DNA from: Candidatus Kapaibacterium sp.
GTDB lineage: Bacteria > Bacteroidota > Ignavibacteria > Kapaibacteriales > JAEUSM01
Direction of reading: 5' to 3'
DNA length: 64,000 bases
NCBI GenBank assembly: GCA_016788785.1
Contig: JAEUSM010000009.1
Location: 186,001-250,000 of the forward strand
Positions 1 through 64,000 of this stretch are shown one piece after another (position 1 is the stretch's first letter; every line of letters begins with the position of its first letter). Under the pieces are notes generated by a model, which had not been told where the DNA came from, did not search any database, and worked only from the letters and a program-made list of their open reading frames with translations. Made by a program: the position numbers and the translations under genes.

Positions 1-1
1 C

Positions 2-241
2 TTGGTGCTTGCATCTGCAAGTATATTAGATGTCAATGAACTTTTGCCTGTAGAATTGCCAATAAATGAAGATTATGAAACTATAGCCGGATTGGTGAAT
101 AATATTGCCGGAGCAATTCCTGAAGTAGGTAAACAGTTAACAATAAGTGAATATTATTCGTGTACAATCGTCAAAGGCAATCCAAGAAGGGTTGAACAAA
201 TCCGATTAGAATTACTCAATACACCGTTAGATACTGAATAG
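2..241 (+). CDS. CorC/HlyC-type (CNNM family) protein, C-terminal fragment
   Basis: This is the C-terminal end of a longer gene whose start lies before the window; the first codons read in frame from base 2 without a credible start. The 79 visible residues match the CorC_HlyC (transporter-associated) domain that closes CBS-domain membrane proteins of the CorC/CNNM/GldE type. The diagnostic stretch is NELLPVELPINEDYETIAG (about residues 12-30), followed by a PEVG turn and a final beta strand (RRVEQIRLELL). Family members are membrane proteins tied to divalent-cation transport; in Bacteroidota one branch (GldE) is linked to gliding. I cannot tell which branch this is. The stop is 3 bases before the next gene, so the two are probably co-transcribed. 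Confidence 0.8.
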   Translation: MVLASASILDVNELLPVELPINEDYETIAGLVNNIAGAIPEVGKQLTISEYYSCTIVKGNPRRVEQIRLELLNTPLDTE

Positions 242-244
242 ATA

Positions 245-1396
245 ATGGAATTTTCTCTCCCTACCATTTTCCCTGCACTTTCCGTACAAAGTCGACTACG
301 TTCAACTACAGAATACTCTGGCAAAGGAGTCACAATTGCCTTGATTGATTCTGGTTTTGTGCAACATCCAGACTTGATGATGCCAAACAACAGAATCAAA
401 TTGTACTATGATGCAGTTGAAAACACAGAGCAGCCATTGCCTCCCAAAAAAGTAGAACACTATTCGTGGCATGGGACTATGACCGCATGTACGGCAGCTG
501 GAAATGGGTATTTGTCGAGAAATAAATATTCGTCACTTGCTTTTGATGCTGAGGTGGTTCTCATTCGAACCATGCATGATACTGGTGATATTCCAACCGC
601 AACGATAGTGAAAGCATTAGAATGGTGTTTGGAACATCACAAAAAATACTCAATCAATATAATTAATTTGTCTGTATATGCAGATGAATTAGACCATACA
701 TTGGAACATCCAGTGACAGCAACTATTGAAAAATTAGTATCAAAAGGAGTTGTTGTTGTTGCCGCAGCTGGAAACGATTCCCGTATACCTATGGTTCCTC
801 CTGCAGTATCACCTTCTGCAATAACGGTTGGTGGATTGGATGATAAAAATTCCATCAATATAAAAGACGATACTCTGTACAATTCTTCCTTTGGAACGAC
901 AATTCACGGAAATATCAAACCAGAAGTGATTGCTCCAGCGATTTGGCTACCTGCTCCAATATTACTAAATACTCCAACCCAACGTGAGGCAGCAATATTG
1001 TGTGCTTTGGATGCACTACCTGACGATTTGTTGCCGGTGATTTTACCAGATGTTATTCACTCAACACACCTTCCGTCCAATATTTTTTTCGCAAAAGAAG
1101 TAAAGGAAATTAGAGTAATGATTTCGCAACGATTACAACAAGAAAAGGTAATATCACCATATTATAAACATGTTGACGGTACATCTTTTGCAGCACCAAT
1201 TGTTTGTTCGATAGTGGCTCAGATGTTAGAGGTAAATCCTTATTTGATGCCACAAGATATCAAAGAACAATTAGTTATGACCGCTCAACAGTTACCAGGT
1301 TTTCCTTTAGAACGTCAAGGGTATGGAGTTGTGCAACCAACCTTAGCAGTTGAAAAGGCAGTGAGGAGTCGAAAAGAAGTCCTGATTCGGCTGTAA
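245..1396 (+). CDS. Subtilisin-like serine protease (peptidase family S8)
   Basis: The 383-residue protein carries the S8 catalytic triad in order: Asp35 in LIDSG, His76 in WHGTMTA and Ser314 in DGTSFAAP. The AAAGND motif supplies the oxyanion Asn. There is no N-terminal signal peptide and no obvious propeptide: the catalytic core begins at about residue 28, so it is probably cytoplasmic or exported by an unusual route. About 80 residues separate the KPEVIAP motif (225-231) from the catalytic Ser; in ordinary subtilisins this interval is roughly 20-25, so there is an insertion rich in Leu, Pro and charged residues. It begins 3 bases after the preceding CorC-type gene. Substrate is unknown. 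Confidence 0.88.
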   Translation: MEFSLPTIFPALSVQSRLRSTTEYSGKGVTIALIDSGFVQHPDLMMPNNRIKLYYDAVENTEQPLPPKKVEHYSWHGTMTACTAAGNGYLSRNKYSSLAFDAEVVLIRTMHDTGDIPTATIVKALEWCLEHHKKYSINIINLSVYADELDHTLEHPVTATIEKLVSKGVVVVAAAGNDSRIPMVPPAVSPSAITVGGLDDKNSINIKDDTLYNSSFGTTIHGNIKPEVIAPAIWLPAPILLNTPTQREAAILCALDALPDDLLPVILPDVIHSTHLPSNIFFAKEVKEIRVMISQRLQQEKVISPYYKHVDGTSFAAPIVCSIVAQMLEVNPYLMPQDIKEQLVMTAQQLPGFPLERQGYGVVQPTLAVEKAVRSRKEVLIRL

Positions 1397-1498
1397 AAAT
1401 CGGCTTTTAGCAATAAAAACACTCAGTAATCGTTTAGTAGTTTTTACCTGCAGAATGTAAAAAAATCTATCCTGCTATCTCTCAACAATCCTTACTCT

Positions 1499-3340
1499 AT
1501 GAATTCATTTGAACAGCTTGGGGTCCAACGACCTGAATTTCTCAAAGCGTTGGAATCGCTTGGCTTTACTACGGCAACTCCCATCCAAGAAAAAGTTATA
1601 CCAGTTTTATTAGAAAATAAAACAGATGTTATTGCATTAGCACAAACAGGAACTGGAAAAACTTTAGCATTTGGTTTGCCATTACTTCACACAATTGACC
1701 CAACTAAAAATCAAATTCAAGGCATTGTCTTAGCTCCAACGAGAGAATTGTGTGTACAGATTAAAGACGATTTGATTCGTTATGCACAAAATTTACCAGC
1801 ACTAAAAATACTACCAGTTTATGGTGGTGCAAGTATCGAAAAACAGATTTCTGAACTTCGTCGAGGTGTTCATTTGGTAGTTGCTACACCTGGTCGTTTA
1901 TTAGATTTACTTAGAAGAAATTCTTGTGATTTATCAAATATCAAAATTTTTGTTTTAGATGAAGCAGATGAAATGTTGAATATGGGCTTTCAAGAAGACA
2001 TTGAAGCTATATTCAATACAACTCCAAAAGAAAAAAATGTGTGGTTGTTTTCTGCTACTATGCCAACTGAAGTAAGAAATTTATCGAAACGATATATGTC
2101 TGACTATATGGAATTGGCAGTTTCAAAAAAACAATCTACAGCTGAAAATATCTCGCACGTAGCTTATGTTGTTCATGCAAGAGACAAATACTTAGCTTTG
2201 AAACGTATTTTGGATATGTCACCGGAAATTTTTGGTATCATCTTCTGCCGTACTAAAATTGAAACACAAGAAATTGCAGAGCAATTGGTAAAAGAAGGAT
2301 ACGATGCAGATTCGTTACACGGTGATTTGTCGCAAGTACAACGTGATAAAGTAATGGCTCGATTCCGTAATAGATCGTTACAAGTATTAGTCTGTACTGA
2401 TATCGCAGCTCGTGGAATTGACGTTGATGATGTTACACACGTTATCCATTATGGTTTACCTGATGAATTGGAAAGTTACACACATAGAAGTGGAAGAACT
2501 GCACGTGCAGGAAAATCAGGTGTATCTATTGCGTTACTTCATAGCAAAGAAATCTTCAAATTACGACAATTAGAAAAATCACTTTCTATTACCTTTGCTC
2601 GTAATCGTGTACCTCAAGGGTATGAAGTGTGTGAAAAACAATTATTCCATTTTGTGGAAAAAATGAAAAATGTTGAGGTTAATACAGAAGAAATCGAACG
2701 TTATTTAAAAGACATTTTTGTTGATTTGGAATCTCTTACTCGTGAAGATATTATCACTCGATTTGTTTCATTGGAATTTGATAGATTTTTGACCTATTAC
2801 AGAAATGCTCCAGATTTGAATCCTGATATTCAAAATGAGACATCAAGAAAACATCGTCAAGGTGTTGAAAGTGGTGTTACACAAACTATGACAATCGATA
2901 TTGGAGCAGAACATGGAATTACAAAAAAACAATTGATCTTCATTATCAAAGATTTGATTCCAAGATTTGCAGTAATTGGTGATATTACCGTTAGAAAATC
3001 ATCTTCAGTTGCTGAAATTCAATGTTCAAGACCTATTTTCCTTTCAAGAGAAAAAATTTATTTCGAAAATAAATCAATTCCAGTATCACTTTCTGAAGCT
3101 ACACAAAGCACCCAGTCTGAAGATGGGTATCGTGGTGGTGGAGGGCGTAGTGGTGGTTCTCGAGGTGGATATGTATCTCGTACGAAATTCACAGGTCGTT
3201 CATCTTCCTCACGCGATAGTGGTGGTTATGGTGCAAGAATTTCTTCAGGTGATTATTCAAATTCTTCATCTCGACGTTCTTCTTCAGATTCTAAATCATA
3301 TGGTTCATCCAGTACAGATAGAAAACCAAGAAGAAAGTAA
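1499..3340 (+). CDS. DEAD-box ATP-dependent RNA helicase, DeaD/CsdA-like
   Basis: The 613-residue protein has the complete DEAD-box set: a Q motif near residue 20 (TPIQEK), Walker A AQTGTGKT, PTREL, the DEAD box, SAT, and HRSGRTARAG in the second RecA-like domain. After the helicase core (about 1-370) comes a linker and a DbpA-type RNA-binding domain (about 460-545). The tail from about residue 540 is low-complexity Gly/Arg/Ser/Tyr, resembling RGG-type RNA-binding tails. The layout fits DeaD/CsdA-type helicases acting in ribosome assembly and mRNA unwinding, often in the cold; the precise role here is inferred. It is monocistronic, followed by a strong hairpin terminator. Confidence 0.93.
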   Translation: MNSFEQLGVQRPEFLKALESLGFTTATPIQEKVIPVLLENKTDVIALAQTGTGKTLAFGLPLLHTIDPTKNQIQGIVLAPTRELCVQIKDDLIRYAQNLPALKILPVYGGASIEKQISELRRGVHLVVATPGRLLDLLRRNSCDLSNIKIFVLDEADEMLNMGFQEDIEAIFNTTPKEKNVWLFSATMPTEVRNLSKRYMSDYMELAVSKKQSTAENISHVAYVVHARDKYLALKRILDMSPEIFGIIFCRTKIETQEIAEQLVKEGYDADSLHGDLSQVQRDKVMARFRNRSLQVLVCTDIAARGIDVDDVTHVIHYGLPDELESYTHRSGRTARAGKSGVSIALLHSKEIFKLRQLEKSLSITFARNRVPQGYEVCEKQLFHFVEKMKNVEVNTEEIERYLKDIFVDLESLTREDIITRFVSLEFDRFLTYYRNAPDLNPDIQNETSRKHRQGVESGVTQTMTIDIGAEHGITKKQLIFIIKDLIPRFAVIGDITVRKSSSVAEIQCSRPIFLSREKIYFENKSIPVSLSEATQSTQSEDGYRGGGGRSGGSRGGYVSRTKFTGRSSSSRDSGGYGARISSGDYSNSSSRRSSSDSKSYGSSSTDRKPRRK

Positions 3341-3372
3341 AAAGTTACATTAAATAGTTGTATATAACGATT

Positions 3373-3404
3373 AAAAGCAATTCATAACTGAATTGCTTTT
3401 TTTG
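3373..3404. terminator. Bidirectional intrinsic terminator
   Basis: A perfect 11-bp stem (3373-3383 with 3390-3400) with a 6-base loop (ATAACT) sits between convergent genes: the helicase on plus and the heparinase-like gene on minus. The stem ends AAAA/TTTT on both sides and continues into a T run on plus, so it can terminate in both directions. Confidence 0.85.
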
Positions 3405-5447
3405 TTACCATTCAATACGCCATTGTATCTCCTTGCCATCCATTCTAACCTTCAATCGTTTTGCTGGAACTTTGATACCATATTGAGGTGAATAATCGTA
3501 GGTTTCAATCTCAAAACTCGTTGAGTCATTTAGTAAAATTTGAACAAAACTATTCACTTTGTATCCATTGTCAACTTTTTCTACCGTACATTCTGGGGCA
3601 AAATGGAAATACAAATATTTCTTTTTGTTTATAGAGCAATAATCTTTGCCAACAATTTGATTGTCAAAAATTTGTACTTCCCTTCTGTGTGGAATGCCAA
3701 ACCCAGAATGTTCCATAACAATGAGTTTTTCATCATAATAAAGCGTTTTTGCCTTTGCTTTATGACGTAACCAAAAGAGATTATGTCCTGAACCTTCAAA
3801 CAGTATATTCTGCTCCATTCTCTCAACTGATAATGTATTATGATATTCCGTTGAGCGAAATTTGTTACGAATTTCAGGATAAGGAGTGTATGTAAACGTA
3901 CCGGGGTCAACTAAAATACGCTGCTTATGCACAGATAATAGCATTGATAAAACATCATTGTGGGTATGTCCGCCTTTACCCAATTGTCCTAAGGTAGAAT
4001 TGCAATGAAAAAATAGCGTTGCATTGGTCAAATTATATCGATAAAGCCCAAAATTGGGGAAAGACTGAACAATTGACTGATTCTGCAATTGCTGAATATT
4101 TAGTGGATTTACAAGCTGACTAATCCAATTCGCTACTAACGATGTACGTAATCCGTTAAAGCCATCGATGACAGCCTTTAATTGGGTAGAAAGTAGGGCA
4201 TTGTCAACAGAGTGAAAATCAAGATGTGGTTCTAATTTGCACATTTGACCACTATCATCGTCTCCAATTTGAATGAGGGTGTGGTTTAAATCATCATACA
4301 AAATTGCTTCGGAAAAATTGAAGATGTTTTGCAGTCGTTGGTAATAAGAACTATTTGGATTTGACAGAGTATGTAACTTCTGTGTAAGTGAATTTGATAA
4401 ATATTTATTGGATTTTGAAACGTACAAGACTGAAGCCAAACCAAACAACTCAATTTCTGCGGACAATCTATGATAACACGTTGAATCTTCAAAATTTGAA
4501 CCATCCTCTTGGAATTGGAATAGTAATTCATTGAGCAGTTGTTCCGATGAAAAATTAATCCATTTATTCTTTTGAAGTATAGAGTCAGGTAGAATCATCG
4601 CACCTGCTAACAGTCCTGTTAGATTTGCAAGATAATGATTTCCTCGCATTCCGGATGACCATTCTAAATTGTTATATATATGATTACAATGATCAACAAT
4701 TGAATTGGCGAGAATTTGTTCGAACTCTTTCGAAAAATGAAGATTATTTGATTTTGCTAAGCTATATGCAACAACAATAGTAAATAACCGGATACCTACA
4801 TCCATCGATACTAACCATTGAATACCATATCTGGGAGGATTTTGTAGGATAAAATCAATAACTTGATGTTGAAATTCATCAAGATACTTGTCGCTATTGT
4901 TATTGTCGTTGCATGTTAATACTGAAGCATATATTAAATGCGGTAGATGTTGCATCCTGCCGAACTCAATTGGGTTTTTTGCATCGACACCATGAATGTA
5001 TTCATAACGAATATGTTTATACCATTGTTTGTGAGAAAAACGATAGCTACTTTGAAAATCTTGCTGCCAATCTAAATGTTGATACTCATTTGGTAATGAT
5101 CGTAAAAGCTTTTGAGCATAGTTGTTATTTTTTTCGTTTGGTACAAATTTATCAGTTAGATTATGATTTGCATTGACACCTAAATAGCAAAATCTATGTT
5201 CACAAATAGCTTCTGCATTTCGAAGGATTGTTTCTTTGTGTAGTGCTAATATAGAAGCAGAAATCACAAATGGAATAGGAGATAATTGTAGAAATTGTTC
5301 ACTTTGAAAGTACGTAGAAATCTTAGAATCTTCTTCAAATTGTTTAGCAATCTTTTTCTTCGAAATGGACTTAAAAAAGAACTTTTTCACTGAAATATGC
5401 AGCGGAATTGCAGTAATCTGATAGATTATATCGAAAATTTTATTCAT
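3405..5447 (-). CDS. Heparinase II/III-family polysaccharide lyase-like protein
   Basis: The 680-residue protein matches the two-part Hepar_II_III architecture. An alpha-helical toroid (about residues 100-400) contains SSGMRGNHYLANLTGLL and EDGSNFEDSTCYHRLSAE. A C-terminal beta-sandwich carries GGHTHNDVLS and a VDPGTFTYTPYPEIRNKFRST-type segment, with the Tyr/His positions typical of these lyases. No signal peptide is evident. Family members cleave uronic-acid-containing polysaccharides; versions within polysaccharide clusters often tailor or recycle a capsule or exopolysaccharide. Its neighbour upstream on the same strand, beyond the SRP RNA, is a glycosyltransferase, which supports a polysaccharide role. 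Actual substrate is unknown. Confidence 0.8.
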   Translation of the reverse strand: MNKIFDIIYQITAIPLHISVKKFFFKSISKKKIAKQFEEDSKISTYFQSEQFLQLSPIPFVISASILALHKETILRNAEAICEHRFCYLGVNANHNLTDKFVPNEKNNNYAQKLLRSLPNEYQHLDWQQDFQSSYRFSHKQWYKHIRYEYIHGVDAKNPIEFGRMQHLPHLIYASVLTCNDNNNSDKYLDEFQHQVIDFILQNPPRYGIQWLVSMDVGIRLFTIVVAYSLAKSNNLHFSKEFEQILANSIVDHCNHIYNNLEWSSGMRGNHYLANLTGLLAGAMILPDSILQKNKWINFSSEQLLNELLFQFQEDGSNFEDSTCYHRLSAEIELFGLASVLYVSKSNKYLSNSLTQKLHTLSNPNSSYYQRLQNIFNFSEAILYDDLNHTLIQIGDDDSGQMCKLEPHLDFHSVDNALLSTQLKAVIDGFNGLRTSLVANWISQLVNPLNIQQLQNQSIVQSFPNFGLYRYNLTNATLFFHCNSTLGQLGKGGHTHNDVLSMLLSVHKQRILVDPGTFTYTPYPEIRNKFRSTEYHNTLSVERMEQNILFEGSGHNLFWLRHKAKAKTLYYDEKLIVMEHSGFGIPHRREVQIFDNQIVGKDYCSINKKKYLYFHFAPECTVEKVDNGYKVNSFVQILLNDSTSFEIETYDYSPQYGIKVPAKRLKVRMDGKEIQWRIEW

Positions 5448-5450
5448 ACG

Positions 5451-5482
5451 TTTGTTTTTGTGCTATGATATCCGTATTTTTG
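5451..5482 (+). promoter_or_regulatory. Bacteroidota-type promoter for the SRP RNA
   Basis: TTTG at 5451-5454, 20 bases, then TATTTTTG at 5475-5482. This matches the TTTG-N19-21-TAnnTTTG pattern described for the main sigma factor of Bacteroidota. It would start transcription near 5489, about 30 bases before the RNA's terminal stem, implying either a short leader or 5' processing. Confidence 0.6.
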
Positions 5483-5518
5483 TATTCCTAATAAGCAAAT
5501 AGACGTTCTTTATAAGCT

Positions 5519-5609
5519 CCAAGCCCCGTACATCTAATTCAAGCCCAACCCTGCCAGGTCCTAGCGGAAGCAACAGTAAGTTTCGAGTTAGAGTGTACGG
5601 TAAGCTTGG
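5519..5609 (+). ncRNA. ffs: Signal recognition particle RNA (4.5S-like, small bacterial type)
   Basis: The region folds into one long hairpin. CCAAGC (5519-5524) pairs with GCTTGG (5604-5609), and CCGTACATCTAATTC pairs, with G-U wobbles, with GAGTTAGAGTGTACGG. The apical part carries the conserved SRP domain IV: CCAGGTCC (5554-5561), a TAGC tetraloop, and GGAAGCAAC (5566-5574), which is the Ffh-binding region. The usual tetraloop is GGAA; TAGC is a variant. A run of nine T follows immediately (5610-5618), giving a Rho-independent end. It is more GC-rich than its surroundings. It binds Ffh to target membrane proteins. Its 3' part overlaps, antisense, the last codons of the glycosyltransferase gene. 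Confidence 0.88.
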
Positions 5610-6790
5610 TTTTTTTTTGCTTTCAAAAAATCAATAGCTTTCTTCATAACTGCATCCCAACCATACTGCTCTTTAATATAGATTCGTTGATTTGATAATT
5701 CATTTTCAGTTACGGGGTTTTGCAACAGATGAATCACTTCTTTTGCAAAATCAGTGGGTTTATCTTGTATTCGTATACTCTTTCCTCTAAAACTAATTCC
5801 CTCAATTCCTATTGTAGTTGTAACCATAGGTGTTGATGCAGCTAAAGCCTCCAAAATTTTAATTCGAATGCCACTTCCACTTAATAACGGTACTACCATT
5901 ACGGAATACGTTTGAAAAAACTCATTCGCATCAGGTACCATCCCATGGCATAGTATTCCGTTGTTATCACATAAGTTCAATAACTCTTTCGAGGGACTTT
6001 TTCCACCAATATGAAACTCAGATTGTGGAAGTATTTCTGTAATTATTGGGTATACATTTTCAATAAACCATTCTAAACCTTCAACATTCGGAGCCCAATC
6101 TAAAGAGCCAAAGAAAAAGTATGTTAGGGGTTTTCTTTGAAGAGAAAGTGGAGGAAAACGTTGTAAATCGACACACGTTGGAATAGCTTCAATGGGAGTG
6201 GTTACTCCCAGGGAAAGAAATGTTTCTTTATCGATTTCGGAAACTGTCATTACTCCCTGAACAAGTTTCATCAATAATAGTTCATATTGTTGTAACTGTT
6301 TGGCAGATATTCGATAAAAATGTGATTTTAACCAACTCTCAGTTTGTGATAGACGTTGGTGAATAGCAAACTCAACATTATGAGTTCGTAAAAAAATATC
6401 AATTGTTGAGGACCATTCGCGAAGGTCAAGAAGATATTCACCTAAAAATGGAGAATCTATAATCACAGTATCTATATTATGAGCAATAATCACTTCTTTC
6501 AGTAATTTCGTAAACTGTTTATCATAAAATCGCTGAACAATATAAGGTGTAAACTGGAAGAGCGATAGTAACAATGAAAATGGATTGATACTTGTATCAA
6601 TTGTATGAGTATAGACTGTCCCAAAAGATTGTAAAACTTCTGGATTTTGAAAGTGTTTTTTTGTGTTTAAAGTAGCAATTGTAATATTGCCATATTGCTT
6701 CGATAGATGTTGAACAAAGGAATAATGACCAATAGCTCCACCATCAGTTAGTGGAAAGGGGATACGAGGTAAGACAACTAAAATATTCAT
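5588..6790 (-). CDS. Glycosyltransferase, GT4 family (GT-B fold)
   Basis: The 400-residue protein opens with a Rossmann-like MNILVVLPRIPFPLTDGG segment, which includes the glycine-rich acceptor-side loop of GT4 enzymes. Its second half holds a GSLDWAPNVEG segment and a donor-binding region with PLLSGSGIRIKILEALAASTPMVTT, including the conserved Glu of the GT4 EX7E-like motif. These enzymes move a nucleotide-activated sugar to a lipid-linked or polysaccharide acceptor at the cytoplasmic face. It is the last gene of the motor/flhF operon (12 bases after the membrane protein gene). This placement could reflect flagellin or envelope glycosylation, but that is inference. The last codons are antisense to the SRP RNA terminator. 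Confidence 0.85.
   Translation of the reverse strand: MNILVVLPRIPFPLTDGGAIGHYSFVQHLSKQYGNITIATLNTKKHFQNPEVLQSFGTVYTHTIDTSINPFSLLLSLFQFTPYIVQRFYDKQFTKLLKEVIIAHNIDTVIIDSPFLGEYLLDLREWSSTIDIFLRTHNVEFAIHQRLSQTESWLKSHFYRISAKQLQQYELLLMKLVQGVMTVSEIDKETFLSLGVTTPIEAIPTCVDLQRFPPLSLQRKPLTYFFFGSLDWAPNVEGLEWFIENVYPIITEILPQSEFHIGGKSPSKELLNLCDNNGILCHGMVPDANEFFQTYSVMVVPLLSGSGIRIKILEALAASTPMVTTTIGIEGISFRGKSIRIQDKPTDFAKEVIHLLQNPVTENELSNQRIYIKEQYGWDAVMKKAIDFLKAKKNQAYRTL
5604..5618 (+). terminator. Intrinsic end of the SRP RNA
   Basis: The 3' arm of the closing stem (GCTTGG, 5604-5609) is followed directly by nine T residues (5610-5618). The RNA's own terminal helix therefore doubles as a terminator hairpin. The T run is read on the other strand as Lys codons near the end of the glycosyltransferase. 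Confidence 0.7.
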
Positions 6791-6802
6791 ATTCTCGTAG
6801 TC

Positions 6803-7444
6803 TTATTTGACATTTTCAACCAACTTTGTTGCTATTGCATTTGGGATTTGATGCAATTCATCACGAATATTTAAAAGCAAATCTAAGATATTACCGTAAT
6901 GAATTTCATTTTCTAAGGGTATGTTTTTTTGCAATGAATCGTAAATTCGAAGTATAATAGTAACATATTCTTTACAATTGTAATCGTAGAGTATCACAAT
7001 ATGTTTCAAAAAATGTTCATGTAATGAAGCCTCTTTTGCTAATGAAATCTTTTCAGTACAAATTTGTAGATCTTGAAGAGCTAAATACAAAAACGTTGAT
7101 AATTGCCATTCTGGTAAGGTGTGAATAAGTATTTTTCTAATAGCATCCCATTGTTGATTTGCTATCATTTCCAAAAAAATACGTTGTAGCTTTTCCTGTG
7201 GGAATAATCCCATTAATTCATTAAGGGTTCTGCTTTCTAATGCCGTTCGAATGTCATAGGAAATATTTTTTTGTTCCCACAAAAAAATCAATGCAGTCAG
7301 AATAATAACAACACACAATGACCCCAAAAACAACGACTGAAAAAAAAGTACTACTGTCAAAAGGCTTGACAATACAGCGATAAGTCCAAGAAGTATGGGC
7401 TTATAATCTTTGTAATTGAGCGAATTTGACGAGGTTAATTCCAT
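6803..7444 (-). CDS. Uncharacterised membrane protein next to flhF
   Basis: I do not recognise a family for this 213-residue protein. Two closely spaced hydrophobic segments (about residues 17-35 and 38-55) form a membrane hairpin at the N terminus. A soluble, mostly alpha-helical domain of about 155 residues follows, rich in Leu, Ile and Glu. The hairpin-plus-cytoplasmic-helical-domain layout suggests an anchored accessory or adaptor. It begins 2 bases after the flhF stop and ends 12 bases before the glycosyltransferase, so it belongs to the motility operon. Functional link to FlhF or the motor is inferred only from position. Confidence 0.75.
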   Translation of the reverse strand: MELTSSNSLNYKDYKPILLGLIAVLSSLLTVVLFFQSLFLGSLCVVIILTALIFLWEQKNISYDIRTALESRTLNELMGLFPQEKLQRIFLEMIANQQWDAIRKILIHTLPEWQLSTFLYLALQDLQICTEKISLAKEASLHEHFLKHIVILYDYNCKEYVTIILRIYDSLQKNIPLENEIHYGNILDLLLNIRDELHQIPNAIATKLVENVK

Positions 7445-7446
7445 TC

Positions 7447-8637
7447 TTAATAATCTATAGTTATAGAATCAGGAAGAATAAGTTGCGAAAGCATTTCTGC
7501 AGTTGCAGGTTCCAAATCACCGGGTACTTTTTGACCTGTAGTGAAATAGGTAAGCGGAAGTTGATGTTTTTTGAGTGCTTCAATGACAATCCCCATCTGA
7601 TCTACTTCATCTATTTTCGACAAGATTATACCATTAAGACCTAAAGGAGTAAAGCGTTGAATCACAGAATCGATGGTTGCAGCAGAATAATTAGCTGGTA
7701 AAACTAACAAGGAGCTATTTGGGTTAACAGCGTCATTGATATGCGATAACTCTTCAAGGTGTTCAGTGTTCTTGTGAGAACGACCGACAGTATCAATCAA
7801 AATAATATCTCGAAATTGTTCTTGTTTGACTAATTGTCGTAAATCTTGGATTGAATAGGCTGTTTGGAATGGAATTCCTGCAATCGAAGTGAACGTTTGT
7901 AATTGTTCGGCTCCTCCAACCTTGATAGTATCTGCTGAAACGACTAAAATATTTGCTTGAAAGACTATTTTACAAACGACAGCTAATTTTGCAATCGTTG
8001 TCGTTTTTCCAGAACCAGTTGGTCCAACGAAAGTAATGATATTCTTCCCTTTTTTTTCTAATGGCTTTGAAAAAGTAATAGAATTGAGAATTTCTTTTCT
8101 CGCAAGTTGAAGTAGCGAATCCATACTTGACGAAGACTTCATCGCAGAAAGAATTCCTGCGATGCGTAACGCTTCGTTTTCCCCAATTCCCTGACCCATT
8201 AACTTCATATAGATTGCAGCACTTCTTGGGGAAAATGATGCAGCATGACGATACTTCATACTTTGCTCAATAGAAGCCAAATGTTTTTTGAGAATTGATA
8301 AATCCTCAGTAATTTTGGATTGTTCGTTTATTTGAACATGCGAGGTTGTCTCGATAGAAGAAGGAGGCGAAGATGAAGATAGCGAAGCACCTTTGTTTTC
8401 CAATTGCTCTTGCTCTTGACGCTCTCGTTCGAACGATTGCCGCACCAAATCCCCTATAGTAGGTTGTTGTTCGTCTGAGAAAATTGGCTCTTCTATACCT
8501 GCGACAATTTCTACCAATTCGACGTCATTGACTGTAGTCGTTCGAGTTGAAAGAATCACGGCATCCGGACCGATTTCTTCTTTCATCTTTTCTATACCTG
8601 CTTTTAAACTTGAGGCTAAAAACTTTTTAATTTTCAT
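7447..8637 (-). CDS. flhF: Flagellar biosynthesis GTPase FlhF
   Basis: The 396-residue protein has FlhF's three parts. There is an N-terminal basic domain beginning MKIKKFLASSLKAGIEKMKEE, a variable Glu/Ser-rich linker (about 60-120), and an SRP-type NG GTPase domain. The GTPase carries a P-loop GPTGSGKT at 205-212 and downstream DTVGR and SKIDE motifs. FlhF is the third SRP-family GTPase beside Ffh and FtsY; it sets flagellar position and number, usually polar, and helps recruit the first basal-body parts. The start overlaps the end of the preceding receiver/HD-GYP gene by 11 bases, indicating translational coupling. The usual partner FlhG is not next to it. Confidence 0.93.
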   Translation of the reverse strand: MKIKKFLASSLKAGIEKMKEEIGPDAVILSTRTTTVNDVELVEIVAGIEEPIFSDEQQPTIGDLVRQSFERERQEQEQLENKGASLSSSSPPSSIETTSHVQINEQSKITEDLSILKKHLASIEQSMKYRHAASFSPRSAAIYMKLMGQGIGENEALRIAGILSAMKSSSSMDSLLQLARKEILNSITFSKPLEKKGKNIITFVGPTGSGKTTTIAKLAVVCKIVFQANILVVSADTIKVGGAEQLQTFTSIAGIPFQTAYSIQDLRQLVKQEQFRDIILIDTVGRSHKNTEHLEELSHINDAVNPNSSLLVLPANYSAATIDSVIQRFTPLGLNGIILSKIDEVDQMGIVIEALKKHQLPLTYFTTGQKVPGDLEPATAEMLSQLILPDSITIDY

Positions 8638-9796
8638 TCTGAACGGCTATATATATACGTCCGATGATAGGATCGGAACTACTAATTCGTTGTATTTTTT
8701 CTATCGTTGATTGAGTAAGAGTGCTACCTTTGGGTACTAACTTAATTCCAGAATTTGTTACAATTTCTTTTGATAATTTCATTCCTTCTTGTAACTCATA
8801 CAAATGAACAATACTATGTGTTTTGACTGGAATGAGTATTTCGGAAACATATTGATCTAATAATATAACAAACCGTTGGTCATAGATTTTATTAGAATAT
8901 TGTTTGATAATTTCAACGGCATTTTCAGGGGTTTTATTCGCACAATGATGCAATTCAACAAAATCAACAACAACCCGTAAAAGCCGAGAAGTCAAAGGTA
9001 TTTGCCATCCCTGATGTCCATTGGGAAACCCAGTTCCGTCGAAGTTTTCAAACAAAGCTTCAACTATGGGAATAACGTTTGTAAAGTAGGGTTTATTTTT
9101 CAATGTAGCAACCGTAACGACCGGAATTTGAGTCATATACTCTTCTTGTAAAAACCCATTTTTCGTCGATGGAAGTCGAATCGCAGTATCTGGAAGAACA
9201 AGTTTCCCTATTGCCCATAATGTTGATGCATACCGTAAATGCTGTAATTCTACTTCACTAAAGTCCTCAAACTCTTTGGCAATCCATAGCGAAATTCTTT
9301 CTATTGATGTGAGTGTTTCGTCAAATGATGGTATACGAAGTGCTAAAAGTTCTTTGGTAATAGTAATATATTCTTCTGTTAATGAAACTGATTCTGGTGT
9401 AGTAGTTGTTGACTGTTGAGTTGTACTTTTTCGAACCAAAATTTTCCCAAAAGTAGTATCAAATTCCTCTTTTTCAAAAGGAAATATAATACAATCATCA
9501 AAACCAATCGAAATGCAATGGTTTCTTATTTGTTGTTTACAAATTGCCACTATGGAAAGATTTTTGTTTACACTGTGGGTACGAAGTGAATCAATAATTT
9601 CTTTATGTTCAATACTTAATTCAGTAGTATCAATAATAATGATTTCGAAAGGGCTAACTTTGAGGCTTTTTAGTGCTTCTTCAATTGATAATACATGAGA
9701 GATATCTGTTTGAATTGAATATTCTTGAAAGGAAGTGAGAAGTTTTTCAACAATTGACAGATTCTGAGCTATGAATAAAACAGAATCTGGTTTCAT
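8627..9796 (-). CDS. Degenerate receiver + degenerate HD-GYP protein
   Basis: The 389-residue protein has an N-terminal CheY-like fold (1-120), a Thr/Ser-rich linker, an HD-GYP-like domain (about 140-330) and the short C-terminal segment often found after HD-GYP (LQEGMKLSKEI...GSTLT). Both domains look inactive. The receiver keeps an Asp at the phosphorylation position (Asp56, IIIID) but lacks the acidic pair after strand 1 (FIAQN) and the KP motif. In the HD-GYP part, HDIGK has become WAIGK (194-198), the HHE triplet has become LFE (248-250), and GYP has become GFP. It is therefore unlikely to hydrolyse cyclic di-GMP and may be a binding or scaffold protein. It overlaps motB by 4 bases and flhF by 11. 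Confidence 0.8.
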   Translation of the reverse strand: MKPDSVLFIAQNLSIVEKLLTSFQEYSIQTDISHVLSIEEALKSLKVSPFEIIIIDTTELSIEHKEIIDSLRTHSVNKNLSIVAICKQQIRNHCISIGFDDCIIFPFEKEEFDTTFGKILVRKSTTQQSTTTTPESVSLTEEYITITKELLALRIPSFDETLTSIERISLWIAKEFEDFSEVELQHLRYASTLWAIGKLVLPDTAIRLPSTKNGFLQEEYMTQIPVVTVATLKNKPYFTNVIPIVEALFENFDGTGFPNGHQGWQIPLTSRLLRVVVDFVELHHCANKTPENAVEIIKQYSNKIYDQRFVILLDQYVSEILIPVKTHSIVHLYELQEGMKLSKEIVTNSGIKLVPKGSTLTQSTIEKIQRISSSDPIIGRIYIAVQNEN

Positions 9797-10791
9797 TTTG
9801 CACCTGTTTCTTGATTTTTTAGTCGATTATATTCTGATGAGTCAACAGTTTTTTGAAGTTTTGCATAAGAGTTTTCAGACCCAATAAAATCCTCAGGATT
9901 GAGATTTTTCACCAAGATACTAATTCTTCTATTTGTTTTATCTAGGGGATTTTCAGGCAGAAAGGGTTTTCTATCAGCAAAACCAACAACACTGATAATT
10001 TGTCCATCCCAAAGACCTTGATTTGCCAAAAATCTTCGTGCTGAATTTGCTCTATCGACAGAAAGTTCCCAATTGGTATAGGTAGCATTCGCTCCAAATG
10101 GAGAGGAATCTGTATGTCCTTCAATTTCGACATAATTACGTAATTTTCCAATAGAACGTGCTATTTTAGTGAGAACTTCCTTTGCTAAAGGAGTAAAATT
10201 TGCATTTCCCCGTTCAAAAAACATATTATCTTCTGACTCAATTAATTCAATACGAAAACCTTCTTGGGTCGAAATGATTTTCATTGAATTCAAAAGTTTT
10301 CCCATATCAGGTTGATTGGAAACAATATCTTGAATTTCTTTTTGGAGTTGCTTTTTAGTTTCTTCCAATCGTTGTTTCGAAAATTCACTTTTCGCTTGAG
10401 CTTCTTTGTACACTTTTTGTACTGCACTATCCAACATCATCTGACCCTTTTCTTTAGTAGAGCCATCTTCTTTGTAATTGGATTTAGAAGCGCCGATAGC
10501 GTAGTCGTAGTTAGTCACGCTCAGTTTCATTTCAACAGGAAGTGCTTTGCCAGACATAAAGCTGAAAACACCGGGTTGTGAAAAGTAATTTGCAATACCT
10601 TTTTTAGTTTCATCACTCATATTCAAAATCCACATCACCAGAAAGAACGCCATCATCGCGGTTACGAAGTCAGCATAAGCTACCTTCCACGCACCACCGT
10701 GATGCCCATGACCTCCTCCACCCTTTACCTTTTTGATGATAATGGGTTGTTCCTTCTTGGGCTTCTGTTCTTCGTCTAATTCTTCTGCCAT
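9793..10791 (-). CDS. motB: Flagellar motor stator protein MotB
   Basis: The 332-residue protein has the MotB layout. A basic, Gly/His-rich cytoplasmic N terminus (KKVKGGGGHGHHGG) is followed by a single membrane segment with the proton- (or sodium-) binding Asp41 in AYADFVTAMMAFFLVMW. A plug/linker region follows, then an OmpA-like peptidoglycan-binding domain (about 190-310) with EGHTDSSPFG and the NRRISILV signature. It forms the stator with MotA and anchors it to the cell wall. The gene follows motA after 31 bases and overlaps the next gene by 4. The N-terminal poly-Gly/His stretch is longer than in E. coli MotB. Confidence 0.95.
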   Translation of the reverse strand: MAEELDEEQKPKKEQPIIIKKVKGGGGHGHHGGAWKVAYADFVTAMMAFFLVMWILNMSDETKKGIANYFSQPGVFSFMSGKALPVEMKLSVTNYDYAIGASKSNYKEDGSTKEKGQMMLDSAVQKVYKEAQAKSEFSKQRLEETKKQLQKEIQDIVSNQPDMGKLLNSMKIISTQEGFRIELIESEDNMFFERGNANFTPLAKEVLTKIARSIGKLRNYVEIEGHTDSSPFGANATYTNWELSVDRANSARRFLANQGLWDGQIISVVGFADRKPFLPENPLDKTNRRISILVKNLNPEDFIGSENSYAKLQKTVDSSEYNRLKNQETGAK

Positions 10792-10822
10792 GGACTGCTA
10801 TAATGATTGAGTAACGGTTTAC

Positions 10823-11671
10823 TTATTTTTTAACTGCTTGTTCAGTTTCTTCGTATGTTGGTCTGAAATACAATGATATTGCACGTCTACCAAATTCTAC
10901 GGCTACAAGTGGAGGTGCTCCTTTGACAAAACTCAAGAGAGAAGCTTTTATACACATCATATATTGATGTTCATCGTGGGTAATGTTTTCCATGTTTTTC
11001 ACCAACGGACCAACAACCCCATAACACAAAAGGATTCCAATGAAAGTTCCTACAAGTGCCGCACCTACCGATTGGCCTATGACAGCCGGTGGTTGATCAA
11101 TTTTACCCATCGTGATAACAACCCCCAAAACGGCTGCTACGATTCCTAATCCGGGAAATGCGTCTGACATGGTATTCAAAGCTTCTGCAGGTTTTGCTTC
11201 TTGGTGATGTTGTGTATCCAAATCAATATCCATCAATTCTTCTAAATCATGCACCGGTAAACCACCAGAGAGAATGATTTTCATTGTATCGCAGAAGAAA
11301 TCTACAGCATGATGGTTTGCTAAAAAAGAAGGATATTTAGAAAGGATAGAACTTTCTTTTGGTTTTTCAATATGCGGTTCGATTGCAATGACACCTTCTC
11401 GTTTTGAAAACATAAAAAGTTCATACATCATCTGCAGTAATTCAAGATAGTTCTTTTTTGAAGCGGGTGAACCTTTGAGTGTTCCAAGTGCTTTTTTGAT
11501 AGTTGCTTGAATGATTGTCATTGGATTTGCTACGATAAAAGCTCCAATTGCAGCACCACCAATGATTATAAATTCAGATATTTGCCATAACACCAATAGC
11601 TGTCCACCGTGCATAGTGTACCCTGCAACCAATGAACCTAATACAACAACAATTCCAATTATTGCAAACAC
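10823..11671 (-). CDS. motA: Flagellar motor stator protein MotA
   Basis: The 282-residue protein has four predicted membrane segments: two at the N terminus (IIGIVVVLGSLVAGY and EFIIIGGAAIGAFIV) and two in the second half (GLGIVAAVLGVVITMG and LVGTFIGILLCYGVVGPLV). A long cytoplasmic loop lies between, containing the conserved DAFPGLGIVAAVLGV region and charged residues expected to touch the rotor protein FliG. Length and topology match MotA, the ion-channel half of the stator. It starts 19 bases after the TPR gene and precedes motB. Confidence 0.95.
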   Translation of the reverse strand: MFAIIGIVVVLGSLVAGYTMHGGQLLVLWQISEFIIIGGAAIGAFIVANPMTIIQATIKKALGTLKGSPASKKNYLELLQMMYELFMFSKREGVIAIEPHIEKPKESSILSKYPSFLANHHAVDFFCDTMKIILSGGLPVHDLEELMDIDLDTQHHQEAKPAEALNTMSDAFPGLGIVAAVLGVVITMGKIDQPPAVIGQSVGAALVGTFIGILLCYGVVGPLVKNMENITHDEHQYMMCIKASLLSFVKGAPPLVAVEFGRRAISLYFRPTYEETEQAVKK

Positions 11672-11690
11672 GTAGTTATCTCCACTTTTA

Positions 11691-13406
11691 TCATTTTTCT
11701 AATCGTTCTTTTGTCGAAGTCAATTTTGGATCCATTTCCAAAGCTTTCATATATGCTTCTTTTGCTTTTGTTTTATTTCCTGACGCAGCATACGCATCGC
11801 CAAGATGCTCATATACTATAGCAGATGCTTGATTTGTCGCTACAGATTTTTCTAAATAGACGATAGCCTCTTCAATGTTTCCAAGTTGAAAGAGAATCCA
11901 ACCATATGTATCCAAATAGGATGCATTTTCAGGTTCCATTTCTATGGCACTTTTCGACATTTTTAGTGCTTTCTGTAATTCTAAATTGCGTTCTACTAAG
12001 GAATATGCGTAATTATTTAATGCCAAAGGCATTGTTGGGTCTATTTCCAATGCCTTTTCATAGGCTGAATCAGATAGCTCCATTTTACCTAAGCGATTCG
12101 CACATAACCCCAAATTTACCCAAAGATAGATATTATTTTCGTTAAGTCCTATAGCTGAGCGAAAAATTTCTACGGCTTCTTCGAAATTTGACTTGTTTTG
12201 CAAGGCCAATCCTTTCAAAAAGAGAAAAACCCATTCTTTGGGATATCGTGAAAAATAATAGGTGGATTTTTCTATTGTTTCGTCAAATTTTCCATCTTGA
12301 AGCAATTGTACAACTAATTCATTTGCCAAATCCTTGCTTGTATCTGCTATAGTATTCAAGCGAGTAAAATAGCGAGTTTCTAAATCTTGCAACTTCGCCT
12401 TTTTTGCCAAATTTGCTGCATAAAAATTTACTTGTATATTCTCAGGAAATAGTTTATACTGTGCTTCTAAAAGCTCAGAAATTCCCGCTTCATTGAGTCT
12501 GAGTGAATCGCGATACAGATGTCCATTGAGTGCAAAAACATATTGCTCGTAACTGGCAATCGCATCTTTAGAACCTAGCATATTCACCAATGGTAACAAT
12601 TTTTGGTATTGCCGAGTATCCATACATGCTTGAAAATGAGCATTCAAATAATCGATATTGTTTGGATTGGCGTTATACAGTTTTTCGACGATTGTGCTGT
12701 AAGTAAGAGTATCTTTTTTAAAAATCACCAAATCAGCTAATTCACGAATACTTTGTTCTTCTAAATCTTTTGACAAAATGTTTTTGACATATCGTTGTGC
12801 TTTGTCTTGTTGTTGGTCATAGAGTAGTTTTGTGATAATTATGAGATAGTCATCATTTTCTGTTTTTTCATAAATATCTGTGTATAGTTCAATTGCTTTA
12901 TCAACTTGCTTGAGACTTTCATAACAAACAGCAACAGAATGTAAATGCGTAGGGTCATTTGACAAAGATGAAAGGCGAAGAAATATTGGTAATGCTTCTT
13001 CAGGTGAGAACAACGACGGAATTTGAGGATCTAACACCAATCGACCATAAGTATCCAACAGTTCTATATTCGAAGAATCTACTAAATATGCTTGATGAAA
13101 ATGCTTTTTTGCACTTTGCAAAAAATCAGAACGATACGGCGTTTGAAAAGCGTACGAAAGGTAACATTTTGCATACAAATAACGCAATGAAGCTGATTCT
13201 GGACGAAGTTCCAATGCTTTTTGGTAGTACTGCAATGCCTCAGCATATTTCATATTCGTTTGAAATATACTAGCGTCTATGACTAAAGAACGTACCAATT
13301 GTTCGGCAGCATCAGTCGGTTGTGAAATCACTCCTTGATTGTTTGAAAACAAAACAATGGTTAGCAGAATGAACGAGAAGATAGGTTGAACGAAAAATTT
13401 CTTCAA
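11691..13406 (-). CDS. Secreted TPR-repeat protein
   Basis: The 571-residue protein begins with a signal peptide (MKKFFVQPIFSFILLTIVLFSNNQGVIS) and consists almost entirely of tetratricopeptide repeats. Clear copies lie at about residues 45-110 (ALQYYQKALELRPESASLRYLYAKCYL) and in a C-terminal array at about 385-565 that ends near ALEMDPKLTSTKERLEK. TPR solenoids bind other proteins; the location should be periplasmic or outer-membrane associated. It is the first gene of the motA-motB operon and could help assemble or anchor envelope machinery, but this is inferred from position. Function not identified. Confidence 0.85.
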   Translation of the reverse strand: MKKFFVQPIFSFILLTIVLFSNNQGVISQPTDAAEQLVRSLVIDASIFQTNMKYAEALQYYQKALELRPESASLRYLYAKCYLSYAFQTPYRSDFLQSAKKHFHQAYLVDSSNIELLDTYGRLVLDPQIPSLFSPEEALPIFLRLSSLSNDPTHLHSVAVCYESLKQVDKAIELYTDIYEKTENDDYLIIITKLLYDQQQDKAQRYVKNILSKDLEEQSIRELADLVIFKKDTLTYSTIVEKLYNANPNNIDYLNAHFQACMDTRQYQKLLPLVNMLGSKDAIASYEQYVFALNGHLYRDSLRLNEAGISELLEAQYKLFPENIQVNFYAANLAKKAKLQDLETRYFTRLNTIADTSKDLANELVVQLLQDGKFDETIEKSTYYFSRYPKEWVFLFLKGLALQNKSNFEEAVEIFRSAIGLNENNIYLWVNLGLCANRLGKMELSDSAYEKALEIDPTMPLALNNYAYSLVERNLELQKALKMSKSAIEMEPENASYLDTYGWILFQLGNIEEAIVYLEKSVATNQASAIVYEHLGDAYAASGNKTKAKEAYMKALEMDPKLTSTKERLEK

Positions 13407-13479
13407 AGTACTGGTTATGACTAATAGAGAATTTGTAAATATTGTCTTTATGGTAACGAATTACCTAATAAGAATAGTA

Positions 13480-13508
13480 TTGACGAAAGAATATTTTTTG
13501 TAATTTTG
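13480..13508 (+). promoter_or_regulatory. Candidate Bacteroidota-type promoter for the cargo protein
   Basis: TTG at 13480-13482, 18 bases, then TAATTTTG at 13501-13508, which fits the TAnnTTTG element. Transcription would begin near 13515, upstream of the candidate start codons at 13566 and 13602. The -33 element is only a partial match. Confidence 0.4.
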
Positions 13509-13601
13509 TTGTTGACACTCATAATAACTTTCAAAATAGTATTTTCATCACTACAAGGTAATCAAATGAAAGCGATATTCACTTATACTTCAAAGTACAT
13601 A

Positions 13602-15119
13602 ATGAAAGACAGCATTGTCTTTTTTAAGATGCTGTTTTTTATATTTGAAATACAAATATTTACACTAATTTCATGCTTTGGTCAGGAGTATGTTTCACCA
13701 GAGATCTCTCCGAATTTTTATATACATGCTAATAATTCAAAGGTTGTTACATTTTCAAATGAATTTGATAAATTAGCGAAAGCACCTATTTATTATTTTG
13801 ATGGTTTTCAATGGAATAATATACAATCAGATTCTGCACCTGAGATAAAATTTCAAGAACCAAATGTATATGTATCGGAATTTTCACAAAATATTTTCAT
13901 ACCATTTAAAAATTTTCTTTGGGAATACAAACAAGGAAATTGGCTAAAATATTCCATTCCTGATACATTTCAAAACAATAGAACTTTTGTTAATGTCATT
14001 GAGCAACCAGATAGTTCTTTATTGGTATCAACATCAATAGTTTTGGAATATTTAAGTTTTAATAAATATTTATTTCAAAATGAACTCTTTACTTTTAAAA
14101 ATGGCGAATTTACAATGCCAAAACTTAAAAGAATTGCTACAGACACCAATCAAAATTTTTCTCAATTAAAAAAATATCCCAACGGAAATTATAGTTATTA
14201 TACTAATCTTCACAGTGGAAAAGATTCTATTTGGGAATATGTACTTTTCAATGATAAAGAAATTCCCATAGCACAATTTGCAATTCCAACAATAGATGAG
14301 CAATTTAAAAATGCAAAAGTAACACTCACTGATTATTTATTTGATTCGAAAGGTTCTATTTGGTTTTTGACTTCCTCTAAACGCGAATTTCTAAAGGATT
14401 CTAATGGAAACAACGTTCTTGATACAAGTGGTTTTGTTGTATTTACACATAATTTTCCCGGTTTAATAGAAATAAACTCTAACAAAGAGATTAAGTACTA
14501 CAATGCAAATATTGGTATTGATTCCAGCTTGTATGAATCCTTGTCGTTTGATATTGATAAAAATGATAATATTTGGTTTTTGTATAACAACAGATTTAGT
14601 TTTCCGGATAACTACTATCTTCCTACAATGTACAAGCTTCTTCCTGACAGAAAATCTGTACAAAAATATTCAAAAGAAACAATGCTCAAAAATTCGAAAA
14701 TTTACAATGGAAGTAATGAAAATGAACCGTTTGAATTTACTTATTTACATAAGAAGCTAAAAGTAAACAATCATACCGGTTCAATTTACATTCTAACAAG
14801 TAGACCTCTTTTAGAGTTTTTTCCTGAATGGATACCAGCAAACGTTTCAGAAATTTCTATTACCTCAATTCATTTATACCCGAATCCTGTTCAATCAAAC
14901 AACACTATCACAATTGAAAGTAGTGCATTTGAAAATGTTAACAATCCACTTTCAATAATCATTCGTGATATTAGGGGTGCAAATGTACTTGAAGAAACCG
15001 TTTCTAAAGTTGGAAAACAACTTCAAATAACTACTCAAGACTTAGTAACTGGTACATACTTCGTTTCAGTTGTAAGTAATAACAACACAATTTTACAAAC
15101 CAAATTTATCAAGGATTAA
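13602..15119 (+). CDS. Type IX secretion cargo protein (beta-propeller-like), paralogue 1
   Basis: The chosen start gives 505 residues with a signal peptide ending near FTLISCFGQ. In-frame alternatives are ATG 13566, which has a better ribosome-binding site (AAGG), and ATG 13629. The middle has repeated Trp-rich motifs such as DSKGSIWFLTS and DKNDNIWFLYN, typical of two-component-regulator-propeller or WD-like blades. The end is a Por secretion C-terminal sorting domain (LYPNPVQSNNTITIES, IRDIRGANVLEE, TGTYFVSVVSNNN). It should be secreted through the outer membrane by the type IX system and held at the surface. It is clearly paralogous to the gene at 31466-32965. A hairpin lies within the start region. 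Confidence 0.8.
   Translation: MKDSIVFFKMLFFIFEIQIFTLISCFGQEYVSPEISPNFYIHANNSKVVTFSNEFDKLAKAPIYYFDGFQWNNIQSDSAPEIKFQEPNVYVSEFSQNIFIPFKNFLWEYKQGNWLKYSIPDTFQNNRTFVNVIEQPDSSLLVSTSIVLEYLSFNKYLFQNELFTFKNGEFTMPKLKRIATDTNQNFSQLKKYPNGNYSYYTNLHSGKDSIWEYVLFNDKEIPIAQFAIPTIDEQFKNAKVTLTDYLFDSKGSIWFLTSSKREFLKDSNGNNVLDTSGFVVFTHNFPGLIEINSNKEIKYYNANIGIDSSLYESLSFDIDKNDNIWFLYNNRFSFPDNYYLPTMYKLLPDRKSVQKYSKETMLKNSKIYNGSNENEPFEFTYLHKKLKVNNHTGSIYILTSRPLLEFFPEWIPANVSEISITSIHLYPNPVQSNNTITIESSAFENVNNPLSIIIRDIRGANVLEETVSKVGKQLQITTQDLVTGTYFVSVVSNNNTILQTKFIKD
13605..13625 (+). terminator. Terminator-like hairpin at the start of the cargo gene
   Basis: AAAGACA (13605-13611), loop GCAT and TGTCTTT (13616-13622) form a perfect 7-bp hairpin followed by more T residues. 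It lies over the ATG at 13602 and just upstream of an in-frame ATG at 13629. It could attenuate transcription or hide the start codon; equally it may be chance in AT-rich DNA. Confidence 0.3.
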
Positions 15120-15193
15120 GAACGAAAAATAGAAAACGATTCTTATCGTTATGAACGTTTCTTATTATTCAATAACATATTCAATGTACTACT

Positions 15194-15358
15194 ATGATAC
15201 TTACACTATTTCCTGAAATTTATTACACATTAGAAGACGATTATGCTGATGATGCTTCCTTCGACGAATTTGAAGAAATTAGCTCAGATGATGATGCCTT
15301 TCAAGTTGAAGAAGGTTACGAACAAGCCTTTTACGGTGATAATGATGAAGATGCGTAG
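15194..15358 (+). CDS. Small acidic protein upstream of dapB
   Basis: This open frame of 54 codons starts at ATG 15194 and stops 3 bases before dapB. The protein is extremely acidic: most residues after position 14 are Asp or Glu, interspersed with Phe and Tyr (DDYADDASFDEFEEISSDDD). I recognise no family. Tight spacing to dapB favours translation as the first gene of that operon. A short acidic protein could mimic nucleic acid or bind a basic partner, but this is speculation. Confidence 0.5.
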   Translation: MILTLFPEIYYTLEDDYADDASFDEFEEISSDDDAFQVEEGYEQAFYGDNDEDA

Positions 15359-15361
15359 TCT

Positions 15362-16111
15362 ATGAAAACGATACCAATTTCCTTACTTGGTTCTGGTGCA
15401 ATGGGAGCTGAACTCCTATTGCACGCAGAACGATATGCTCTGCCAGTAGCATCGGTTTTTGATATAAATACTCCATTTTTAGAAGAAAATATCACAAAAA
15501 AGTTTTCCGTTGCTATTGATTTTACCTTACCACATTTGGTGTTGAATCACATAAAACTTGCTGCAAAAAAAGGAATAAATGTGGTTATAGGAACTACCGG
15601 TTGGGCTGAGCACAAAGAGGAAATTCGTTCGATTATCAATGATTCTGGAATTGGAGTTGTGTATGGAAGTAATTTTTCCATTGGAATGCAAATAACCTTT
15701 CGAGCAGTAAAGGAATTGGCAACCCTTCTTAATTATGTAGATGAGTATGATGTTGCTATTCACGAATATCACCATACCAATAAAGTAGATTCACCCTCAG
15801 GAACTGGTTTGTCATTAGCCTCTATTTTGATAGATTCGATAGACAGAAAAAAAAATATCGAAAGGAATACAGTACAAGAAAAAATAGCAAAAGACTCTTT
15901 GCACATCACCTCAACTCGCTTAGGTTCTGTCGTTGGTAAACATATTGTAACAGCTGATTCGTCTTTTGACCAAATAGAAATTATCCACAACGCAAAAACT
16001 CGGACAGGATTCGCTCTCGGTGCCTTACGTGCAGCACGGTGGATAGATGGCAAAAAAGGCTTTTATAATTTCGAAGATATCTTTGAAGAAACATTACAAG
16101 TAAATGACTAA
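15362..16111 (+). CDS. dapB: 4-hydroxy-tetrahydrodipicolinate reductase
   Basis: The 249-residue protein has the DapB layout. An N-terminal Rossmann motif (LLGSGAMG, residues 8-15) and the GTTGW motif (77-81) bind the nicotinamide cofactor. The substrate-binding and catalytic segment EYHHTNKVDSPSGT contains His137, His138 and Lys141. DapB reduces hydroxy-tetrahydrodipicolinate in the diaminopimelate route to lysine and peptidoglycan. The protein is slightly short compared with the E. coli enzyme (273). Other lysine genes are not adjacent. The next gene overlaps its end by 8 bases. Confidence 0.93.
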   Translation: MKTIPISLLGSGAMGAELLLHAERYALPVASVFDINTPFLEENITKKFSVAIDFTLPHLVLNHIKLAAKKGINVVIGTTGWAEHKEEIRSIINDSGIGVVYGSNFSIGMQITFRAVKELATLLNYVDEYDVAIHEYHHTNKVDSPSGTGLSLASILIDSIDRKKNIERNTVQEKIAKDSLHITSTRLGSVVGKHIVTADSSFDQIEIIHNAKTRTGFALGALRAARWIDGKKGFYNFEDIFEETLQVND

Positions 16112-16505
16112 CCTACTGTTGATAGTATTCTGTTGCTTTTGTATTGCACTATGTTCTGCAACAACAATCTTTGCACAGAAAGTATCAACAAGGGATTCAT
16201 TAGTAAAATTTGAACCTAATAAAATAGAAGCATATATTGATTCAACAGGTTTTGTACAAGGATATATCACCGTTCTCAATCTGAGTGAAACAGATACGCT
16301 CCGAATTCCTCAAATAACTCCTTCGTGTTATTGCGGTATGTCAACAATTATGAACTCCTTTATACCTCCCAAAGAGCAGGGAAAAATCTACCTTGCAGTT
16401 AATACGAAACAATTTAAAAACACACTCAACAGTGTGGAATATAAGGTTTATACATCCTTTACTTCCAAGCCAGTAAAAATATATTTTGATTGTAAACAAC
16501 GATGA
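16104..16505 (+). CDS. DUF1573-like secreted protein
   Basis: The 133-residue protein starts with a signal peptide (MTNLLLIVFCCFCIALCSATTIFAQ). It continues with an Ig-like beta domain similar to DUF1573: TLRIPQITPSCYCGMS resembles the family's central PSCGCT cysteine motif, and PPKEQGKIYLAV matches the strand after it. Such proteins are periplasmic or surface proteins of unknown role, common in Bacteroidota. The gene overlaps dapB by 8 bases and the M28 peptidase gene by 4 (ATGA), so all three are translationally coupled. Confidence 0.65.
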   Translation: MTNLLLIVFCCFCIALCSATTIFAQKVSTRDSLVKFEPNKIEAYIDSTGFVQGYITVLNLSETDTLRIPQITPSCYCGMSTIMNSFIPPKEQGKIYLAVNTKQFKNTLNSVEYKVYTSFTSKPVKIYFDCKQR

Positions 16506-18313
16506 CAATATTTACACATTTTTGGTATTTCTCCCTTGTCTTTCTTTCCACATTTTCCATCGTTACTACCCAAGTTCAGCGTAATGTTGATGCAGAAGCA
16601 CGGTTAAAAACATACGTTCAAATTCTTGCATCTGATTCATTAGAAGGAAGATTACCCGGAACTATTGGCGGAACGAAGTCTGCTCACTTTATCGCACGAC
16701 ATTTCAAACAATTTGGGTTAAAACCATTCCAATCGAAAGATTTTTATCAAAATTTTTCATTGTTGACTGGTGTGACCATTGGTAAAAAAACAAGTCTTTC
16801 TATCAATAAACAAAAACTTGTTATTGGGAAAGATTTTACTCCTGTTGGATTTTCTGCCAATGCTACTATTGCCAATAGCAATGTTGTATTTGTCGGATAT
16901 GGTATTGTTGGAAAAGACATCGAATATAACGATTACAAAAATATAGATGTCAAAGGGAAAACTGTTCTCATTTTACGTGGTCAACCAGACCCAACGAATA
17001 TTCATAGTGAATTTGCAAAATACTCTTCATTACGGTACAAGGTTCTAAAAGCTCGAGAAATGGGTGCATCGGCAGTAATGGTTGTTTCATCGAAAGCTCA
17101 ATTAGATTCTGTTACAGATAAATTGATGAAGGTTTCAGTCGAAAGAACTGGTAAAGAACAAATTCCTGTTGTACATATAACACGAGAAACAGCAAATCAA
17201 CTACTTGCTGGCTCAAAAAAAGGAATTGAATTTTACGAAGAACATTTTGAAACTAAAAAAACTCAATGGTCTTTTGCAACTGAATCTATCATTTCTTTAA
17301 CAGTTGAACTACAGGATACAAAGGCAGAAGTGCCAAATGTAGTAGGAATGGTGGAAGGTAGCCATCCTACAAAGAAAAAGGAAATTTTAGTCATAGGAGC
17401 TCATTATGACCATTTAGGTAAAGGACATAATGAATCGTCAATGTATGCCGACCATAATCACAATCTCATCCACTATGGTGCAGATGATAATGCCTCTGGA
17501 ACCGCTGGTTTAATGGAACTGGCAGAACGAATTACGAAAAATCCGCTGGAACGATCGGTTGTGTTTATTGCCTTTACTGCAGAAGAAATGGGACTCATTG
17601 GCTCGAAAGAATATTGTGCATTGCCCGATGTCAAGATAGAGAATACCATTGCAATGATTAATATGGATATGATTGGGCGAATGACCAAAAATTCTTTGCA
17701 AGTACAAGGAATTGGTACCGCTGGTTTTTGGGATAATCTTATGGATTCATTAGGTCGATTCTATTCATTAGAATTGGCAAAAAGTACATCTGGACAAGGT
17801 CCAAGCGATCATTCTTCCTTTAACAGTAAACAAATTCCAGTATTGGCAGTATTTACGGGATTGCATACAGACTACCACAAACCAAGTGACACTTGGGATA
17901 AAATTAATTTTGAAGGTCAGTCAACTACTGTTTCTTTTGTTGAATCAGCTGCTCGGTATATTGGGGCGTTAGATTCTCGTCCAGAGTATGTTAAGGTAGT
18001 TGCTGATACTTCCAAAAAGGGATCAACAAATTTCCGTGTATATGTTGGAACAATTCCTGATTACTCAGACCATCCTCGTGGAATGAGAATAACGGGAGTT
18101 TCAGAAGGAAGTCCTGCCCAAAAAGCTGGGTTGCAAGAAGGTGATGTGATTATAAAATTTGGTGCAAAACCAATTACAAATGTCTACGATTATACGTATG
18201 CATTAGCAGAATTTAGTCCTGGTCAGGTTATAGAAGTTACATATTTACGAGATGGTGATGAAGCAAAAAAACAAACTTGTTCTCTTACTCTTGGTAGTCG
18301 TTCTAACAAGTAG
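16502..18313 (+). CDS. Secreted M28-family zinc aminopeptidase with PA and PDZ domains
   Basis: The 603-residue protein begins with a signal peptide (to about residue 23). A first part resembles a protease-associated (PA) domain (about 115-265). The M28 catalytic domain follows, with metal-binding residues in GAHYDHLG (His301), GADDNASG (Asp328/Asp329), TAEEMGLIGS and NMDMIG, and a final GPSDHSSF segment. The C terminus (about 515-600) is a PDZ-type domain (GVSEGSPAQKAGLQEGDVI). Family members remove N-terminal residues from peptides outside the cytoplasm. It overlaps the preceding gene by 4 bases and the following gene by 56. Role is probably nutrient peptide digestion or protein turnover. 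Confidence 0.9.
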   Translation: MTIFTHFWYFSLVFLSTFSIVTTQVQRNVDAEARLKTYVQILASDSLEGRLPGTIGGTKSAHFIARHFKQFGLKPFQSKDFYQNFSLLTGVTIGKKTSLSINKQKLVIGKDFTPVGFSANATIANSNVVFVGYGIVGKDIEYNDYKNIDVKGKTVLILRGQPDPTNIHSEFAKYSSLRYKVLKAREMGASAVMVVSSKAQLDSVTDKLMKVSVERTGKEQIPVVHITRETANQLLAGSKKGIEFYEEHFETKKTQWSFATESIISLTVELQDTKAEVPNVVGMVEGSHPTKKKEILVIGAHYDHLGKGHNESSMYADHNHNLIHYGADDNASGTAGLMELAERITKNPLERSVVFIAFTAEEMGLIGSKEYCALPDVKIENTIAMINMDMIGRMTKNSLQVQGIGTAGFWDNLMDSLGRFYSLELAKSTSGQGPSDHSSFNSKQIPVLAVFTGLHTDYHKPSDTWDKINFEGQSTTVSFVESAARYIGALDSRPEYVKVVADTSKKGSTNFRVYVGTIPDYSDHPRGMRITGVSEGSPAQKAGLQEGDVIIKFGAKPITNVYDYTYALAEFSPGQVIEVTYLRDGDEAKKQTCSLTLGSRSNK

Positions 18314-19379
18314 TTTTATCGGTAAAAACGAAAACACAAATAAAGAAACTCAAAACAATACAAAACATTTTCAAGTCAATACACCACTTATATTTGAAGA
18401 TGAAAAGCACTTCAAATCAATTCGTCAAGTTACCTTTGGCGGAAATAATGCTGAAGCATATTGGAGTTTTGATAACAAACAGTTAGTTTTTCAATCGGAT
18501 TATGCACCAATTGGAGCAAATGGATGTGATCAAATATTTATAATCAATCCCTTTTTGGATTCTTTGCGTCCGGTGATGATTTCTTCAGGAACCGGAAGAA
18601 CGACCTGTTCGTACTTTATGCCAGATGGGTCTATTGTCTATGCTTCAACACATGAACATGGTGCTGAGTGTCCAACATTCACACCACCGGAAAAAAATAA
18701 ATATGTATGGCCCTTATTTGATTCGTATAACATCTATCATCTTGGTAAATATGGAACTCCAGCAGCTCCATTAATTGCAAGCAAACACTACGATGCTGAA
18801 GCAACAGTTTCTCCTGATGGAAAATACATCATTTTTACTTCTACTCGTTCGGGGGATTTGGATTTATGGCGATATGAGATTAAAACGAAAAAACTCAAAC
18901 AGTTAACCAAAGATTTAGGGTATGATGGTGGTGCCTTCTTTTCACGAGATTCCAAAAAAATTGTGTGGAGAGCATCGAGACCAAAAGCTCAAGATGCTAT
19001 AGATTATAAAGATTTATTGAAAAAAGGATTTGTTCAACCGAAAGAGTTGCAAGTGTTTGTTGCGGATATTGACGGCAAAAATGTTCAACAAGTAACAAAT
19101 CTTCCCGGTGCAAATTGGGCACCATTTTTCCATCCATCTGGAAAAAAAGTATTGTTTTGTTCCAATCACGAAACGCTCAAAGAAGGTGGTCGTGGATTTA
19201 GCATATTTATGTGCAATATTGACGGAAGTGGTTTAGAGAAAATAACCCATTCCAATACATTTGACGCGTTTCCAATGTTTTCGTATGATGGAAAATATCT
19301 TTCGTTTTCATCCAATAGAAACGCAGAACGTAAACCTTCTCGAGAAACTAATGTTTTTGTAGTTGAATGGGTTGATTAA
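18258..19379 (+). CDS. Secreted TolB-like (PD40) beta-propeller protein
   Basis: The start at ATG 18258 yields 373 residues with a good signal peptide (MKQKNKLVLLLLVVVLTSSFIG); an ATG two codons earlier is also possible. The rest is built of PD40/WD40-like blades with the typical motif of dipeptidyl-peptidase and TolB propellers: SPDGKYIIFTSTRSGDLDLW, FSRDSKKIVWRAS, HPSGKKVLFCSN and SYDGKYLSFSSNR. No catalytic domain is attached. The coding region overlaps the M28 peptidase gene by 56 bases in another frame, which suggests coupled translation and perhaps a partnership with the peptidase. Confidence 0.85.
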   Translation: MKQKNKLVLLLLVVVLTSSFIGKNENTNKETQNNTKHFQVNTPLIFEDEKHFKSIRQVTFGGNNAEAYWSFDNKQLVFQSDYAPIGANGCDQIFIINPFLDSLRPVMISSGTGRTTCSYFMPDGSIVYASTHEHGAECPTFTPPEKNKYVWPLFDSYNIYHLGKYGTPAAPLIASKHYDAEATVSPDGKYIIFTSTRSGDLDLWRYEIKTKKLKQLTKDLGYDGGAFFSRDSKKIVWRASRPKAQDAIDYKDLLKKGFVQPKELQVFVADIDGKNVQQVTNLPGANWAPFFHPSGKKVLFCSNHETLKEGGRGFSIFMCNIDGSGLEKITHSNTFDAFPMFSYDGKYLSFSSNRNAERKPSRETNVFVVEWVD

Positions 19380-19385
19380 ACCACT

Positions 19386-19976
19386 TTAATTGGTTTCAGA
19401 AAGCCATTTACCACATTCTGAGGCAATTTCTTCTATCTCGTTCGGAGTAACGGTAGGTGAAATTGCCTCTATTTTTTTTGTTGAAAATCGTATAGTTGTA
19501 AAAGGAAATGGAACGGAAAATGTGTCCCAACTTTTTTTGAAAATGTATGCAGATTGAACATCAGGCTTTACAAGTAGAATAGGAGCCTGAGACCTTTGCG
19601 ATGCTATGACTGCACCAAGTTTGAATGTTTCTTTGGGACCTCTTGGACCATCAGGTGTAATGAGAATTGTTTTTCCATTTGAAGCGAGATTTGTCATTTG
19701 TTGCAAAACTTCGGAACCACCTGAGGAAGAAGAACCTCTCACTAAAGTATATCCCCAAGCTTCCAAAAGATGGGACAAAATCTCACCATCCTTGCTTTTA
19801 CTAACAATTCCAACTGGTTTTAGTAATCTAAAAAGGTACCAACACGGCAACATTCCACCATGCCAAAACGCTACAATTAGTGGTTCAGTTGGGAGTAACA
19901 ATGGTTCCATTCTCCACGTTTTGGCAATAATGGTAAAGAGCACTTTTGTGATGAAAAGGAGTGTTTTTCTACCCAT
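19386..19976 (-). CDS. DUF374 / lysophospholipid acyltransferase-like protein
   Basis: The 196-residue protein has one N-terminal hydrophobic segment and the two signatures of DUF374: a WHGGMLPCWY segment, replacing the HX4D box of other acyltransferases, and TPDGPRGP. DUF374 proteins lie within the LPLAT superfamily and are usually found beside lipid A or KDO genes. Here the start overlaps the stop of lpxB by one base, consistent with a role in lipid A or envelope lipid modification. Exact reaction unknown. Confidence 0.8.
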   Translation of the reverse strand: MGRKTLLFITKVLFTIIAKTWRMEPLLLPTEPLIVAFWHGGMLPCWYLFRLLKPVGIVSKSKDGEILSHLLEAWGYTLVRGSSSSGGSEVLQQMTNLASNGKTILITPDGPRGPKETFKLGAVIASQRSQAPILLVKPDVQSAYIFKKSWDTFSVPFPFTTIRFSTKKIEAISPTVTPNEIEEIASECGKWLSETN

Positions 19977-21079
19977 TATCGTTTACTCAACCTTGAAAGA
20001 ATTAAATCAGCAACTGTTTTCGCAGCACCCTTAGGTGAAGTTAATAATGCTTTCATACGTTGCTGTTCTGCGATATATTTTTCACTATTGTGAATCTCGA
20101 GTATTTGTAATATATCAATAGCCATCAAAACAGGAACTGCTTCAGATTGAATGCGTTCGTGAATAATAGGTTCGTTCGCAATGATATTTGGTAATGCGAT
20201 GTATGGTAAGGTAATTAACCGTTTACTAATGTGGTAACTTATTGTGGAAGTTTTGTAATACATAACAAATGGCAAACCAAGCAAAAACGATTCTAAGGTA
20301 GTTGTTCCAGTTTTCACCAAACCAGCTGCACTGGTTGTTTGTAGTTCTTTACTTGATTTGAACTGAAAAGGAACCTTCGATTGAGTAATTTCTGGAAATG
20401 ATTCTAAGGGTAATGAAGGTCGTTGAGCAAACGAAAAAGTGTAATCAGGTAATTGCTTTTTGAGGATTTTTGCTGTTGTGACTAATAACCCAAGATGTCG
20501 TTGAATTTCTTGTTTTCTGCTTCCAGGAAATAATGCAATATCCTTTACTCGTTGAAGTTGATTTGTGGAAGTATACTCAGGAAAATCTAACAGAGGATGA
20601 CCAACGAAGGTTGTATTTATAGAAAATTGTTGAAAGAATGGAACTTCAAATGGAAAAATGACAAATAATTCGTCAACAGCATTTGCTAATTTTTTTGCTC
20701 TATTTTTCCCCCATGCCCACAATTGAGGAGCAATGTAATAATATACTGGAGTGCCAATAGATTTTGCAAAAGATGCTAATCGAAGGTTAAAACCTGGATA
20801 GTCAATAGGAATGAACGCATCATATCGTTGAGTTTTTAATAATGCTTTCGATCGCTGTAATATATCGTTCAAAACAGTATAGCGTTTTAGCACCTCCCAA
20901 AATCCTACAACTGACATAGTTTCCAGAGGAATGATACTTTTCAAACCTTCCTCTTCCATTAAGGAACCCCCAATGCCATCAAAAGAACAATCTGGATATT
21001 GTTCTTTCATCGATTTCATCAGTAAAGCTCCGTATCGATCACCAGAGGGGTCACCAACAACAATAAAAAATCGTAACAC
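19976..21079 (-). CDS. lpxB: Lipid-A-disaccharide synthase
   Basis: The 367-residue protein matches LpxB (GT19): the N-terminal VVGDPSGDRYGALL, FDGIGGSLMEEEGL and SVVGFWEVLKRY segments, then PIDYPGFNLRLA and YYIAPQLWAWGKNRAKK, and in the second half LFPGSRKQEI and the acceptor/donor region up to GTTTLESFLLGLPFVMYYK. LpxB condenses UDP-2,3-diacylglucosamine with lipid X to make the lipid A disaccharide at the inner membrane. This shows that the organism makes lipid A. It is coupled to the DUF374 gene by a one-base overlap. Confidence 0.95.
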   Translation of the reverse strand: MLRFFIVVGDPSGDRYGALLMKSMKEQYPDCSFDGIGGSLMEEEGLKSIIPLETMSVVGFWEVLKRYTVLNDILQRSKALLKTQRYDAFIPIDYPGFNLRLASFAKSIGTPVYYYIAPQLWAWGKNRAKKLANAVDELFVIFPFEVPFFQQFSINTTFVGHPLLDFPEYTSTNQLQRVKDIALFPGSRKQEIQRHLGLLVTTAKILKKQLPDYTFSFAQRPSLPLESFPEITQSKVPFQFKSSKELQTTSAAGLVKTGTTTLESFLLGLPFVMYYKTSTISYHISKRLITLPYIALPNIIANEPIIHERIQSEAVPVLMAIDILQILEIHNSEKYIAEQQRMKALLTSPKGAAKTVADLILSRLSKR

Positions 21080-21101
21080 TATGCTATTGAAAGAATAATT
21101 G

Positions 21102-21109
21102 TATATTTG
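21102..21109 (+). promoter_or_regulatory. Candidate TAnnTTTG promoter element for the lipoprotein gene
   Basis: TATATTTG at 21102-21109 lies 31 bases before the lipoprotein start codon, an appropriate distance. I see no TTTG about 20 bases upstream, so only the -7 element is supported. Confidence 0.35.
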
Positions 21110-21140
21110 TACTTTCGTACATTAAATTATTAGAAATACT

Positions 21141-21836
21141 ATGAAACTCCGTCTACTTGCTTCTATTCTTGCTGTAATGACAATTGTTGCATGTTCTCCA
21201 TCGAAAGATACCAATGAACCTGTTCAAAAGAAAGATTCTACATCACAATCACAAAAACAGCAAAAATCAGGCAAATATAGCATTAAATCTGCAACCTTAG
21301 AACTTTCTTTCGAAACAGAAGGTCCTGCTAGAATAAAAGCAAAAAATATTCTTATTTTTGATGATTATGGAAATAAGGAATATTCCGAACTAAAAACAGA
21401 AGCTGGTGCAATGATGGACGTCCATCAAGTACAAATCGTCAATAATGGTGTGTATTATTCCATTAATATGAATGAAAAAACTGGTTCAGAATCAAATACG
21501 CCATTACAACCAAAGTTGTATTTTTGTGAATTGAATGATGCAATGAAAAAGGATAAAAATATCAAAGAAGAAGGTGGCGAAACGATTCTTGGCAAACCAG
21601 CAACAATCTATACCATGAATGATGTCGAAAATGATATGAAAGCTACATATTCTGTTTGGCAATGTGTACCAATTAAAATTGTTGTTTCTGCTCAAGGCAT
21701 GACAGTAAAACAAACCGTAACAAAAATTGACGAAACAACCCCTATCGATCCTGCGATATTTTCACCTCCCTCAGATGTGAAGTTAACGAAAGTAACTCCT
21801 CAATTAGATTCGAAAGATTCTGACTCAACAAAATAA
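21141..21836 (+). CDS. Lipoprotein of unknown function (DUF4412-like)
   Basis: The 231-residue protein has a lipoprotein signal ending in the lipobox VMTIVAC (Cys18). A Ser/Gln/Lys-rich spacer and a beta-rich domain follow. The overall pattern (an ILIFDDYGNKE segment, a GGETILGKPATIY motif, a conserved Trp-Gln-Cys, and DPAIFSPPSDVKL near the end) recalls the DUF4412/LolA-like outer-membrane lipoproteins that check conversion of a bound ligand. I would not assign a function. It is monocistronic and followed by a strong terminator. Confidence 0.7.
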   Translation: MKLRLLASILAVMTIVACSPSKDTNEPVQKKDSTSQSQKQQKSGKYSIKSATLELSFETEGPARIKAKNILIFDDYGNKEYSELKTEAGAMMDVHQVQIVNNGVYYSINMNEKTGSESNTPLQPKLYFCELNDAMKKDKNIKEEGGETILGKPATIYTMNDVENDMKATYSVWQCVPIKIVVSAQGMTVKQTVTKIDETTPIDPAIFSPPSDVKLTKVTPQLDSKDSDSTK

Positions 21837-21882
21837 ATTTTGTGTTAATTAGGGAACTTTTTTTCTCTTAAAACAGTATTAG

Positions 21883-21915
21883 TGGTGTATTACAGCAACG
21901 TAATACACCATTTTT
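21883..21915 (+). terminator. Intrinsic terminator after the lipoprotein gene
   Basis: TGGTGTATTAC (21883-21893) and GTAATACACCA (21900-21910) form a perfect 11-bp stem with a 6-base loop, followed by five T. It also shows that upstream in-frame starts for the next gene before about 21915 are unlikely. Confidence 0.85.
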
Positions 21916-21989
21916 ATATTATTGGGTATAGGAAAACGTCTATAGCCCAAATGAATAAGCATATATTAATTTTTTATAAAGGTTCTCAA

Positions 21990-24900
21990 ATGAGAGTACT
22001 CTTCCGATTAGTTCTGTTGGTAATAGTTACCTTGGTAATTAGTTCAACTTCAGTTCTGTCACAAGTTTTTACAATAGGTGGGAATAGTGGTCCGAATCCA
22101 CTAACTACGACAACTACTGTCGATCGTGCCTCAAATCCTTACATAGGTGGTATTGGTCTGGGGAACAATGCTTCTCGTCATTTGTTTTTATACAGAGCAT
22201 CTGAGTTAAAAATGAATGGTGTTCCTAATGGTGTTATTAAAAGCATTAGGTTTAATGTTTCTGGTACTGTTTTAGGTGGTAATTGGAATACTATTTCTGG
22301 CGGTGAAACCAGAATTCTTTCCGTACGTGTTCGCCAAGTACCAAGAACAGTAAACAATCTTTCTGATTTCGATGCTACACCTGAAGGAACAAGTTTTCCA
22401 ATTGTGTTCCAAGACAATAACTTCGATGCAAATCCAACCTATAATGGTGGTACAGCAGGATGGCAAAACTATGTTGTTGGTCAAGGTGTAGATGGCGGTG
22501 TAGCAACCGCAGGGTTTGCGAATGGTATCGTTTGGAATGGTGATAGCTCATTAGTTATCGAAGTTCATACACGTAATACTATCCAAAGAACATTTTCACT
22601 TTGGTCAGCTCAATTACCATTATTAGTTTCTAATCCATTTCCTCAAAACACTACTGTCGTTAGTGCAGGTAACAATTTTGGTTTGACAAATTCTCGTCAA
22701 AACCCACTCAATTCTACACAATCCTCTAATATTCGTCCTGTTTTACAATTGGAAATGCAACAATTAGGAGTTGCTGATATTTTTCCAAGTGACTCAATTG
22801 GTGCAAGAGGTGTATTGACGAATATTGGTACGTCCGCAACTGCTCCTCCTGTATATGACGCACTTCCAGAAGATGCAATAGCAGATGGTCGTTCACCATA
22901 TATGAGAGTCCGTGTTATCAATGGTCAACCATATAGAATTCGTTTCAGAATCGAAGCAATGGGTAATTATACTCAAAACCCTGGTCCAGCACCGGGTGGT
23001 GGAGCTGGTTTTTCTGTAACAAATAATCAAGTAATTTATACAACTGGTGCTTCTACTTCTATTCCTGATCAATATGTATTGTGGCAAAAAACTGCTGCAT
23101 CTGCAACGGAGATTGTAGACATTATGGATATTATTGGTGGTGGCGCTGCAAATTGGTCGCGTGTTCCAGATTTACCAGCCGTTGTCAATCCAACTCCAGT
23201 AAATTTCGGTTCAGGTAGAGCATTTGTTAAATTAGGTACTCCAACTATTGGTGCTATGGATTTACGTTCAGTTGTTAACGGAGCGGATCCATCTGAAGGA
23301 AATATTCCTGCTGGAAGATATCGTGTTGTTGGATATGTAGAGGTTCCAAATGTTGGTGGTGTGAATGGTGCAACGTTCAGAGATTCGTTGGTTCGCGAAT
23401 TCACTGTTGCCTTCCAAAATGATATTGCGGGACTTCGCCAAGAGGTTCCACGTGCTATCACTTCTGCTGATAGTATTGCTTATCCAAAAGGGTCAACGTT
23501 AGAATCACGTGCCATTTTCGCGAATATGGGATTAGATTCTGTTGGTCGTTATAGAGCATACACTGAAGTTTGGCTTATCAAAGCTGGTGGTGATTCAATT
23601 GCCTTCCGTGATTCATCTAACTGGTATTTTAGAACTGATAATAATAATCTCCGTTGGAGAAATACAACAGTAGATACTGTTGAATTTTCTATTCCAGGAT
23701 CAGCAGTTAATCAAGCAGGTCGCTATATAATGAAAACTTGGGTGCAAATGCGTGATTCCATCACCTCTGCTCCAATTGACCAACAAAGCGTCAATGATAC
23801 TCTTATTACTCAATTTAGAGTGAGAAATGCCAATGATGTAGAAGCAGTTTTAGCGACTTCATTGATTCGTCCTTTTGGAACTGGTGCGGTTAATCGTCCA
23901 ATTGCTCCACAAGCATTGTTCCAAAACAATGGTTCTAATCCTGCAACTTCTTCAAATGTTCGTATGATTATCACCAACTCAAGTAATGTGGAGGTCTACA
24001 ATCAAACATCTGCAGTTACTATTCCAACTGGAAATGGTTTGTACTCACAAGCAATTGCAAATTGGAGTGCTTTATGGACTCCAACTGCTCCAGGCACTTA
24101 CACTGTTAGAGTGATTTCTCAAGCACCTCTAGATGATAATGCTGCAAATAATGAAGTTTCTACTTCTGTAACTATTCTTGCTCCATTATCTGGAACCTAC
24201 ACAATTGGTTCAACTGTACCTGGTCCTAATAATTTTTCAACATTACAAGCTGCAATTGATGAATTGTTCTTCCGTGGAATTGGTGCTAATGTACGATTCG
24301 AGTTTACTGATGACAATCGTAATGCAAATCCAAGCTCTGACCCGTATATAGTTGGTGATACAAATATCTTTGCTCCAGCATTAGATTTGCGTTCAAAAAT
24401 TTTAGGTGCAAATAATTTTACCATTACTTTTGCTCCTCATTCTTCAATTGCTTCTGTTCCACGTGCTGCGGTAATTCGTTTACGTACTGGAATGGGTGTT
24501 GGTATTGCTTTTGGTCAAGCATATACACCATTGAATAGAAATGCTATTCAACGTGATTTGCCAACAAATGCAAATAAATACTATAATTCCTTCGGTAATT
24601 TCATCTTTGATGGTGGTAATAACAGAACTATTGCTTTTGATTTAATTGCTTCTGATTCACTTCCTAATAATGCTGGACATCGTTCTGCATTGTATTTAGG
24701 GAGAGGTTCTCAAAACATTACAATTCAAAACTGTTTTGTTTCTACAAGTTCTTCTTCTCACAAAGATTCATTACCAAATCTTGCAAATTATACTGAAGGT
24801 AAAGTACTCTTTGACCAACCTGATATTCGATTGATTCAAACTGGACCTGGAACAGCTGGTTACACCTCGTATACTGCCGGTATCGTTTCTCGTGTAACTA

Positions 24901-27900
24901 TGCCTCGTGTTGATTCATCTGGATTGAATATTCCTGGTATGGACACGCTCTCAAATAGTAACAACAAATTTATCAATAACGAAATTACAAATTTCGCGTA
25001 TGGTATTGTTTCTATGGGGTTAGATTACCTTCAAAAAAGTAATGGTGGTGCTTGGACTCGTTATTATAACATCAATAACATCTTTAGAAATAACTACATC
25101 CATGGTTGTTACACTGGTGGTATTATTGTTGGTAATGAAGAAAATGCTCTTATTGAAGGAAATAGAATCGATACTATTGCACGTCCAACATCTGATATTG
25201 GGTGGTATTATGTGATAAATACAGATCCATTCTTTACGCAATTGTCGAGTCCTGCATTGTTCGATAGATTTACGACTGGTATCAAAGCTGGTGGTGATAC
25301 GTTGACTGGAGTTTTGAATCTCCGTATTATTAACAATGAAGTAAGTAATATTGCTTCTGAATCCCATGCAACTGGTATTCATGTTGAGCAACAACAAACA
25401 ATGTATTCATCTCCGAATACAACACTTCCAGTGGAAGCTGAGCAAACTTACATTGCAAATAACATTGTTTGGAATGTATTGGGTGCAAATTCTGCAATGT
25501 CTGGAGCAAATGCACATTTGGCAATTCGTGGAGGAATTCTTGTTTCAACTCGTCGTGAGTATTGGAACCCATCACAAATTCAGTCATTCATTAACCCAAC
25601 TCCGCAAATGGGTGGAGCTTCGTATTTTACTGAACGTGATACTATCGTTAACAACACTGTTATTTCTGGTAATGATGCATTTAGTAATGAAAGCCCATTA
25701 TTTGGTATTGGTGTAATGCAATCTCTTCGTCCAGTGGTTATGAATAACGCCGTTTCGGTCAATGATGCAACTATCAATTCGGGAGTTCAATCAATTAATG
25801 CTGCATTGCATTATGTTGGTATTTCTCCTGCAGATACTACAAATGGATTGCTTTCAAATTTCAACGCATTCTTTACGCCAGTTGGTGGGTCCATTGCAAG
25901 TTTTGTTGAAACAGATTTCAATTCTGTATTGTTGGATGCATATCCTTCAAATGCGAATTTGAATGAATATAAAACCATTCGTCAGTGGAGATATTGGACT
26001 GGTCAAGATTGGAACTCAATTTTAGGTGACTTTATTAGTGATCATTCATTTACTGGCAATCCAATCAGAGCTCGTATCAAAACTGCTCCATTCCCAACTA
26101 ACTCTGTGTTAAACAATACTGGCTTCCGTTTAACCAGTTTAACAACAGATATCAAAGGTCAAACTCGTGGATTCGGTAACGATCCGTATGATATCGGTGC
26201 AGATGAATTTAATGGAATTCGTTTTGCTAATGAGTTCGAAGTTGCCGAAATCCTTTCTCCAGCTTCTTACAAAGCAGAAAGTGGTCAATTTAGCGATGCT
26301 GAACATATAATGACACCGTTACCATTGGCATTGTCTGCACGTATTCGCAATACAGGTGGATCGAATGTAACAAGTGTTCCAGTTCGCTTTAGAATGCAAA
26401 TTGAAACAGCATCTTCGAATAATACCAATCCTCCAGTTCGTACATATAGCACCAATTTTGTGGTAGATACTACTGTATTTGTTGCTATCAATGCAGGTCA
26501 ATCGCGTGATGTTTCTGTTGCATTACCAAATTTCAAACCGTTAACATATGCTGATCCTGATGCGTCGATGAGAGCATACTTCACTCCGTCACGTTTTGAC
26601 TCGAGTTATGTTGGTCTTCCTTTAAGAAGAAAATCGAAGATGTTTCATAGTGTAACTCCTCGCTATCAAATGATTGTTTCATTACCAGCGGATGATTACT
26701 TTGCGAACAACCAACAATCAAAAGAAATTCGTTTCTTTGTTATGAAAGGTGGTTTACAAGTTCTTGCTTCGGTAACGAATATTGGAATCAACACACCTAT
26801 TGGAAATCCTGGAAGATTAAATTCTGATTCATTATTGAGAAATCTTGATACCCTTGGTTTAGGATTTAGAATTGACTCTCTTCGTACTCCAACACAACGT
26901 CAAGATTACGATGAGTTTGACAGAGCATCATGGGAACCTCGTGGTGTGAATTACAAACATTATCGTACTATTTTCTGGGCTCACGGTGATAATGCACTTT
27001 CTCGTTTCGAACGTCGCGATATTCGTAATTATTTACAAAGCGGTACTCAATTGGACAAAAAACAATTTATGGCTGCTTCTCAAGAATGGATAGTTCGTCA
27101 TGATCAACGTGGTGCTACTCGTGACAAAGAGTTTATGGAGCAATTCTTTCGTGCTGATACGCTTGGAACAACGTTACCTCAACGTACTCCTCGTCCTGTT
27201 GGTGGATATGAAGATAGACCTGTGATTGGACGTGGTTTGAATTTCAGCGTTGTCGATACAACTGATATCACAGGTGTTGCTGGTGACCCTGTAACGCCTG
27301 GTAACTTGATGCCAGCAATCATGAGAACATATACTGATGCTAATTCAACAGGAATTGTTGTACCAGCGTACAGATATGAATCTCCAACGTTGTTACGTGA
27401 TACTTCAATGGGTACAGCGTATGCTTCATTGACATTCAATGCAATTTATCTTGGTACTGATTGGAGACACTTCCGCAAATCTGGTGCAGGGGCTAATTTC
27501 AATAGAGAATCTGGTGTTGTTCGTTTACTTCGTGGAGGTATTGACTTCTTCGATCGTAATGGTGGATGGATTGTTCCAGTTGAGTTAGTAAACTTTACTG
27601 CAACGCCATTTGCAACGTCTGTTGATATCAACTGGTTGACAGCTCAGGAAGTCAATAGTGGATATTTTGAAGTTGAACGTGCTTCTATCAATGAAGGTGT
27701 TCGTTCTAATTTCGTTCGACTTGCATCAGTTGCTGCTGCAGGTAATAGTCAAACAGCGAAAAACTATGGATTTATTGATGAAACAGTTGAAAGAGGAAAC
27801 ACCTACATCTACCGTTTACGTATAGTAGACAAAGATGGTTCTTTTGCGTATAGTAATGAACAAGCCGTTTCCTTTGGTACAAGTGCAGATCAATTGTGGT

Positions 27901-28151
27901 TAGGTGATGTTCTTCCGTCTCCATTCCAATCAACTGCTACTGTGTCAATGATGATTCCAACGACTGATGTGGCAACGTTACGATTGATGGATATGACTGG
28001 TAAAACAATTGCTACATTCTTGAATGGTCAAACTCCAGCAGGTGTACAACAATTTAGAATTGATGCAACAAATCTTCCATCAGGTGTATATACATTGGTA
28101 TTACAACAAAATGGAATCACTGCTTCAAAAACAGTTCAAATCCTTCGTTAA
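21990..28151 (+). CDS. Giant type IX secretion cargo protein with beta-helix region
   Basis: I place the start at ATG 21990, preceded by AAAGG. This gives about 2053 residues and a clear signal peptide (MRVLFRLVLLVIVTLVISSTSVLS); the frame is open further upstream but crosses a terminator. The protein contains CARDB/Ig-like adhesion domains (about 480-760), a right-handed parallel beta-helix region (about 850-1300, repeated NNxI and GNxI turns) and more Ig-like domains. A region near 1590-1850 (YRTIFWAHGDNALSRFERRDI) resembles a Rossmann-type glutamine-amidotransferase-like fold. It ends in a Por sorting domain (PSGVYTLVLQQNG...KTVQILR). It is expected at the cell surface, perhaps binding or cutting a polysaccharide; the ligand is unknown. 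Confidence 0.9.
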   Translation: MRVLFRLVLLVIVTLVISSTSVLSQVFTIGGNSGPNPLTTTTTVDRASNPYIGGIGLGNNASRHLFLYRASELKMNGVPNGVIKSIRFNVSGTVLGGNWNTISGGETRILSVRVRQVPRTVNNLSDFDATPEGTSFPIVFQDNNFDANPTYNGGTAGWQNYVVGQGVDGGVATAGFANGIVWNGDSSLVIEVHTRNTIQRTFSLWSAQLPLLVSNPFPQNTTVVSAGNNFGLTNSRQNPLNSTQSSNIRPVLQLEMQQLGVADIFPSDSIGARGVLTNIGTSATAPPVYDALPEDAIADGRSPYMRVRVINGQPYRIRFRIEAMGNYTQNPGPAPGGGAGFSVTNNQVIYTTGASTSIPDQYVLWQKTAASATEIVDIMDIIGGGAANWSRVPDLPAVVNPTPVNFGSGRAFVKLGTPTIGAMDLRSVVNGADPSEGNIPAGRYRVVGYVEVPNVGGVNGATFRDSLVREFTVAFQNDIAGLRQEVPRAITSADSIAYPKGSTLESRAIFANMGLDSVGRYRAYTEVWLIKAGGDSIAFRDSSNWYFRTDNNNLRWRNTTVDTVEFSIPGSAVNQAGRYIMKTWVQMRDSITSAPIDQQSVNDTLITQFRVRNANDVEAVLATSLIRPFGTGAVNRPIAPQALFQNNGSNPATSSNVRMIITNSSNVEVYNQTSAVTIPTGNGLYSQAIANWSALWTPTAPGTYTVRVISQAPLDDNAANNEVSTSVTILAPLSGTYTIGSTVPGPNNFSTLQAAIDELFFRGIGANVRFEFTDDNRNANPSSDPYIVGDTNIFAPALDLRSKILGANNFTITFAPHSSIASVPRAAVIRLRTGMGVGIAFGQAYTPLNRNAIQRDLPTNANKYYNSFGNFIFDGGNNRTIAFDLIASDSLPNNAGHRSALYLGRGSQNITIQNCFVSTSSSSHKDSLPNLANYTEGKVLFDQPDIRLIQTGPGTAGYTSYTAGIVSRVTMPRVDSSGLNIPGMDTLSNSNNKFINNEITNFAYGIVSMGLDYLQKSNGGAWTRYYNINNIFRNNYIHGCYTGGIIVGNEENALIEGNRIDTIARPTSDIGWYYVINTDPFFTQLSSPALFDRFTTGIKAGGDTLTGVLNLRIINNEVSNIASESHATGIHVEQQQTMYSSPNTTLPVEAEQTYIANNIVWNVLGANSAMSGANAHLAIRGGILVSTRREYWNPSQIQSFINPTPQMGGASYFTERDTIVNNTVISGNDAFSNESPLFGIGVMQSLRPVVMNNAVSVNDATINSGVQSINAALHYVGISPADTTNGLLSNFNAFFTPVGGSIASFVETDFNSVLLDAYPSNANLNEYKTIRQWRYWTGQDWNSILGDFISDHSFTGNPIRARIKTAPFPTNSVLNNTGFRLTSLTTDIKGQTRGFGNDPYDIGADEFNGIRFANEFEVAEILSPASYKAESGQFSDAEHIMTPLPLALSARIRNTGGSNVTSVPVRFRMQIETASSNNTNPPVRTYSTNFVVDTTVFVAINAGQSRDVSVALPNFKPLTYADPDASMRAYFTPSRFDSSYVGLPLRRKSKMFHSVTPRYQMIVSLPADDYFANNQQSKEIRFFVMKGGLQVLASVTNIGINTPIGNPGRLNSDSLLRNLDTLGLGFRIDSLRTPTQRQDYDEFDRASWEPRGVNYKHYRTIFWAHGDNALSRFERRDIRNYLQSGTQLDKKQFMAASQEWIVRHDQRGATRDKEFMEQFFRADTLGTTLPQRTPRPVGGYEDRPVIGRGLNFSVVDTTDITGVAGDPVTPGNLMPAIMRTYTDANSTGIVVPAYRYESPTLLRDTSMGTAYASLTFNAIYLGTDWRHFRKSGAGANFNRESGVVRLLRGGIDFFDRNGGWIVPVELVNFTATPFATSVDINWLTAQEVNSGYFEVERASINEGVRSNFVRLASVAAAGNSQTAKNYGFIDETVERGNTYIYRLRIVDKDGSFAYSNEQAVSFGTSADQLWLGDVLPSPFQSTATVSMMIPTTDVATLRLMDMTGKTIATFLNGQTPAGVQQFRIDATNLPSGVYTLVLQQNGITASKTVQILR

Positions 28152-28177
28152 TCTTGTAAAGTTTTTCGAAACCTTGG

Positions 28178-28219
28178 AAAGTCCTCTTTGTATTTTACAA
28201 AGGGGACTTTTCGGTTTTT
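28178..28219 (+). terminator. Intrinsic terminator after the giant cargo gene
   Basis: A 14-bp stem (28178-28191 with 28197-28210, one G-U pair) with loop ATTTT, whose 3' arm leads into T-rich DNA with a final run of five T (28215-28219). Stem ends are AAAGTCC/GGACTTT. Confidence 0.8.
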
Positions 28220-28243
28220 CGTAATAATTCCGTAAAAAAACAG

Positions 28244-28251
28244 TATATTTG
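28244..28251 (+). promoter_or_regulatory. Candidate TAnnTTTG promoter element for proS
   Basis: TATATTTG lies 59 bases before the proS start and after the terminator of the previous gene. The upstream element is weak (T-rich TTTTTC at about 28215-28220). Confidence 0.45.
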
Positions 28252-28310
28252 TAGTCTTCAGACGAAACAATCTCTCGAAAACAACGAACAATTAGACAAT
28301 TTCCATTTCC

Positions 28311-30023
28311 ATGAAACAGTCACAATATTTTATTCCTACGTTAAAAGAAGCTCCAAACGAAGCTGTTATCCCATCGCATATACTTATGATTCGTTCTGGT
28401 TTAGTGCGTTCATTAGGCTCTGGTATCTATTCTTTTTTACCGTTGGGATATCGAATAATGAAAAAGATTATGACCATTATTCGTGAAGAAATGGATGAAA
28501 TTGGTGGTGTCGAATTTCACATGCCAGCTTTGAACCCTTCTGAAATATGGGAGCAAACTGGTCGAAGAAATGTACCAAATTTTATTTTGTCTGTCAAAGA
28601 ACGAGATTTGGTGTTAGCTCCAACTCACGAAGAGATTATCGCATTTCATGCACGTGCTGATGTCAAATCCTATAAAGAATTACCACAGATATGGTATCAA
28701 ATTCAAACCAAATTTCGTAACGAACCTCGTCCTCGATCTGGAGTGTTACGTGGTCGTCAATTCACTATGAAAGATGCTTATTCTTTAGATTCTTCGTGGG
28801 AAGGTTTGGACGTATCCTATGAAAAACATGCACAAGCATATCGAAATATATTTTCTCGTTGTGGGCTGAAGTTTTTCGCCGTTGGTGCTGCTTCCGGTGC
28901 AATGGGTGGTACTGCCTCTCAAGAGTTTATGTTGGAATCGTATCACGGTGAAGATACCTGCGTTTTGTGTGATGAAACTGGTTACGCTGCAAATTTGGAA
29001 GTTGCTACTTCTGCATTGCCTCCTATTGGAAGAATTGATAACAATCTTCCATTGGAACAATTTGCTACCCCCAATAGTAAAACTATCAATGAATTAGTCA
29101 ATGATTTTCAATTAGATGTCAATCGTTGTGCTAAATCTGTTGTTTATATCGTCGATAGTAAGCCGTATTTATTCATGCTTCGTGGTAATGATGAATTAAA
29201 TGAATCAAAAGTTCAAACGCTTCTTACTGCTGCTGATTTGCGACCTGCAACTGAGGAGGAATTAGTCAAATATACTGGTGCAAATGGCGGTTCCATTGGT
29301 CCAATTGGGCTGAAAAGCACTGAAGTTACGATTATTGCTGACAATCTCCTTCGCGATGCGAATGGTTTGGTAAGCGGTGCCAATACGAATGGATATCATT
29401 ATAAAAATATAGATTTTTCTCGCGATGTTGCTAATCTACAATATGCTGATTTACGTGTGATTGAAGCTGGTGAACCAGAACCAAGTGGAACTGGTGCGAA
29501 ACTTCGCATCACTAATGCAATTGAAATTGGTCATATTTTCAAATTAGGAACAAAATATTCGATAGCACTCGGTGCAAAATTTTTGGATATGAATGGAAAA
29601 GACCAACCGATCATTATGGGGTCGTATGGTATTGGTGTTGAGCGAATCTTGGCGTGTTTTATCGAACAACATCATGACGACAAAGGAATCATCTGGGGTA
29701 CAGCACTTGCGCCATTTACAGTTCATATTTTGGGCATTGGTTTGAAAAAATCCGAAAAAGTTCGTGAGTATTGCGATTCGTTGTATGCTCAACTTCAATC
29801 TGCTGGTATAGAAGTGCTATTTGATGATCGCGATATTTCTCCCGGATTCAAATTGAATGATGCTGATTTACTTGGTATGCCTTTGCAAATTGTCGTTGGT
29901 GAAAAAAATGCTGCAATCGACCAAGTAGAAATTAAGGTTCGTTCTACTGGTGATAAGCACGTAATACCATTTTCTGATGCAATGCAAACCATTACATCCT
30001 TACTTTCAACAATAGGTTCTTAA
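28311..30023 (+). CDS. proS: Prolyl-tRNA synthetase (bacterial type)
   Basis: The 570-residue protein is a class II synthetase of the long bacterial type. It has an N-terminal catalytic half (LRSGLVRSLGSGIYSFLPLGYRIM, APTHEEIIA, KFRNEPRPRSGVLRGRQFTMKDAYS), an inserted editing domain (about 225-385, including GSIGPIG), the motif 3 region GSYGIGVERILAC and a C-terminal anticodon-binding domain. It charges tRNA-Pro; the insertion clears mischarged Ala-tRNA-Pro. It begins a short operon with the PHP gene 22 bases downstream. Confidence 0.96.
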   Translation: MKQSQYFIPTLKEAPNEAVIPSHILMIRSGLVRSLGSGIYSFLPLGYRIMKKIMTIIREEMDEIGGVEFHMPALNPSEIWEQTGRRNVPNFILSVKERDLVLAPTHEEIIAFHARADVKSYKELPQIWYQIQTKFRNEPRPRSGVLRGRQFTMKDAYSLDSSWEGLDVSYEKHAQAYRNIFSRCGLKFFAVGAASGAMGGTASQEFMLESYHGEDTCVLCDETGYAANLEVATSALPPIGRIDNNLPLEQFATPNSKTINELVNDFQLDVNRCAKSVVYIVDSKPYLFMLRGNDELNESKVQTLLTAADLRPATEEELVKYTGANGGSIGPIGLKSTEVTIIADNLLRDANGLVSGANTNGYHYKNIDFSRDVANLQYADLRVIEAGEPEPSGTGAKLRITNAIEIGHIFKLGTKYSIALGAKFLDMNGKDQPIIMGSYGIGVERILACFIEQHHDDKGIIWGTALAPFTVHILGIGLKKSEKVREYCDSLYAQLQSAGIEVLFDDRDISPGFKLNDADLLGMPLQIVVGEKNAAIDQVEIKVRSTGDKHVIPFSDAMQTITSLLSTIGS

Positions 30024-30045
30024 AAAACCACTTCACTTTTTTCGT

Positions 30046-30912
30046 ATGCACGGCAAAATAGATTTACATCTTCACACTACCCATTCCGATGGGATTCTTT
30101 CTGTACAGGAATTGCTCCAAAAAGCACTTCGTATGGGAATTACTGCTTTGAGTATTACCGACCATGATACTATTGATGGGTATTTGGAAGCACTTACTCT
30201 TCCAGAGGCAGAGCAATTGGATATCATTGCAGGTATAGAAATTTCTTGTTTTGAGAATAAACAAGATTTTCATTTATTGGGGTATGGCATAGATGTAGAG
30301 CATCCCCTGATGGTACGTCATTTGGAAGTTATGCGTGGTGATAGAGAACGTCGTTCGATAGAAATAATCGAAAAATTAGCGTCAATGGGAGTTTCTATTT
30401 CCTTTGACAAATTAAAGGAATATGCAAATGGAGCCTCCATCACTCGTCCACACATTGCCGAAATGTTGGTTCGTGAGGGGTACACTCATTCACTCAAAGA
30501 AGGGTTTACTCGCTATTTGGATAAGCACAAACCTGCCTTTGTCGCAAAGATGAATTTCACCATTATGGAAGCAAGTAAGTTGATTCATGCGTGTGGGGGA
30601 GTTGCTATTGTAGCACATCCGCGAATGACGTATAAACATATTGCTTTGCCAAGTTATTTGGGGTCATTGGGTGTTGATGGTATTGAGATTACCCATCCTA
30701 CTCAAGGAAGAAGTGTGCAAACGCTTTATCGTCAATTTGCACGACGCAATGGTTTTGTAGTTTCTGGTGGCTCTGATTATCACGGTTCACGTCATTATGA
30801 CGAAAAAAACTTCGGACGTTCGTACCTTTCCCATCCGGAATTAGACCTACTCAAAAAACGGATTGAGTATTGGCAATCCAAAAAAACAACTGATGAAGTG
30901 GTTGTCGCTTAA
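30046..30912 (+). CDS. PHP-domain phosphoesterase (TrpH/RNase AM-like)
   Basis: The 288-residue protein has PHP metal-binding motifs in order: DLHLHTTHSDG at the N terminus, ITDHDTIDG, GIEISC, VAHPR, and a final SGGSDYHG. Length and motif order fit the TrpH/YciV branch, whose E. coli member (RNase AM) is a 5'-3' exonuclease acting on short RNA and on 3',5'-nucleotide diphosphates. The specific substrate here is not shown. The stop codon overlaps, on the other strand, the stop codon of the next gene (shared TTAA). Confidence 0.85.
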   Translation: MHGKIDLHLHTTHSDGILSVQELLQKALRMGITALSITDHDTIDGYLEALTLPEAEQLDIIAGIEISCFENKQDFHLLGYGIDVEHPLMVRHLEVMRGDRERRSIEIIEKLASMGVSISFDKLKEYANGASITRPHIAEMLVREGYTHSLKEGFTRYLDKHKPAFVAKMNFTIMEASKLIHACGGVAIVAHPRMTYKHIALPSYLGSLGVDGIEITHPTQGRSVQTLYRQFARRNGFVVSGGSDYHGSRHYDEKNFGRSYLSHPELDLLKKRIEYWQSKKTTDEVVVA

Positions 30913-31379
30913 TTGCGAATAAATGGTTCTTTGTCGGTGGAAAAACGAGTGTCGTATTTTGGAATGGTAACTGGCTCACCAAAATATTCTACAAAATTGT
31001 TGTCCGATTCATATACTGTTACTTTGTGAAGCGTTCCTTGCGGAATTTTGTGCTCAATTTCTCGCCAAAAAACGATAGCAATATGTTCAGCTGTCGGAAT
31101 GATTCCTTCGAAAAACTCCACATCAAAGTTCAAATGTTTATGATCTACTTTTGAGAGAATATGTTCTTCCAAAATTGCTTTGAGCTGTTTCAAATCAATC
31201 ACATATCCAGTAAGTGGGTCTGGCGTACCCTTCACAGTAACATCGACGACATAGTTATGACCATGCCCAAAAAAGTTATTACATTTATCAAAAACTTGTT
31301 CGTTTTTTTCTTCGGTAAACGTTGGATTGAAAAGACGATGTGCTGCTGAAAAATTGACTCTACGTGTTACATACACCAT
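30909..31379 (-). CDS. 6-pyruvoyl-tetrahydropterin synthase / QueD-family enzyme
   Basis: The 156-residue protein carries the family's zinc ligands His14 (SAAHRL), His39 and His41 (GHGH) and the catalytic Cys33. The active-site stretch is CNNFFGHGHNY, with the Cys six residues before the first zinc His. This spacing matches classical PTPS, whereas E. coli QueD has the shorter CxxxHGH spacing. So the product could be 6-pyruvoyl-tetrahydropterin (pterin cofactor) rather than 6-carboxytetrahydropterin for queuosine. No other que or pterin gene is adjacent. Confidence 0.8.
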   Translation of the reverse strand: MVYVTRRVNFSAAHRLFNPTFTEEKNEQVFDKCNNFFGHGHNYVVDVTVKGTPDPLTGYVIDLKQLKAILEEHILSKVDHKHLNFDVEFFEGIIPTAEHIAIVFWREIEHKIPQGTLHKVTVYESDNNFVEYFGEPVTIPKYDTRFSTDKEPFIRN

Positions 31380-31400
31380 AACAAATGCACCTGATGAAAT

Positions 31401-31442
31401 AAAAAAACACTTCCCATTGCTGTAAACGTTAGGAAGTGTTTT
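31401..31442 (-). terminator. Intrinsic terminator for the second cargo gene
   Basis: On the minus strand an 11-bp stem (31442-31432 with 31414-31404) closes a 17-base loop and leads into T residues (A run at 31401-31407 on plus). It lies just after the stop of the minus-strand cargo gene at 31466. Confidence 0.75.
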
Positions 31443-31465
31443 CTATTGAAAAAATTATGGAAAGG

Positions 31466-32965
31466 TTATTCTTTAACGAAGCTAGTTTGTAAAATTACGT
31501 TATTGTTTTGAAGGACTGAAATGAAGTATGACCCACGTATTAATCCATCAGTATTAATAGAAATATTATTACTAATAGAATTTAAGGATACTTCATGGAC
31601 TACCTTACCACTTATGTCCCGAATAACAATAGAAATTTGCGAATTGTTACTTAAACTGGTACTAACAATCTCTACATTTTTTCCATTTGGTACTGGGTTA
31701 GGATATAGTTCTACAGTTGAAAGTTGCCTATCCCATACAGAAGTTGGAACTTGTTCAGGAAAAAATTGTAGTAATGGAGTACCACCTCCACATATAAACA
31801 AACTTTTTGTACTGTCATTGTATACAAGTAAACTATATTCTTTACCATAAAAATTATGGTTTGTGTTTCCACCATTGTACATTGTAGAATACTGTAACAT
31901 AGTTTCTTGTTTGTACTCGGTCAATGTTTTTCTGTCAGAATGAAGTTTATAAATTGATGGAAATATTGTAGCCATATTACTTCTATAGTTATAATAGAAC
32001 CAAATATTATCTTCATCATCAATAGTAAAACTTCTTGGTCGAAGATCGCTCTTTTGTATACCTATATTGTCATTATAGAATCTAATAACTTTGTCTTTTG
32101 TTACTTCCACTAAACCTACAAAATTAATTGTCGTAGTTGGATAGCCATCTGGATCTAAAATCATATTTCCATTTGCATCATAGGCAATCTCATCTTCTGA
32201 CCTTGTAAGATACCATAACGATCCTTTTGAATCAAAAAGATAATCATGGAATTCAACTTTATGATTCTTAAAACCAAAAGGTTCCAAGTTTGGAAAGATA
32301 TCTTTTCGAACAATATTACCATTTTCTGAAGAGTAGGTTACCAACTCCCATGTATTATTGTCATCTGATTCATCCATAGTAAACATAGAATAGGTTCCAT
32401 TCTTGTGTAGTTTCATCTGTTGGTACATTTCAAATATTCCATCATTTGGAGTTGTCCATCTAGATTTTACTGTTGAAAATGTTCCATGTTTGAACTTTAA
32501 CACTTCATGGAAAATCTTTCCTATAGAGGTGTGATTTCCAATGCTACCAATGATAAATTCTGTAAAAGCAGTTATTAGCAATGAAGAATCAGGAAGCTCA
32601 ATCATTCCTTGAAATCTACGACGATGATACAAAGAATCGTATATAGCATGTTTCAACCAATCTTTTCCATCAAATTCCCACAAGTGGAATTGCCCTGAAA
32701 CAAATAAATGGTCTGAAAATTTAGAAAATGTACATCTCGAATTATGCAAATGAATTGTTGGCATGGTATCCTGAGAAATATTTTTCCAAACATTTTCAGA
32801 GTATAAAAAAGTATTATATTCTGAAAACTCGTTAGGTTTACCTAAAGTGAGGACTTTATTCCCTTTCACCACCAAAGCACTATTTGAACCAATTCTTATA
32901 GAATCTAATTTTTGTGCTAAAATAGATGTTGTAAGAAAAAATGCGAATAAAACTAACGTTTTCAT
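31466..32965 (-). CDS. Type IX secretion cargo protein (beta-propeller-like), paralogue 2
   Basis: The 499-residue protein has a short signal peptide (MKTLVLFAFFLTTSILA), repeated propeller-like motifs (DSKGSLWYLTRSEDE, DDEDNIWFYYNYR), and a C-terminal Por sorting domain (LYPNPVPNGKNVEIVS, IRDISGKVVHE, RGSYFISVLQNNN). It aligns along its length with the gene at 13602-15119, with shared segments such as YLFDSKGS, YKLxxDRK and NIGI. The two are dispersed paralogues, on opposite strands about 18 kb apart. Its N terminus gives a clean signal peptide and helps to judge the unclear start of the other copy. Surface role unknown. Confidence 0.88.
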   Translation of the reverse strand: MKTLVLFAFFLTTSILAQKLDSIRIGSNSALVVKGNKVLTLGKPNEFSEYNTFLYSENVWKNISQDTMPTIHLHNSRCTFSKFSDHLFVSGQFHLWEFDGKDWLKHAIYDSLYHRRRFQGMIELPDSSLLITAFTEFIIGSIGNHTSIGKIFHEVLKFKHGTFSTVKSRWTTPNDGIFEMYQQMKLHKNGTYSMFTMDESDDNNTWELVTYSSENGNIVRKDIFPNLEPFGFKNHKVEFHDYLFDSKGSLWYLTRSEDEIAYDANGNMILDPDGYPTTTINFVGLVEVTKDKVIRFYNDNIGIQKSDLRPRSFTIDDEDNIWFYYNYRSNMATIFPSIYKLHSDRKTLTEYKQETMLQYSTMYNGGNTNHNFYGKEYSLLVYNDSTKSLFICGGGTPLLQFFPEQVPTSVWDRQLSTVELYPNPVPNGKNVEIVSTSLSNNSQISIVIRDISGKVVHEVSLNSISNNISINTDGLIRGSYFISVLQNNNVILQTSFVKE

Positions 32966-33019
32966 GGTTTTTCCTTTATGTGATTTTTCAATTTTTATAG
33001 TATTTGTGAGAATCTAAAA

Positions 33020-33027
33020 CAAAGTTA
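33020..33027 (-). promoter_or_regulatory. Candidate TAnnTTTG promoter element for cargo paralogue 2
   Basis: Read on the minus strand this is TAACTTTG, 54 bases before the start codon at 32965. The -33 element is not clear. Confidence 0.35.
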
Positions 33028-33130
33028 CGAAAAAATACTTCAATCTGCTCTTTTTTCTACACATTCCAATATCAAAAGAAAAAAGAATGCTAACCGTTAC
33101 TTTTGCAGTATCAACCAAAATTGCTAATGT

Positions 33131-34924
33131 ATGGCACGAAATAGAAATAAAACCGACGTTCCGAAAACCCCTCTGTCCTTTTCCGAATCAACTTCACAGA
33201 TACGATTTTTATATTCCATTTTTGAAGGGTTCAAAACCAAATTAGTGGTTTCATTGGTGGTATTGCTGATGATATCATCGCTTTCTTTGTTGCTTCCAGC
33301 GTTCACTGGGAAGATGATTGATGCAGTGATGAAATCAACAACAGATGGGTCGATGCAATGGATTATTGGTGCTTTGGTAGTTATTTTGGTGGTGCAATCT
33401 GTTATGAGGTATTTTCTATCTGTTACGTTTGCAACTATCACCGAAACGTCGCTTTCTCGTTTGCGGGAACGGGTCTATGGACACTTGCTCCATTTGCCGA
33501 TGAAGTTTTTTTCTGAGCAACGTGTCGGAGAATTGGCTTCTCGTTTGTCATCCGATTTGACGCAAATTCAAGAAACCTTGTCGTTCACAATGGTGGAGTT
33601 ACTGCGTCAATCGGTGATGCTTATCGGTGGACTTATCATCATATTTACCACCAGTTTTTCGCTCACGATTCCATTACTCTTGGTTTTGCCAATATTATTA
33701 GGCGTTGGAGCGATTTTCGCAAAACGCATTCGTTCATACAGCAAACGAACCCAGGACGCTTTAGCTGCATCTGCAGTGATTGTGGAAGAATCGTTGCAAG
33801 GAATATCGAGCGTCAAATCATTTGTCAATGAAGACTACGAAATCGGGCGATACCGAAATGCACTCAAAGAACAAGTGCGTTTGGCAATTAGCGGTGCAAA
33901 AATTCGTTACGCGTTCGTTTCGTTTATCATTTTCGCAATTTTTGGTTCTATTACTGGTATTATATGGTATGGTGGATCACTTGTCAAAGCACAACAAATC
34001 ACTGTTGGAGAGCTAACGTCATTTTTGCTGTATGCGATGTTCGTCGCAGGTGCCATAGGCTCCTTTGCAGACTTGATTTCTCAAGTGCAAAAAGCATTAG
34101 GTTCTTCTGTTAGAGTTCGTGAGATATTATCACAAGAAAAAGAAGAACTCTTTTCACAGTCAATTACAACCATACCAGACAAAATCGATTCTATTCGTTG
34201 TGAAAATGTAACATTTGCATACCCAAGTAGACCAACGATGCCATCACTGAAGAATATCACCTTTGAAATTCGTTCAGGCGAGAAAGTTGCCTTTGTTGGC
34301 GAAAGTGGTGCAGGAAAAACGACAATGTTTGCCTTATTTCAGCAAATGTACGAACCAACGCAAGGTGCAATTTATTATAACAACTTTTCAAGTAAGGAAT
34401 TAACCTTAGCAGATATTCGTAAAAACATTGGCATTGTTCCACAAGATGTGTTACTTTTTGGTGGTACGATTGCTGAAAACATTGCCTACGGAAATTTGAA
34501 TGCAAGTAAGGAAGAAATTCGCCGTGCTGCAACGCTTGCTAATGCTTGGGAATTTATCGAACGTTTGCCCAATCAATTGGAAGAGGTAGTTGGCGAACGA
34601 GGTATCAAACTTTCTGGTGGACAACGTCAACGTATTGCTATTGCAAGAGCTATTCTGAAAAATCCACCGATTCTGTTGCTTGACGAAGCGACAAGTGCCT
34701 TGGATTCGGAATCAGAACATTTAATTCAAGAAGCAATGGAACGATTAATGGAACATCGAACAACCGTTATCATTGCCCATAGACTATCGACCATTAGAAA
34801 TTGTGATACAATTGTGTTGTTTCAACAAGGAGAAATCGTTGAAAAAGGAACTCACGAAGAATTGAAATCAATGGAAGATGGTGTTTACAATCGATTGACA
34901 ACGCTTCAGGCATTGCAACGATAG
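33131..34924 (+). CDS. MsbA-like ABC exporter (membrane and ATPase domains fused)
   Basis: The 597-residue protein is a half-size type IV ABC exporter. Six membrane segments (about 35-325) precede a nucleotide-binding domain (about 350-590) with Walker A GESGAGKTT, Q-loop VPQDVLLFGGT, signature LSGGQRQRIAIARA, Walker B ILLLDEATSALD and the H-loop IIAHRL. It must act as a homodimer. The family exports lipids (MsbA), peptides or drugs; given lpxB in the window a lipid flippase role is reasonable but unproven. Its stop is 4 bases before the stop of the convergent gene. Confidence 0.88.
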   Translation: MARNRNKTDVPKTPLSFSESTSQIRFLYSIFEGFKTKLVVSLVVLLMISSLSLLLPAFTGKMIDAVMKSTTDGSMQWIIGALVVILVVQSVMRYFLSVTFATITETSLSRLRERVYGHLLHLPMKFFSEQRVGELASRLSSDLTQIQETLSFTMVELLRQSVMLIGGLIIIFTTSFSLTIPLLLVLPILLGVGAIFAKRIRSYSKRTQDALAASAVIVEESLQGISSVKSFVNEDYEIGRYRNALKEQVRLAISGAKIRYAFVSFIIFAIFGSITGIIWYGGSLVKAQQITVGELTSFLLYAMFVAGAIGSFADLISQVQKALGSSVRVREILSQEKEELFSQSITTIPDKIDSIRCENVTFAYPSRPTMPSLKNITFEIRSGEKVAFVGESGAGKTTMFALFQQMYEPTQGAIYYNNFSSKELTLADIRKNIGIVPQDVLLFGGTIAENIAYGNLNASKEEIRRAATLANAWEFIERLPNQLEEVVGERGIKLSGGQRQRIAIARAILKNPPILLLDEATSALDSESEHLIQEAMERLMEHRTTVIIAHRLSTIRNCDTIVLFQQGEIVEKGTHEELKSMEDGVYNRLTTLQALQR

Positions 34925-34928
34925 GATG

Positions 34929-36068
34929 CTATCGAAGAAGAGGCCATCCTCGACCATCATTTTGACGTCGAATTTCGCTATCAATATACTGTTGGATTCT
35001 TTCGCGAACTCTTCCTCGAAAACCTACATAGAGAACATGCAGGAAAATTCTACCGTCATCTACCACTAAATATTGACCATTTGGCCTTCTCCAACGATAG
35101 GGAGTAGTAGAAAATCGACGAATCAATTGCAATGCTTCTCGACAACCTTGTTGCTCACCACGTCTCCAAGCCTGTGCAGCTGTAGAAAGTTGTTCCTCGG
35201 CTTCACGTGGCATTGCTTGAAAATGAGGAACAGGTTCACGTAATGTGGGCCACTGATTACGTGGTAAACGCAAAAAGTCAGGAGAGGAAAACTGATTCGC
35301 CATATCTCCCAAGGCATTCCAATACCCTTGGCAACGAGCATTAAATTCACCCAATCTATCAGCAGAAGCCCATGCACCAATCAAACCAACGATTGACCCA
35401 ACAATGGCAGTTGCAAGACCAAACAATCCCAAAAACGTACCCAAACTTGCTGCAGCACCAGTCAAAGCTGCAATCTCTATTCCTAATTCAATCACTCCTG
35501 CAGTAAAATTGACTATTTCCAAGGCTTGACCGGCAGTTTCTATTGTTGAATTTTCAGTATTTGTAGCAGCTCTATTTTGAGATTGAAATAATGTTTGTGC
35601 TTCTTCCATAGTGATTCGTTCATTCGGACCAGGTGGCGGTTGAACGACAACAGTATTTCGTTGTGTTTGAACTGTAGGATGCGGAACTGGATTTGAGCGA
35701 CGAGGTCTTGGACGATTTGGTTGTGGCGTATATTCGTTCAAAGACGAAATCCAAATATCTAAATAGTTAAATACAGGAATATTCTCCAAGGTGCCTGAAA
35801 GTGGTGAAGGGCTATCCAAATCAAAAGCCAGAGTGTTTATTCTATCAGTTATAACACTGTCAGAGAGTCTACGTTGAAGTGTGTTGTAAATGTAAATCAA
35901 CATTCTCGCAATCGCATGTCGAGAAGGAGTAGCACTTTGTTCTTGAGAAAATGCAGTATTTAATTGTTGTGCATAATTAATCAGCTGTTGGTCTTGGATA
36001 TTTCGAATGTGACCATTGACGATATCAGAACGTAACCTGCGGAGCAATTGTTGGATTTGCGGTGACAT
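34929..36068 (-). CDS. Unrecognised protein with a central glycine/alanine-rich hydrophobic core
   Basis: I cannot assign a family to this 379-residue protein. An N-terminal helical, Gln/Arg-rich part (1-115) is followed by a Pro/Arg-rich linker (about 115-150) with several PRPRR-like runs. Next is a hydrophobic core of about 50 residues with small residues at regular spacing (LTGAAASLGTFLGLFG, then ATAIVGSIVGLIGAW), able to form a membrane-inserting helical hairpin. An Arg/Trp-rich C terminus follows. There is no signal peptide. Composition is richer in Arg and GC than the neighbours. It begins 12 bases after paaD and may be read with the paa operon, though a link to phenylacetate metabolism is not apparent. 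Confidence 0.75.
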   Translation of the reverse strand: MSPQIQQLLRRLRSDIVNGHIRNIQDQQLINYAQQLNTAFSQEQSATPSRHAIARMLIYIYNTLQRRLSDSVITDRINTLAFDLDSPSPLSGTLENIPVFNYLDIWISSLNEYTPQPNRPRPRRSNPVPHPTVQTQRNTVVVQPPPGPNERITMEEAQTLFQSQNRAATNTENSTIETAGQALEIVNFTAGVIELGIEIAALTGAAASLGTFLGLFGLATAIVGSIVGLIGAWASADRLGEFNARCQGYWNALGDMANQFSSPDFLRLPRNQWPTLREPVPHFQAMPREAEEQLSTAAQAWRRGEQQGCREALQLIRRFSTTPYRWRRPNGQYLVVDDGRIFLHVLYVGFRGRVRERIQQYIDSEIRRQNDGRGWPLLR

Positions 36069-36080
36069 TCTGTTATAGAT

Positions 36081-36581
36081 TTACAGTGGTTTGAATTGTT
36101 CGAACGCCTGAGAACAATTGTGGCAGTAGTGAATTGAACGACAAAGAGTTGGTCCAAAAGGCGTTTGTAAGACAGTATTTTCGCTATCACAAAATGGGCA
36201 GGAAACCTTATGCAAAATGTCTAATTCAAATACCAAATCATATTTAGGCGGTGGAGCAAGTCCAAAATCTTTGAGAATTTTTTTTCCTTGTTCAGTGACT
36301 CGATTGGAATCCCAAGGGGTATCAAAAGAAACAGTGACTTTAGGATGTTCAATACCATTTTTTTGCAAAACTTCGATAACCCCATTTTTCATGACATCGA
36401 TTGCAGGACAACCAACAAAAGTTGGTGTCATTTCAACAGAAACAGCACCCATATCATCAACGGATATATTCGTAATTACACCCAAATCAACAACAGAAAT
36501 AGTTGGTATTTCTGGATCAAATACTTGATAGAGCATTTGACGAATGTCATCAACAGTATAGGTCGTTTGGTTCGTTACCAT
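36081..36581 (-). CDS. paaD: Phenylacetyl-CoA epoxidase assembly protein PaaD
   Basis: The 166-residue protein has an N-terminal MIP18/DUF59 domain (VFDPEIPTISVVDLGVI, VEMTPTFVGCPAID) and a C-terminal cysteine cluster (CPFCDSENT...CRSIHYCHNCSQAF) typical of PaaD. PaaD is needed for assembly or maturation of the iron centre of the epoxidase. The gene overlaps the end of paaC by 7 bases. Confidence 0.92.
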   Translation of the reverse strand: MVTNQTTYTVDDIRQMLYQVFDPEIPTISVVDLGVITNISVDDMGAVSVEMTPTFVGCPAIDVMKNGVIEVLQKNGIEHPKVTVSFDTPWDSNRVTEQGKKILKDFGLAPPPKYDLVFELDILHKVSCPFCDSENTVLQTPFGPTLCRSIHYCHNCSQAFEQFKPL

Positions 36582-37330
36582 TCTGCACTTGGGTCAATTT
36601 GGAAGACGACAGTCATTTCATCTAAAAGTGGTTGTAAATATTCAGTATGATAATGATTTCTACCACCATAATGAACTGAATAATCAGCAGAAGGAAGCGT
36701 TAAGCCAGAAGCAGTGACGATGGAAGTCACTCTTTCGACCCAACGAAGTTGCAACGTTTCTTCTCCAACAAAAATGCCATCAGCAACGATTGCATCTTCA
36801 AAGGATGTTTTTTCAAATAGTGAAAATGCAATTGGGTAAACATCATTGAGTGCAGATTGGATACGTGCTTTGCTTTCTTCGTTACCGTTGCTTCCAAGTT
36901 GTTTTATCCATGTTTCAGCATGAAAAGTATGGTATTTGATTTCGCTTGATACTTTCTTTGCTAATTTCGCCAATGGTTCATACGAGGACTGTTGAAGTAA
37001 TTCGTATCGAATTTTTTCTGCAGTGTCAAAGAGAAAATGACGAACTAAGGAAAAATCGTATTCACCGATAGGATATTCTACTAATTGAGCACAAAAAAAC
37101 TGTTTTTCATTACGAGTGAATGCAATGATATCAGGGTCAGCTTCACCAAGTTCATGTAACAAAGAATATAATGCAAGAGCATGACCTAATTTGTCTTGAG
37201 CAATAGATGAAAACGCAATATCTTCTTCCAAAATTGGTCCTAAACCAGTCCATTCCGAATTTCGATGAGCAATAATAAGCGAATCATCAGCCATTCGGTA
37301 TAATAAATTCTTGAGAGCTTCTTTATTCAT
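36575..37330 (-). CDS. paaC: Phenylacetyl-CoA epoxidase structural subunit PaaC
   Basis: The 251-residue protein is a ferritin-like helical protein with PaaC features: RMADDSLIIAHRNSEWTG, a downstream IAQDKLGHALALYSLL helix, and KYHTFHAETWIKQLG. PaaC is the non-catalytic partner of PaaA in the oxygenase heterodimer. It overlaps paaB by 8 bases and paaD by 7, so the operon is tightly coupled. Confidence 0.93.
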   Translation of the reverse strand: MNKEALKNLLYRMADDSLIIAHRNSEWTGLGPILEEDIAFSSIAQDKLGHALALYSLLHELGEADPDIIAFTRNEKQFFCAQLVEYPIGEYDFSLVRHFLFDTAEKIRYELLQQSSYEPLAKLAKKVSSEIKYHTFHAETWIKQLGSNGNEESKARIQSALNDVYPIAFSLFEKTSFEDAIVADGIFVGEETLQLRWVERVTSIVTASGLTLPSADYSVHYGGRNHYHTEYLQPLLDEMTVVFQIDPSAEW

Positions 37331-37712
37331 TACGGTTATCTTTCTTATACTGTTCTACACGGTTTCTCACCATATAAGCACCAACTTCACGGTACTTTTT
37401 CTCAGGAGTTGCATCGAACATATCAACATCTTCTTCGGGAATTGAAACGATTGCATTCGTCGGTGCAATCCACATCCCAACAGATTTGCCTCTTCTGCCA
37501 TATTGTTCTTTTGCAAAAAGCAAAGCGATTTCTTCGTTCGGTGCATGGACAGACCCAACATGAATAAAATGCCCACCACTTTTTTGTTGTTGGAACACTT
37601 CATACGTTACAAATTGATCCAAAACTTCGTATTGAGGAATGTGATCAACTTCTGTGGGCAATTGAGCCCTCGAAATTCGAGGGTCCAATGATTCAATTGT
37701 TTGTTTGTTCAT
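37323..37712 (-). CDS. paaB: Phenylacetyl-CoA epoxidase subunit PaaB
   Basis: The 129-residue protein contains the PaaB signature: YEVFQQQKSGGHFIHVGSVH, then AKEQYGRRGKSVGMWIAP. PaaB is a small subunit bridging the PaaAC oxygenase modules. It is slightly longer than E. coli PaaB (95 residues) at both ends. The gene begins 24 bases after paaA. Confidence 0.92.
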   Translation of the reverse strand: MNKQTIESLDPRISRAQLPTEVDHIPQYEVLDQFVTYEVFQQQKSGGHFIHVGSVHAPNEEIALLFAKEQYGRRGKSVGMWIAPTNAIVSIPEEDVDMFDATPEKKYREVGAYMVRNRVEQYKKDNRNE

Positions 37713-37736
37713 AGTGAAGGTTTATGAAAATAAAAT

Positions 37737-38723
37737 TTACGATAATGGAACAGTATATTTAGCAGTCGGTTTTTTGAGGGCGTTACGAACCCATTCACCA
37801 TTGATTTCAGCCATACGACGTACTGCCAATCGTTCTTTGTTGCACGGTCCATCACCGTTGATAACACGTTTAAATTCATCCCAATCAGGATCGCCATAGC
37901 TCCATTTGCCAGTTACTTCATCTTTGCGTAATTCTGGATCTGGAACGGTAAGACCTAATTCCCAAATTTTTGGTACATATTGGTTGAAGAATTGTTGACG
38001 CATATCATCATTGGAAGCCATTTTGACCTTCCAACGAGTTAGAATTTCAGAATGTACAGAAGCAATATCAGGAGGTCCAAAGAAATGCATTATTGGTCTC
38101 CACCAGCGATTGAGAGCTTCTTGCACCATTGCACGCTGGGTAGGAGTCCCAGTTGCTAATGTTACAACATTGTCGTATCCATATTTCAAATGGAATGATT
38201 CTTCTTGGCAGATACGCTCTAAAGCACGGCAATACGGAGCATAGGAACCTTTGGAATTTGTAACTTGATTGATAATCGCAGCAGCATCAATAAGCCATGC
38301 AATGACTGCAGTATCTGCCCAAGTTTTCGCAGGGTAATTAAATACATTTGAATACTTTGATTTACCTGTAAGAAGGTCATTTATCATTTCTTCACGAGGT
38401 TTTCCAAGCGTTTCAGCAGCATTATACAGCAATTGTGCATGTCCTACTTCATCTTGAACTTTCGCCATTAATGCCATTTTTCGTTTAAATCCAGGAGCAC
38501 GAGTAATCCATGTTCCTTCTGGTAATGCACCAATGATTTCAGAGTGAGCATGTTGTTCAATCATTCTAATTAATTGACGACGATAATCAGCAGGCATCCA
38601 ATCGTGAGGTTCGATTTTTTCACCACGGTCAATTTTAGCTTGAAATGCAGCTAATTTTTCTGGATCCTCTTGTGCGTTTTTTTTCCCGATTGCTTGATCG
38701 ACGATACTGATATTTCCGTACAT
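37737..38723 (-). CDS. paaA: Phenylacetyl-CoA epoxidase catalytic subunit PaaA
   Basis: The 328-residue protein is the di-iron oxygenase subunit. Metal-ligand helices include [36 protein letters not shown] and [15 protein letters not shown]. With PaaB, C, D and the reductase PaaE it turns phenylacetyl-CoA into the ring-1,2-epoxide, the key step in aerobic phenylacetate breakdown. It heads the minus-strand run paaABCD; no paaE is found within the window. Confidence 0.95.
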
Positions 38724-38792
38724 ATAATTTTCCTTTTTTTATTTTATTCTATCTTCTAAACATTTTTGTCATCAAAAAGGTTTCGTACCTGT

Positions 38793-39407
38793 TTAAAAAG
38801 ACCCACCTTTGGTTTTAGTATATCGAAAACTGTAAAAACTTAACGAATCCAATGCAGTAGGAACAATCGGATTACCTTTGTAAAGACTAATTATTTGCAA
38901 TTTTACCCATGTTGGAGATTCTCCATTTGACAATCGCAAAACAACAGTTTTATTTGGATTAGGTGTTACAACTGTATTGGCATATTGGAAATACAAATTT
39001 TGTGGATTTCCTAATACTTGAGGATTAATAATTCTTTTTAATGTATCTGTCAAATAATCCGGATTAAAACCACCTTCCATGTTGGTAACAAATGAATAGG
39101 GAATATCTCTCATACCACCGGTTACTTCACCAACTGGATTGACATATAATGAGTTAAAGACAATATCAATTGTACGTGATTTTCCTAATTGTTTTATCGC
39201 AGGAAGACGGATATCCCATTTTTTTGTAGATGCATCAGAAGCGGGAATAAATTGGTCGGTTTCAAAGGAATAATATCGATATTCTTCCTCTTCAGATACC
39301 TTTTCACTGACGACAGTCTTTTCTATAATTTCTGATGTAACGGTATCGCTACAAGAAACAAAAAGAAACGATAGAAATGAAGTTAACAAAAGCAATAAGA
39401 ATTTCAT
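38793..39407 (-). CDS. HmuY-like lipoprotein (putative haem-binding)
   Basis: The 204-residue protein has a lipoprotein signal (lipobox FLFVSC, Cys19) and a beta-rich domain resembling HmuY. The diagnostic pattern is YYSFETDQFIP, then KKWDIRL, a long loop, then WVKLQIISLYKG and a final SFYSFRYTKT strand. HmuY proteins of Bacteroidota bind haem at the cell surface and pass it to a TonB-dependent receptor. No such receptor is adjacent, and whether haem is the ligand is unproven. It stands upstream of paaA on the same strand, separated by about 70 bases. Confidence 0.65.
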   Translation of the reverse strand: MKFLLLLLTSFLSFLFVSCSDTVTSEIIEKTVVSEKVSEEEEYRYYSFETDQFIPASDASTKKWDIRLPAIKQLGKSRTIDIVFNSLYVNPVGEVTGGMRDIPYSFVTNMEGGFNPDYLTDTLKRIINPQVLGNPQNLYFQYANTVVTPNPNKTVVLRLSNGESPTWVKLQIISLYKGNPIVPTALDSLSFYSFRYTKTKGGSF

Positions 39408-39516
39408 TTATTCTGATAGGTAATTGTTCAGGAAATATGTGTAAATATACGAAAAAAGCCTCTAAATACCTAAACTGTAAGTAGAAGCTAAATAATGAAG
39501 ACGAACAAGTTAAGGA

Positions 39517-39804
39517 CTATTCGGTAATATCACCTAACATTTTTTCCGCAACAGAATCAATGACAGCAGAGGTTTCATAATATCCATTTGAAATTTTTTC
39601 AAGAATATCTTGTAATCTTGGTGAGAGAACTTCTATGCCATTTTCATCTAAACGTTGACGTGCAATAGAAGATATTTCCAAAGAATCTGATTTTTTTTCA
39701 ATAGTTTCTTTGGCAACTTCTTTGGAAGTTGCAGCGTTTTGTTGTTGATATTGTTGTACGGAACGAAGCGATTTGTCGTTGCCGTTAATTTTTAAGTTGC
39801 TCAT
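39517..39804 (-). CDS. flgM: FlgM-like anti-sigma-28 factor
   Basis: The 95-residue protein matches FlgM in size, in a disordered polar N-terminal half and in a C-terminal helical part with the typical IARQRLDENGIEVLSPRLQDILEKISNG-like pattern followed by an alternating hydrophobic helix (the FliA-binding end). FlgM holds the flagellar sigma factor until the hook is finished, then is exported. It is the last gene of the filament cluster and overlaps the preceding gene by 4 bases. No fliA in the window. Confidence 0.7.
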   Translation of the reverse strand: MSNLKINGNDKSLRSVQQYQQQNAATSKEVAKETIEKKSDSLEISSIARQRLDENGIEVLSPRLQDILEKISNGYYETSAVIDSVAEKMLGDITE

Positions 39805-40166
39805 TGTTGTTCTTTGTATAAAAGGACGTTTTTATTTTGATGCAAGGATTTTAAGGAAGTTCGTAACATCGATGCTTTAGTTTTAAGAATATCTTGCAAT
39901 AGTAATTCCCTTTCTAAAATCGATGCAACCCTTTGCTTATTTATATCGGATGCTTTGACCAAAACTGAAATTTCAGCGAAGTCTTTTTCCCAAGTAACTA
40001 ACGAAGCAATTTGCTTGCCACGAAGGTTATACAATTCTTCTACAAGTAATGAAGCATCAAGATCTATATCGCCATCAGTGTGTAGTAACTGAAAAATTTG
40101 ATTTGTTGTTGTTTCAATTTCTGTAAGAATTTGGTCAAAAACGGAAATAGCATCAGATTGTTGCAT
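39801..40166 (-). CDS. FliT/FlgN-like flagellar export chaperone
   Basis: The 121-residue protein is entirely alpha-helical by composition, with regular Leu/Ile spacing and a charged surface, as in FlgN and FliT. Sequence is too divergent to name either. Its position between flaG and flgM is consistent with both: FliT usually follows fliD/fliS, FlgN usually accompanies flgM. Such chaperones hold filament-cap or hook-junction proteins ready for export. It overlaps flaG by 14 bases and flgM by 4. Confidence 0.6.
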   Translation of the reverse strand: MQQSDAISVFDQILTEIETTTNQIFQLLHTDGDIDLDASLLVEELYNLRGKQIASLVTWEKDFAEISVLVKASDINKQRVASILERELLLQDILKTKASMLRTSLKSLHQNKNVLLYKEQQ

Positions 40167-40569
40167 CAGTTACTTGACCTTGTTCTAAAATTTCATCAAC
40201 CATACGAGCAATTTGAATTGCTAATTCTGAAGGAAATTGACGAATTACTTTTTTCGAATCGGAATCAAGAACCTGCAAAATAAGTTCTTTAGAATCTTTA
40301 TCGAAAGAAAATTTCATAGTAACAGAATTATCCAACGATGCAGATAGTTTTTGCTCAACCTTTGAAAAATCAACCTTTTGATTTTCAGTAGCAATTATTT
40401 TCTGTTTTTCAACCTCAAGAATTGCCTCCTGTGTCGATTTTTTTTGAGAACGAGAGGAAATTGATTCTATTTGATCTTGTTGAGTATCAGAATTGTTTTG
40501 TAATTCTGGCGATAATTGTTCATTTTTGGGAACAATTTTCGGTACCTGATTTTGAATTGGATTTATCAT
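40153..40569 (-). CDS. flaG: FlaG-family flagellar protein
   Basis: The 138-residue protein has a polar, Gln/Ser-rich N-terminal half and a conserved C-terminal FlaG domain with FSFDKDSKELILQVLDSDS and KKVIRQFPSELAIQIARMVDE. FlaG proteins affect flagellar filament length. The location directly after fliD is the usual place for flaG. Overlaps the following chaperone-like gene by 14 bases. Confidence 0.9.
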   Translation of the reverse strand: MINPIQNQVPKIVPKNEQLSPELQNNSDTQQDQIESISSRSQKKSTQEAILEVEKQKIIATENQKVDFSKVEQKLSASLDNSVTMKFSFDKDSKELILQVLDSDSKKVIRQFPSELAIQIARMVDEILEQGQVTDATI

Positions 40570-40626
40570 AACATTACCGGAAAAAGTATTTCAATTGTAA
40601 ATATACAAAAAATTAGGTTACAAAAT

Positions 40627-42063
40627 TTACGAAGTAAATAAGTTGCTGATAGTACTGAATTGATTGGATGAAAGCAAAAACGATTTTTGTATAGATTCGT
40701 ATTGCTTCCGTAAAGAATCTGCTTGTCTATCTATGCGACTTTGTAAATTTCTTCTATTGGATTCTAAGGAGGAAATTTGTGTAGAAATTGATTGATTTCG
40801 TGAAGTGATTATACCGTTTGTACCAAGAAAGCTAGATATTGATTCACGAAGTTTGGCTGCAAATCCATTAGAAGATGTAAAAAGATTTGCAACATCTGTT
40901 TGTGATTTTTTTAAAGCATTCGTAAAGATTTCTTCATTCGAAATAGATAGTTGACCTATGCTATTTACAGACATACCAATGTCAGAAAGTCTATTTGGTT
41001 TTCCAGCTCCCAAGCCTGTAACTTCTTGTGAGACAGTAGAACGAATTCTAGAATTAACATTTCTTATTGATGGTTCATTCTTCATTACTTCATTTTGATT
41101 TCTCAAAAATGAAACAATTTCATTATAGGAGTCAATGAGAGGTTTGAGGGAACTCCTTACACCTGCTACATCTAATTCGGCTTGAATTGTAACTGATTGG
41201 TCAGTGGGTAATTGTTGTTTATTGAGAGTGAAAGTGTAACCTGTAATTGCATCATTGATGGTATTCGATGAACGTGTAATTTGAATACCATTTAACTCTA
41301 TTTCTGAGTCCAAATTAGACGAAGCTGCATTACGAAAACCCGCCAATGTAGCATTAGAAACAGTTCTATTCTGAGGATCTGCAAATAATGCAGCTGTAAT
41401 ACCAAATTGTCCTAATAAGTTATCAGGATCACTAAAGGAAATGGAATTTTCAGCACCTGTTTTTTTTGTAGTTAACGTTAACCTTCCTAATGAGGAAGTT
41501 GTTTTAACAAAAGATGCAGAAACACCAATGTCAGTGGTGTTATTGATCGCTGAAACTATTTTTTGAAATGCTTGTTCATTATTATCAGAATCCTCTAAAG
41601 TTACTGATACATTTTTTGTTTGACCGTTTACTGTGATTGAGAATGTTTTTTCAGATCCCCCTCCGACATCAACAAGATTTGCTAAGGTTTTGGTTGAGGA
41701 AATAAGTATGTCGTTCGTAGCTAACCTATTCACCCTGAGAGAATTAACTCCTTCAGTTGCAGCAGAACCAGCAGTAACAGAAACAACACTGGCATCTGAA
41801 GAGGTAACTTTTTTTGCTGAAAATCTTGAAGTGAAGGTAGAAGCTAATACTTCGTCAATTCTAGAGGTGATTGATTCTAATCGTGTACGAAGTGAATTGA
41901 AGAAGACTTGTCTTGTTTCAAGAGTCTTTTTTCGCGTATCAATAGTATCGAGCTCACGTTGGCGAGTTCGCTTATATGCTTCGACTAATAAACTTGAATT
42001 GGTATCACCAGAATTGGAAAGTCCGTTCCCAACACTAAAGGTAGTACCTAAAACATTAGACAT
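40627..42063 (-). CDS. fliD: Flagellar filament cap protein FliD
   Basis: The 478-residue protein has the FliD arrangement: an N-terminal coiled-coil (TRQRELDTIDTRKKTLETRQ), conserved FliD_N and FliD_C domains, and a C-terminal coiled-coil (IDRQADSLRKQYESIQKSF). The five- or six-subunit cap sits at the filament tip and folds arriving flagellin. It is followed by flaG and preceded by fliS, a normal order. Confidence 0.94.
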   Translation of the reverse strand: MSNVLGTTFSVGNGLSNSGDTNSSLLVEAYKRTRQRELDTIDTRKKTLETRQVFFNSLRTRLESITSRIDEVLASTFTSRFSAKKVTSSDASVVSVTAGSAATEGVNSLRVNRLATNDILISSTKTLANLVDVGGGSEKTFSITVNGQTKNVSVTLEDSDNNEQAFQKIVSAINNTTDIGVSASFVKTTSSLGRLTLTTKKTGAENSISFSDPDNLLGQFGITAALFADPQNRTVSNATLAGFRNAASSNLDSEIELNGIQITRSSNTINDAITGYTFTLNKQQLPTDQSVTIQAELDVAGVRSSLKPLIDSYNEIVSFLRNQNEVMKNEPSIRNVNSRIRSTVSQEVTGLGAGKPNRLSDIGMSVNSIGQLSISNEEIFTNALKKSQTDVANLFTSSNGFAAKLRESISSFLGTNGIITSRNQSISTQISSLESNRRNLQSRIDRQADSLRKQYESIQKSFLLSSNQFSTISNLFTS

Positions 42064-42081
42064 TGTATTGCTCCAAAAAAA

Positions 42082-42471
42082 CTATTCTAATTCAAATGCT
42101 TGAGCCCAAGCATCTCTTAGTTCCTTTATTATCGTCAGAGATTCGTCAAACTTTTGCTCGAAGATACATTTTTGACAATATTCATAGATTCTGTAAAGCC
42201 GAGTAGCTTGCAATTCATCTTGTTCAAAATTGATTGCCCCCATCAACTCCACTAGAATCTTGTTCATACGAGCTATTTCGTGACGCTGGCAACTAACAAT
42301 AAACAAATCGTAGGTTTTAAGTGTTAATTTTTCTTTAGACCATAATAAAACTTCTTGCTCCAAATAGGCTGGTGGTTGATTGTCAACACCACCATAGGCT
42401 TTGTTCGCCGCTAATTGTTGGGCAGGATCAATGGAAGATTGATTAAATTCCTTTTCAAAAGTCTCATTCAT
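42082..42471 (-). CDS. fliS: Flagellin export chaperone FliS
   Basis: The 129-residue protein is a four-helix bundle. It shows the FliS start AYxxxDxxxP-like segment (ANKAYGGVDNQPPAYLEQEVL) with LTLKTYDLFIVSC and the later EARMNKILVELMGAINF-type segment. FliS binds the flagellin C terminus and prevents early polymerisation. The gene lies directly after a terminator that follows flagellin and immediately before fliD. Confidence 0.88.
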   Translation of the reverse strand: MNETFEKEFNQSSIDPAQQLAANKAYGGVDNQPPAYLEQEVLLWSKEKLTLKTYDLFIVSCQRHEIARMNKILVELMGAINFEQDELQATRLYRIYEYCQKCIFEQKFDESLTIIKELRDAWAQAFELE

Positions 42472-42494
42472 TGCTATGTAAGATTGTAGTGAGA

Positions 42495-42527
42495 TAAAAA
42501 AGGCATCAATGTATTTTTGATGCCTTT
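42495..42527 (-). terminator. Intrinsic terminator/attenuator between flagellin and fliS
   Basis: Read on minus, an 11-bp stem (42527-42517 with 42509-42499) leads into a T run (42500-42495). The hairpin lies 40 bases after the flagellin stop and 24 before the fliS start, so it may limit read-through from a strongly expressed flagellin gene into the filament accessory genes. Confidence 0.8.
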
Positions 42528-42566
42528 GTATAAACGGTCATTAAAATACTGTATTGCGAATTGTTC

Positions 42567-43496
42567 TTATCGGAATAACTGTAAGAAACTTTGCGGAGAC
42601 TGATTCGCTTGGGTTAATGATGTCAAGGCAGCCTGTTGCAAGAACTGAGATTTTGCCAATGACAATTGTTCCAATGCGACGTCAGCGTCTTCAATTCGAG
42701 AAGCTGCAGCACTATAGTTGGTGATTTGAGATTTAATAACATCTTCTTGAGACGATAATCTGTTTTGTACACCACCGACATAGGCCGCTATTTTATTAAC
42801 ATTTGTCAACGCATCTGAAATTGATGATAAGGTTAAAGAAACAATCGAAGAATCAAAGATTCCTAAATTTGTAGCACTTACATCATTCAAACTTAATAAG
42901 TTTAACCCATCAATACCAGCAAATCTACCATTATTGAATAACAAGCTTGTATCATTACCAGCAATATTAAATTCAGATGTACCAGTTGTTAAATCTAAAC
43001 CAATGGTTAATAATTGGTTTGTTGCATTGAATCCAACGACGAAATCACCTGAGAACGTACCACCAAGAAGTTGTTTTCCACCAAAAACTGTTGAATCAAC
43101 AACTGTCTGGATTTGTTCTGCTAATCTAAAAGCAGATTTTGCCAATGCAATTTTCTCATCGGTTCCCATTACACCAGAAGTAGCATAAGCTACTGCGTCT
43201 TTAATTTGTGTAAGTAGGTTGTTAATGTTGTCTAAAGAATCTTGAATGATTGCAGCAACATTCTTTGCATCTCCAACAGAATTGAGAGCAGAACGTAAGG
43301 TTCCTGTACGAGAGTTAATAGAGCGAACAGTGATATAACCAGCTACGTCATCTTCTGCGGCATTAATTCTTTTACCTGTTGATAAACGAAGTTGACGAAG
43401 TGCAATATTCCTATTCGAAGATTCTAATGCGTTGTACGCATTTTCTGCAGGGGTATTCGTACGAATACGTGCACCATTGGTAGTTGCTGAAGGCAT
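42567..43496 (-). CDS. Flagellin
   Basis: The 309-residue protein has the flagellin D0/D1 helices at both ends: NTPAENAYNALESSNRNIALRQLRLSTGKRINAAEDD-type N terminus, and the C-terminal EDVIKSQITNYSAAASRIEDADVALEQ helix ending in SLTQANQSPQSFLQLFR. The middle is short, so it lacks large D2/D3 domains. It is the filament subunit, exported by the flagellar type III system with FliS. Promoter is not obvious; a GTCGATTA element on minus at 43551-43544 resembles the -10 of sigma-28 promoters but lacks a good -35. Confidence 0.95.
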   Translation of the reverse strand: MPSATTNGARIRTNTPAENAYNALESSNRNIALRQLRLSTGKRINAAEDDVAGYITVRSINSRTGTLRSALNSVGDAKNVAAIIQDSLDNINNLLTQIKDAVAYATSGVMGTDEKIALAKSAFRLAEQIQTVVDSTVFGGKQLLGGTFSGDFVVGFNATNQLLTIGLDLTTGTSEFNIAGNDTSLLFNNGRFAGIDGLNLLSLNDVSATNLGIFDSSIVSLTLSSISDALTNVNKIAAYVGGVQNRLSSQEDVIKSQITNYSAAASRIEDADVALEQLSLAKSQFLQQAALTSLTQANQSPQSFLQLFR

Positions 43497-43704
43497 ATTC
43501 TACTCTTTCTTTATTAGGATATAATTTTTATAATTCTTTTGTATAATCGACTTTATAGTGGTGATTATAACAATTAGTTTGCCAAAAATCAAAAGTACGG
43601 TTTGTCGCAGACAAATAAATTAACTTAGTATATTCTAACGATAAAATTGATTGAAAATGGTTGTAAACAAGTGAGAATTGTCTACATGTGAAGAATATTA
43701 ACCA

Positions 43705-44580
43705 CTATTTGCTATTTTGGGTAATAATGACTCCGATTATAGCAATTACTCCTCCTATGACAAATTGAATGGATGGTAATTCTTTGAAAATAAGAATAGC
43801 AAGAATAGTGGTAAGCATTGGTTGAAGATTATTAAAGACTGCTACTTTTGACGTTTCTATTCTCGACAATGCAAATGAATACAATGCATATGAAACAACC
43901 GAAGTAACTAATCCTAAATATAGTAGTTCACCAATTGTTTGCAAAGAGAGTAATTGTGGTTCTAATGGTGCTCCAATCAGTGCGTAAATTGGTAAATATG
44001 TTATAAAACCAATAACCATTGAAATAGCAGTGACATAAAATGCACCATATTTTTGAATAAATTTTGCCATCATCATGGAAACTATACCCCAAGTAAAGCT
44101 TGCAGAAAGTACCATAATATCCCCCAAAAATTTCGACGAATCAATCGCCAATCCTTTTTCGAATAAAATGAGAAATACTCCTAAGAATGCAATGATTATA
44201 CCCAAAAGTGCTTGTTTTGAGTATCGAACTTTTAGAAATAGAAAGGATAATATTACGACAAAGGCTGGTGTTAATGAGTATGCCAACGAGGCGTTTGGAG
44301 CAACCGTATATTCCAATCCCCAAATAAAGAGAAGCTGATTAAGAGGAATATTCATAATCCCCAAGACTATCAACATCCAATAGTCACTTTTATCAATTTT
44401 GGGTAACTTTTTCCAACGAATTGCTATCCAAAGACCAAAAAACAATGCTGAGAGCATCGATCTGTAGAGCATTATCACCGTTGGTTCCAAGCTGCTATTA
44501 ACTGATTTTGCAACAATGCTTGCTCCAGCAGATATAAATTGTTGCAGAATGATGAGGAAATACAAAGAGTTCTTTTTCAA
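43705..44580 (-). CDS. EamA/DMT-family transporter
   Basis: The 291-residue protein has about ten hydrophobic segments, built as two EamA repeats (one from residue 5, one from about 150), as in drug/metabolite transporters of the RhaT/EamA type. Substrate cannot be read from the sequence. The gene stands alone; promoter on the minus strand is in the space shared with the OmpA-family gene. Confidence 0.85.
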   Translation of the reverse strand: MKKNSLYFLIILQQFISAGASIVAKSVNSSLEPTVIMLYRSMLSALFFGLWIAIRWKKLPKIDKSDYWMLIVLGIMNIPLNQLLFIWGLEYTVAPNASLAYSLTPAFVVILSFLFLKVRYSKQALLGIIIAFLGVFLILFEKGLAIDSSKFLGDIMVLSASFTWGIVSMMMAKFIQKYGAFYVTAISMVIGFITYLPIYALIGAPLEPQLLSLQTIGELLYLGLVTSVVSYALYSFALSRIETSKVAVFNNLQPMLTTILAILIFKELPSIQFVIGGVIAIIGVIITQNSK

Positions 44581-44772
44581 TAAATTAGTGATGCGACACT
44601 ATAACGGTTTGATTTGATAATTATGATAGTTTTCAAATCAATAAGTTGCTAAAAGTGTGTTTTTGAAGGAATTGTTATTTGATTATTAAATTGTAATCAA
44701 ATTTCCTCAAGAAAATTTGTATTTTGTAGAAGTTTTCTCAATGTTTACATCCTCATAACGCAATATTCCAAA

Positions 44773-46824
44773 GTGAAAAAAGTTGTTTTTGTTGTTTATA
44801 CATTTATACTTCTTGTGGTGAATCTTCATAGTCAAGTTACCTATGTTGAAAGAAATAAGTATGGATTGTATGGATATGGGATGTTTCAACAACATTTAGT
44901 GGATTTTAAAAACTTACCTGGAATCCCGAGTTGCTGTGATGGTTTCAAAAATACTATCGGAACTGGATTTTCTGTTGGTTTGATGAGTGATATTCCTTTT
45001 AATCGAAGAATAGGGCTTCAGTTTAGAGGTGGGTTTACACAAAAAAGTGTCTTGTTACAACGAGAGCAAAATGAAGTAATTCATATCGATAGAATGCCCT
45101 TTCCCGGGACATTCCGTCAATCAATCGACACAAAAATTCGTTCTTTTACTATTGAACCTATTTTAACGTTCACTTTGATGAACCAACTATATTTTGGTGC
45201 AGGACCATGGATGGGGATTACTACATCTTCATCATACTATCAAAAAGAAGAAGTAGTGTATCCCGAACAAGGTGGTGTATTTATTGAAAATCAACAGCGA
45301 ATACGAAACGAAGTGAGAGGTTCGTTGTTACAACTGCGTTCAACGAGTTTTGGTACTTGTGCAGGATTATGGGTAGAAATACCTCTTAACAACAGCAAAA
45401 ACTTTTTTCTTTCACCAGAAATATTTTACGTTGGGACATTTACACCAGTACTTACGGATATTTCTTGGAATACTATCAATTCATTTCGATATGGAATTTC
45501 TTTGAAGTATTCTCCGGAAGCTATTGAAATTCAACCAGAAATTCTCAAAAAACCGTCAGAAATCGTTGAACAATATCAAGAGCAAACGGAAGAAGAATCT
45601 ATTGATTTGCTTTCTAAAAGAAATTCTGGTATACAATCCAGAAAACGATATCTTTTATCACCGGATATTCAATTTTTCAAGGTGTTTCTTTCTTCAAATA
45701 CTGGAAAAAAAACATTTGAATATGCTATTCAACATAACGTCTCCGTGGATTTTTATCCATTATTGCAAACAGTATTTTTTGATGAAAGAGAAAGTTCTAT
45801 TCCTGAACGTTACAAACAACTTACTTCGGAACAAGTGAGGGAATTTGCTTTGGATTCGTTGTTAGGAATCCCAACCTTAGAAAGATATTATTCCCTTCTG
45901 AATATTATAGGATATAAATTGACGCAAAAAGATACGTTGAAAATCAAATTACGTGGGTTTACGAATACTACATCAGAAAAAGGAAATAAGAGTTTAGCTG
46001 TCAATAGAGCCAATTCTATTGCTGACTATCTCAAATCTGTTTGGAATATTGCATCTAATAGAATTATCATTGAAAATGCAGGTTCTTTTACTCTTCAAAG
46101 CCAATTTCTCACTGAAAAAGAAATTAATGAGGAATCACAAAAAGTAACTATCAACTTTATGAATGATGAGGATTATGATGGCCTTTTTGTAGTTGACTCC
46201 ACAAAAATTATCACTCCTTCACTTACAATGCTTGCTACAGAATTTGATAAAACTGACTCAATTATTCATTGGACAATTCAATTTGTTTCATCATCAAATG
46301 AAGTATTGAAAGAAGTTAGTGGTTCTGGAGCCTTCCCAGAAATTCTGGTTGTTGATTCCAAAGAATTACTTTCCCAAGTGAAAGATACAACAATAGAAGT
46401 AATAGCACAATTACGAGACACAAATGAAGTAGAGTATCAAACAACATTGGATGTAATAAAATTACAAACTTCAGAATCTTTACTTCAAACACTCAAACGT
46501 GCAGATTCAGCAACAATAGAATATGAAGTGTTATTTGAATTTAATGAACACAGATTAAACGAGTCTTCTCGTAAAAATGTAGAGTTTCTTCAAAAAATAG
46601 TTCCATCATCTTTTACTATCGAAGCAATAGGTTCAACGGACAATTCTGGGTCTGACGAATACAATATGAACTTGTCATCGTTACGTGCTAATGAAATACA
46701 GCCATTACTTTCCAACCGTTCGATTCACAGTATGGGTGTTGGAAAACAACAGCATCGTTTCCCAAACAATGTTCCAGAAGGAAGAAGTTATTCTCGTATA
46801 ACCACAATAATACTGAAAAAATAA
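44773..46824 (+). CDS. OmpA-family outer-membrane protein with beta-barrel and two OmpA-like domains
   Basis: A GTG start gives 683 residues with a signal peptide (to about residue 20, ending in NLHSQ). An N-terminal region of amphipathic strands with aromatic ends (about 25-250) suggests an outer-membrane barrel or PorT-like fold. A linker follows. Two regions resemble OmpA peptidoglycan-binding domains: a degenerate one at about 400-470 (LAVNRANSIADYLKSV) and a C-terminal one (FEFNEHRLNESSRKNVEFLQ... SLRANEI). It probably links outer membrane and cell wall. A second role is not known. Confidence 0.8.
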   Translation: MKKVVFVVYTFILLVVNLHSQVTYVERNKYGLYGYGMFQQHLVDFKNLPGIPSCCDGFKNTIGTGFSVGLMSDIPFNRRIGLQFRGGFTQKSVLLQREQNEVIHIDRMPFPGTFRQSIDTKIRSFTIEPILTFTLMNQLYFGAGPWMGITTSSSYYQKEEVVYPEQGGVFIENQQRIRNEVRGSLLQLRSTSFGTCAGLWVEIPLNNSKNFFLSPEIFYVGTFTPVLTDISWNTINSFRYGISLKYSPEAIEIQPEILKKPSEIVEQYQEQTEEESIDLLSKRNSGIQSRKRYLLSPDIQFFKVFLSSNTGKKTFEYAIQHNVSVDFYPLLQTVFFDERESSIPERYKQLTSEQVREFALDSLLGIPTLERYYSLLNIIGYKLTQKDTLKIKLRGFTNTTSEKGNKSLAVNRANSIADYLKSVWNIASNRIIIENAGSFTLQSQFLTEKEINEESQKVTINFMNDEDYDGLFVVDSTKIITPSLTMLATEFDKTDSIIHWTIQFVSSSNEVLKEVSGSGAFPEILVVDSKELLSQVKDTTIEVIAQLRDTNEVEYQTTLDVIKLQTSESLLQTLKRADSATIEYEVLFEFNEHRLNESSRKNVEFLQKIVPSSFTIEAIGSTDNSGSDEYNMNLSSLRANEIQPLLSNRSIHSMGVGKQQHRFPNNVPEGRSYSRITTIILKK

Positions 46825-47190
46825 CGTAAAAGACTTGGTGCATTCAAAATCACCTATTGCACATCATTCTTCCGATTTTTTGTGAAAATAGATATATCCG
46901 AATTGAAATAACACACTTGTGAAAATTACTTGACACAACTGCGAAATGAACAGTGATTTTTGAAACTTATGAAAGATAAAAAGTGTATTTAAAAACGGTT
47001 TATGGGGCATTTTGTAGTTTGGCTCAATTTTTTCTTGTAAAGTAGGAATATCTAAGTTTTCGTAAAGGTGTTCTACGTACTATTACGTAATTTACTGAAA
47101 ATTTGGAACAAAATGTCGAAAAAAAGCGTACACTCAGTAACCAAAACGATTAGAAATTTTTAATTATTCAAAATAACAACGAGGTTAACA
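46825..47190. other. Non-coding interval, 366 bases
   Basis: This stretch between the OmpA-family and nuclease-like genes holds no convincing ORF, RNA or terminator. A near-palindromic segment (TACGTACTATTACGTA, about 47075-47090) and a purine-rich ribosome-binding site (ACGAGG) before 47191 are the only features I see. No clear TTTG-N20-TAnnTTTG promoter is present. Confidence 0.5.
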
Positions 47191-50100
47191 ATGAAGAACA
47201 TTCATTCAGTACTCTCAGCATTGATTGTTTTCTTACTACTGCCATTGGTAGTAGTAGCACAAACGAATCCAGTGCCACAAAACTTGCCCTACAGCCAAAA
47301 CTTTAATGCATTGGCTCATGCGTCGGCAACCTATCCTGCTGGTTGGCAAGGATGGGAAATTACAGGTCCTTTAGCAGGAGCATTTCTTACCGCTGCTCCA
47401 GCTTTAGATTTGGCTCTTACTCCATCTGCAACTGCCGTCAACACTGCCGACGGTGTTTACAACTTTGATGGTAAAATCGGTATGTTAAGTGCTACAGGTA
47501 GTGATGTTTCAACATTAGTTGCTGCATTCAATACGACTGCACAAAGCAACATCAAAGTAAATTTCTCTATTTCTACTATTCGCAATCCGTATGACGGTGG
47601 TGGAAACACTATCCGTCAAGCAGTAGAATTACAGTATCGAGTTGGTACTGTGGGAGCATTTACTTCGGTTCCAAGTGGTTTTTATGAATCACCAAATGAT
47701 ACTGTGTATAGAAATAACAATATTACACAAGTAACAGGAACTATTGCATTGTTTGAAAAAAATTATGCAGTATTGTTGCCTCCTGCTTGTGACAATCAAC
47801 CAATTGTTCAAATTCGTTGGGTTGTTCGCTCTGAAAGTGGTGTTGGTGCTGATCCAAGTTTTGCTTTGGATAATGTCACTGTTGCTTCCCCTAACCCTAC
47901 AGTTCCGTTCTTCCAAGCAATTGGTTTGAACCAAGACTTTTCAGCTTTAGCATATGGTTCTACTATTGTTCCTACAGGGTATAAAATTATTCAATTACAG
48001 GGTGTTCCTGGTAATACGTTTAAAAATACAACTGTTGCTCGTGATACTACGATGATTGCTACATCAGATGCTACAAATACTAACGCTGGTGGACACAATT
48101 ATAATGGAAAAATCGGGTTTTTAAATGGTGCAACTGCTGATTTGGGTATTGCAACTGCAATTAGTACAATAAACAAAAATAATGTAACAGTATCCTATGA
48201 TATCAGTACTATTCGCAATCCGTATGATGGCTTGAATCAACGAATTTTAGAAGTTGAATTACAATATCGTATTAGCCAAGACACAGGTGCGTTTATATCT
48301 GTTCCTGCAAACGCATATCAATTGCCGAATGATACGTTATACAAAACAAATATAGCAAATCAAACAACTGCAGTTACTACTCCTCAACAAGAGAAAACGT
48401 ATGTTGTAGTTCTTCCAGATGCTTGTAACAATCAACCGTATGTACAATTACGTTGGGTTACTCGTACTGTTAGTGGTGCTGGAAATATGCCGTCTATCGC
48501 CTTAGATAATATCGTAATCGAAGGTAAACCAACAGTACAGGCTTCAGCAGCAACGTTCGCAAACTATACTGGTACAACTGTTCAAATTAATTGGACAAAT
48601 GGTAATGGAGAAAGAAGATTAGTATTTGTTTCTGAAAATACACCTGTTACATTTTCTCCAACAGATAACGTAACATATACTGGAGCGAATGCAAATATTA
48701 CCTTAGCTACTCCATATGGTGGAGCGAATTATTTAGTGTACTCAAACACAGGTAATTCTGTTACTGTAACTAACTTAAATCCGACATCAGTTTATTATGT
48801 TGCAATTTACGAACATAATAATGAAAATATCGTTGTACCTTCTCGAATTTTAGAGAAATATACTGTTCCATCTGCAGTTCAATCTGTAACTGGTGTAAGA
48901 ATTTCTCGTATTCAGGGTAAAAGACATACATCACCATTCAATGGTCAGATTGTTACTGCTATTGGTGGAGTCGTAACTGCTTTAGATGGTCCAAATGCAT
49001 TCTATATGCAAGACCCAACAGGAGATGGAAATGATACTACTTCTGAAGCTATCTATGTCAATGCAACTGCCCATGGATTGTTAGTGAATGAGTCAGTTGT
49101 CGTATATGGAACTGTTTCAGAAGTTCGCCAATCTGGTGACGGAGTTAACCTAAGTAACCTAACTGTTACTACACTCAATGCAACAGCGATTGATAATCTT
49201 GGACCAGTTACTCCAGTAGCATTTACTACTATTGGAACCGGTGGAAGAGTTATTCCAACAACAACTATTGCTTCTGCAGCTCCAAACGGTAGTGTTGAAG
49301 ATCTAACGTACTTCTTGAATCCTGTCGGAAACGGATTAGATTTCTTCGAATCTTTAGAAGGAATGAGAGTTTCTGTTCCAAATCCAGTCGTTGTTGGGCC
49401 AACAAGAAATAATATCGTAACTGTTGTTTCTGATTTTGGAAATAACGCTTCATTGCGTTCACTCAGAGGTGGATTGGTTCCATCTGCAACAGATGCTAAC
49501 CCTGAAAGAATTTTCGTTTCTGATAGCATTCTCAATGGAGGTGCAATAGCTTCAGTTCCATTGTATGAAGTTCGTGATACCTTACCAACACTACAAGGTA
49601 TCGTTGACTATAATTCTGGCAAATACTTCGTGTATACAACAATGGTTGCACCAAGATTGCCGGTTACTCCAACGACTTCTCAATTGAAAGCAGATACTTT
49701 GTCTTTGAATATTGATACTAATCACGTTCATATTGGACAAATTACGTTAGAGAATTTTGATGGAGTATCTATTCCAACAAATAACTCTGTTGCACAAAAA
49801 ATTATCTTCAATATGAAGGCTCCAGATATCATTGCAGTACATAATATTGCTGATAATAGTGGTGCTGCTAATGACGGTATCGTTGGTGCAAATACGACTA
49901 TCAATGCATTAATTACAGCATTGAGTAACTATGGTATCGATTATGGGTTTGCTCAAGTTAATCCAGTAAATAATGCTGATGGTGGACCACTTGGTTCTAA
50001 CCTACGTACAGTATTACTTTACAGATTAGATAGAATTGGATTATCTGGAACTCCAGGTGGTTCAAATATCTCTAACGCAGTTCAAACTGTTGCAGGAAGA

Positions 50101-51963
50101 CCAAATTTACAATTCAACCCTGGTAGAATTGCTCCTACATCTCCTATTTTGGCTGGAAGTAGAAAACCATTTGCAGCTCAGTTTACGTTCAAAGGAAGAA
50201 ATCTTTTTGTCTTAACTAATTATTTTGACACTGATCTTCCAAACGAAACTAAATATGGTGTATTCCAACCTGCAAGAGACTCTATCGCACAACGCAGAGC
50301 TGCTCAGGCATTGATTGTACAAAATTTTGCTCAAAACATCTTTAATGTGTTTAGTGCTTCAAATGTTTTAGTACTATCTAACTTTAATGATGCTCCGTTT
50401 GCACAATCAGTTACAAATGCGAAAGGAACAAACCTTTTCAATCTTACTGATTCATTACCTGCAAATAACAGATATACAATTGTTAGAAATGGAAATTCTT
50501 ATGCGACAGATCAGATTTTAGCTTCGGCAAATTTAGTTTCTCAAGCATTCAAAGCAATTGCTGTTCAGCATTTCTCTGCAGAATATGATCAACCAACTGC
50601 TACAGCCAACGATGGTATCGTATCTCGTTTCGAAATGTTAAGTTCGTATAATATTACAGGTACTGTACTGTATAATGGAAACCCTCAAGCAGGTGTGAAA
50701 ATTAAATTAACAGGTGGTGCAACTGACTCTGTTGTAACTGGACCTGCTGGTACATTTGCATTTAACAATTTAGATGCTGTTAAATCTTATACAATTACAC
50801 CATCATTAGCTGGATATGGATACAATAATGCTCCAAGAGTAATTCCATCATTGGAATCAAATACTGTTGTGAACTTTATTGGTACTGAATCTCCAGCTGA
50901 TTTACGTGGAAAAGTATTATTGAATGATCTTCCATTTACGGAAGTAATGGTGTACTTGAATGGAACATCTGGAAATACTACTATTGTTGATTCTATGTTA
51001 ACTGATTCTAATGGAGATTATGCCTTTACTGGTATTCCTGGATTGGGTGCATATACAGTTCGTGCTGAAAGATTAGGATATACATTTGTTCCGGGTGTTC
51101 ATACTATTGACACATTATCTAAATATCCTTCAACTACTCGTTATAACTTCAACTCTTTAGTTACTCAATATACTATTAGTGGTAGAGTAATAAATAGTGA
51201 AGGTAATGGTATATCAAATATCAGAGTATCAATTAGTGGTGGAGTTTCTAATTTCATCAATACTGATGCAACTGGAAACTACTCATTTGGTGTTCCTGCA
51301 TTTGGTAACTATACTGTAACAGTATTTGGAATTGGATATTCGTTTACTCCACAATCATATTCATTTTCCAATGTTACAAGCAGTTCTGCTAACCAAAATT
51401 TTGTGGGAAGTCTTCTTTCTTACGGAATTAATGGTACTGTAACATTAAATGGTCAACCTGAAGAAGGTGTTACTTTACGCTTAACTGGTACTGCAACAAG
51501 CAATACCAATACAGCCGCAAATGGAACATATACATTTGCAAACCTTCCAGCATTTGGTGTATATACTATCAGACCAGAAAAAACAGGAAGAGTATTTAGT
51601 CCTTCTGAATGGTCAACTAACTTGTTCTTAGAAAATGCAATTGTGAATTTCCAAGCATTTGATGTTACAAGTGTGAACGAATCAACAACTCCAAAAGGAT
51701 ATACTCCTCTTGCTGTTACTATTGAGCCAAATCCTGCAAATGAGAAAACAATCCTTTCATTTGATATGGTTCAAGATGGAATGGTTCGTATTGATATCTA
51801 TGATGCGAATGGTTCATTGATGTCAAAAGTTGCCGATGGATTCTATAGTGTCGGTTCTCATTCAGTACAACCAGTTGTAAAATCTTTTGCAAATGGTACT
51901 TACTATGTAAGAATCACACATCCGAACGGAACAACGACTACTCCAATTGTTATCGTTCGATAA
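47191..51963 (+). CDS. Type IX secretion cargo protein: degenerate extracellular nuclease (ExeM/NucH-like)
   Basis: The 1590-residue protein opens with a signal peptide (to about 23). It has a tandem duplicated N-terminal domain (about 30-235 and 240-445, each containing the motif STIRNPYDG). An Fn3-like region follows, then an ExeM-type OB-like segment (about 566-790) with an exonuclease-endonuclease-phosphatase (EEP) domain (about 870-1070). EEP motifs are altered: the usual E-containing motif is VHNIAD (883-888), the N-H motif is TNYFDT (1009-1014) and GDxN is SNFND (1063-1067). Catalysis is unlikely. Four carboxypeptidase-regulatory-like Ig repeats (about 1150-1490) and a Por sorting domain close it. 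Expected at the cell surface. Confidence 0.85.
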   Translation: MKNIHSVLSALIVFLLLPLVVVAQTNPVPQNLPYSQNFNALAHASATYPAGWQGWEITGPLAGAFLTAAPALDLALTPSATAVNTADGVYNFDGKIGMLSATGSDVSTLVAAFNTTAQSNIKVNFSISTIRNPYDGGGNTIRQAVELQYRVGTVGAFTSVPSGFYESPNDTVYRNNNITQVTGTIALFEKNYAVLLPPACDNQPIVQIRWVVRSESGVGADPSFALDNVTVASPNPTVPFFQAIGLNQDFSALAYGSTIVPTGYKIIQLQGVPGNTFKNTTVARDTTMIATSDATNTNAGGHNYNGKIGFLNGATADLGIATAISTINKNNVTVSYDISTIRNPYDGLNQRILEVELQYRISQDTGAFISVPANAYQLPNDTLYKTNIANQTTAVTTPQQEKTYVVVLPDACNNQPYVQLRWVTRTVSGAGNMPSIALDNIVIEGKPTVQASAATFANYTGTTVQINWTNGNGERRLVFVSENTPVTFSPTDNVTYTGANANITLATPYGGANYLVYSNTGNSVTVTNLNPTSVYYVAIYEHNNENIVVPSRILEKYTVPSAVQSVTGVRISRIQGKRHTSPFNGQIVTAIGGVVTALDGPNAFYMQDPTGDGNDTTSEAIYVNATAHGLLVNESVVVYGTVSEVRQSGDGVNLSNLTVTTLNATAIDNLGPVTPVAFTTIGTGGRVIPTTTIASAAPNGSVEDLTYFLNPVGNGLDFFESLEGMRVSVPNPVVVGPTRNNIVTVVSDFGNNASLRSLRGGLVPSATDANPERIFVSDSILNGGAIASVPLYEVRDTLPTLQGIVDYNSGKYFVYTTMVAPRLPVTPTTSQLKADTLSLNIDTNHVHIGQITLENFDGVSIPTNNSVAQKIIFNMKAPDIIAVHNIADNSGAANDGIVGANTTINALITALSNYGIDYGFAQVNPVNNADGGPLGSNLRTVLLYRLDRIGLSGTPGGSNISNAVQTVAGRPNLQFNPGRIAPTSPILAGSRKPFAAQFTFKGRNLFVLTNYFDTDLPNETKYGVFQPARDSIAQRRAAQALIVQNFAQNIFNVFSASNVLVLSNFNDAPFAQSVTNAKGTNLFNLTDSLPANNRYTIVRNGNSYATDQILASANLVSQAFKAIAVQHFSAEYDQPTATANDGIVSRFEMLSSYNITGTVLYNGNPQAGVKIKLTGGATDSVVTGPAGTFAFNNLDAVKSYTITPSLAGYGYNNAPRVIPSLESNTVVNFIGTESPADLRGKVLLNDLPFTEVMVYLNGTSGNTTIVDSMLTDSNGDYAFTGIPGLGAYTVRAERLGYTFVPGVHTIDTLSKYPSTTRYNFNSLVTQYTISGRVINSEGNGISNIRVSISGGVSNFINTDATGNYSFGVPAFGNYTVTVFGIGYSFTPQSYSFSNVTSSSANQNFVGSLLSYGINGTVTLNGQPEEGVTLRLTGTATSNTNTAANGTYTFANLPAFGVYTIRPEKTGRVFSPSEWSTNLFLENAIVNFQAFDVTSVNESTTPKGYTPLAVTIEPNPANEKTILSFDMVQDGMVRIDIYDANGSLMSKVADGFYSVGSHSVQPVVKSFANGTYYVRITHPNGTTTTPIVIVR

Positions 51964-51981
51964 GATTAATTCTTCGATAAA

Positions 51982-52017
51982 AAAAATCCCTGTCTTTGAA
52001 AAAAGGCAGGGATTTTT
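51982..52017 (+). terminator. Intrinsic terminator after the nuclease-like cargo gene
   Basis: A 13-base stem (AAAAATCCCTGTC at 51982-51994 with 52005-52017, one G-U pair) with a 10-base purine-rich loop and a T run in the 3' arm. Confidence 0.8.
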
Positions 52018-52080
52018 CTTTTACAACACATCGAACGGATATTCGTACCTATTACGAGATTTTTTCAATTCCCATTTCCT

Positions 52081-52746
52081 ATGCACGTTAAAGCAATTCA
52101 AATCACAAAAAAAGAGTTTTTAGTTGAGTTTCGCACTCGTTACGCGGTTACCTCAGGAATTCTGTTTGTATTAACGACATTGTCAATCATTGTTTTTAGT
52201 ACAACCAATGATGTGAAAACTTCGGGAATTTATGCAGGTTTTTTGTGGATTGTTTTGTTTTTTACAACGATGACATTGTCTGGAAAGATATTCATTGAAG
52301 AAGAAGAAAAAGGAACATCGTTGTATCTACGTTCTATTGCAGAACCGTTCTCGATATTTGTTGGTAAATTGATGTTTGCGATTGTAACAAGTACCGTCAT
52401 CAATATAATTGCATCGATGTTGCTTCCATTGTTTATCACTGAAGTAACCATCAAAAACCTTATTCAATACCTATTAGTAGTTATTCTTGGTTCCATAGCC
52501 TTGGCATCTGTAACAACTATTTTATCGTCAATAATTGCCAAAGCAAATTCGAAAAATGGACTTTTACCTATTTTAGGCTTTCCGTTACTGTTACCCTTAG
52601 TTGTTATAGGAGTAGATGCAACGTATCTTTCCATCCATTCAGCAGATTGGATAACCTTTTTGCAATCTATACTCTTTATGGTTTCTTATTCTGGGGTGAT
52701 GATTATTGTGTCCATCTTTGTTTTTCCACTTATTTGGTTAGACTGA
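52081..52746 (+). CDS. ccmB: Haem exporter protein CcmB
   Basis: The 221-residue protein has six hydrophobic segments and the CcmB pattern: a cytoplasmic N terminus (KKEFLVEFRTRYAVTSGILFV), the FTTMTLSGKIFIEEEEKGT loop, then a C-terminal segment with GLLPILGFPLLLPLV. CcmB is the membrane subunit of the CcmAB transporter of cytochrome c maturation system I. The ATPase CcmA and CcmC are not next to it. The stop overlaps the next start (TGATG). Confidence 0.88.
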   Translation: MHVKAIQITKKEFLVEFRTRYAVTSGILFVLTTLSIIVFSTTNDVKTSGIYAGFLWIVLFFTTMTLSGKIFIEEEEKGTSLYLRSIAEPFSIFVGKLMFAIVTSTVINIIASMLLPLFITEVTIKNLIQYLLVVILGSIALASVTTILSSIIAKANSKNGLLPILGFPLLLPLVVIGVDATYLSIHSADWITFLQSILFMVSYSGVMIIVSIFVFPLIWLD

Positions 52747-53678
52747 TGAATGTTCTAAAACGTATTTTTAAGGCAATGATGTTGATTTTTATGAGTTCTT
52801 CATCAGTGCTCTCTCAAGAAAACTCACTTCACTTGGAGGATTTACCATTACATAGCCCCATGTTGTATTATTTTCGATTGAAAAATGGTGATATTCTTTC
52901 AGGGAGAATTTTTGACTACATTGTTGATAAAGAAAATGGTCCCGGAGTAAGAATACAAACAGAGATTGGAAAAGCAACGTTGTATGAATACCAAATTTCG
53001 GAAATAAAACCATTAGGGTCTGTCAATAAACATACGCACAGATCTTCACTGTTGCCAACCGCAGAACCCATTGGTGATAATCATTATATTGGCTTGTATG
53101 AGCTGATTGTTCCTGCAGTTGGATTTGGAATTACTGACTATGTTTCCGTTATCGCAGCTCGTTCTATTATACCAGGAATTTTTCCGAATGAGCAAATTTC
53201 CTTGCTGAATGGTAAAGTAACCATTTTTAATGAAAAATTGACCTCAACGAAAGACAATGCTATTTCAATGGCGTTTGGTTGGAATAGTTTGTGGGTAAAT
53301 ACTATTAATAATATTAATCATGCATATTTCGTAACAACCTTTGAAACCTATTCTGTGAGAGCAAGTGCTTTGTTAATGATGAAAATTGGTGGAGAAGATG
53401 CGTATGTTGCTACATTTTCACCATACACGGCCTTCAATGTGTTCGCTCCAAGAAATTCTCCTGGTGCTGGTATAACAACAGATATTAAGTTTAACGATAC
53501 TCATGACCTATATGCGTTTGGTGAAGTATGGTTTAATTCGTTTCAAGGTGGAAATGCTGCAAACATACTAGCAGGTATAAGAATGGCTGATACTCGGGTT
53601 TCTGCTGATATTGGATTTCTCTTTACGACTGCTCCGGGGTTAGTTCCCATAGCAATTTTTTCTTGGACTCCATTTTAA
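52746..53678 (+). CDS. Secreted or outer-membrane protein of unknown function
   Basis: The start at ATG 52746 overlaps the ccmB stop (TGATG) and gives 310 residues with a signal peptide (MNVLKRIFKAMMLIFMSSSSVLSQ). Longer upstream starts fall inside ccmB and are less likely. A first part (about 35-90) has a MLYYFRLKNGDILSGRIFDY segment, resembling the small beta-barrel domains of Sm/SH3-like type. The rest is rich in alternating hydrophobic/aromatic residues and ends in ...SWTPF with a terminal Phe, as in outer-membrane beta-barrels. I recognise no family. Confidence 0.7.
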   Translation: MNVLKRIFKAMMLIFMSSSSVLSQENSLHLEDLPLHSPMLYYFRLKNGDILSGRIFDYIVDKENGPGVRIQTEIGKATLYEYQISEIKPLGSVNKHTHRSSLLPTAEPIGDNHYIGLYELIVPAVGFGITDYVSVIAARSIIPGIFPNEQISLLNGKVTIFNEKLTSTKDNAISMAFGWNSLWVNTINNINHAYFVTTFETYSVRASALLMMKIGGEDAYVATFSPYTAFNVFAPRNSPGAGITTDIKFNDTHDLYAFGEVWFNSFQGGNAANILAGIRMADTRVSADIGFLFTTAPGLVPIAIFSWTPF

Positions 53679-53693
53679 GGTAATCTATCGCAA

Positions 53694-54296
53694 ATGAGTT
53701 ATAAATATTTACTTGTCGGATTGGGTAATCCGGGTTCTGAATATGCAAAAACGCGACATAATATAGGCTGGATGGTTGCTGATGCATTTGTGGAAAAACA
53801 TGGCTCATCTTTCAAAGACGGAAAGGGAGATTGGTATGAAGCAGAAGTGATGTATCGTCGACAGTCGATATTGGTCGTGAAGCCAACTACCTATATGAAC
53901 CTCTCTGGTGAAGCAGTCAAGGTGTTGATGAGAAAACATCAAATTGCTTCTGATAAGATTATCGCAATTGTTGATGAATACAACTTTCCTTTGGGAAAAA
54001 TCCATCTCAAAACGGTAAAAAGTGATGGAGGACATAATGGTGTTACTTCCTTGCTTCAAAATATCCCCAAGGCAGATTTTTCATTACTACGTTGTGGAAT
54101 TGCGAAAAATTTCGGTCCTGGTGAATTAGTTCGATATGTATTATCTCCTTTTGCTGAGTCAGAACAAGAGACTCTAAAAGCAATGATAGAATTGGGAGTA
54201 AAAGCAATTGAGGCAGTAGCAGCTCATGGGGTTTTGAAAAGTATGAACATTATAAATTCTTGGAAAACGTCAACAGAAAATATAGACAATCCTTAA
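53694..54296 (+). CDS. pth: Peptidyl-tRNA hydrolase
   Basis: The 200-residue protein has the Pth motifs: GLGNPGSEYAKTRHNIGW at the N terminus with the catalytic His22, KPTTYMNLSGEAV, an Asp in IVDEYNFPLGKI, and GGHNGV. It releases peptides from tRNA after aborted translation. Spacing (15 bases after the previous gene, 9 before the next) indicates an operon. The central motif (VDEYN in place of HDELD) is slightly unusual but the catalytic Asp stays. Confidence 0.94.
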   Translation: MSYKYLLVGLGNPGSEYAKTRHNIGWMVADAFVEKHGSSFKDGKGDWYEAEVMYRRQSILVVKPTTYMNLSGEAVKVLMRKHQIASDKIIAIVDEYNFPLGKIHLKTVKSDGGHNGVTSLLQNIPKADFSLLRCGIAKNFGPGELVRYVLSPFAESEQETLKAMIELGVKAIEAVAAHGVLKSMNIINSWKTSTENIDNP

Positions 54297-54305
54297 GGTA
54301 CAACA

Positions 54306-54590
54306 ATGGCACAAAACGATACAAATCTACCTCCTTTACCAAAAGAGCTTTTTGATAAGTTTTTAGAATATCCTGACGTAGAGGATTATTGGAATACCCT
54401 ATCATTTGATGACAAGTTCAAATACATCATGGGAATTGAGGAAGCTGAAGATGAAAAACAACGCAAAATAATGGTTGGCAAAACCATTTTAGAATTGCTG
54501 AATGCAGTTGATGAAATTGCAGAAAACTATGATGATGAGGATGAGTTTGACGACGATAAATATGGTTCGTATACCCACCCTGACTTCTAA
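54306..54590 (+). CDS. OmdA/YdeI-like small protein
   Basis: The 94-residue protein has a helical domain similar to the C-terminal part of bacteriocin-protection YdeI/OmdA proteins: LPKELFDKFLEYPDVEDYWNTLS followed by FKYIMGIEEAEDEKQRKIMVGKTIELL-type helix. It ends with an acidic tail (DDEDEFDDDK). Function is unknown; it is placed 9 bases after pth. The fit is from pattern only. Confidence 0.55.
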   Translation: MAQNDTNLPPLPKELFDKFLEYPDVEDYWNTLSFDDKFKYIMGIEEAEDEKQRKIMVGKTILELLNAVDEIAENYDDEDEFDDDKYGSYTHPDF

Positions 54591-54607
54591 AAAACAAAAT
54601 TATTTGT

Positions 54608-56050
54608 CTATTGTTTAAAATAGCGTAATTCAGATTTTGAGAATATTTTGTCAAATATTCCCACTGATATCCCCATATAAAATCTACTGAAGTCAGTAGG
54701 ATTTCCTAATAATCTATCGATAAAACCATTTGGTGTTATCGACTTGCCACTCAAGACTGCAGAAGCAATTATATATCCAGCAGTAAGTCCTAATGTAGTA
54801 TTTTCGTTTAATCGAAAGTTCAATTTAGTACCAAAGTTATAGGATGTATTAGGAGCATAACCAAATTCAAAAAACGGCTCAACGGTCATCTCATCTTTTA
54901 TAAGTGGTTGCCAAAAACCAATTCGAATTGGTAATATAGCATACGACCATTCACCCCAACCTACTCCAGAAAAGGACATTAAAGAAGTTCCAGCATAGAG
55001 TTGGTAATTGAGAAATGGTAATGCAATTGTTGTCGGTGCTACACGGAAATGAAAACCTCTAAAAAAGGTGTTTTCAAATGTAGTACCTAAAGTTGGTTTC
55101 TCAAATAAAGTAGATTCAGAAGAAGTATTAAGTACAGACATTTGAAACAATCCAATATTCCAAGCAGAATGTTTCATATATTTGAATTCTTCTTCTGTTT
55201 CTTCTTGTAGATTTAAAAAGTCTAATACGGATGTTCCAAAGCCAAAATAAGGGAAGTTTGAACCTGTTTCGGCACTTGGAGTGAAGTTCATTACATAACC
55301 CGCATAGGCACGCAGATTAAATCCACCAATCGAACCAATATCAGCAGTAACCCCCACATTTGCGTATTGAGAACCCAGATAACCCAATCCAACTGTTGGA
55401 GTTATAGCGACATACGGTATTTCACGTCTCAAAAAGAATCGTTTTCGCAAATATAATGGTAAAAAACTCATTACGGAAGTGTTTGTATCTAACCGTATTG
55501 TTTGTGGAAGTAGCCACTCAAAGGCATATGTTCCTATCGTCCAATCTGGGTCGTCATTAAACCAACGAAGTCTGTATTCAGTTGGCATAAATCTGTACAT
55601 TGCACCTGAGAATACTGCAGATGTTTTTTCGTTAGATGTAATATTACCTAAAAGTTCTTCCAAATCAAAAAAGATTCCGAAAGGTCCTAAACCTAACTTA
55701 TTATCACCGCTTGTGAATAGCAACCCAGCTGACTCAAACAAACCATAGCGAATAAAATTAGGATATTCACGTGTGACAACAGAATCAATTTGGTCTTTAT
55801 CGCGTTGAATTTGTGTTACTCGTGTTGATGGGAAAATTGCTCCATTATTATTTGGATTTGAACCTTGCATAGTAGGTTCTAACCGTTCGCGTGAACCGGG
55901 TGGATATGCCACATTCGTAACTATGGTCGTATCACGTTGGGTGATAGTATAGGTGTCTTCCTCAATTCTGGTGAGTTTTATCGTAGAACAACTGCTCATA
56001 AAAACAGCAATGATGACACAAAGAATCGAAACGGGTACAAAACATTTCAT
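54608..56050 (-). CDS. Probable outer-membrane lipoprotein of unknown function
   Basis: The 480-residue protein has a lipoprotein signal with lipobox FMSSC (Cys21). A short polar segment follows, then a long beta-rich region with repeated aromatic residues (for example PNFIRYGLFESAGLLF and VGLGYLGSQYANVGV, and near the C terminus FGYAPNTSYNFGTKLNFRLN). This resembles an outer-membrane beta-barrel or a large surface lipoprotein. No known family recognised. It is the last gene (on minus) of the small envelope cluster, separated from the next by about 47 bases. Confidence 0.7.
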   Translation of the reverse strand: MKCFVPVSILCVIIAVFMSSCSTIKLTRIEEDTYTITQRDTTIVTNVAYPPGSRERLEPTMQGSNPNNNGAIFPSTRVTQIQRDKDQIDSVVTREYPNFIRYGLFESAGLLFTSGDNKLGLGPFGIFFDLEELLGNITSNEKTSAVFSGAMYRFMPTEYRLRWFNDDPDWTIGTYAFEWLLPQTIRLDTNTSVMSFLPLYLRKRFFLRREIPYVAITPTVGLGYLGSQYANVGVTADIGSIGGFNLRAYAGYVMNFTPSAETGSNFPYFGFGTSVLDFLNLQEETEEEFKYMKHSAWNIGLFQMSVLNTSSESTLFEKPTLGTTFENTFFRGFHFRVAPTTIALPFLNYQLYAGTSLMSFSGVGWGEWSYAILPIRIGFWQPLIKDEMTVEPFFEFGYAPNTSYNFGTKLNFRLNENTTLGLTAGYIIASAVLSGKSITPNGFIDRLLGNPTDFSRFYMGISVGIFDKIFSKSELRYFKQ

Positions 56051-56097
56051 ACGAAAAGCAAGTATAATTTAGAAACAATCTTTACAAAAGTACGAAT

Positions 56098-56424
56098 TTA
56101 TTTTGGTTGTACTATTTCTAATAGTAGTGCAGAAGAACTTGCCATTTTAATTTCCGGTTTTCTGTCTGGTTTTGGAAGGATTCGTAAAGTAACTTCTTGA
56201 CCTTCAATTTGAATTTTTTTTAAATCACTTTCATTACCTAAAAGCTCGATAAATTCTTTGTTTTTGTCGATTTTCGTTTCAAAAATCCAGTAGTCGTAGT
56301 CTTTGTAATTGACTCGATTCATTGTACCAACTGCTGTTATCTCGCCAGGAGTATAGGGAGGAATTGAAGTACAAGATGCAAGAATAATAACTAAAATAGT
56401 GAGCAGAAAAGTATGTAGTTTCAT
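56098..56424 (-). CDS. Small lipoprotein
   Basis: The 108-residue protein has a lipoprotein signal (ILASC, Cys18) and a beta-rich domain of about 85 residues. I recognise no family. Its start is 7 bases after the stop of the minus-strand gene upstream (56432-57202), so both are co-transcribed. Confidence 0.65.
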   Translation of the reverse strand: MKLHTFLLTILVIILASCTSIPPYTPGEITAVGTMNRVNYKDYDYWIFETKIDKNKEFIELLGNESDLKKIQIEGQEVTLRILPKPDRKPEIKMASSSALLLEIVQPK

Positions 56425-56431
56425 TGTAATG

Positions 56432-57202
56432 TTATAAAGGAATAATAAAATCTAAGCCAACATTCCGAGAAATGGAATTCGTTGGAGTGTTATTTTTGAG
56501 CAAATCTCGAAGTTGAAATTCGAGCGTTACTCCTTTAACTATAGAATATCGAAAAGCAGTAGAAAGTAGTCCCCCAGACGAATATCGAATATTGTCAACT
56601 ACTGCATTGTACTCCAACAAGACGGATAATCTCGAAGTTAGTGCTTGTTCCAACCCAAAAAAGTAATTTGGTTTTCGATTCGACTCCAATGGGTCAAACG
56701 AATAGTTCACCCCACCATGAGTAGATAAAGAACCCAAATTCCACCGCCACTCTTTCGAAAGGGCAAGATAAATTCCGGGAGAATTTGTTTGAAATGTTCT
56801 GGAAGAATGATCAAAATTTCCACGTCCAAAAGTGGAAAATCCAAGTAAGACCGCTGGTAGAAACGTTCGTTCATTCATCATTCGCCATTTTAAATGTACT
56901 AAAGGTAGTAATGAAGTTTCAATATCATTTATTCCAATAAGATTATTGAAAACAAATCCACCACCAACTTGCACATCTTCAAACGGTGAATACGAACTTT
57001 CCAGTAAAACAGAGCCTTTCTCACGTACTAATGAGTATACCGTCAATGACTTTTTCGGCGAAATTCCAGCTGTAGGCATATCAACGATAGTACGCGATTC
57101 ATACGACGCATTCTCACCAGAAGTACCTTGTGAGCAAAGCAAAAATGGACAGAAAATGAGAAAAAATACCGAAAGTATTGATATTCTTTTTGTAGGTCTC
57201 AT
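56432..57202 (-). CDS. Outer-membrane beta-barrel-like protein (YjbH-like)
   Basis: The 256-residue protein has a signal peptide (to about residue 25, LLCSQG) and a C-terminal region of alternating strands ending in NVGLDFIIPL. Patterns such as PLVHLKWRMMNER and YSFDPLESNRKPNYFFGLEQALTSRLSVLLEYN resemble outer-membrane porin and YjbH-type barrels from exopolysaccharide export clusters. It starts the three-gene envelope cluster on the minus strand. Function unknown. Confidence 0.6.
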   Translation of the reverse strand: MRPTKRISILSVFFLIFCPFLLCSQGTSGENASYESRTIVDMPTAGISPKKSLTVYSLVREKGSVLLESSYSPFEDVQVGGGFVFNNLIGINDIETSLLPLVHLKWRMMNERTFLPAVLLGFSTFGRGNFDHSSRTFQTNSPGIYLALSKEWRWNLGSLSTHGGVNYSFDPLESNRKPNYFFGLEQALTSRLSVLLEYNAVVDNIRYSSGGLLSTAFRYSIVKGVTLEFQLRDLLKNNTPTNSISRNVGLDFIIPL

Positions 57203-57220
57203 ATTTTTATGTAATTTCGT
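57190..57220 (+). promoter_or_regulatory. Bacteroidota-type promoter for the aminotransferase gene
   Basis: TTTG (57190-57193), 19 bases, then TAATTTCG (57213-57220), one mismatch from TAnnTTTG. Transcription would begin near 57227, about 38 bases before the start codon. Confidence 0.5.
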
Positions 57221-57264
57221 GGTACAACCTTAACGATATGCATTAAATTCTTATAAATTTAGAA

Positions 57265-58446
57265 ATGAAATTTTCAACAAATGTCCTTGCAGCAAGCGAA
57301 TCTCAAACCTTAGCAATAGCAGCAAAAGCAAAGATAATGCGCTCAAAAGGCATTGATGTTATCAGTCTGTCTACCGGAGAACCTGATTTTCCGACTCCAA
57401 ATGTTGCAAAAGAAGCCGCAATTCAAGCCATCAAAGATAATTTTTCCCATTACACAAATCCAAATGGAATCATCGAATTACGCGAGGCTGTTGCAGAACG
57501 TTTTCGAGTAAATAATGGTATTTCCTCTGCAACTGCAGAAACAGTATTGATATCAACAGGTGCCAAACAATCTATTTTCAATGCACTCTTAGCGTTATGC
57601 AATAGTGATGATACAATTTTGATACCAAGTCCGTATTGGGTGTCATATCCTGCTATGGTAACAATGTGTGGAGCAACACCAAAATTCATTGAAACGACCT
57701 TCGAAGAACGATTTTTAGTATCCCCTGAAAAGTTACGACAAGCATTAACCCCCAATACGAAGGCTGTGTTTATCAATTCACCTTCCAATCCAACTGGCTC
57801 AATGTATTCTCGAGAGCAATTGCAAGCCTTAGTAGATGTCCTAAAAGATCATTCTTGCTACATTATTACAGATGAAATTTACGAACGTATTAATTTTGGG
57901 ACAATCGAACATTGTTCATTAGGCTCTTTCCCTGAAATTGCCGAACGAGTTATCACTATCAATGGAGTGTCGAAAGTATATGCTATGACTGGTTGGAGAG
58001 TTGGATTTCTCCATTGTCAAGAACCGCTATTCAAAGAAATTGCTAAAGTGCAAGGTCAAATCACTTCGAACCCAAATTCCATTTCTCAAAAAGCTACCTT
58101 AGCAGCAATTCAATATGCTGATAATGATGTCATTCTCATGAATGAAGCATTCAAAAAACGTGCATCATTTATGTGTACACTTTTGGATGAAATTCCAAAT
58201 CTTTCGTTTCTAAGACCTGATGGTGCATTTTATGTGTTCGTCAATATCGAACGTTGGTTACAAGGTACATCGTTGACCTCAGCACAGTTTTGTGAATCTG
58301 CTTTAGATATAGAACATCTTGCCATTACTCCCAGTGAAGCATTTGGTAAGTCAGGATATGTTCGTTTTTCATTTGCCGCATCCGATGATATTATCGAAGA
58401 GGGTGTAAAACGATTCCAAAAAGCATTAGAAAGAATTGCCCTATAA
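57265..58446 (+). CDS. Class I aspartate/aromatic aminotransferase
   Basis: The 393-residue protein is a type I PLP-dependent aminotransferase of subgroup Ib. PLP-binding Lys237 lies in NGVSKVYAMTGWRVGF, with other motifs STGEPDFPTP, SPSNPTGSMYS and an Arg near residue 365 (YVRFSFA). It moves an amino group between aspartate and 2-oxoglutarate, or a related pair; the exact substrate is not certain. It shares one base with the following gene (TAATG), so translation is coupled. Confidence 0.9.
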   Translation: MKFSTNVLAASESQTLAIAAKAKIMRSKGIDVISLSTGEPDFPTPNVAKEAAIQAIKDNFSHYTNPNGIIELREAVAERFRVNNGISSATAETVLISTGAKQSIFNALLALCNSDDTILIPSPYWVSYPAMVTMCGATPKFIETTFEERFLVSPEKLRQALTPNTKAVFINSPSNPTGSMYSREQLQALVDVLKDHSCYIITDEIYERINFGTIEHCSLGSFPEIAERVITINGVSKVYAMTGWRVGFLHCQEPLFKEIAKVQGQITSNPNSISQKATLAAIQYADNDVILMNEAFKKRASFMCTLLDEIPNLSFLRPDGAFYVFVNIERWLQGTSLTSAQFCESALDIEHLAITPSEAFGKSGYVRFSFAASDDIIEEGVKRFQKALERIAL

Positions 58447-58982
58447 TGCAGAAACATTACTTTGAGGATATCGAAACAAAACGACTAACGATAGAAGAAA
58501 ACAGCATAAAACCTCGATTACCTTACGCATGTTTGCTTGCAAATATCCGCTCACTCTATAACGTTGGTTCCATTTTTCGTTCTGCCGATTCATTTCGTTG
58601 TGGCAAATTGTTTTTGGCAGGATTTACGGAAAAACCTCCACGGAAAGAAATCGAAAAAACTGCATTAGGTGCTACGGAATTAGTACCTTGGGTCTATCAT
58701 CCTACTATCCATGAATCTATCAACGCAGCAAAAAGTGAAGGATATCAAATAGTTGCAGTTGAACATACAACAAATAGTATAGATTATACTACGTTCAAGC
58801 CCGAAAAACCAGTCTGCTTTGTTATGGGAAATGAGCTGACGGGACTTCGAAATGAAGACTTAGCATTGTGTGATATGGCAATTGAACTCCCTATGTATGG
58901 GGTGAAACACTCTCTGAATGTTGCCGTTTGTACTGGAATTGTCATGGCACATTACACAAATTTTTTTGTTCAAAATAAATAA
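58446..58982 (+). CDS. TrmH/SpoU-family RNA 2'-O-methyltransferase
   Basis: The 178-residue protein is a SPOUT methyltransferase. N-terminal LANIRSLYNVGSIFRSADSF (motif 1), PVCFVMGNELTGLRNE (motif 2), and ELPMYGVKHSLNVAVCTGIVM (motif 3) form the trefoil knot that binds S-adenosylmethionine. It modifies a ribose in tRNA or rRNA; the target is unknown. It starts at the stop of the aminotransferase gene. Confidence 0.9.
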   Translation: MQKHYFEDIETKRLTIEENSIKPRLPYACLLANIRSLYNVGSIFRSADSFRCGKLFLAGFTEKPPRKEIEKTALGATELVPWVYHPTIHESINAAKSEGYQIVAVEHTTNSIDYTTFKPEKPVCFVMGNELTGLRNEDLALCDMAIELPMYGVKHSLNVAVCTGIVMAHYTNFFVQNK

Positions 58983-58985
58983 ACC

Positions 58986-59016
58986 TTTGTTACATTCGTA
59001 TTTATCATTATCTTTG
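58986..59016 (+). promoter_or_regulatory. Bacteroidota-type promoter for rho
   Basis: TTTG (58986-58989), 19 bases, then TATCTTTG (59009-59016), a full match to the TTTG-N19-21-TAnnTTTG pattern. It would produce a leader of about 155 bases before the rho start codon. Confidence 0.6.
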
Positions 59017-59178
59017 TGACAGATATTGAAATTTCCACCCTATCTTCAGTGTAATCAATATCAACAGTAGAACAAAAAACACACGTTCCCTACTCTCACG
59101 TTTTTAATCGTTACTCATCAATTTCTTTGATACCACTACTATTTCCAACCTCGGAAAGCCTTACTTTTAGGATGTTAC

Positions 59179-60510
59179 ATGACGAACAAATCTAAAGCTA
59201 TATCAAATGGTCAGCAGTACATGTCGTACGATGCTGATATGTTGAAAGCCAAAAAAATCTCTGACCTTGCCACAATTGCCAAAGAAATAGGTCTTCAAAA
59301 CTACCACGAGCTTCGCAAATCTGAACTAATCATCAAGATCATGGACAAGATTATGGAAGCACAATCCCACTCCCAACCTCAATACGATAAATCAAACGAA
59401 GGACTTTCTCTTATTCAAGGAGTGTTAGAAACGCTTCCTGAAGGATATGGATTTCTTCGTTCTTCAGCATATAATTACTTTTCTTCTCCTGATGATATTT
59501 ACGTTTCGCCATCGCAGATTCGTAAATTTGGTTTGCGAACTGGTGATACTGTTCGTGGGTATGTACGTCCTCCAAAAGAAGGCGAAAAGTTTTTTGCTTT
59601 GCTCAAAGTCGATATGGTCAACTATGTAGACCCTGAGCAAATGAAAGAACGAATGGTGTTTGATGATTTGACTCCACTCTATCCACTAGAACGACTTGAC
59701 TTAGAAACTACTTCTTCGGAATATTCAACTCGTATTGTCAATTTGCTTTCTCCAATCGGTAAAGGTCAACGTGGATTGATTGTTTCTTCTCCAAAATCCG
59801 GTAAAACGATTGTATTAAAGAAAATCGCAAACGCAATTACAAAAAATCACCCTGAAGTGAAGCTGATTGTATTACTCATTGATGAGCGTCCTGAAGAAGT
59901 AACGGATATGCAGCGTTCTGTGAATGCAGAGGTTATTTCCTCTACGTTCGATGAACCACCAGAGCGTCACGTTCAAGTATCGGAAATTGTTATCGAAAAA
60001 GCAAAACGTTTAGTTGAAGCAAAACAAGATGTAGTGATTCTTTTAGATTCACTTACTCGTTTGGCTCGAGCGTATAATACGGTCGTTCCACATTCCGGAA
60101 AAATTCTTTCTGGTGGTGTTGATGCAAATGCTCTTCACAAACCAAAACGCTTTTTTGGTGCTGCAAGAAATATTGAAGAAGGTGGTTCACTGACTATCAT
60201 TGCTACAGCATTGGTAGAAACAGGCTCTCGTATGGATGAGGTTATCTTTGAAGAATTCAAAGGTACCGGTAATATGGAGTTGGTGTTGGATAGAAAACTT
60301 TCTGAACGCCGTATTTTCCCTGCTATTGATGTCAATAGATCGTCAACAAGAAAAGAAGAAGAATTGCTTTCGCCAGAAGAACTCAATCGAATTTGGGTAC
60401 TTCGCAAAGTGCTTTCAGAGCTTAGCTCCACCGATGCAATGGAATTACTCATCAATAGACTCAAAGGTACTCGAAACAATAAAGAGTTTTTGTATACTCT
60501 CAATAGTTAA
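59179..60510 (+). CDS. rho: Transcription termination factor Rho
   Basis: The 443-residue protein is Rho. An N-terminal helical domain (about 25-62) is followed by the cold-shock-like RNA-binding domain (EGYGFLRSS... [21 protein letters not shown], about 90-155). The hexameric RecA-type ATPase has its P-loop [32 protein letters not shown] and the C-terminal R-loop region. Rho ends transcription of untranslated RNA. A long leader may reflect autoregulation, as in E. coli. Confidence 0.97.
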
Positions 60511-60528
60511 TATCTTTAAACCTATTAT

Positions 60529-60565
60529 AAAGCCAAGAAATTACCCTCTTGGCTTTTCTTTTTGG
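60529..60565 (+). terminator. Intrinsic terminator after rho
   Basis: A 10-bp stem (AAAGCCAAGA, 60529-60538, with TCTTGGCTTT, 60547-60556), 8-base loop, followed by a T-rich run. Confidence 0.8.
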
Positions 60566-60682
60566 GTGAAAATTGCTAAAAAACTACCTATTATATAGGA
60601 CATAAAAAGAATCTTTCCAAAAAATCGTCAAGTTACCGAACAAAAATCGAATTAATCATCAACTAAGGATAAACGGACATTT

Positions 60683-62017
60683 ATGAAAAATGCCCTTCTT
60701 GTAATTATATTGCTTGTATGCAATATCGCTTTGAATACCTCCCAGCTTTCTGCCCAATACAAGCCAATTGCTTTTGTCGAAGATTCTTTGCCAAATGGTT
60801 TGAAGTACATTCTTCATATCGACAAATCGGCTCCTGTTATTGCGACTGTATTATACTACAAAGTTGGTTCTCGTAATGAAGACCCTGCTCGTACTGGTTT
60901 TGCTCACTTTTTCGAACACCTTATGTTCGAAGCAACGAAAGACATTCCAAGAGCAAAAATTCCCGAGTATATCGAGTCTGCTGGTGGAACCTTGAATGCG
61001 TTTACCTCTATGGATCAAACTGTTTACCATTTCAAATTGGGTAGCAATATGTTGCCTTTAGCGTTGTGGATTGAGGCTCAGCGAGTTCGTGATTTGCAAG
61101 TCAATTCCATTGGGGTTGAAACCCAACGTGGTGTTGTTAAAGAAGAACGTAAAAATAGAATTGATAACACAGCTTACGGAAATATGCGCGAAAAAATGTA
61201 TGCAAAACTTTTCAAAGGTACTCCCTATGAATGGATGCCTATTGGTTCTGCACAACATATAGACAAAGCTGAAATCAAAGAATTTGTTGATTTTTATAAT
61301 ACCTACTACCAACCAAACAATGCAGTCTTAGTTGTCAGTGGTGATTTTGAAGCTGAAGATGCAAAAAAAATGATTAAAGAGTATTTTGGTGTCTTCAAAC
61401 GTGGTGCTGTTCCTCCAAGTACAAAGGTATCATTACAACCGATGAAAGAAAATTATACCGAAACAGTCGAAGATGCGAAAGCACAACTTCCAGCAGTATT
61501 TATAGGATTCCATGGTCCTCAAGCTGGTACTCCTGACTATTATGCAATGCAAATGCTAACGACTATTTTGGGGACTGGAGAAAGCTCACGTTTATACAAA
61601 CGCTTGGTATCCAAAGATCAAATTTCTGTTTTTTCTGGAATGAGTCATTCTGCACATCAATATGTTGGTGCAATTTTATTCCAAGGTTTTGCTAATCCTG
61701 GTGGTGATTTGGATAAAATTCAAAAAACAATTTTGGAAGAAGTCAATAATATTGTTGAAAAAGGCGTTACAGATGCCGAGTTACAAAAAGCAAAAAATAT
61801 CAAAGAAGCACAATTTATTCAAGGAAAAACGGGTGTTTTGGAAAAAGCATTAGAACTTGCGGAGTTTAGTGCTTACTATAATAATCCAAAATTGATTAAT
61901 ACCGAAGTTTCTTTGTTTACGAAAGTAACGAAAGCTGATATCCAACGAGTAGCAAAACAATACCTTGGCAAAGATGTCAAATATGTTGCTTTGCAGTATG
62001 TACCTAAATCCAAATAA
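60683..62017 (+). CDS. M16-family zinc peptidase (active subunit)
   Basis: The 444-residue protein has a signal peptide (to about residue 25) and an intact M16 metal site: HFFEH with His75, Glu78 and His79, and the downstream KEER acidic motif (Glu154/155). Two M16 halves (about 35-220 and 235-430) form a typical clam-shell. It digests peptides in the envelope or periplasm. The following gene encodes a second M16 subunit; together they should form the heterodimer seen in processing-peptidase-like pairs. Confidence 0.9.
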   Translation: MKNALLVIILLVCNIALNTSQLSAQYKPIAFVEDSLPNGLKYILHIDKSAPVIATVLYYKVGSRNEDPARTGFAHFFEHLMFEATKDIPRAKIPEYIESAGGTLNAFTSMDQTVYHFKLGSNMLPLALWIEAQRVRDLQVNSIGVETQRGVVKEERKNRIDNTAYGNMREKMYAKLFKGTPYEWMPIGSAQHIDKAEIKEFVDFYNTYYQPNNAVLVVSGDFEAEDAKKMIKEYFGVFKRGAVPPSTKVSLQPMKENYTETVEDAKAQLPAVFIGFHGPQAGTPDYYAMQMLTTILGTGESSRLYKRLVSKDQISVFSGMSHSAHQYVGAILFQGFANPGGDLDKIQKTILEEVNNIVEKGVTDAELQKAKNIKEAQFIQGKTGVLEKALELAEFSAYYNNPKLINTEVSLFTKVTKADIQRVAKQYLGKDVKYVALQYVPKSK

Positions 62018-62041
62018 TTCCACAATTTTTGAAAATAGACT

Positions 62042-64000
62042 ATGAAACTATATATTTCTGCTCTTGTAGCATTATTCGTTGTAACGACTTCTGTGTTTGC
62101 ACAAGCAGTTTCCCAACGTCCTGAACCTTTAAAAGCTACGAACTTTATTTATCCAACGTACAAGGAAATGCAAACTGATAATGGGTTGCGTGTTTTTGTT
62201 GTTGAAGATTTTGAACAACCGATAGTTACTTTCCGTTTGGTTATCAATACGCGTGGTGAGGAGGAAGTAGCAAAACCAGGGCTTTCTGAATTTACGGCTG
62301 AAATGCTCAACAAAGGGTTTTCGAATAAAACTGCTGATCAAATTTCCAATCTTATTGATTCTTGTGCTATCAGTTTTTCGGTAACTGCTGCTGGTGACCA
62401 AACAGTCATTGCAATGTCCGGTTTGAAAAAATACTATCCAGTAATGATTGGTCTTTTGAATGATGTTTTAACCAATGTTACGTTCCCTGAAGAAGAATTC
62501 AAAAAATTGCAACCGCAGTTTATGGCTTCCATTCAACAAAAAAAATCGAATGTCCAAGAGCTAATGGGGCAAATGAGCCGTATCGCTATATATGGAAAAA
62601 ATCATCCATATTCTATTCGTCAAACGAAAGAATCAATGATGTCAATTACCTTAGATGACATCAAAAAATTCCATAAATCATATTATATTCCCAATAACGC
62701 TCATTTGGCAGTTGTTGGTGATGTAAAACTCAATGATCTCAAAAGTTCGTTTGCAAAAGGATTAGCTTCGTGGAAACGCGGTTCTATTCCTTCGTTTTCT
62801 ATGCCACCTACCGCACCAGAGCCAGTTGGTGTGTATTTCGTTCATCGTCCAAATTCGGTTCAATCGCAGGTATTAATTTGTTTTGCTGCTCCTGAACATC
62901 GTAATGTTGATTACAAAAAATTACAACTTGCTGGTAGCTACATCGGTGGTGGATTTGTTTCTCGTTTGTTTAGAACACTTCGTGAGCAATATTCGTATAC
63001 CTATTCTCCATTTGCAGGAATAACCGGTGCAAAAGAGTACAACCGCTTTTTTGCTGGTTCTGCTGTTCGTAATTCGGTGACCGATTCGACTATTATGGTT
63101 ATCAAAAATGAATTAGCAAAATTCCGTTCTGATGGACCAATTCCTGAGGACTTTGCGGTCGTAAAAAATAGTGAGATTGGTTCTTTCATGCAATCAATGG
63201 AAAATCCGCAATCTATAGCGAATTATATCCAGCTCGCCTATTCATTCAATGAACCATTAGATTGGTACAAAACACAAGTGGAGTTTATGGAGTCAATGAC
63301 AGTTGGCGATATGCTCAATGTTGCGAACAAATACCTCACTGATAATAGAATGTATATTATAGTAGTAGGAGCTCCCGAAGTTGGAAAGTCTCTTGCTCAA
63401 TTTGGGAAGGTCTATGAATTCAATACTGACTTCGAGCCAATCTCAGGTGTTGGTGCTTTGAAGCCATCGAAAATGTCTGCCGAAGAAGTGTTTGATAAGT
63501 ATAATTCTGCTATTGGCGGTTCTCAATCGGATATCAAATCCTTGATGACTGACTCAAAAGTGAATTTTTCTGTTCAAGGTCAATCTTTTGACGGAACCAT
63601 AGTTCAAAAGCAAAAAGCACCTGACAAAAGCACGACCTTGATGAATTTGAAAGTGACAAACCAAACTATTTGGGTCAATGGTGCAAAAGCATGGATGCAA
63701 CAAGGGACAAACCCTGCTGCAGAACAAACTGGTTATGAATACGAAAAACTTCGTATCGACGGTCAGCTATTTGGCTATGCTAAGTTACTCAAACAAGGGT
63801 ATACTGCCAAAGTCAAAGGTGAAGACGCATCTTATATAGTTGTAGAAGTTACTTTCCCAAAATCAATTTCTGGTGCTGACCCAATGATGTTGTATTTTGA
63901 TGCGAAAACATTTTTACTTGCAAAGGTTGAAACAATTGAGAAAAATGCTCAAGCAACCTTCCCATCGACGGTGGAATACTCTAACTACATTGACGTTGCA
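62042..64000 (+). CDS. M16-family peptidase-like protein (inactive subunit), 3' truncated by window end
   Basis: The start at ATG 62042 is 24 bases after the previous stop; 653 codons are visible without a stop. The signal peptide ends near SVFAQ. The protein has the M16 fold (about 35-460), but at the metal site the HxxEH motif is replaced: GLSEFTAEML instead of GLAHFxEHML, so zinc cannot be bound in the usual way. After the M16 part (beyond about residue 470) comes an extra domain with repeated beta strands, resembling the LolA-like C-terminal tail of some Bacteroidota M16 proteins. It is presumably the substrate-holding partner of the upstream active subunit. Confidence 0.85.
   Translation, partial: MKLYISALVALFVVTTSVFAQAVSQRPEPLKATNFIYPTYKEMQTDNGLRVFVVEDFEQPIVTFRLVINTRGEEEVAKPGLSEFTAEMLNKGFSNKTADQISNLIDSCAISFSVTAAGDQTVIAMSGLKKYYPVMIGLLNDVLTNVTFPEEEFKKLQPQFMASIQQKKSNVQELMGQMSRIAIYGKNHPYSIRQTKESMMSITLDDIKKFHKSYYIPNNAHLAVVGDVKLNDLKSSFAKGLASWKRGSIPSFSMPPTAPEPVGVYFVHRPNSVQSQVLICFAAPEHRNVDYKKLQLAGSYIGGGFVSRLFRTLREQYSYTYSPFAGITGAKEYNRFFAGSAVRNSVTDSTIMVIKNELAKFRSDGPIPEDFAVVKNSEIGSFMQSMENPQSIANYIQLAYSFNEPLDWYKTQVEFMESMTVGDMLNVANKYLTDNRMYIIVVGAPEVGKSLAQFGKVYEFNTDFEPISGVGALKPSKMSAEEVFDKYNSAIGGSQSDIKSLMTDSKVNFSVQGQSFDGTIVQKQKAPDKSTTLMNLKVTNQTIWVNGAKAWMQQGTNPAAEQTGYEYEKLRIDGQLFGYAKLLKQGYTAKVKGEDASYIVVEVTFPKSISGADPMMLYFDAKTFLLAKVETIEKNAQATFPSTVEYSNYIDVA

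Follow-up and report, generated by a model that had tools for sequence, protein, structure and literature searches.

An ExeM-type core without its cleaving residues in a putative T9SS-exported surface protein of Candidatus Kapaibacterium

The window, a 64,000-nt stretch of a Candidatus Kapaibacterium sp. genome (contig JAEUSM010000009.1), contains at 47191-51963 on the + strand a complete gene for a predicted T9SS-secreted mosaic surface protein. An ORF check confirmed the position and length given in a preliminary description: the frame runs through 1590 codons without an internal stop. The 1590-aa product starts with a signal-peptide-like segment, followed by a ~210-aa module present twice (residues 25-236 and 237-447; 47263-48531), the OB-containing half of an ExeM/YhcR-type core (48880-49725), an EEP domain (49726-50640), four CarboxypepD_reg β-sandwich domains (50641-51720), and a T9SS type A C-terminal sorting domain (51727-51960), all on the + strand. 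The domain order proposed earlier, an ExeM-type segment followed by EEP, Ig repeats and a Por sorting domain, holds for the core, EEP domain and tail, but the "Ig repeats" are four stretches of PF13620 (carboxypeptidase-regulatory-like; E 1.4e-28 for the protein). A promoter/terminator scan gave results no better than shuffled sequence. Elsewhere, the window encodes another very large T9SS-tailed protein (21882-28151, 2089 aa, with a weak β-helix match) and the bacterial small SRP RNA (5517-5614; RF00169, 53.4 bits).

The sorting tail scores 27.8 bits with TIGR04183 (cut-off 23) and 34.9 bits in the genome-wide scan; the Pfam model gives 26.2 bits against a cut-off of 27. With ~145 type A sorting tails in 3.0 Mb, the genome has a very large set of T9SS cargo, and it encodes a homolog of SprA (SprA_N, E 9.7e-38), the component of the T9SS machinery that was searched. 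The abundance of other tails together with the SprA homolog makes T9SS export of the 1590-aa protein credible, and the protein presumably resides at the cell surface.

The N-terminal tandem repeat spans residues 25-447, and its two copies are 43% identical. This unnamed module, found at 47263-48531 and also in L126, L131 and other loci, is matched in 45 of 122 Kapaibacteriales genomes, mostly in proteins of ~1270-1450 aa. The module-bearing proteins that were read out lack an EEP domain; they carry other repeats, HYR and galactose-binding-like domains among them. The module recurs in other T9SS proteins of Kapaibacteriales and is not part of ExeM. Its predicted structure is unusable (pLDDT 36.6), and the similarity of one module relative to Reelin subrepeat B is weak and below the cut-off.

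The stretch of residues 569-1150 aligns over its full length with OB+EEP nucleases of the ExeM type. PDB entries 9sf8/9sf9, EEP domain-containing and ExeM-like, match the window protein across the entire OB+EEP core (E 6e-59 over residues 569-1118); a literature search found no publication on the 9sf8 structure. The catalytic motifs YNIENF, LIEVQD, NHLNS and GDFND are present in 9sf8, whereas none is intact in the window protein. ExeM of Shewanella oneidensis likewise combines a YhcR/OB-like part with EEP and is extracellular, but it is an active Ca/Mg-dependent nuclease with an LTD and a GlyGly-CTERM anchor, and has E521, D822, H642 and H823 in place (PMC6085458). To collect relatives, we searched one genome per species with two patterns that avoid the active site, F[YF]E[ST]LE[GA]M and [DSE]GG[QEP][PL]G[GSA]N[IL]R, so that the set is not biased toward intact sites. 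They yielded 80 further genome loci, confirmed by tblastn, at 32-40% identity. The alignment comprises 86 relatives, 83 with intact motifs and three without. The window protein scores 57 bits with NF033681, under the curated cut-off of 300, as do intact relatives in the same subfamily (166 and 206 bits).

The nearest intact relatives are ~38-41% identical and scattered over Cyanobacteriota, Spirosomataceae, Pseudomonadota and Actinomycetota. Among them, a T9SS-tailed ExeM of Fibrella rubiginis (Bacteroidota; L022, 1413 aa; ~39-41% identity) shares both the ExeM core and the T9SS tail with the window protein, but its catalytic residues are intact, and it has its own LTD and CBM3 and lacks the CarboxypepD_reg stalk and the N-terminal tandem repeat. 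A protein search found an ExeM-like core in one of 123 Kapaibacteriales genomes and in none of the others, and no second such core (paralog) in that genome. No close orthologs were present in the collections searched; viral contigs gave one partial hit only, and a plasmid search returned 14 records, all distant. The gene most likely represents an imported ExeM core in a local T9SS chassis. A separate small EEP protein of 293 aa is encoded in the same genome (L002, G000:C6:72960-73688); its catalytic motifs are all intact and it has a likely signal segment, which makes it a candidate for an active secreted nuclease or phosphatase.

The preliminary description singled out three altered motifs, VHNIAD, TNYFDT and SNFND. 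These sit exactly at the positions of LEEIQD, NHFNSK and GDLND in the relatives, and the losses extend beyond them to the first-motif Asn, the Asp-His of SDH, a near-invariant Lys and the His of a DH pair. Seven residues are lost together at positions with 99-100% conservation among the 83 intact relatives: N289T, E322N, H448Y, K452D, D501N, D576A and H577N (domain numbering; positions in the full protein are higher by 563). ITLEN replaces FNVEN, with Thr (49744-49746) at an Asn found in 100% of the intact relatives; Asn (49843-49845) replaces the equally invariant metal-binding Glu, the counterpart of ExeM E521 (PMC6085458); Tyr (50221-50223) and Asn (50380-50382) replace the NH-motif His and the GDxN Asp, each 100% conserved; and TANDG stands for SDHDP, with Ala-Asn (50605-50610) at an Asp-His pair in which both residues are 100% conserved and which corresponds to ExeM D822 and H823 (PMC6085458). 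All five replacements lie on the + strand. K452D reflects a change from SK to TD at the near-invariant Lys. DH is also changed to DQ, at a His that, like a few neighboring positions, is less conserved in the relatives. Given such conservation at every key residue that is replaced (99-100%), chance does not account for these losses.

Intact catalytic Glu, His and Asp at other places in the domain would have refuted the preliminary reading, but we found none: the alignment is continuous, each motif is flanked by conserved anchors, and Thr, Asn, Tyr, Asn, Ala and Asn occupy the catalytic columns. The window protein does retain N374, R376, N447, N503 and D544. From APE1, TDP2 and DNase I, we take positions of this type to make contact with the scissile phosphate or to keep the site ordered, and the lost positions to hold the metal and activate water. 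For ExeM, metal binding has been predicted for E521 and D822, and phosphate binding for H642, N699 and H823 (PMC6085458); of these five, only the Asn has a counterpart in the window protein. The alignment supports a nuclease-like core that has lost nearly all of its cutting residues and is predicted to be catalytically dead.

The proposal that the nuclease fold is kept agrees with a confident AlphaFold2 model (38 sequences; pLDDT 88.8, pTM 0.88), which in structural comparison resembles TDP2 (Z 23.8) and DNase I (Z 23.5), with an rmsd of 2.7-2.8 over ~231 residues. Of the columns with 95% conservation or more in relatives, 54 of 65 non-catalytic ones but 3 of 10 catalytic ones are kept in the window protein (Fisher p=0.0012, for column sets chosen post hoc, after the finding was known). 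The EEP half has a net charge of +0.33 per 100 residues, as compared to a mean of -5.98 in intact relatives (sd 3.12, max 0.32). This would make it easier for a polyanion to approach, but as a marker of DNA binding this near-neutrality is suggestive only, since it arises from acids lost rather than bases gained. As the whole core still has a charge of -7, DNA affinity is not assured.

The gene could be an incipient pseudogene after a relaxed, recent loss of function, and its occurrence in one genome only and its very long branch are compatible with this. We consider decay very unlikely because the frame has no stops, the scaffold is conserved, G+C by codon position is like that of neighboring genes, and neutral simulation behaves differently. 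In 200 runs carried to six catalytic changes, no run had fewer than 5 stops (mean 21), and on average 21% of the conserved columns survived, as compared to 0 stops and 57 of 69 conserved columns kept in the real domain. The earlier view that the gene is not a decayed pseudogene agrees with these results, and a protein in decay has a very low probability as the explanation of the locus. New D/E/H residues (H321, D450, D452 and E456) adjoin the old motifs in sequence, and the predicted fold is intact, both in favor of an enzyme rebuilt for a different phosphoesterase activity. To our knowledge, active EEP enzymes have the metal Glu, NH His, GDxN Asp and SDH Asp-His in common, and all of these are lost together here; we regard an altered enzyme as improbable, with only a remote chance that the new residues form a rebuilt metal site.

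Three Actinomadura homologs (L048, A. terrae; L083, A. hibisca; and L088, A. sp. 7K507) also carry the ExeM core with lost active-site residues. As in the window protein, the first Asn and the Glu are lost in all three, here by changes to G or R and to G, respectively. Two of the three carry more losses; L083 retains the NH His and GDxN. The replacement residues differ from those of the window protein and T9SS is absent. Their dN/dS among themselves (0.43-0.49) is only slightly higher than in intact actinobacterial pairs (0.36-0.41), and the trio is still under purifying selection. The differing replacements suggest that active-site loss in Actinomadura was separate from that in the window protein. 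A single ancient origin of dead ExeM in the Kapaibacteriales lineage and Actinomadura, which would concern origin only and is compatible with our main explanation, is not rejected when the joint clade is put to an AU test on an alignment stripped of the catalytic columns (p=0.18), and in a quick full tree the joint constraint scored above the free search. The window protein (P0002) sits on a long branch of 2.75 substitutions per column, and with the quick tree outscored by its own constraint tree we discarded its placement as unreliable. Shared positions are replaced differently (N to T vs G/R, E to N vs G, H to Y vs Q or kept), and the trio is closer to Streptomyces/Kitasatospora homologs (50-54% identity) than to P0002 (35-36%); both count against a common origin, which we consider highly improbable.

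Our preferred explanation, to which we assign a probability of roughly 0.58, is a T9SS-exported ExeM-type pseudonuclease whose fold and phosphate contacts are kept and whose core, probably acquired laterally, is a selected non-catalytic module that grips nucleic acid or polyphosphate. The OB+EEP core would have lost metal binding and acid/base catalysis while keeping its fold and phosphate-contacting residues, and would have been spliced after lateral transfer into a local T9SS chassis consisting of the N-terminal tandem repeat, the CarboxypepD_reg stalk and the sorting tail. Selection in this lineage would then have maintained the dead core as a non-catalytic module. Its OB+EEP groove, nearly neutral rather than acidic and lacking the cleaving residues, may grip extracellular DNA/RNA or another polyphosphate, and the polyanion would be held at the cell surface by what may be an adhesin or a matrix anchor. 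In the main rival, the dead core is a structural remnant within a modular T9SS adhesin; it does not bind nucleic acid and serves only as a rigid spacer or to mediate protein-protein interactions. We think this unlikely but deserving of serious weight: the mosaic architecture with stalk-like repeats, the long branch of P0002 and the slightly acidic character of the whole core are all consistent with a spacer, but a pure spacer would have no need of N374/R376, N447, N503 and D544, which are retained. Because these phosphate-cradle residues are kept and negative charge has been lost, we favor nucleic-acid binding, and the dead core is probably used to bind DNA or another polyanion without cleaving it. 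A precedent is provided by the fungal pseudonucleases Ssd1/Dis3L2, in which a nuclease fold lost its active site repeatedly and was retained for binding (PMC8097288); however, these have the unrelated RNase II fold and bind RNA inside the cell.

No paper describing a secreted bacterial EEP protein that is catalytically dead came up in a search of open-licence papers, and within Kapaibacteriales the dead ExeM-type core is known from one genome. The core illustrates how an automatic "endonuclease" annotation can mislead. Extracellular nucleases are commonly taken to be degraders of eDNA; if selected and secreted, the dead version would be the opposite tool, one for capture and not for cutting. 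We advance only tentatively, as a possibility that is still doubtful, the broader idea that secreted ExeM-type nucleases have repeatedly turned into surface proteins that do not cleave extracellular nucleic acid but hold on to it, by which an anti-matrix enzyme may have become a component of the matrix.
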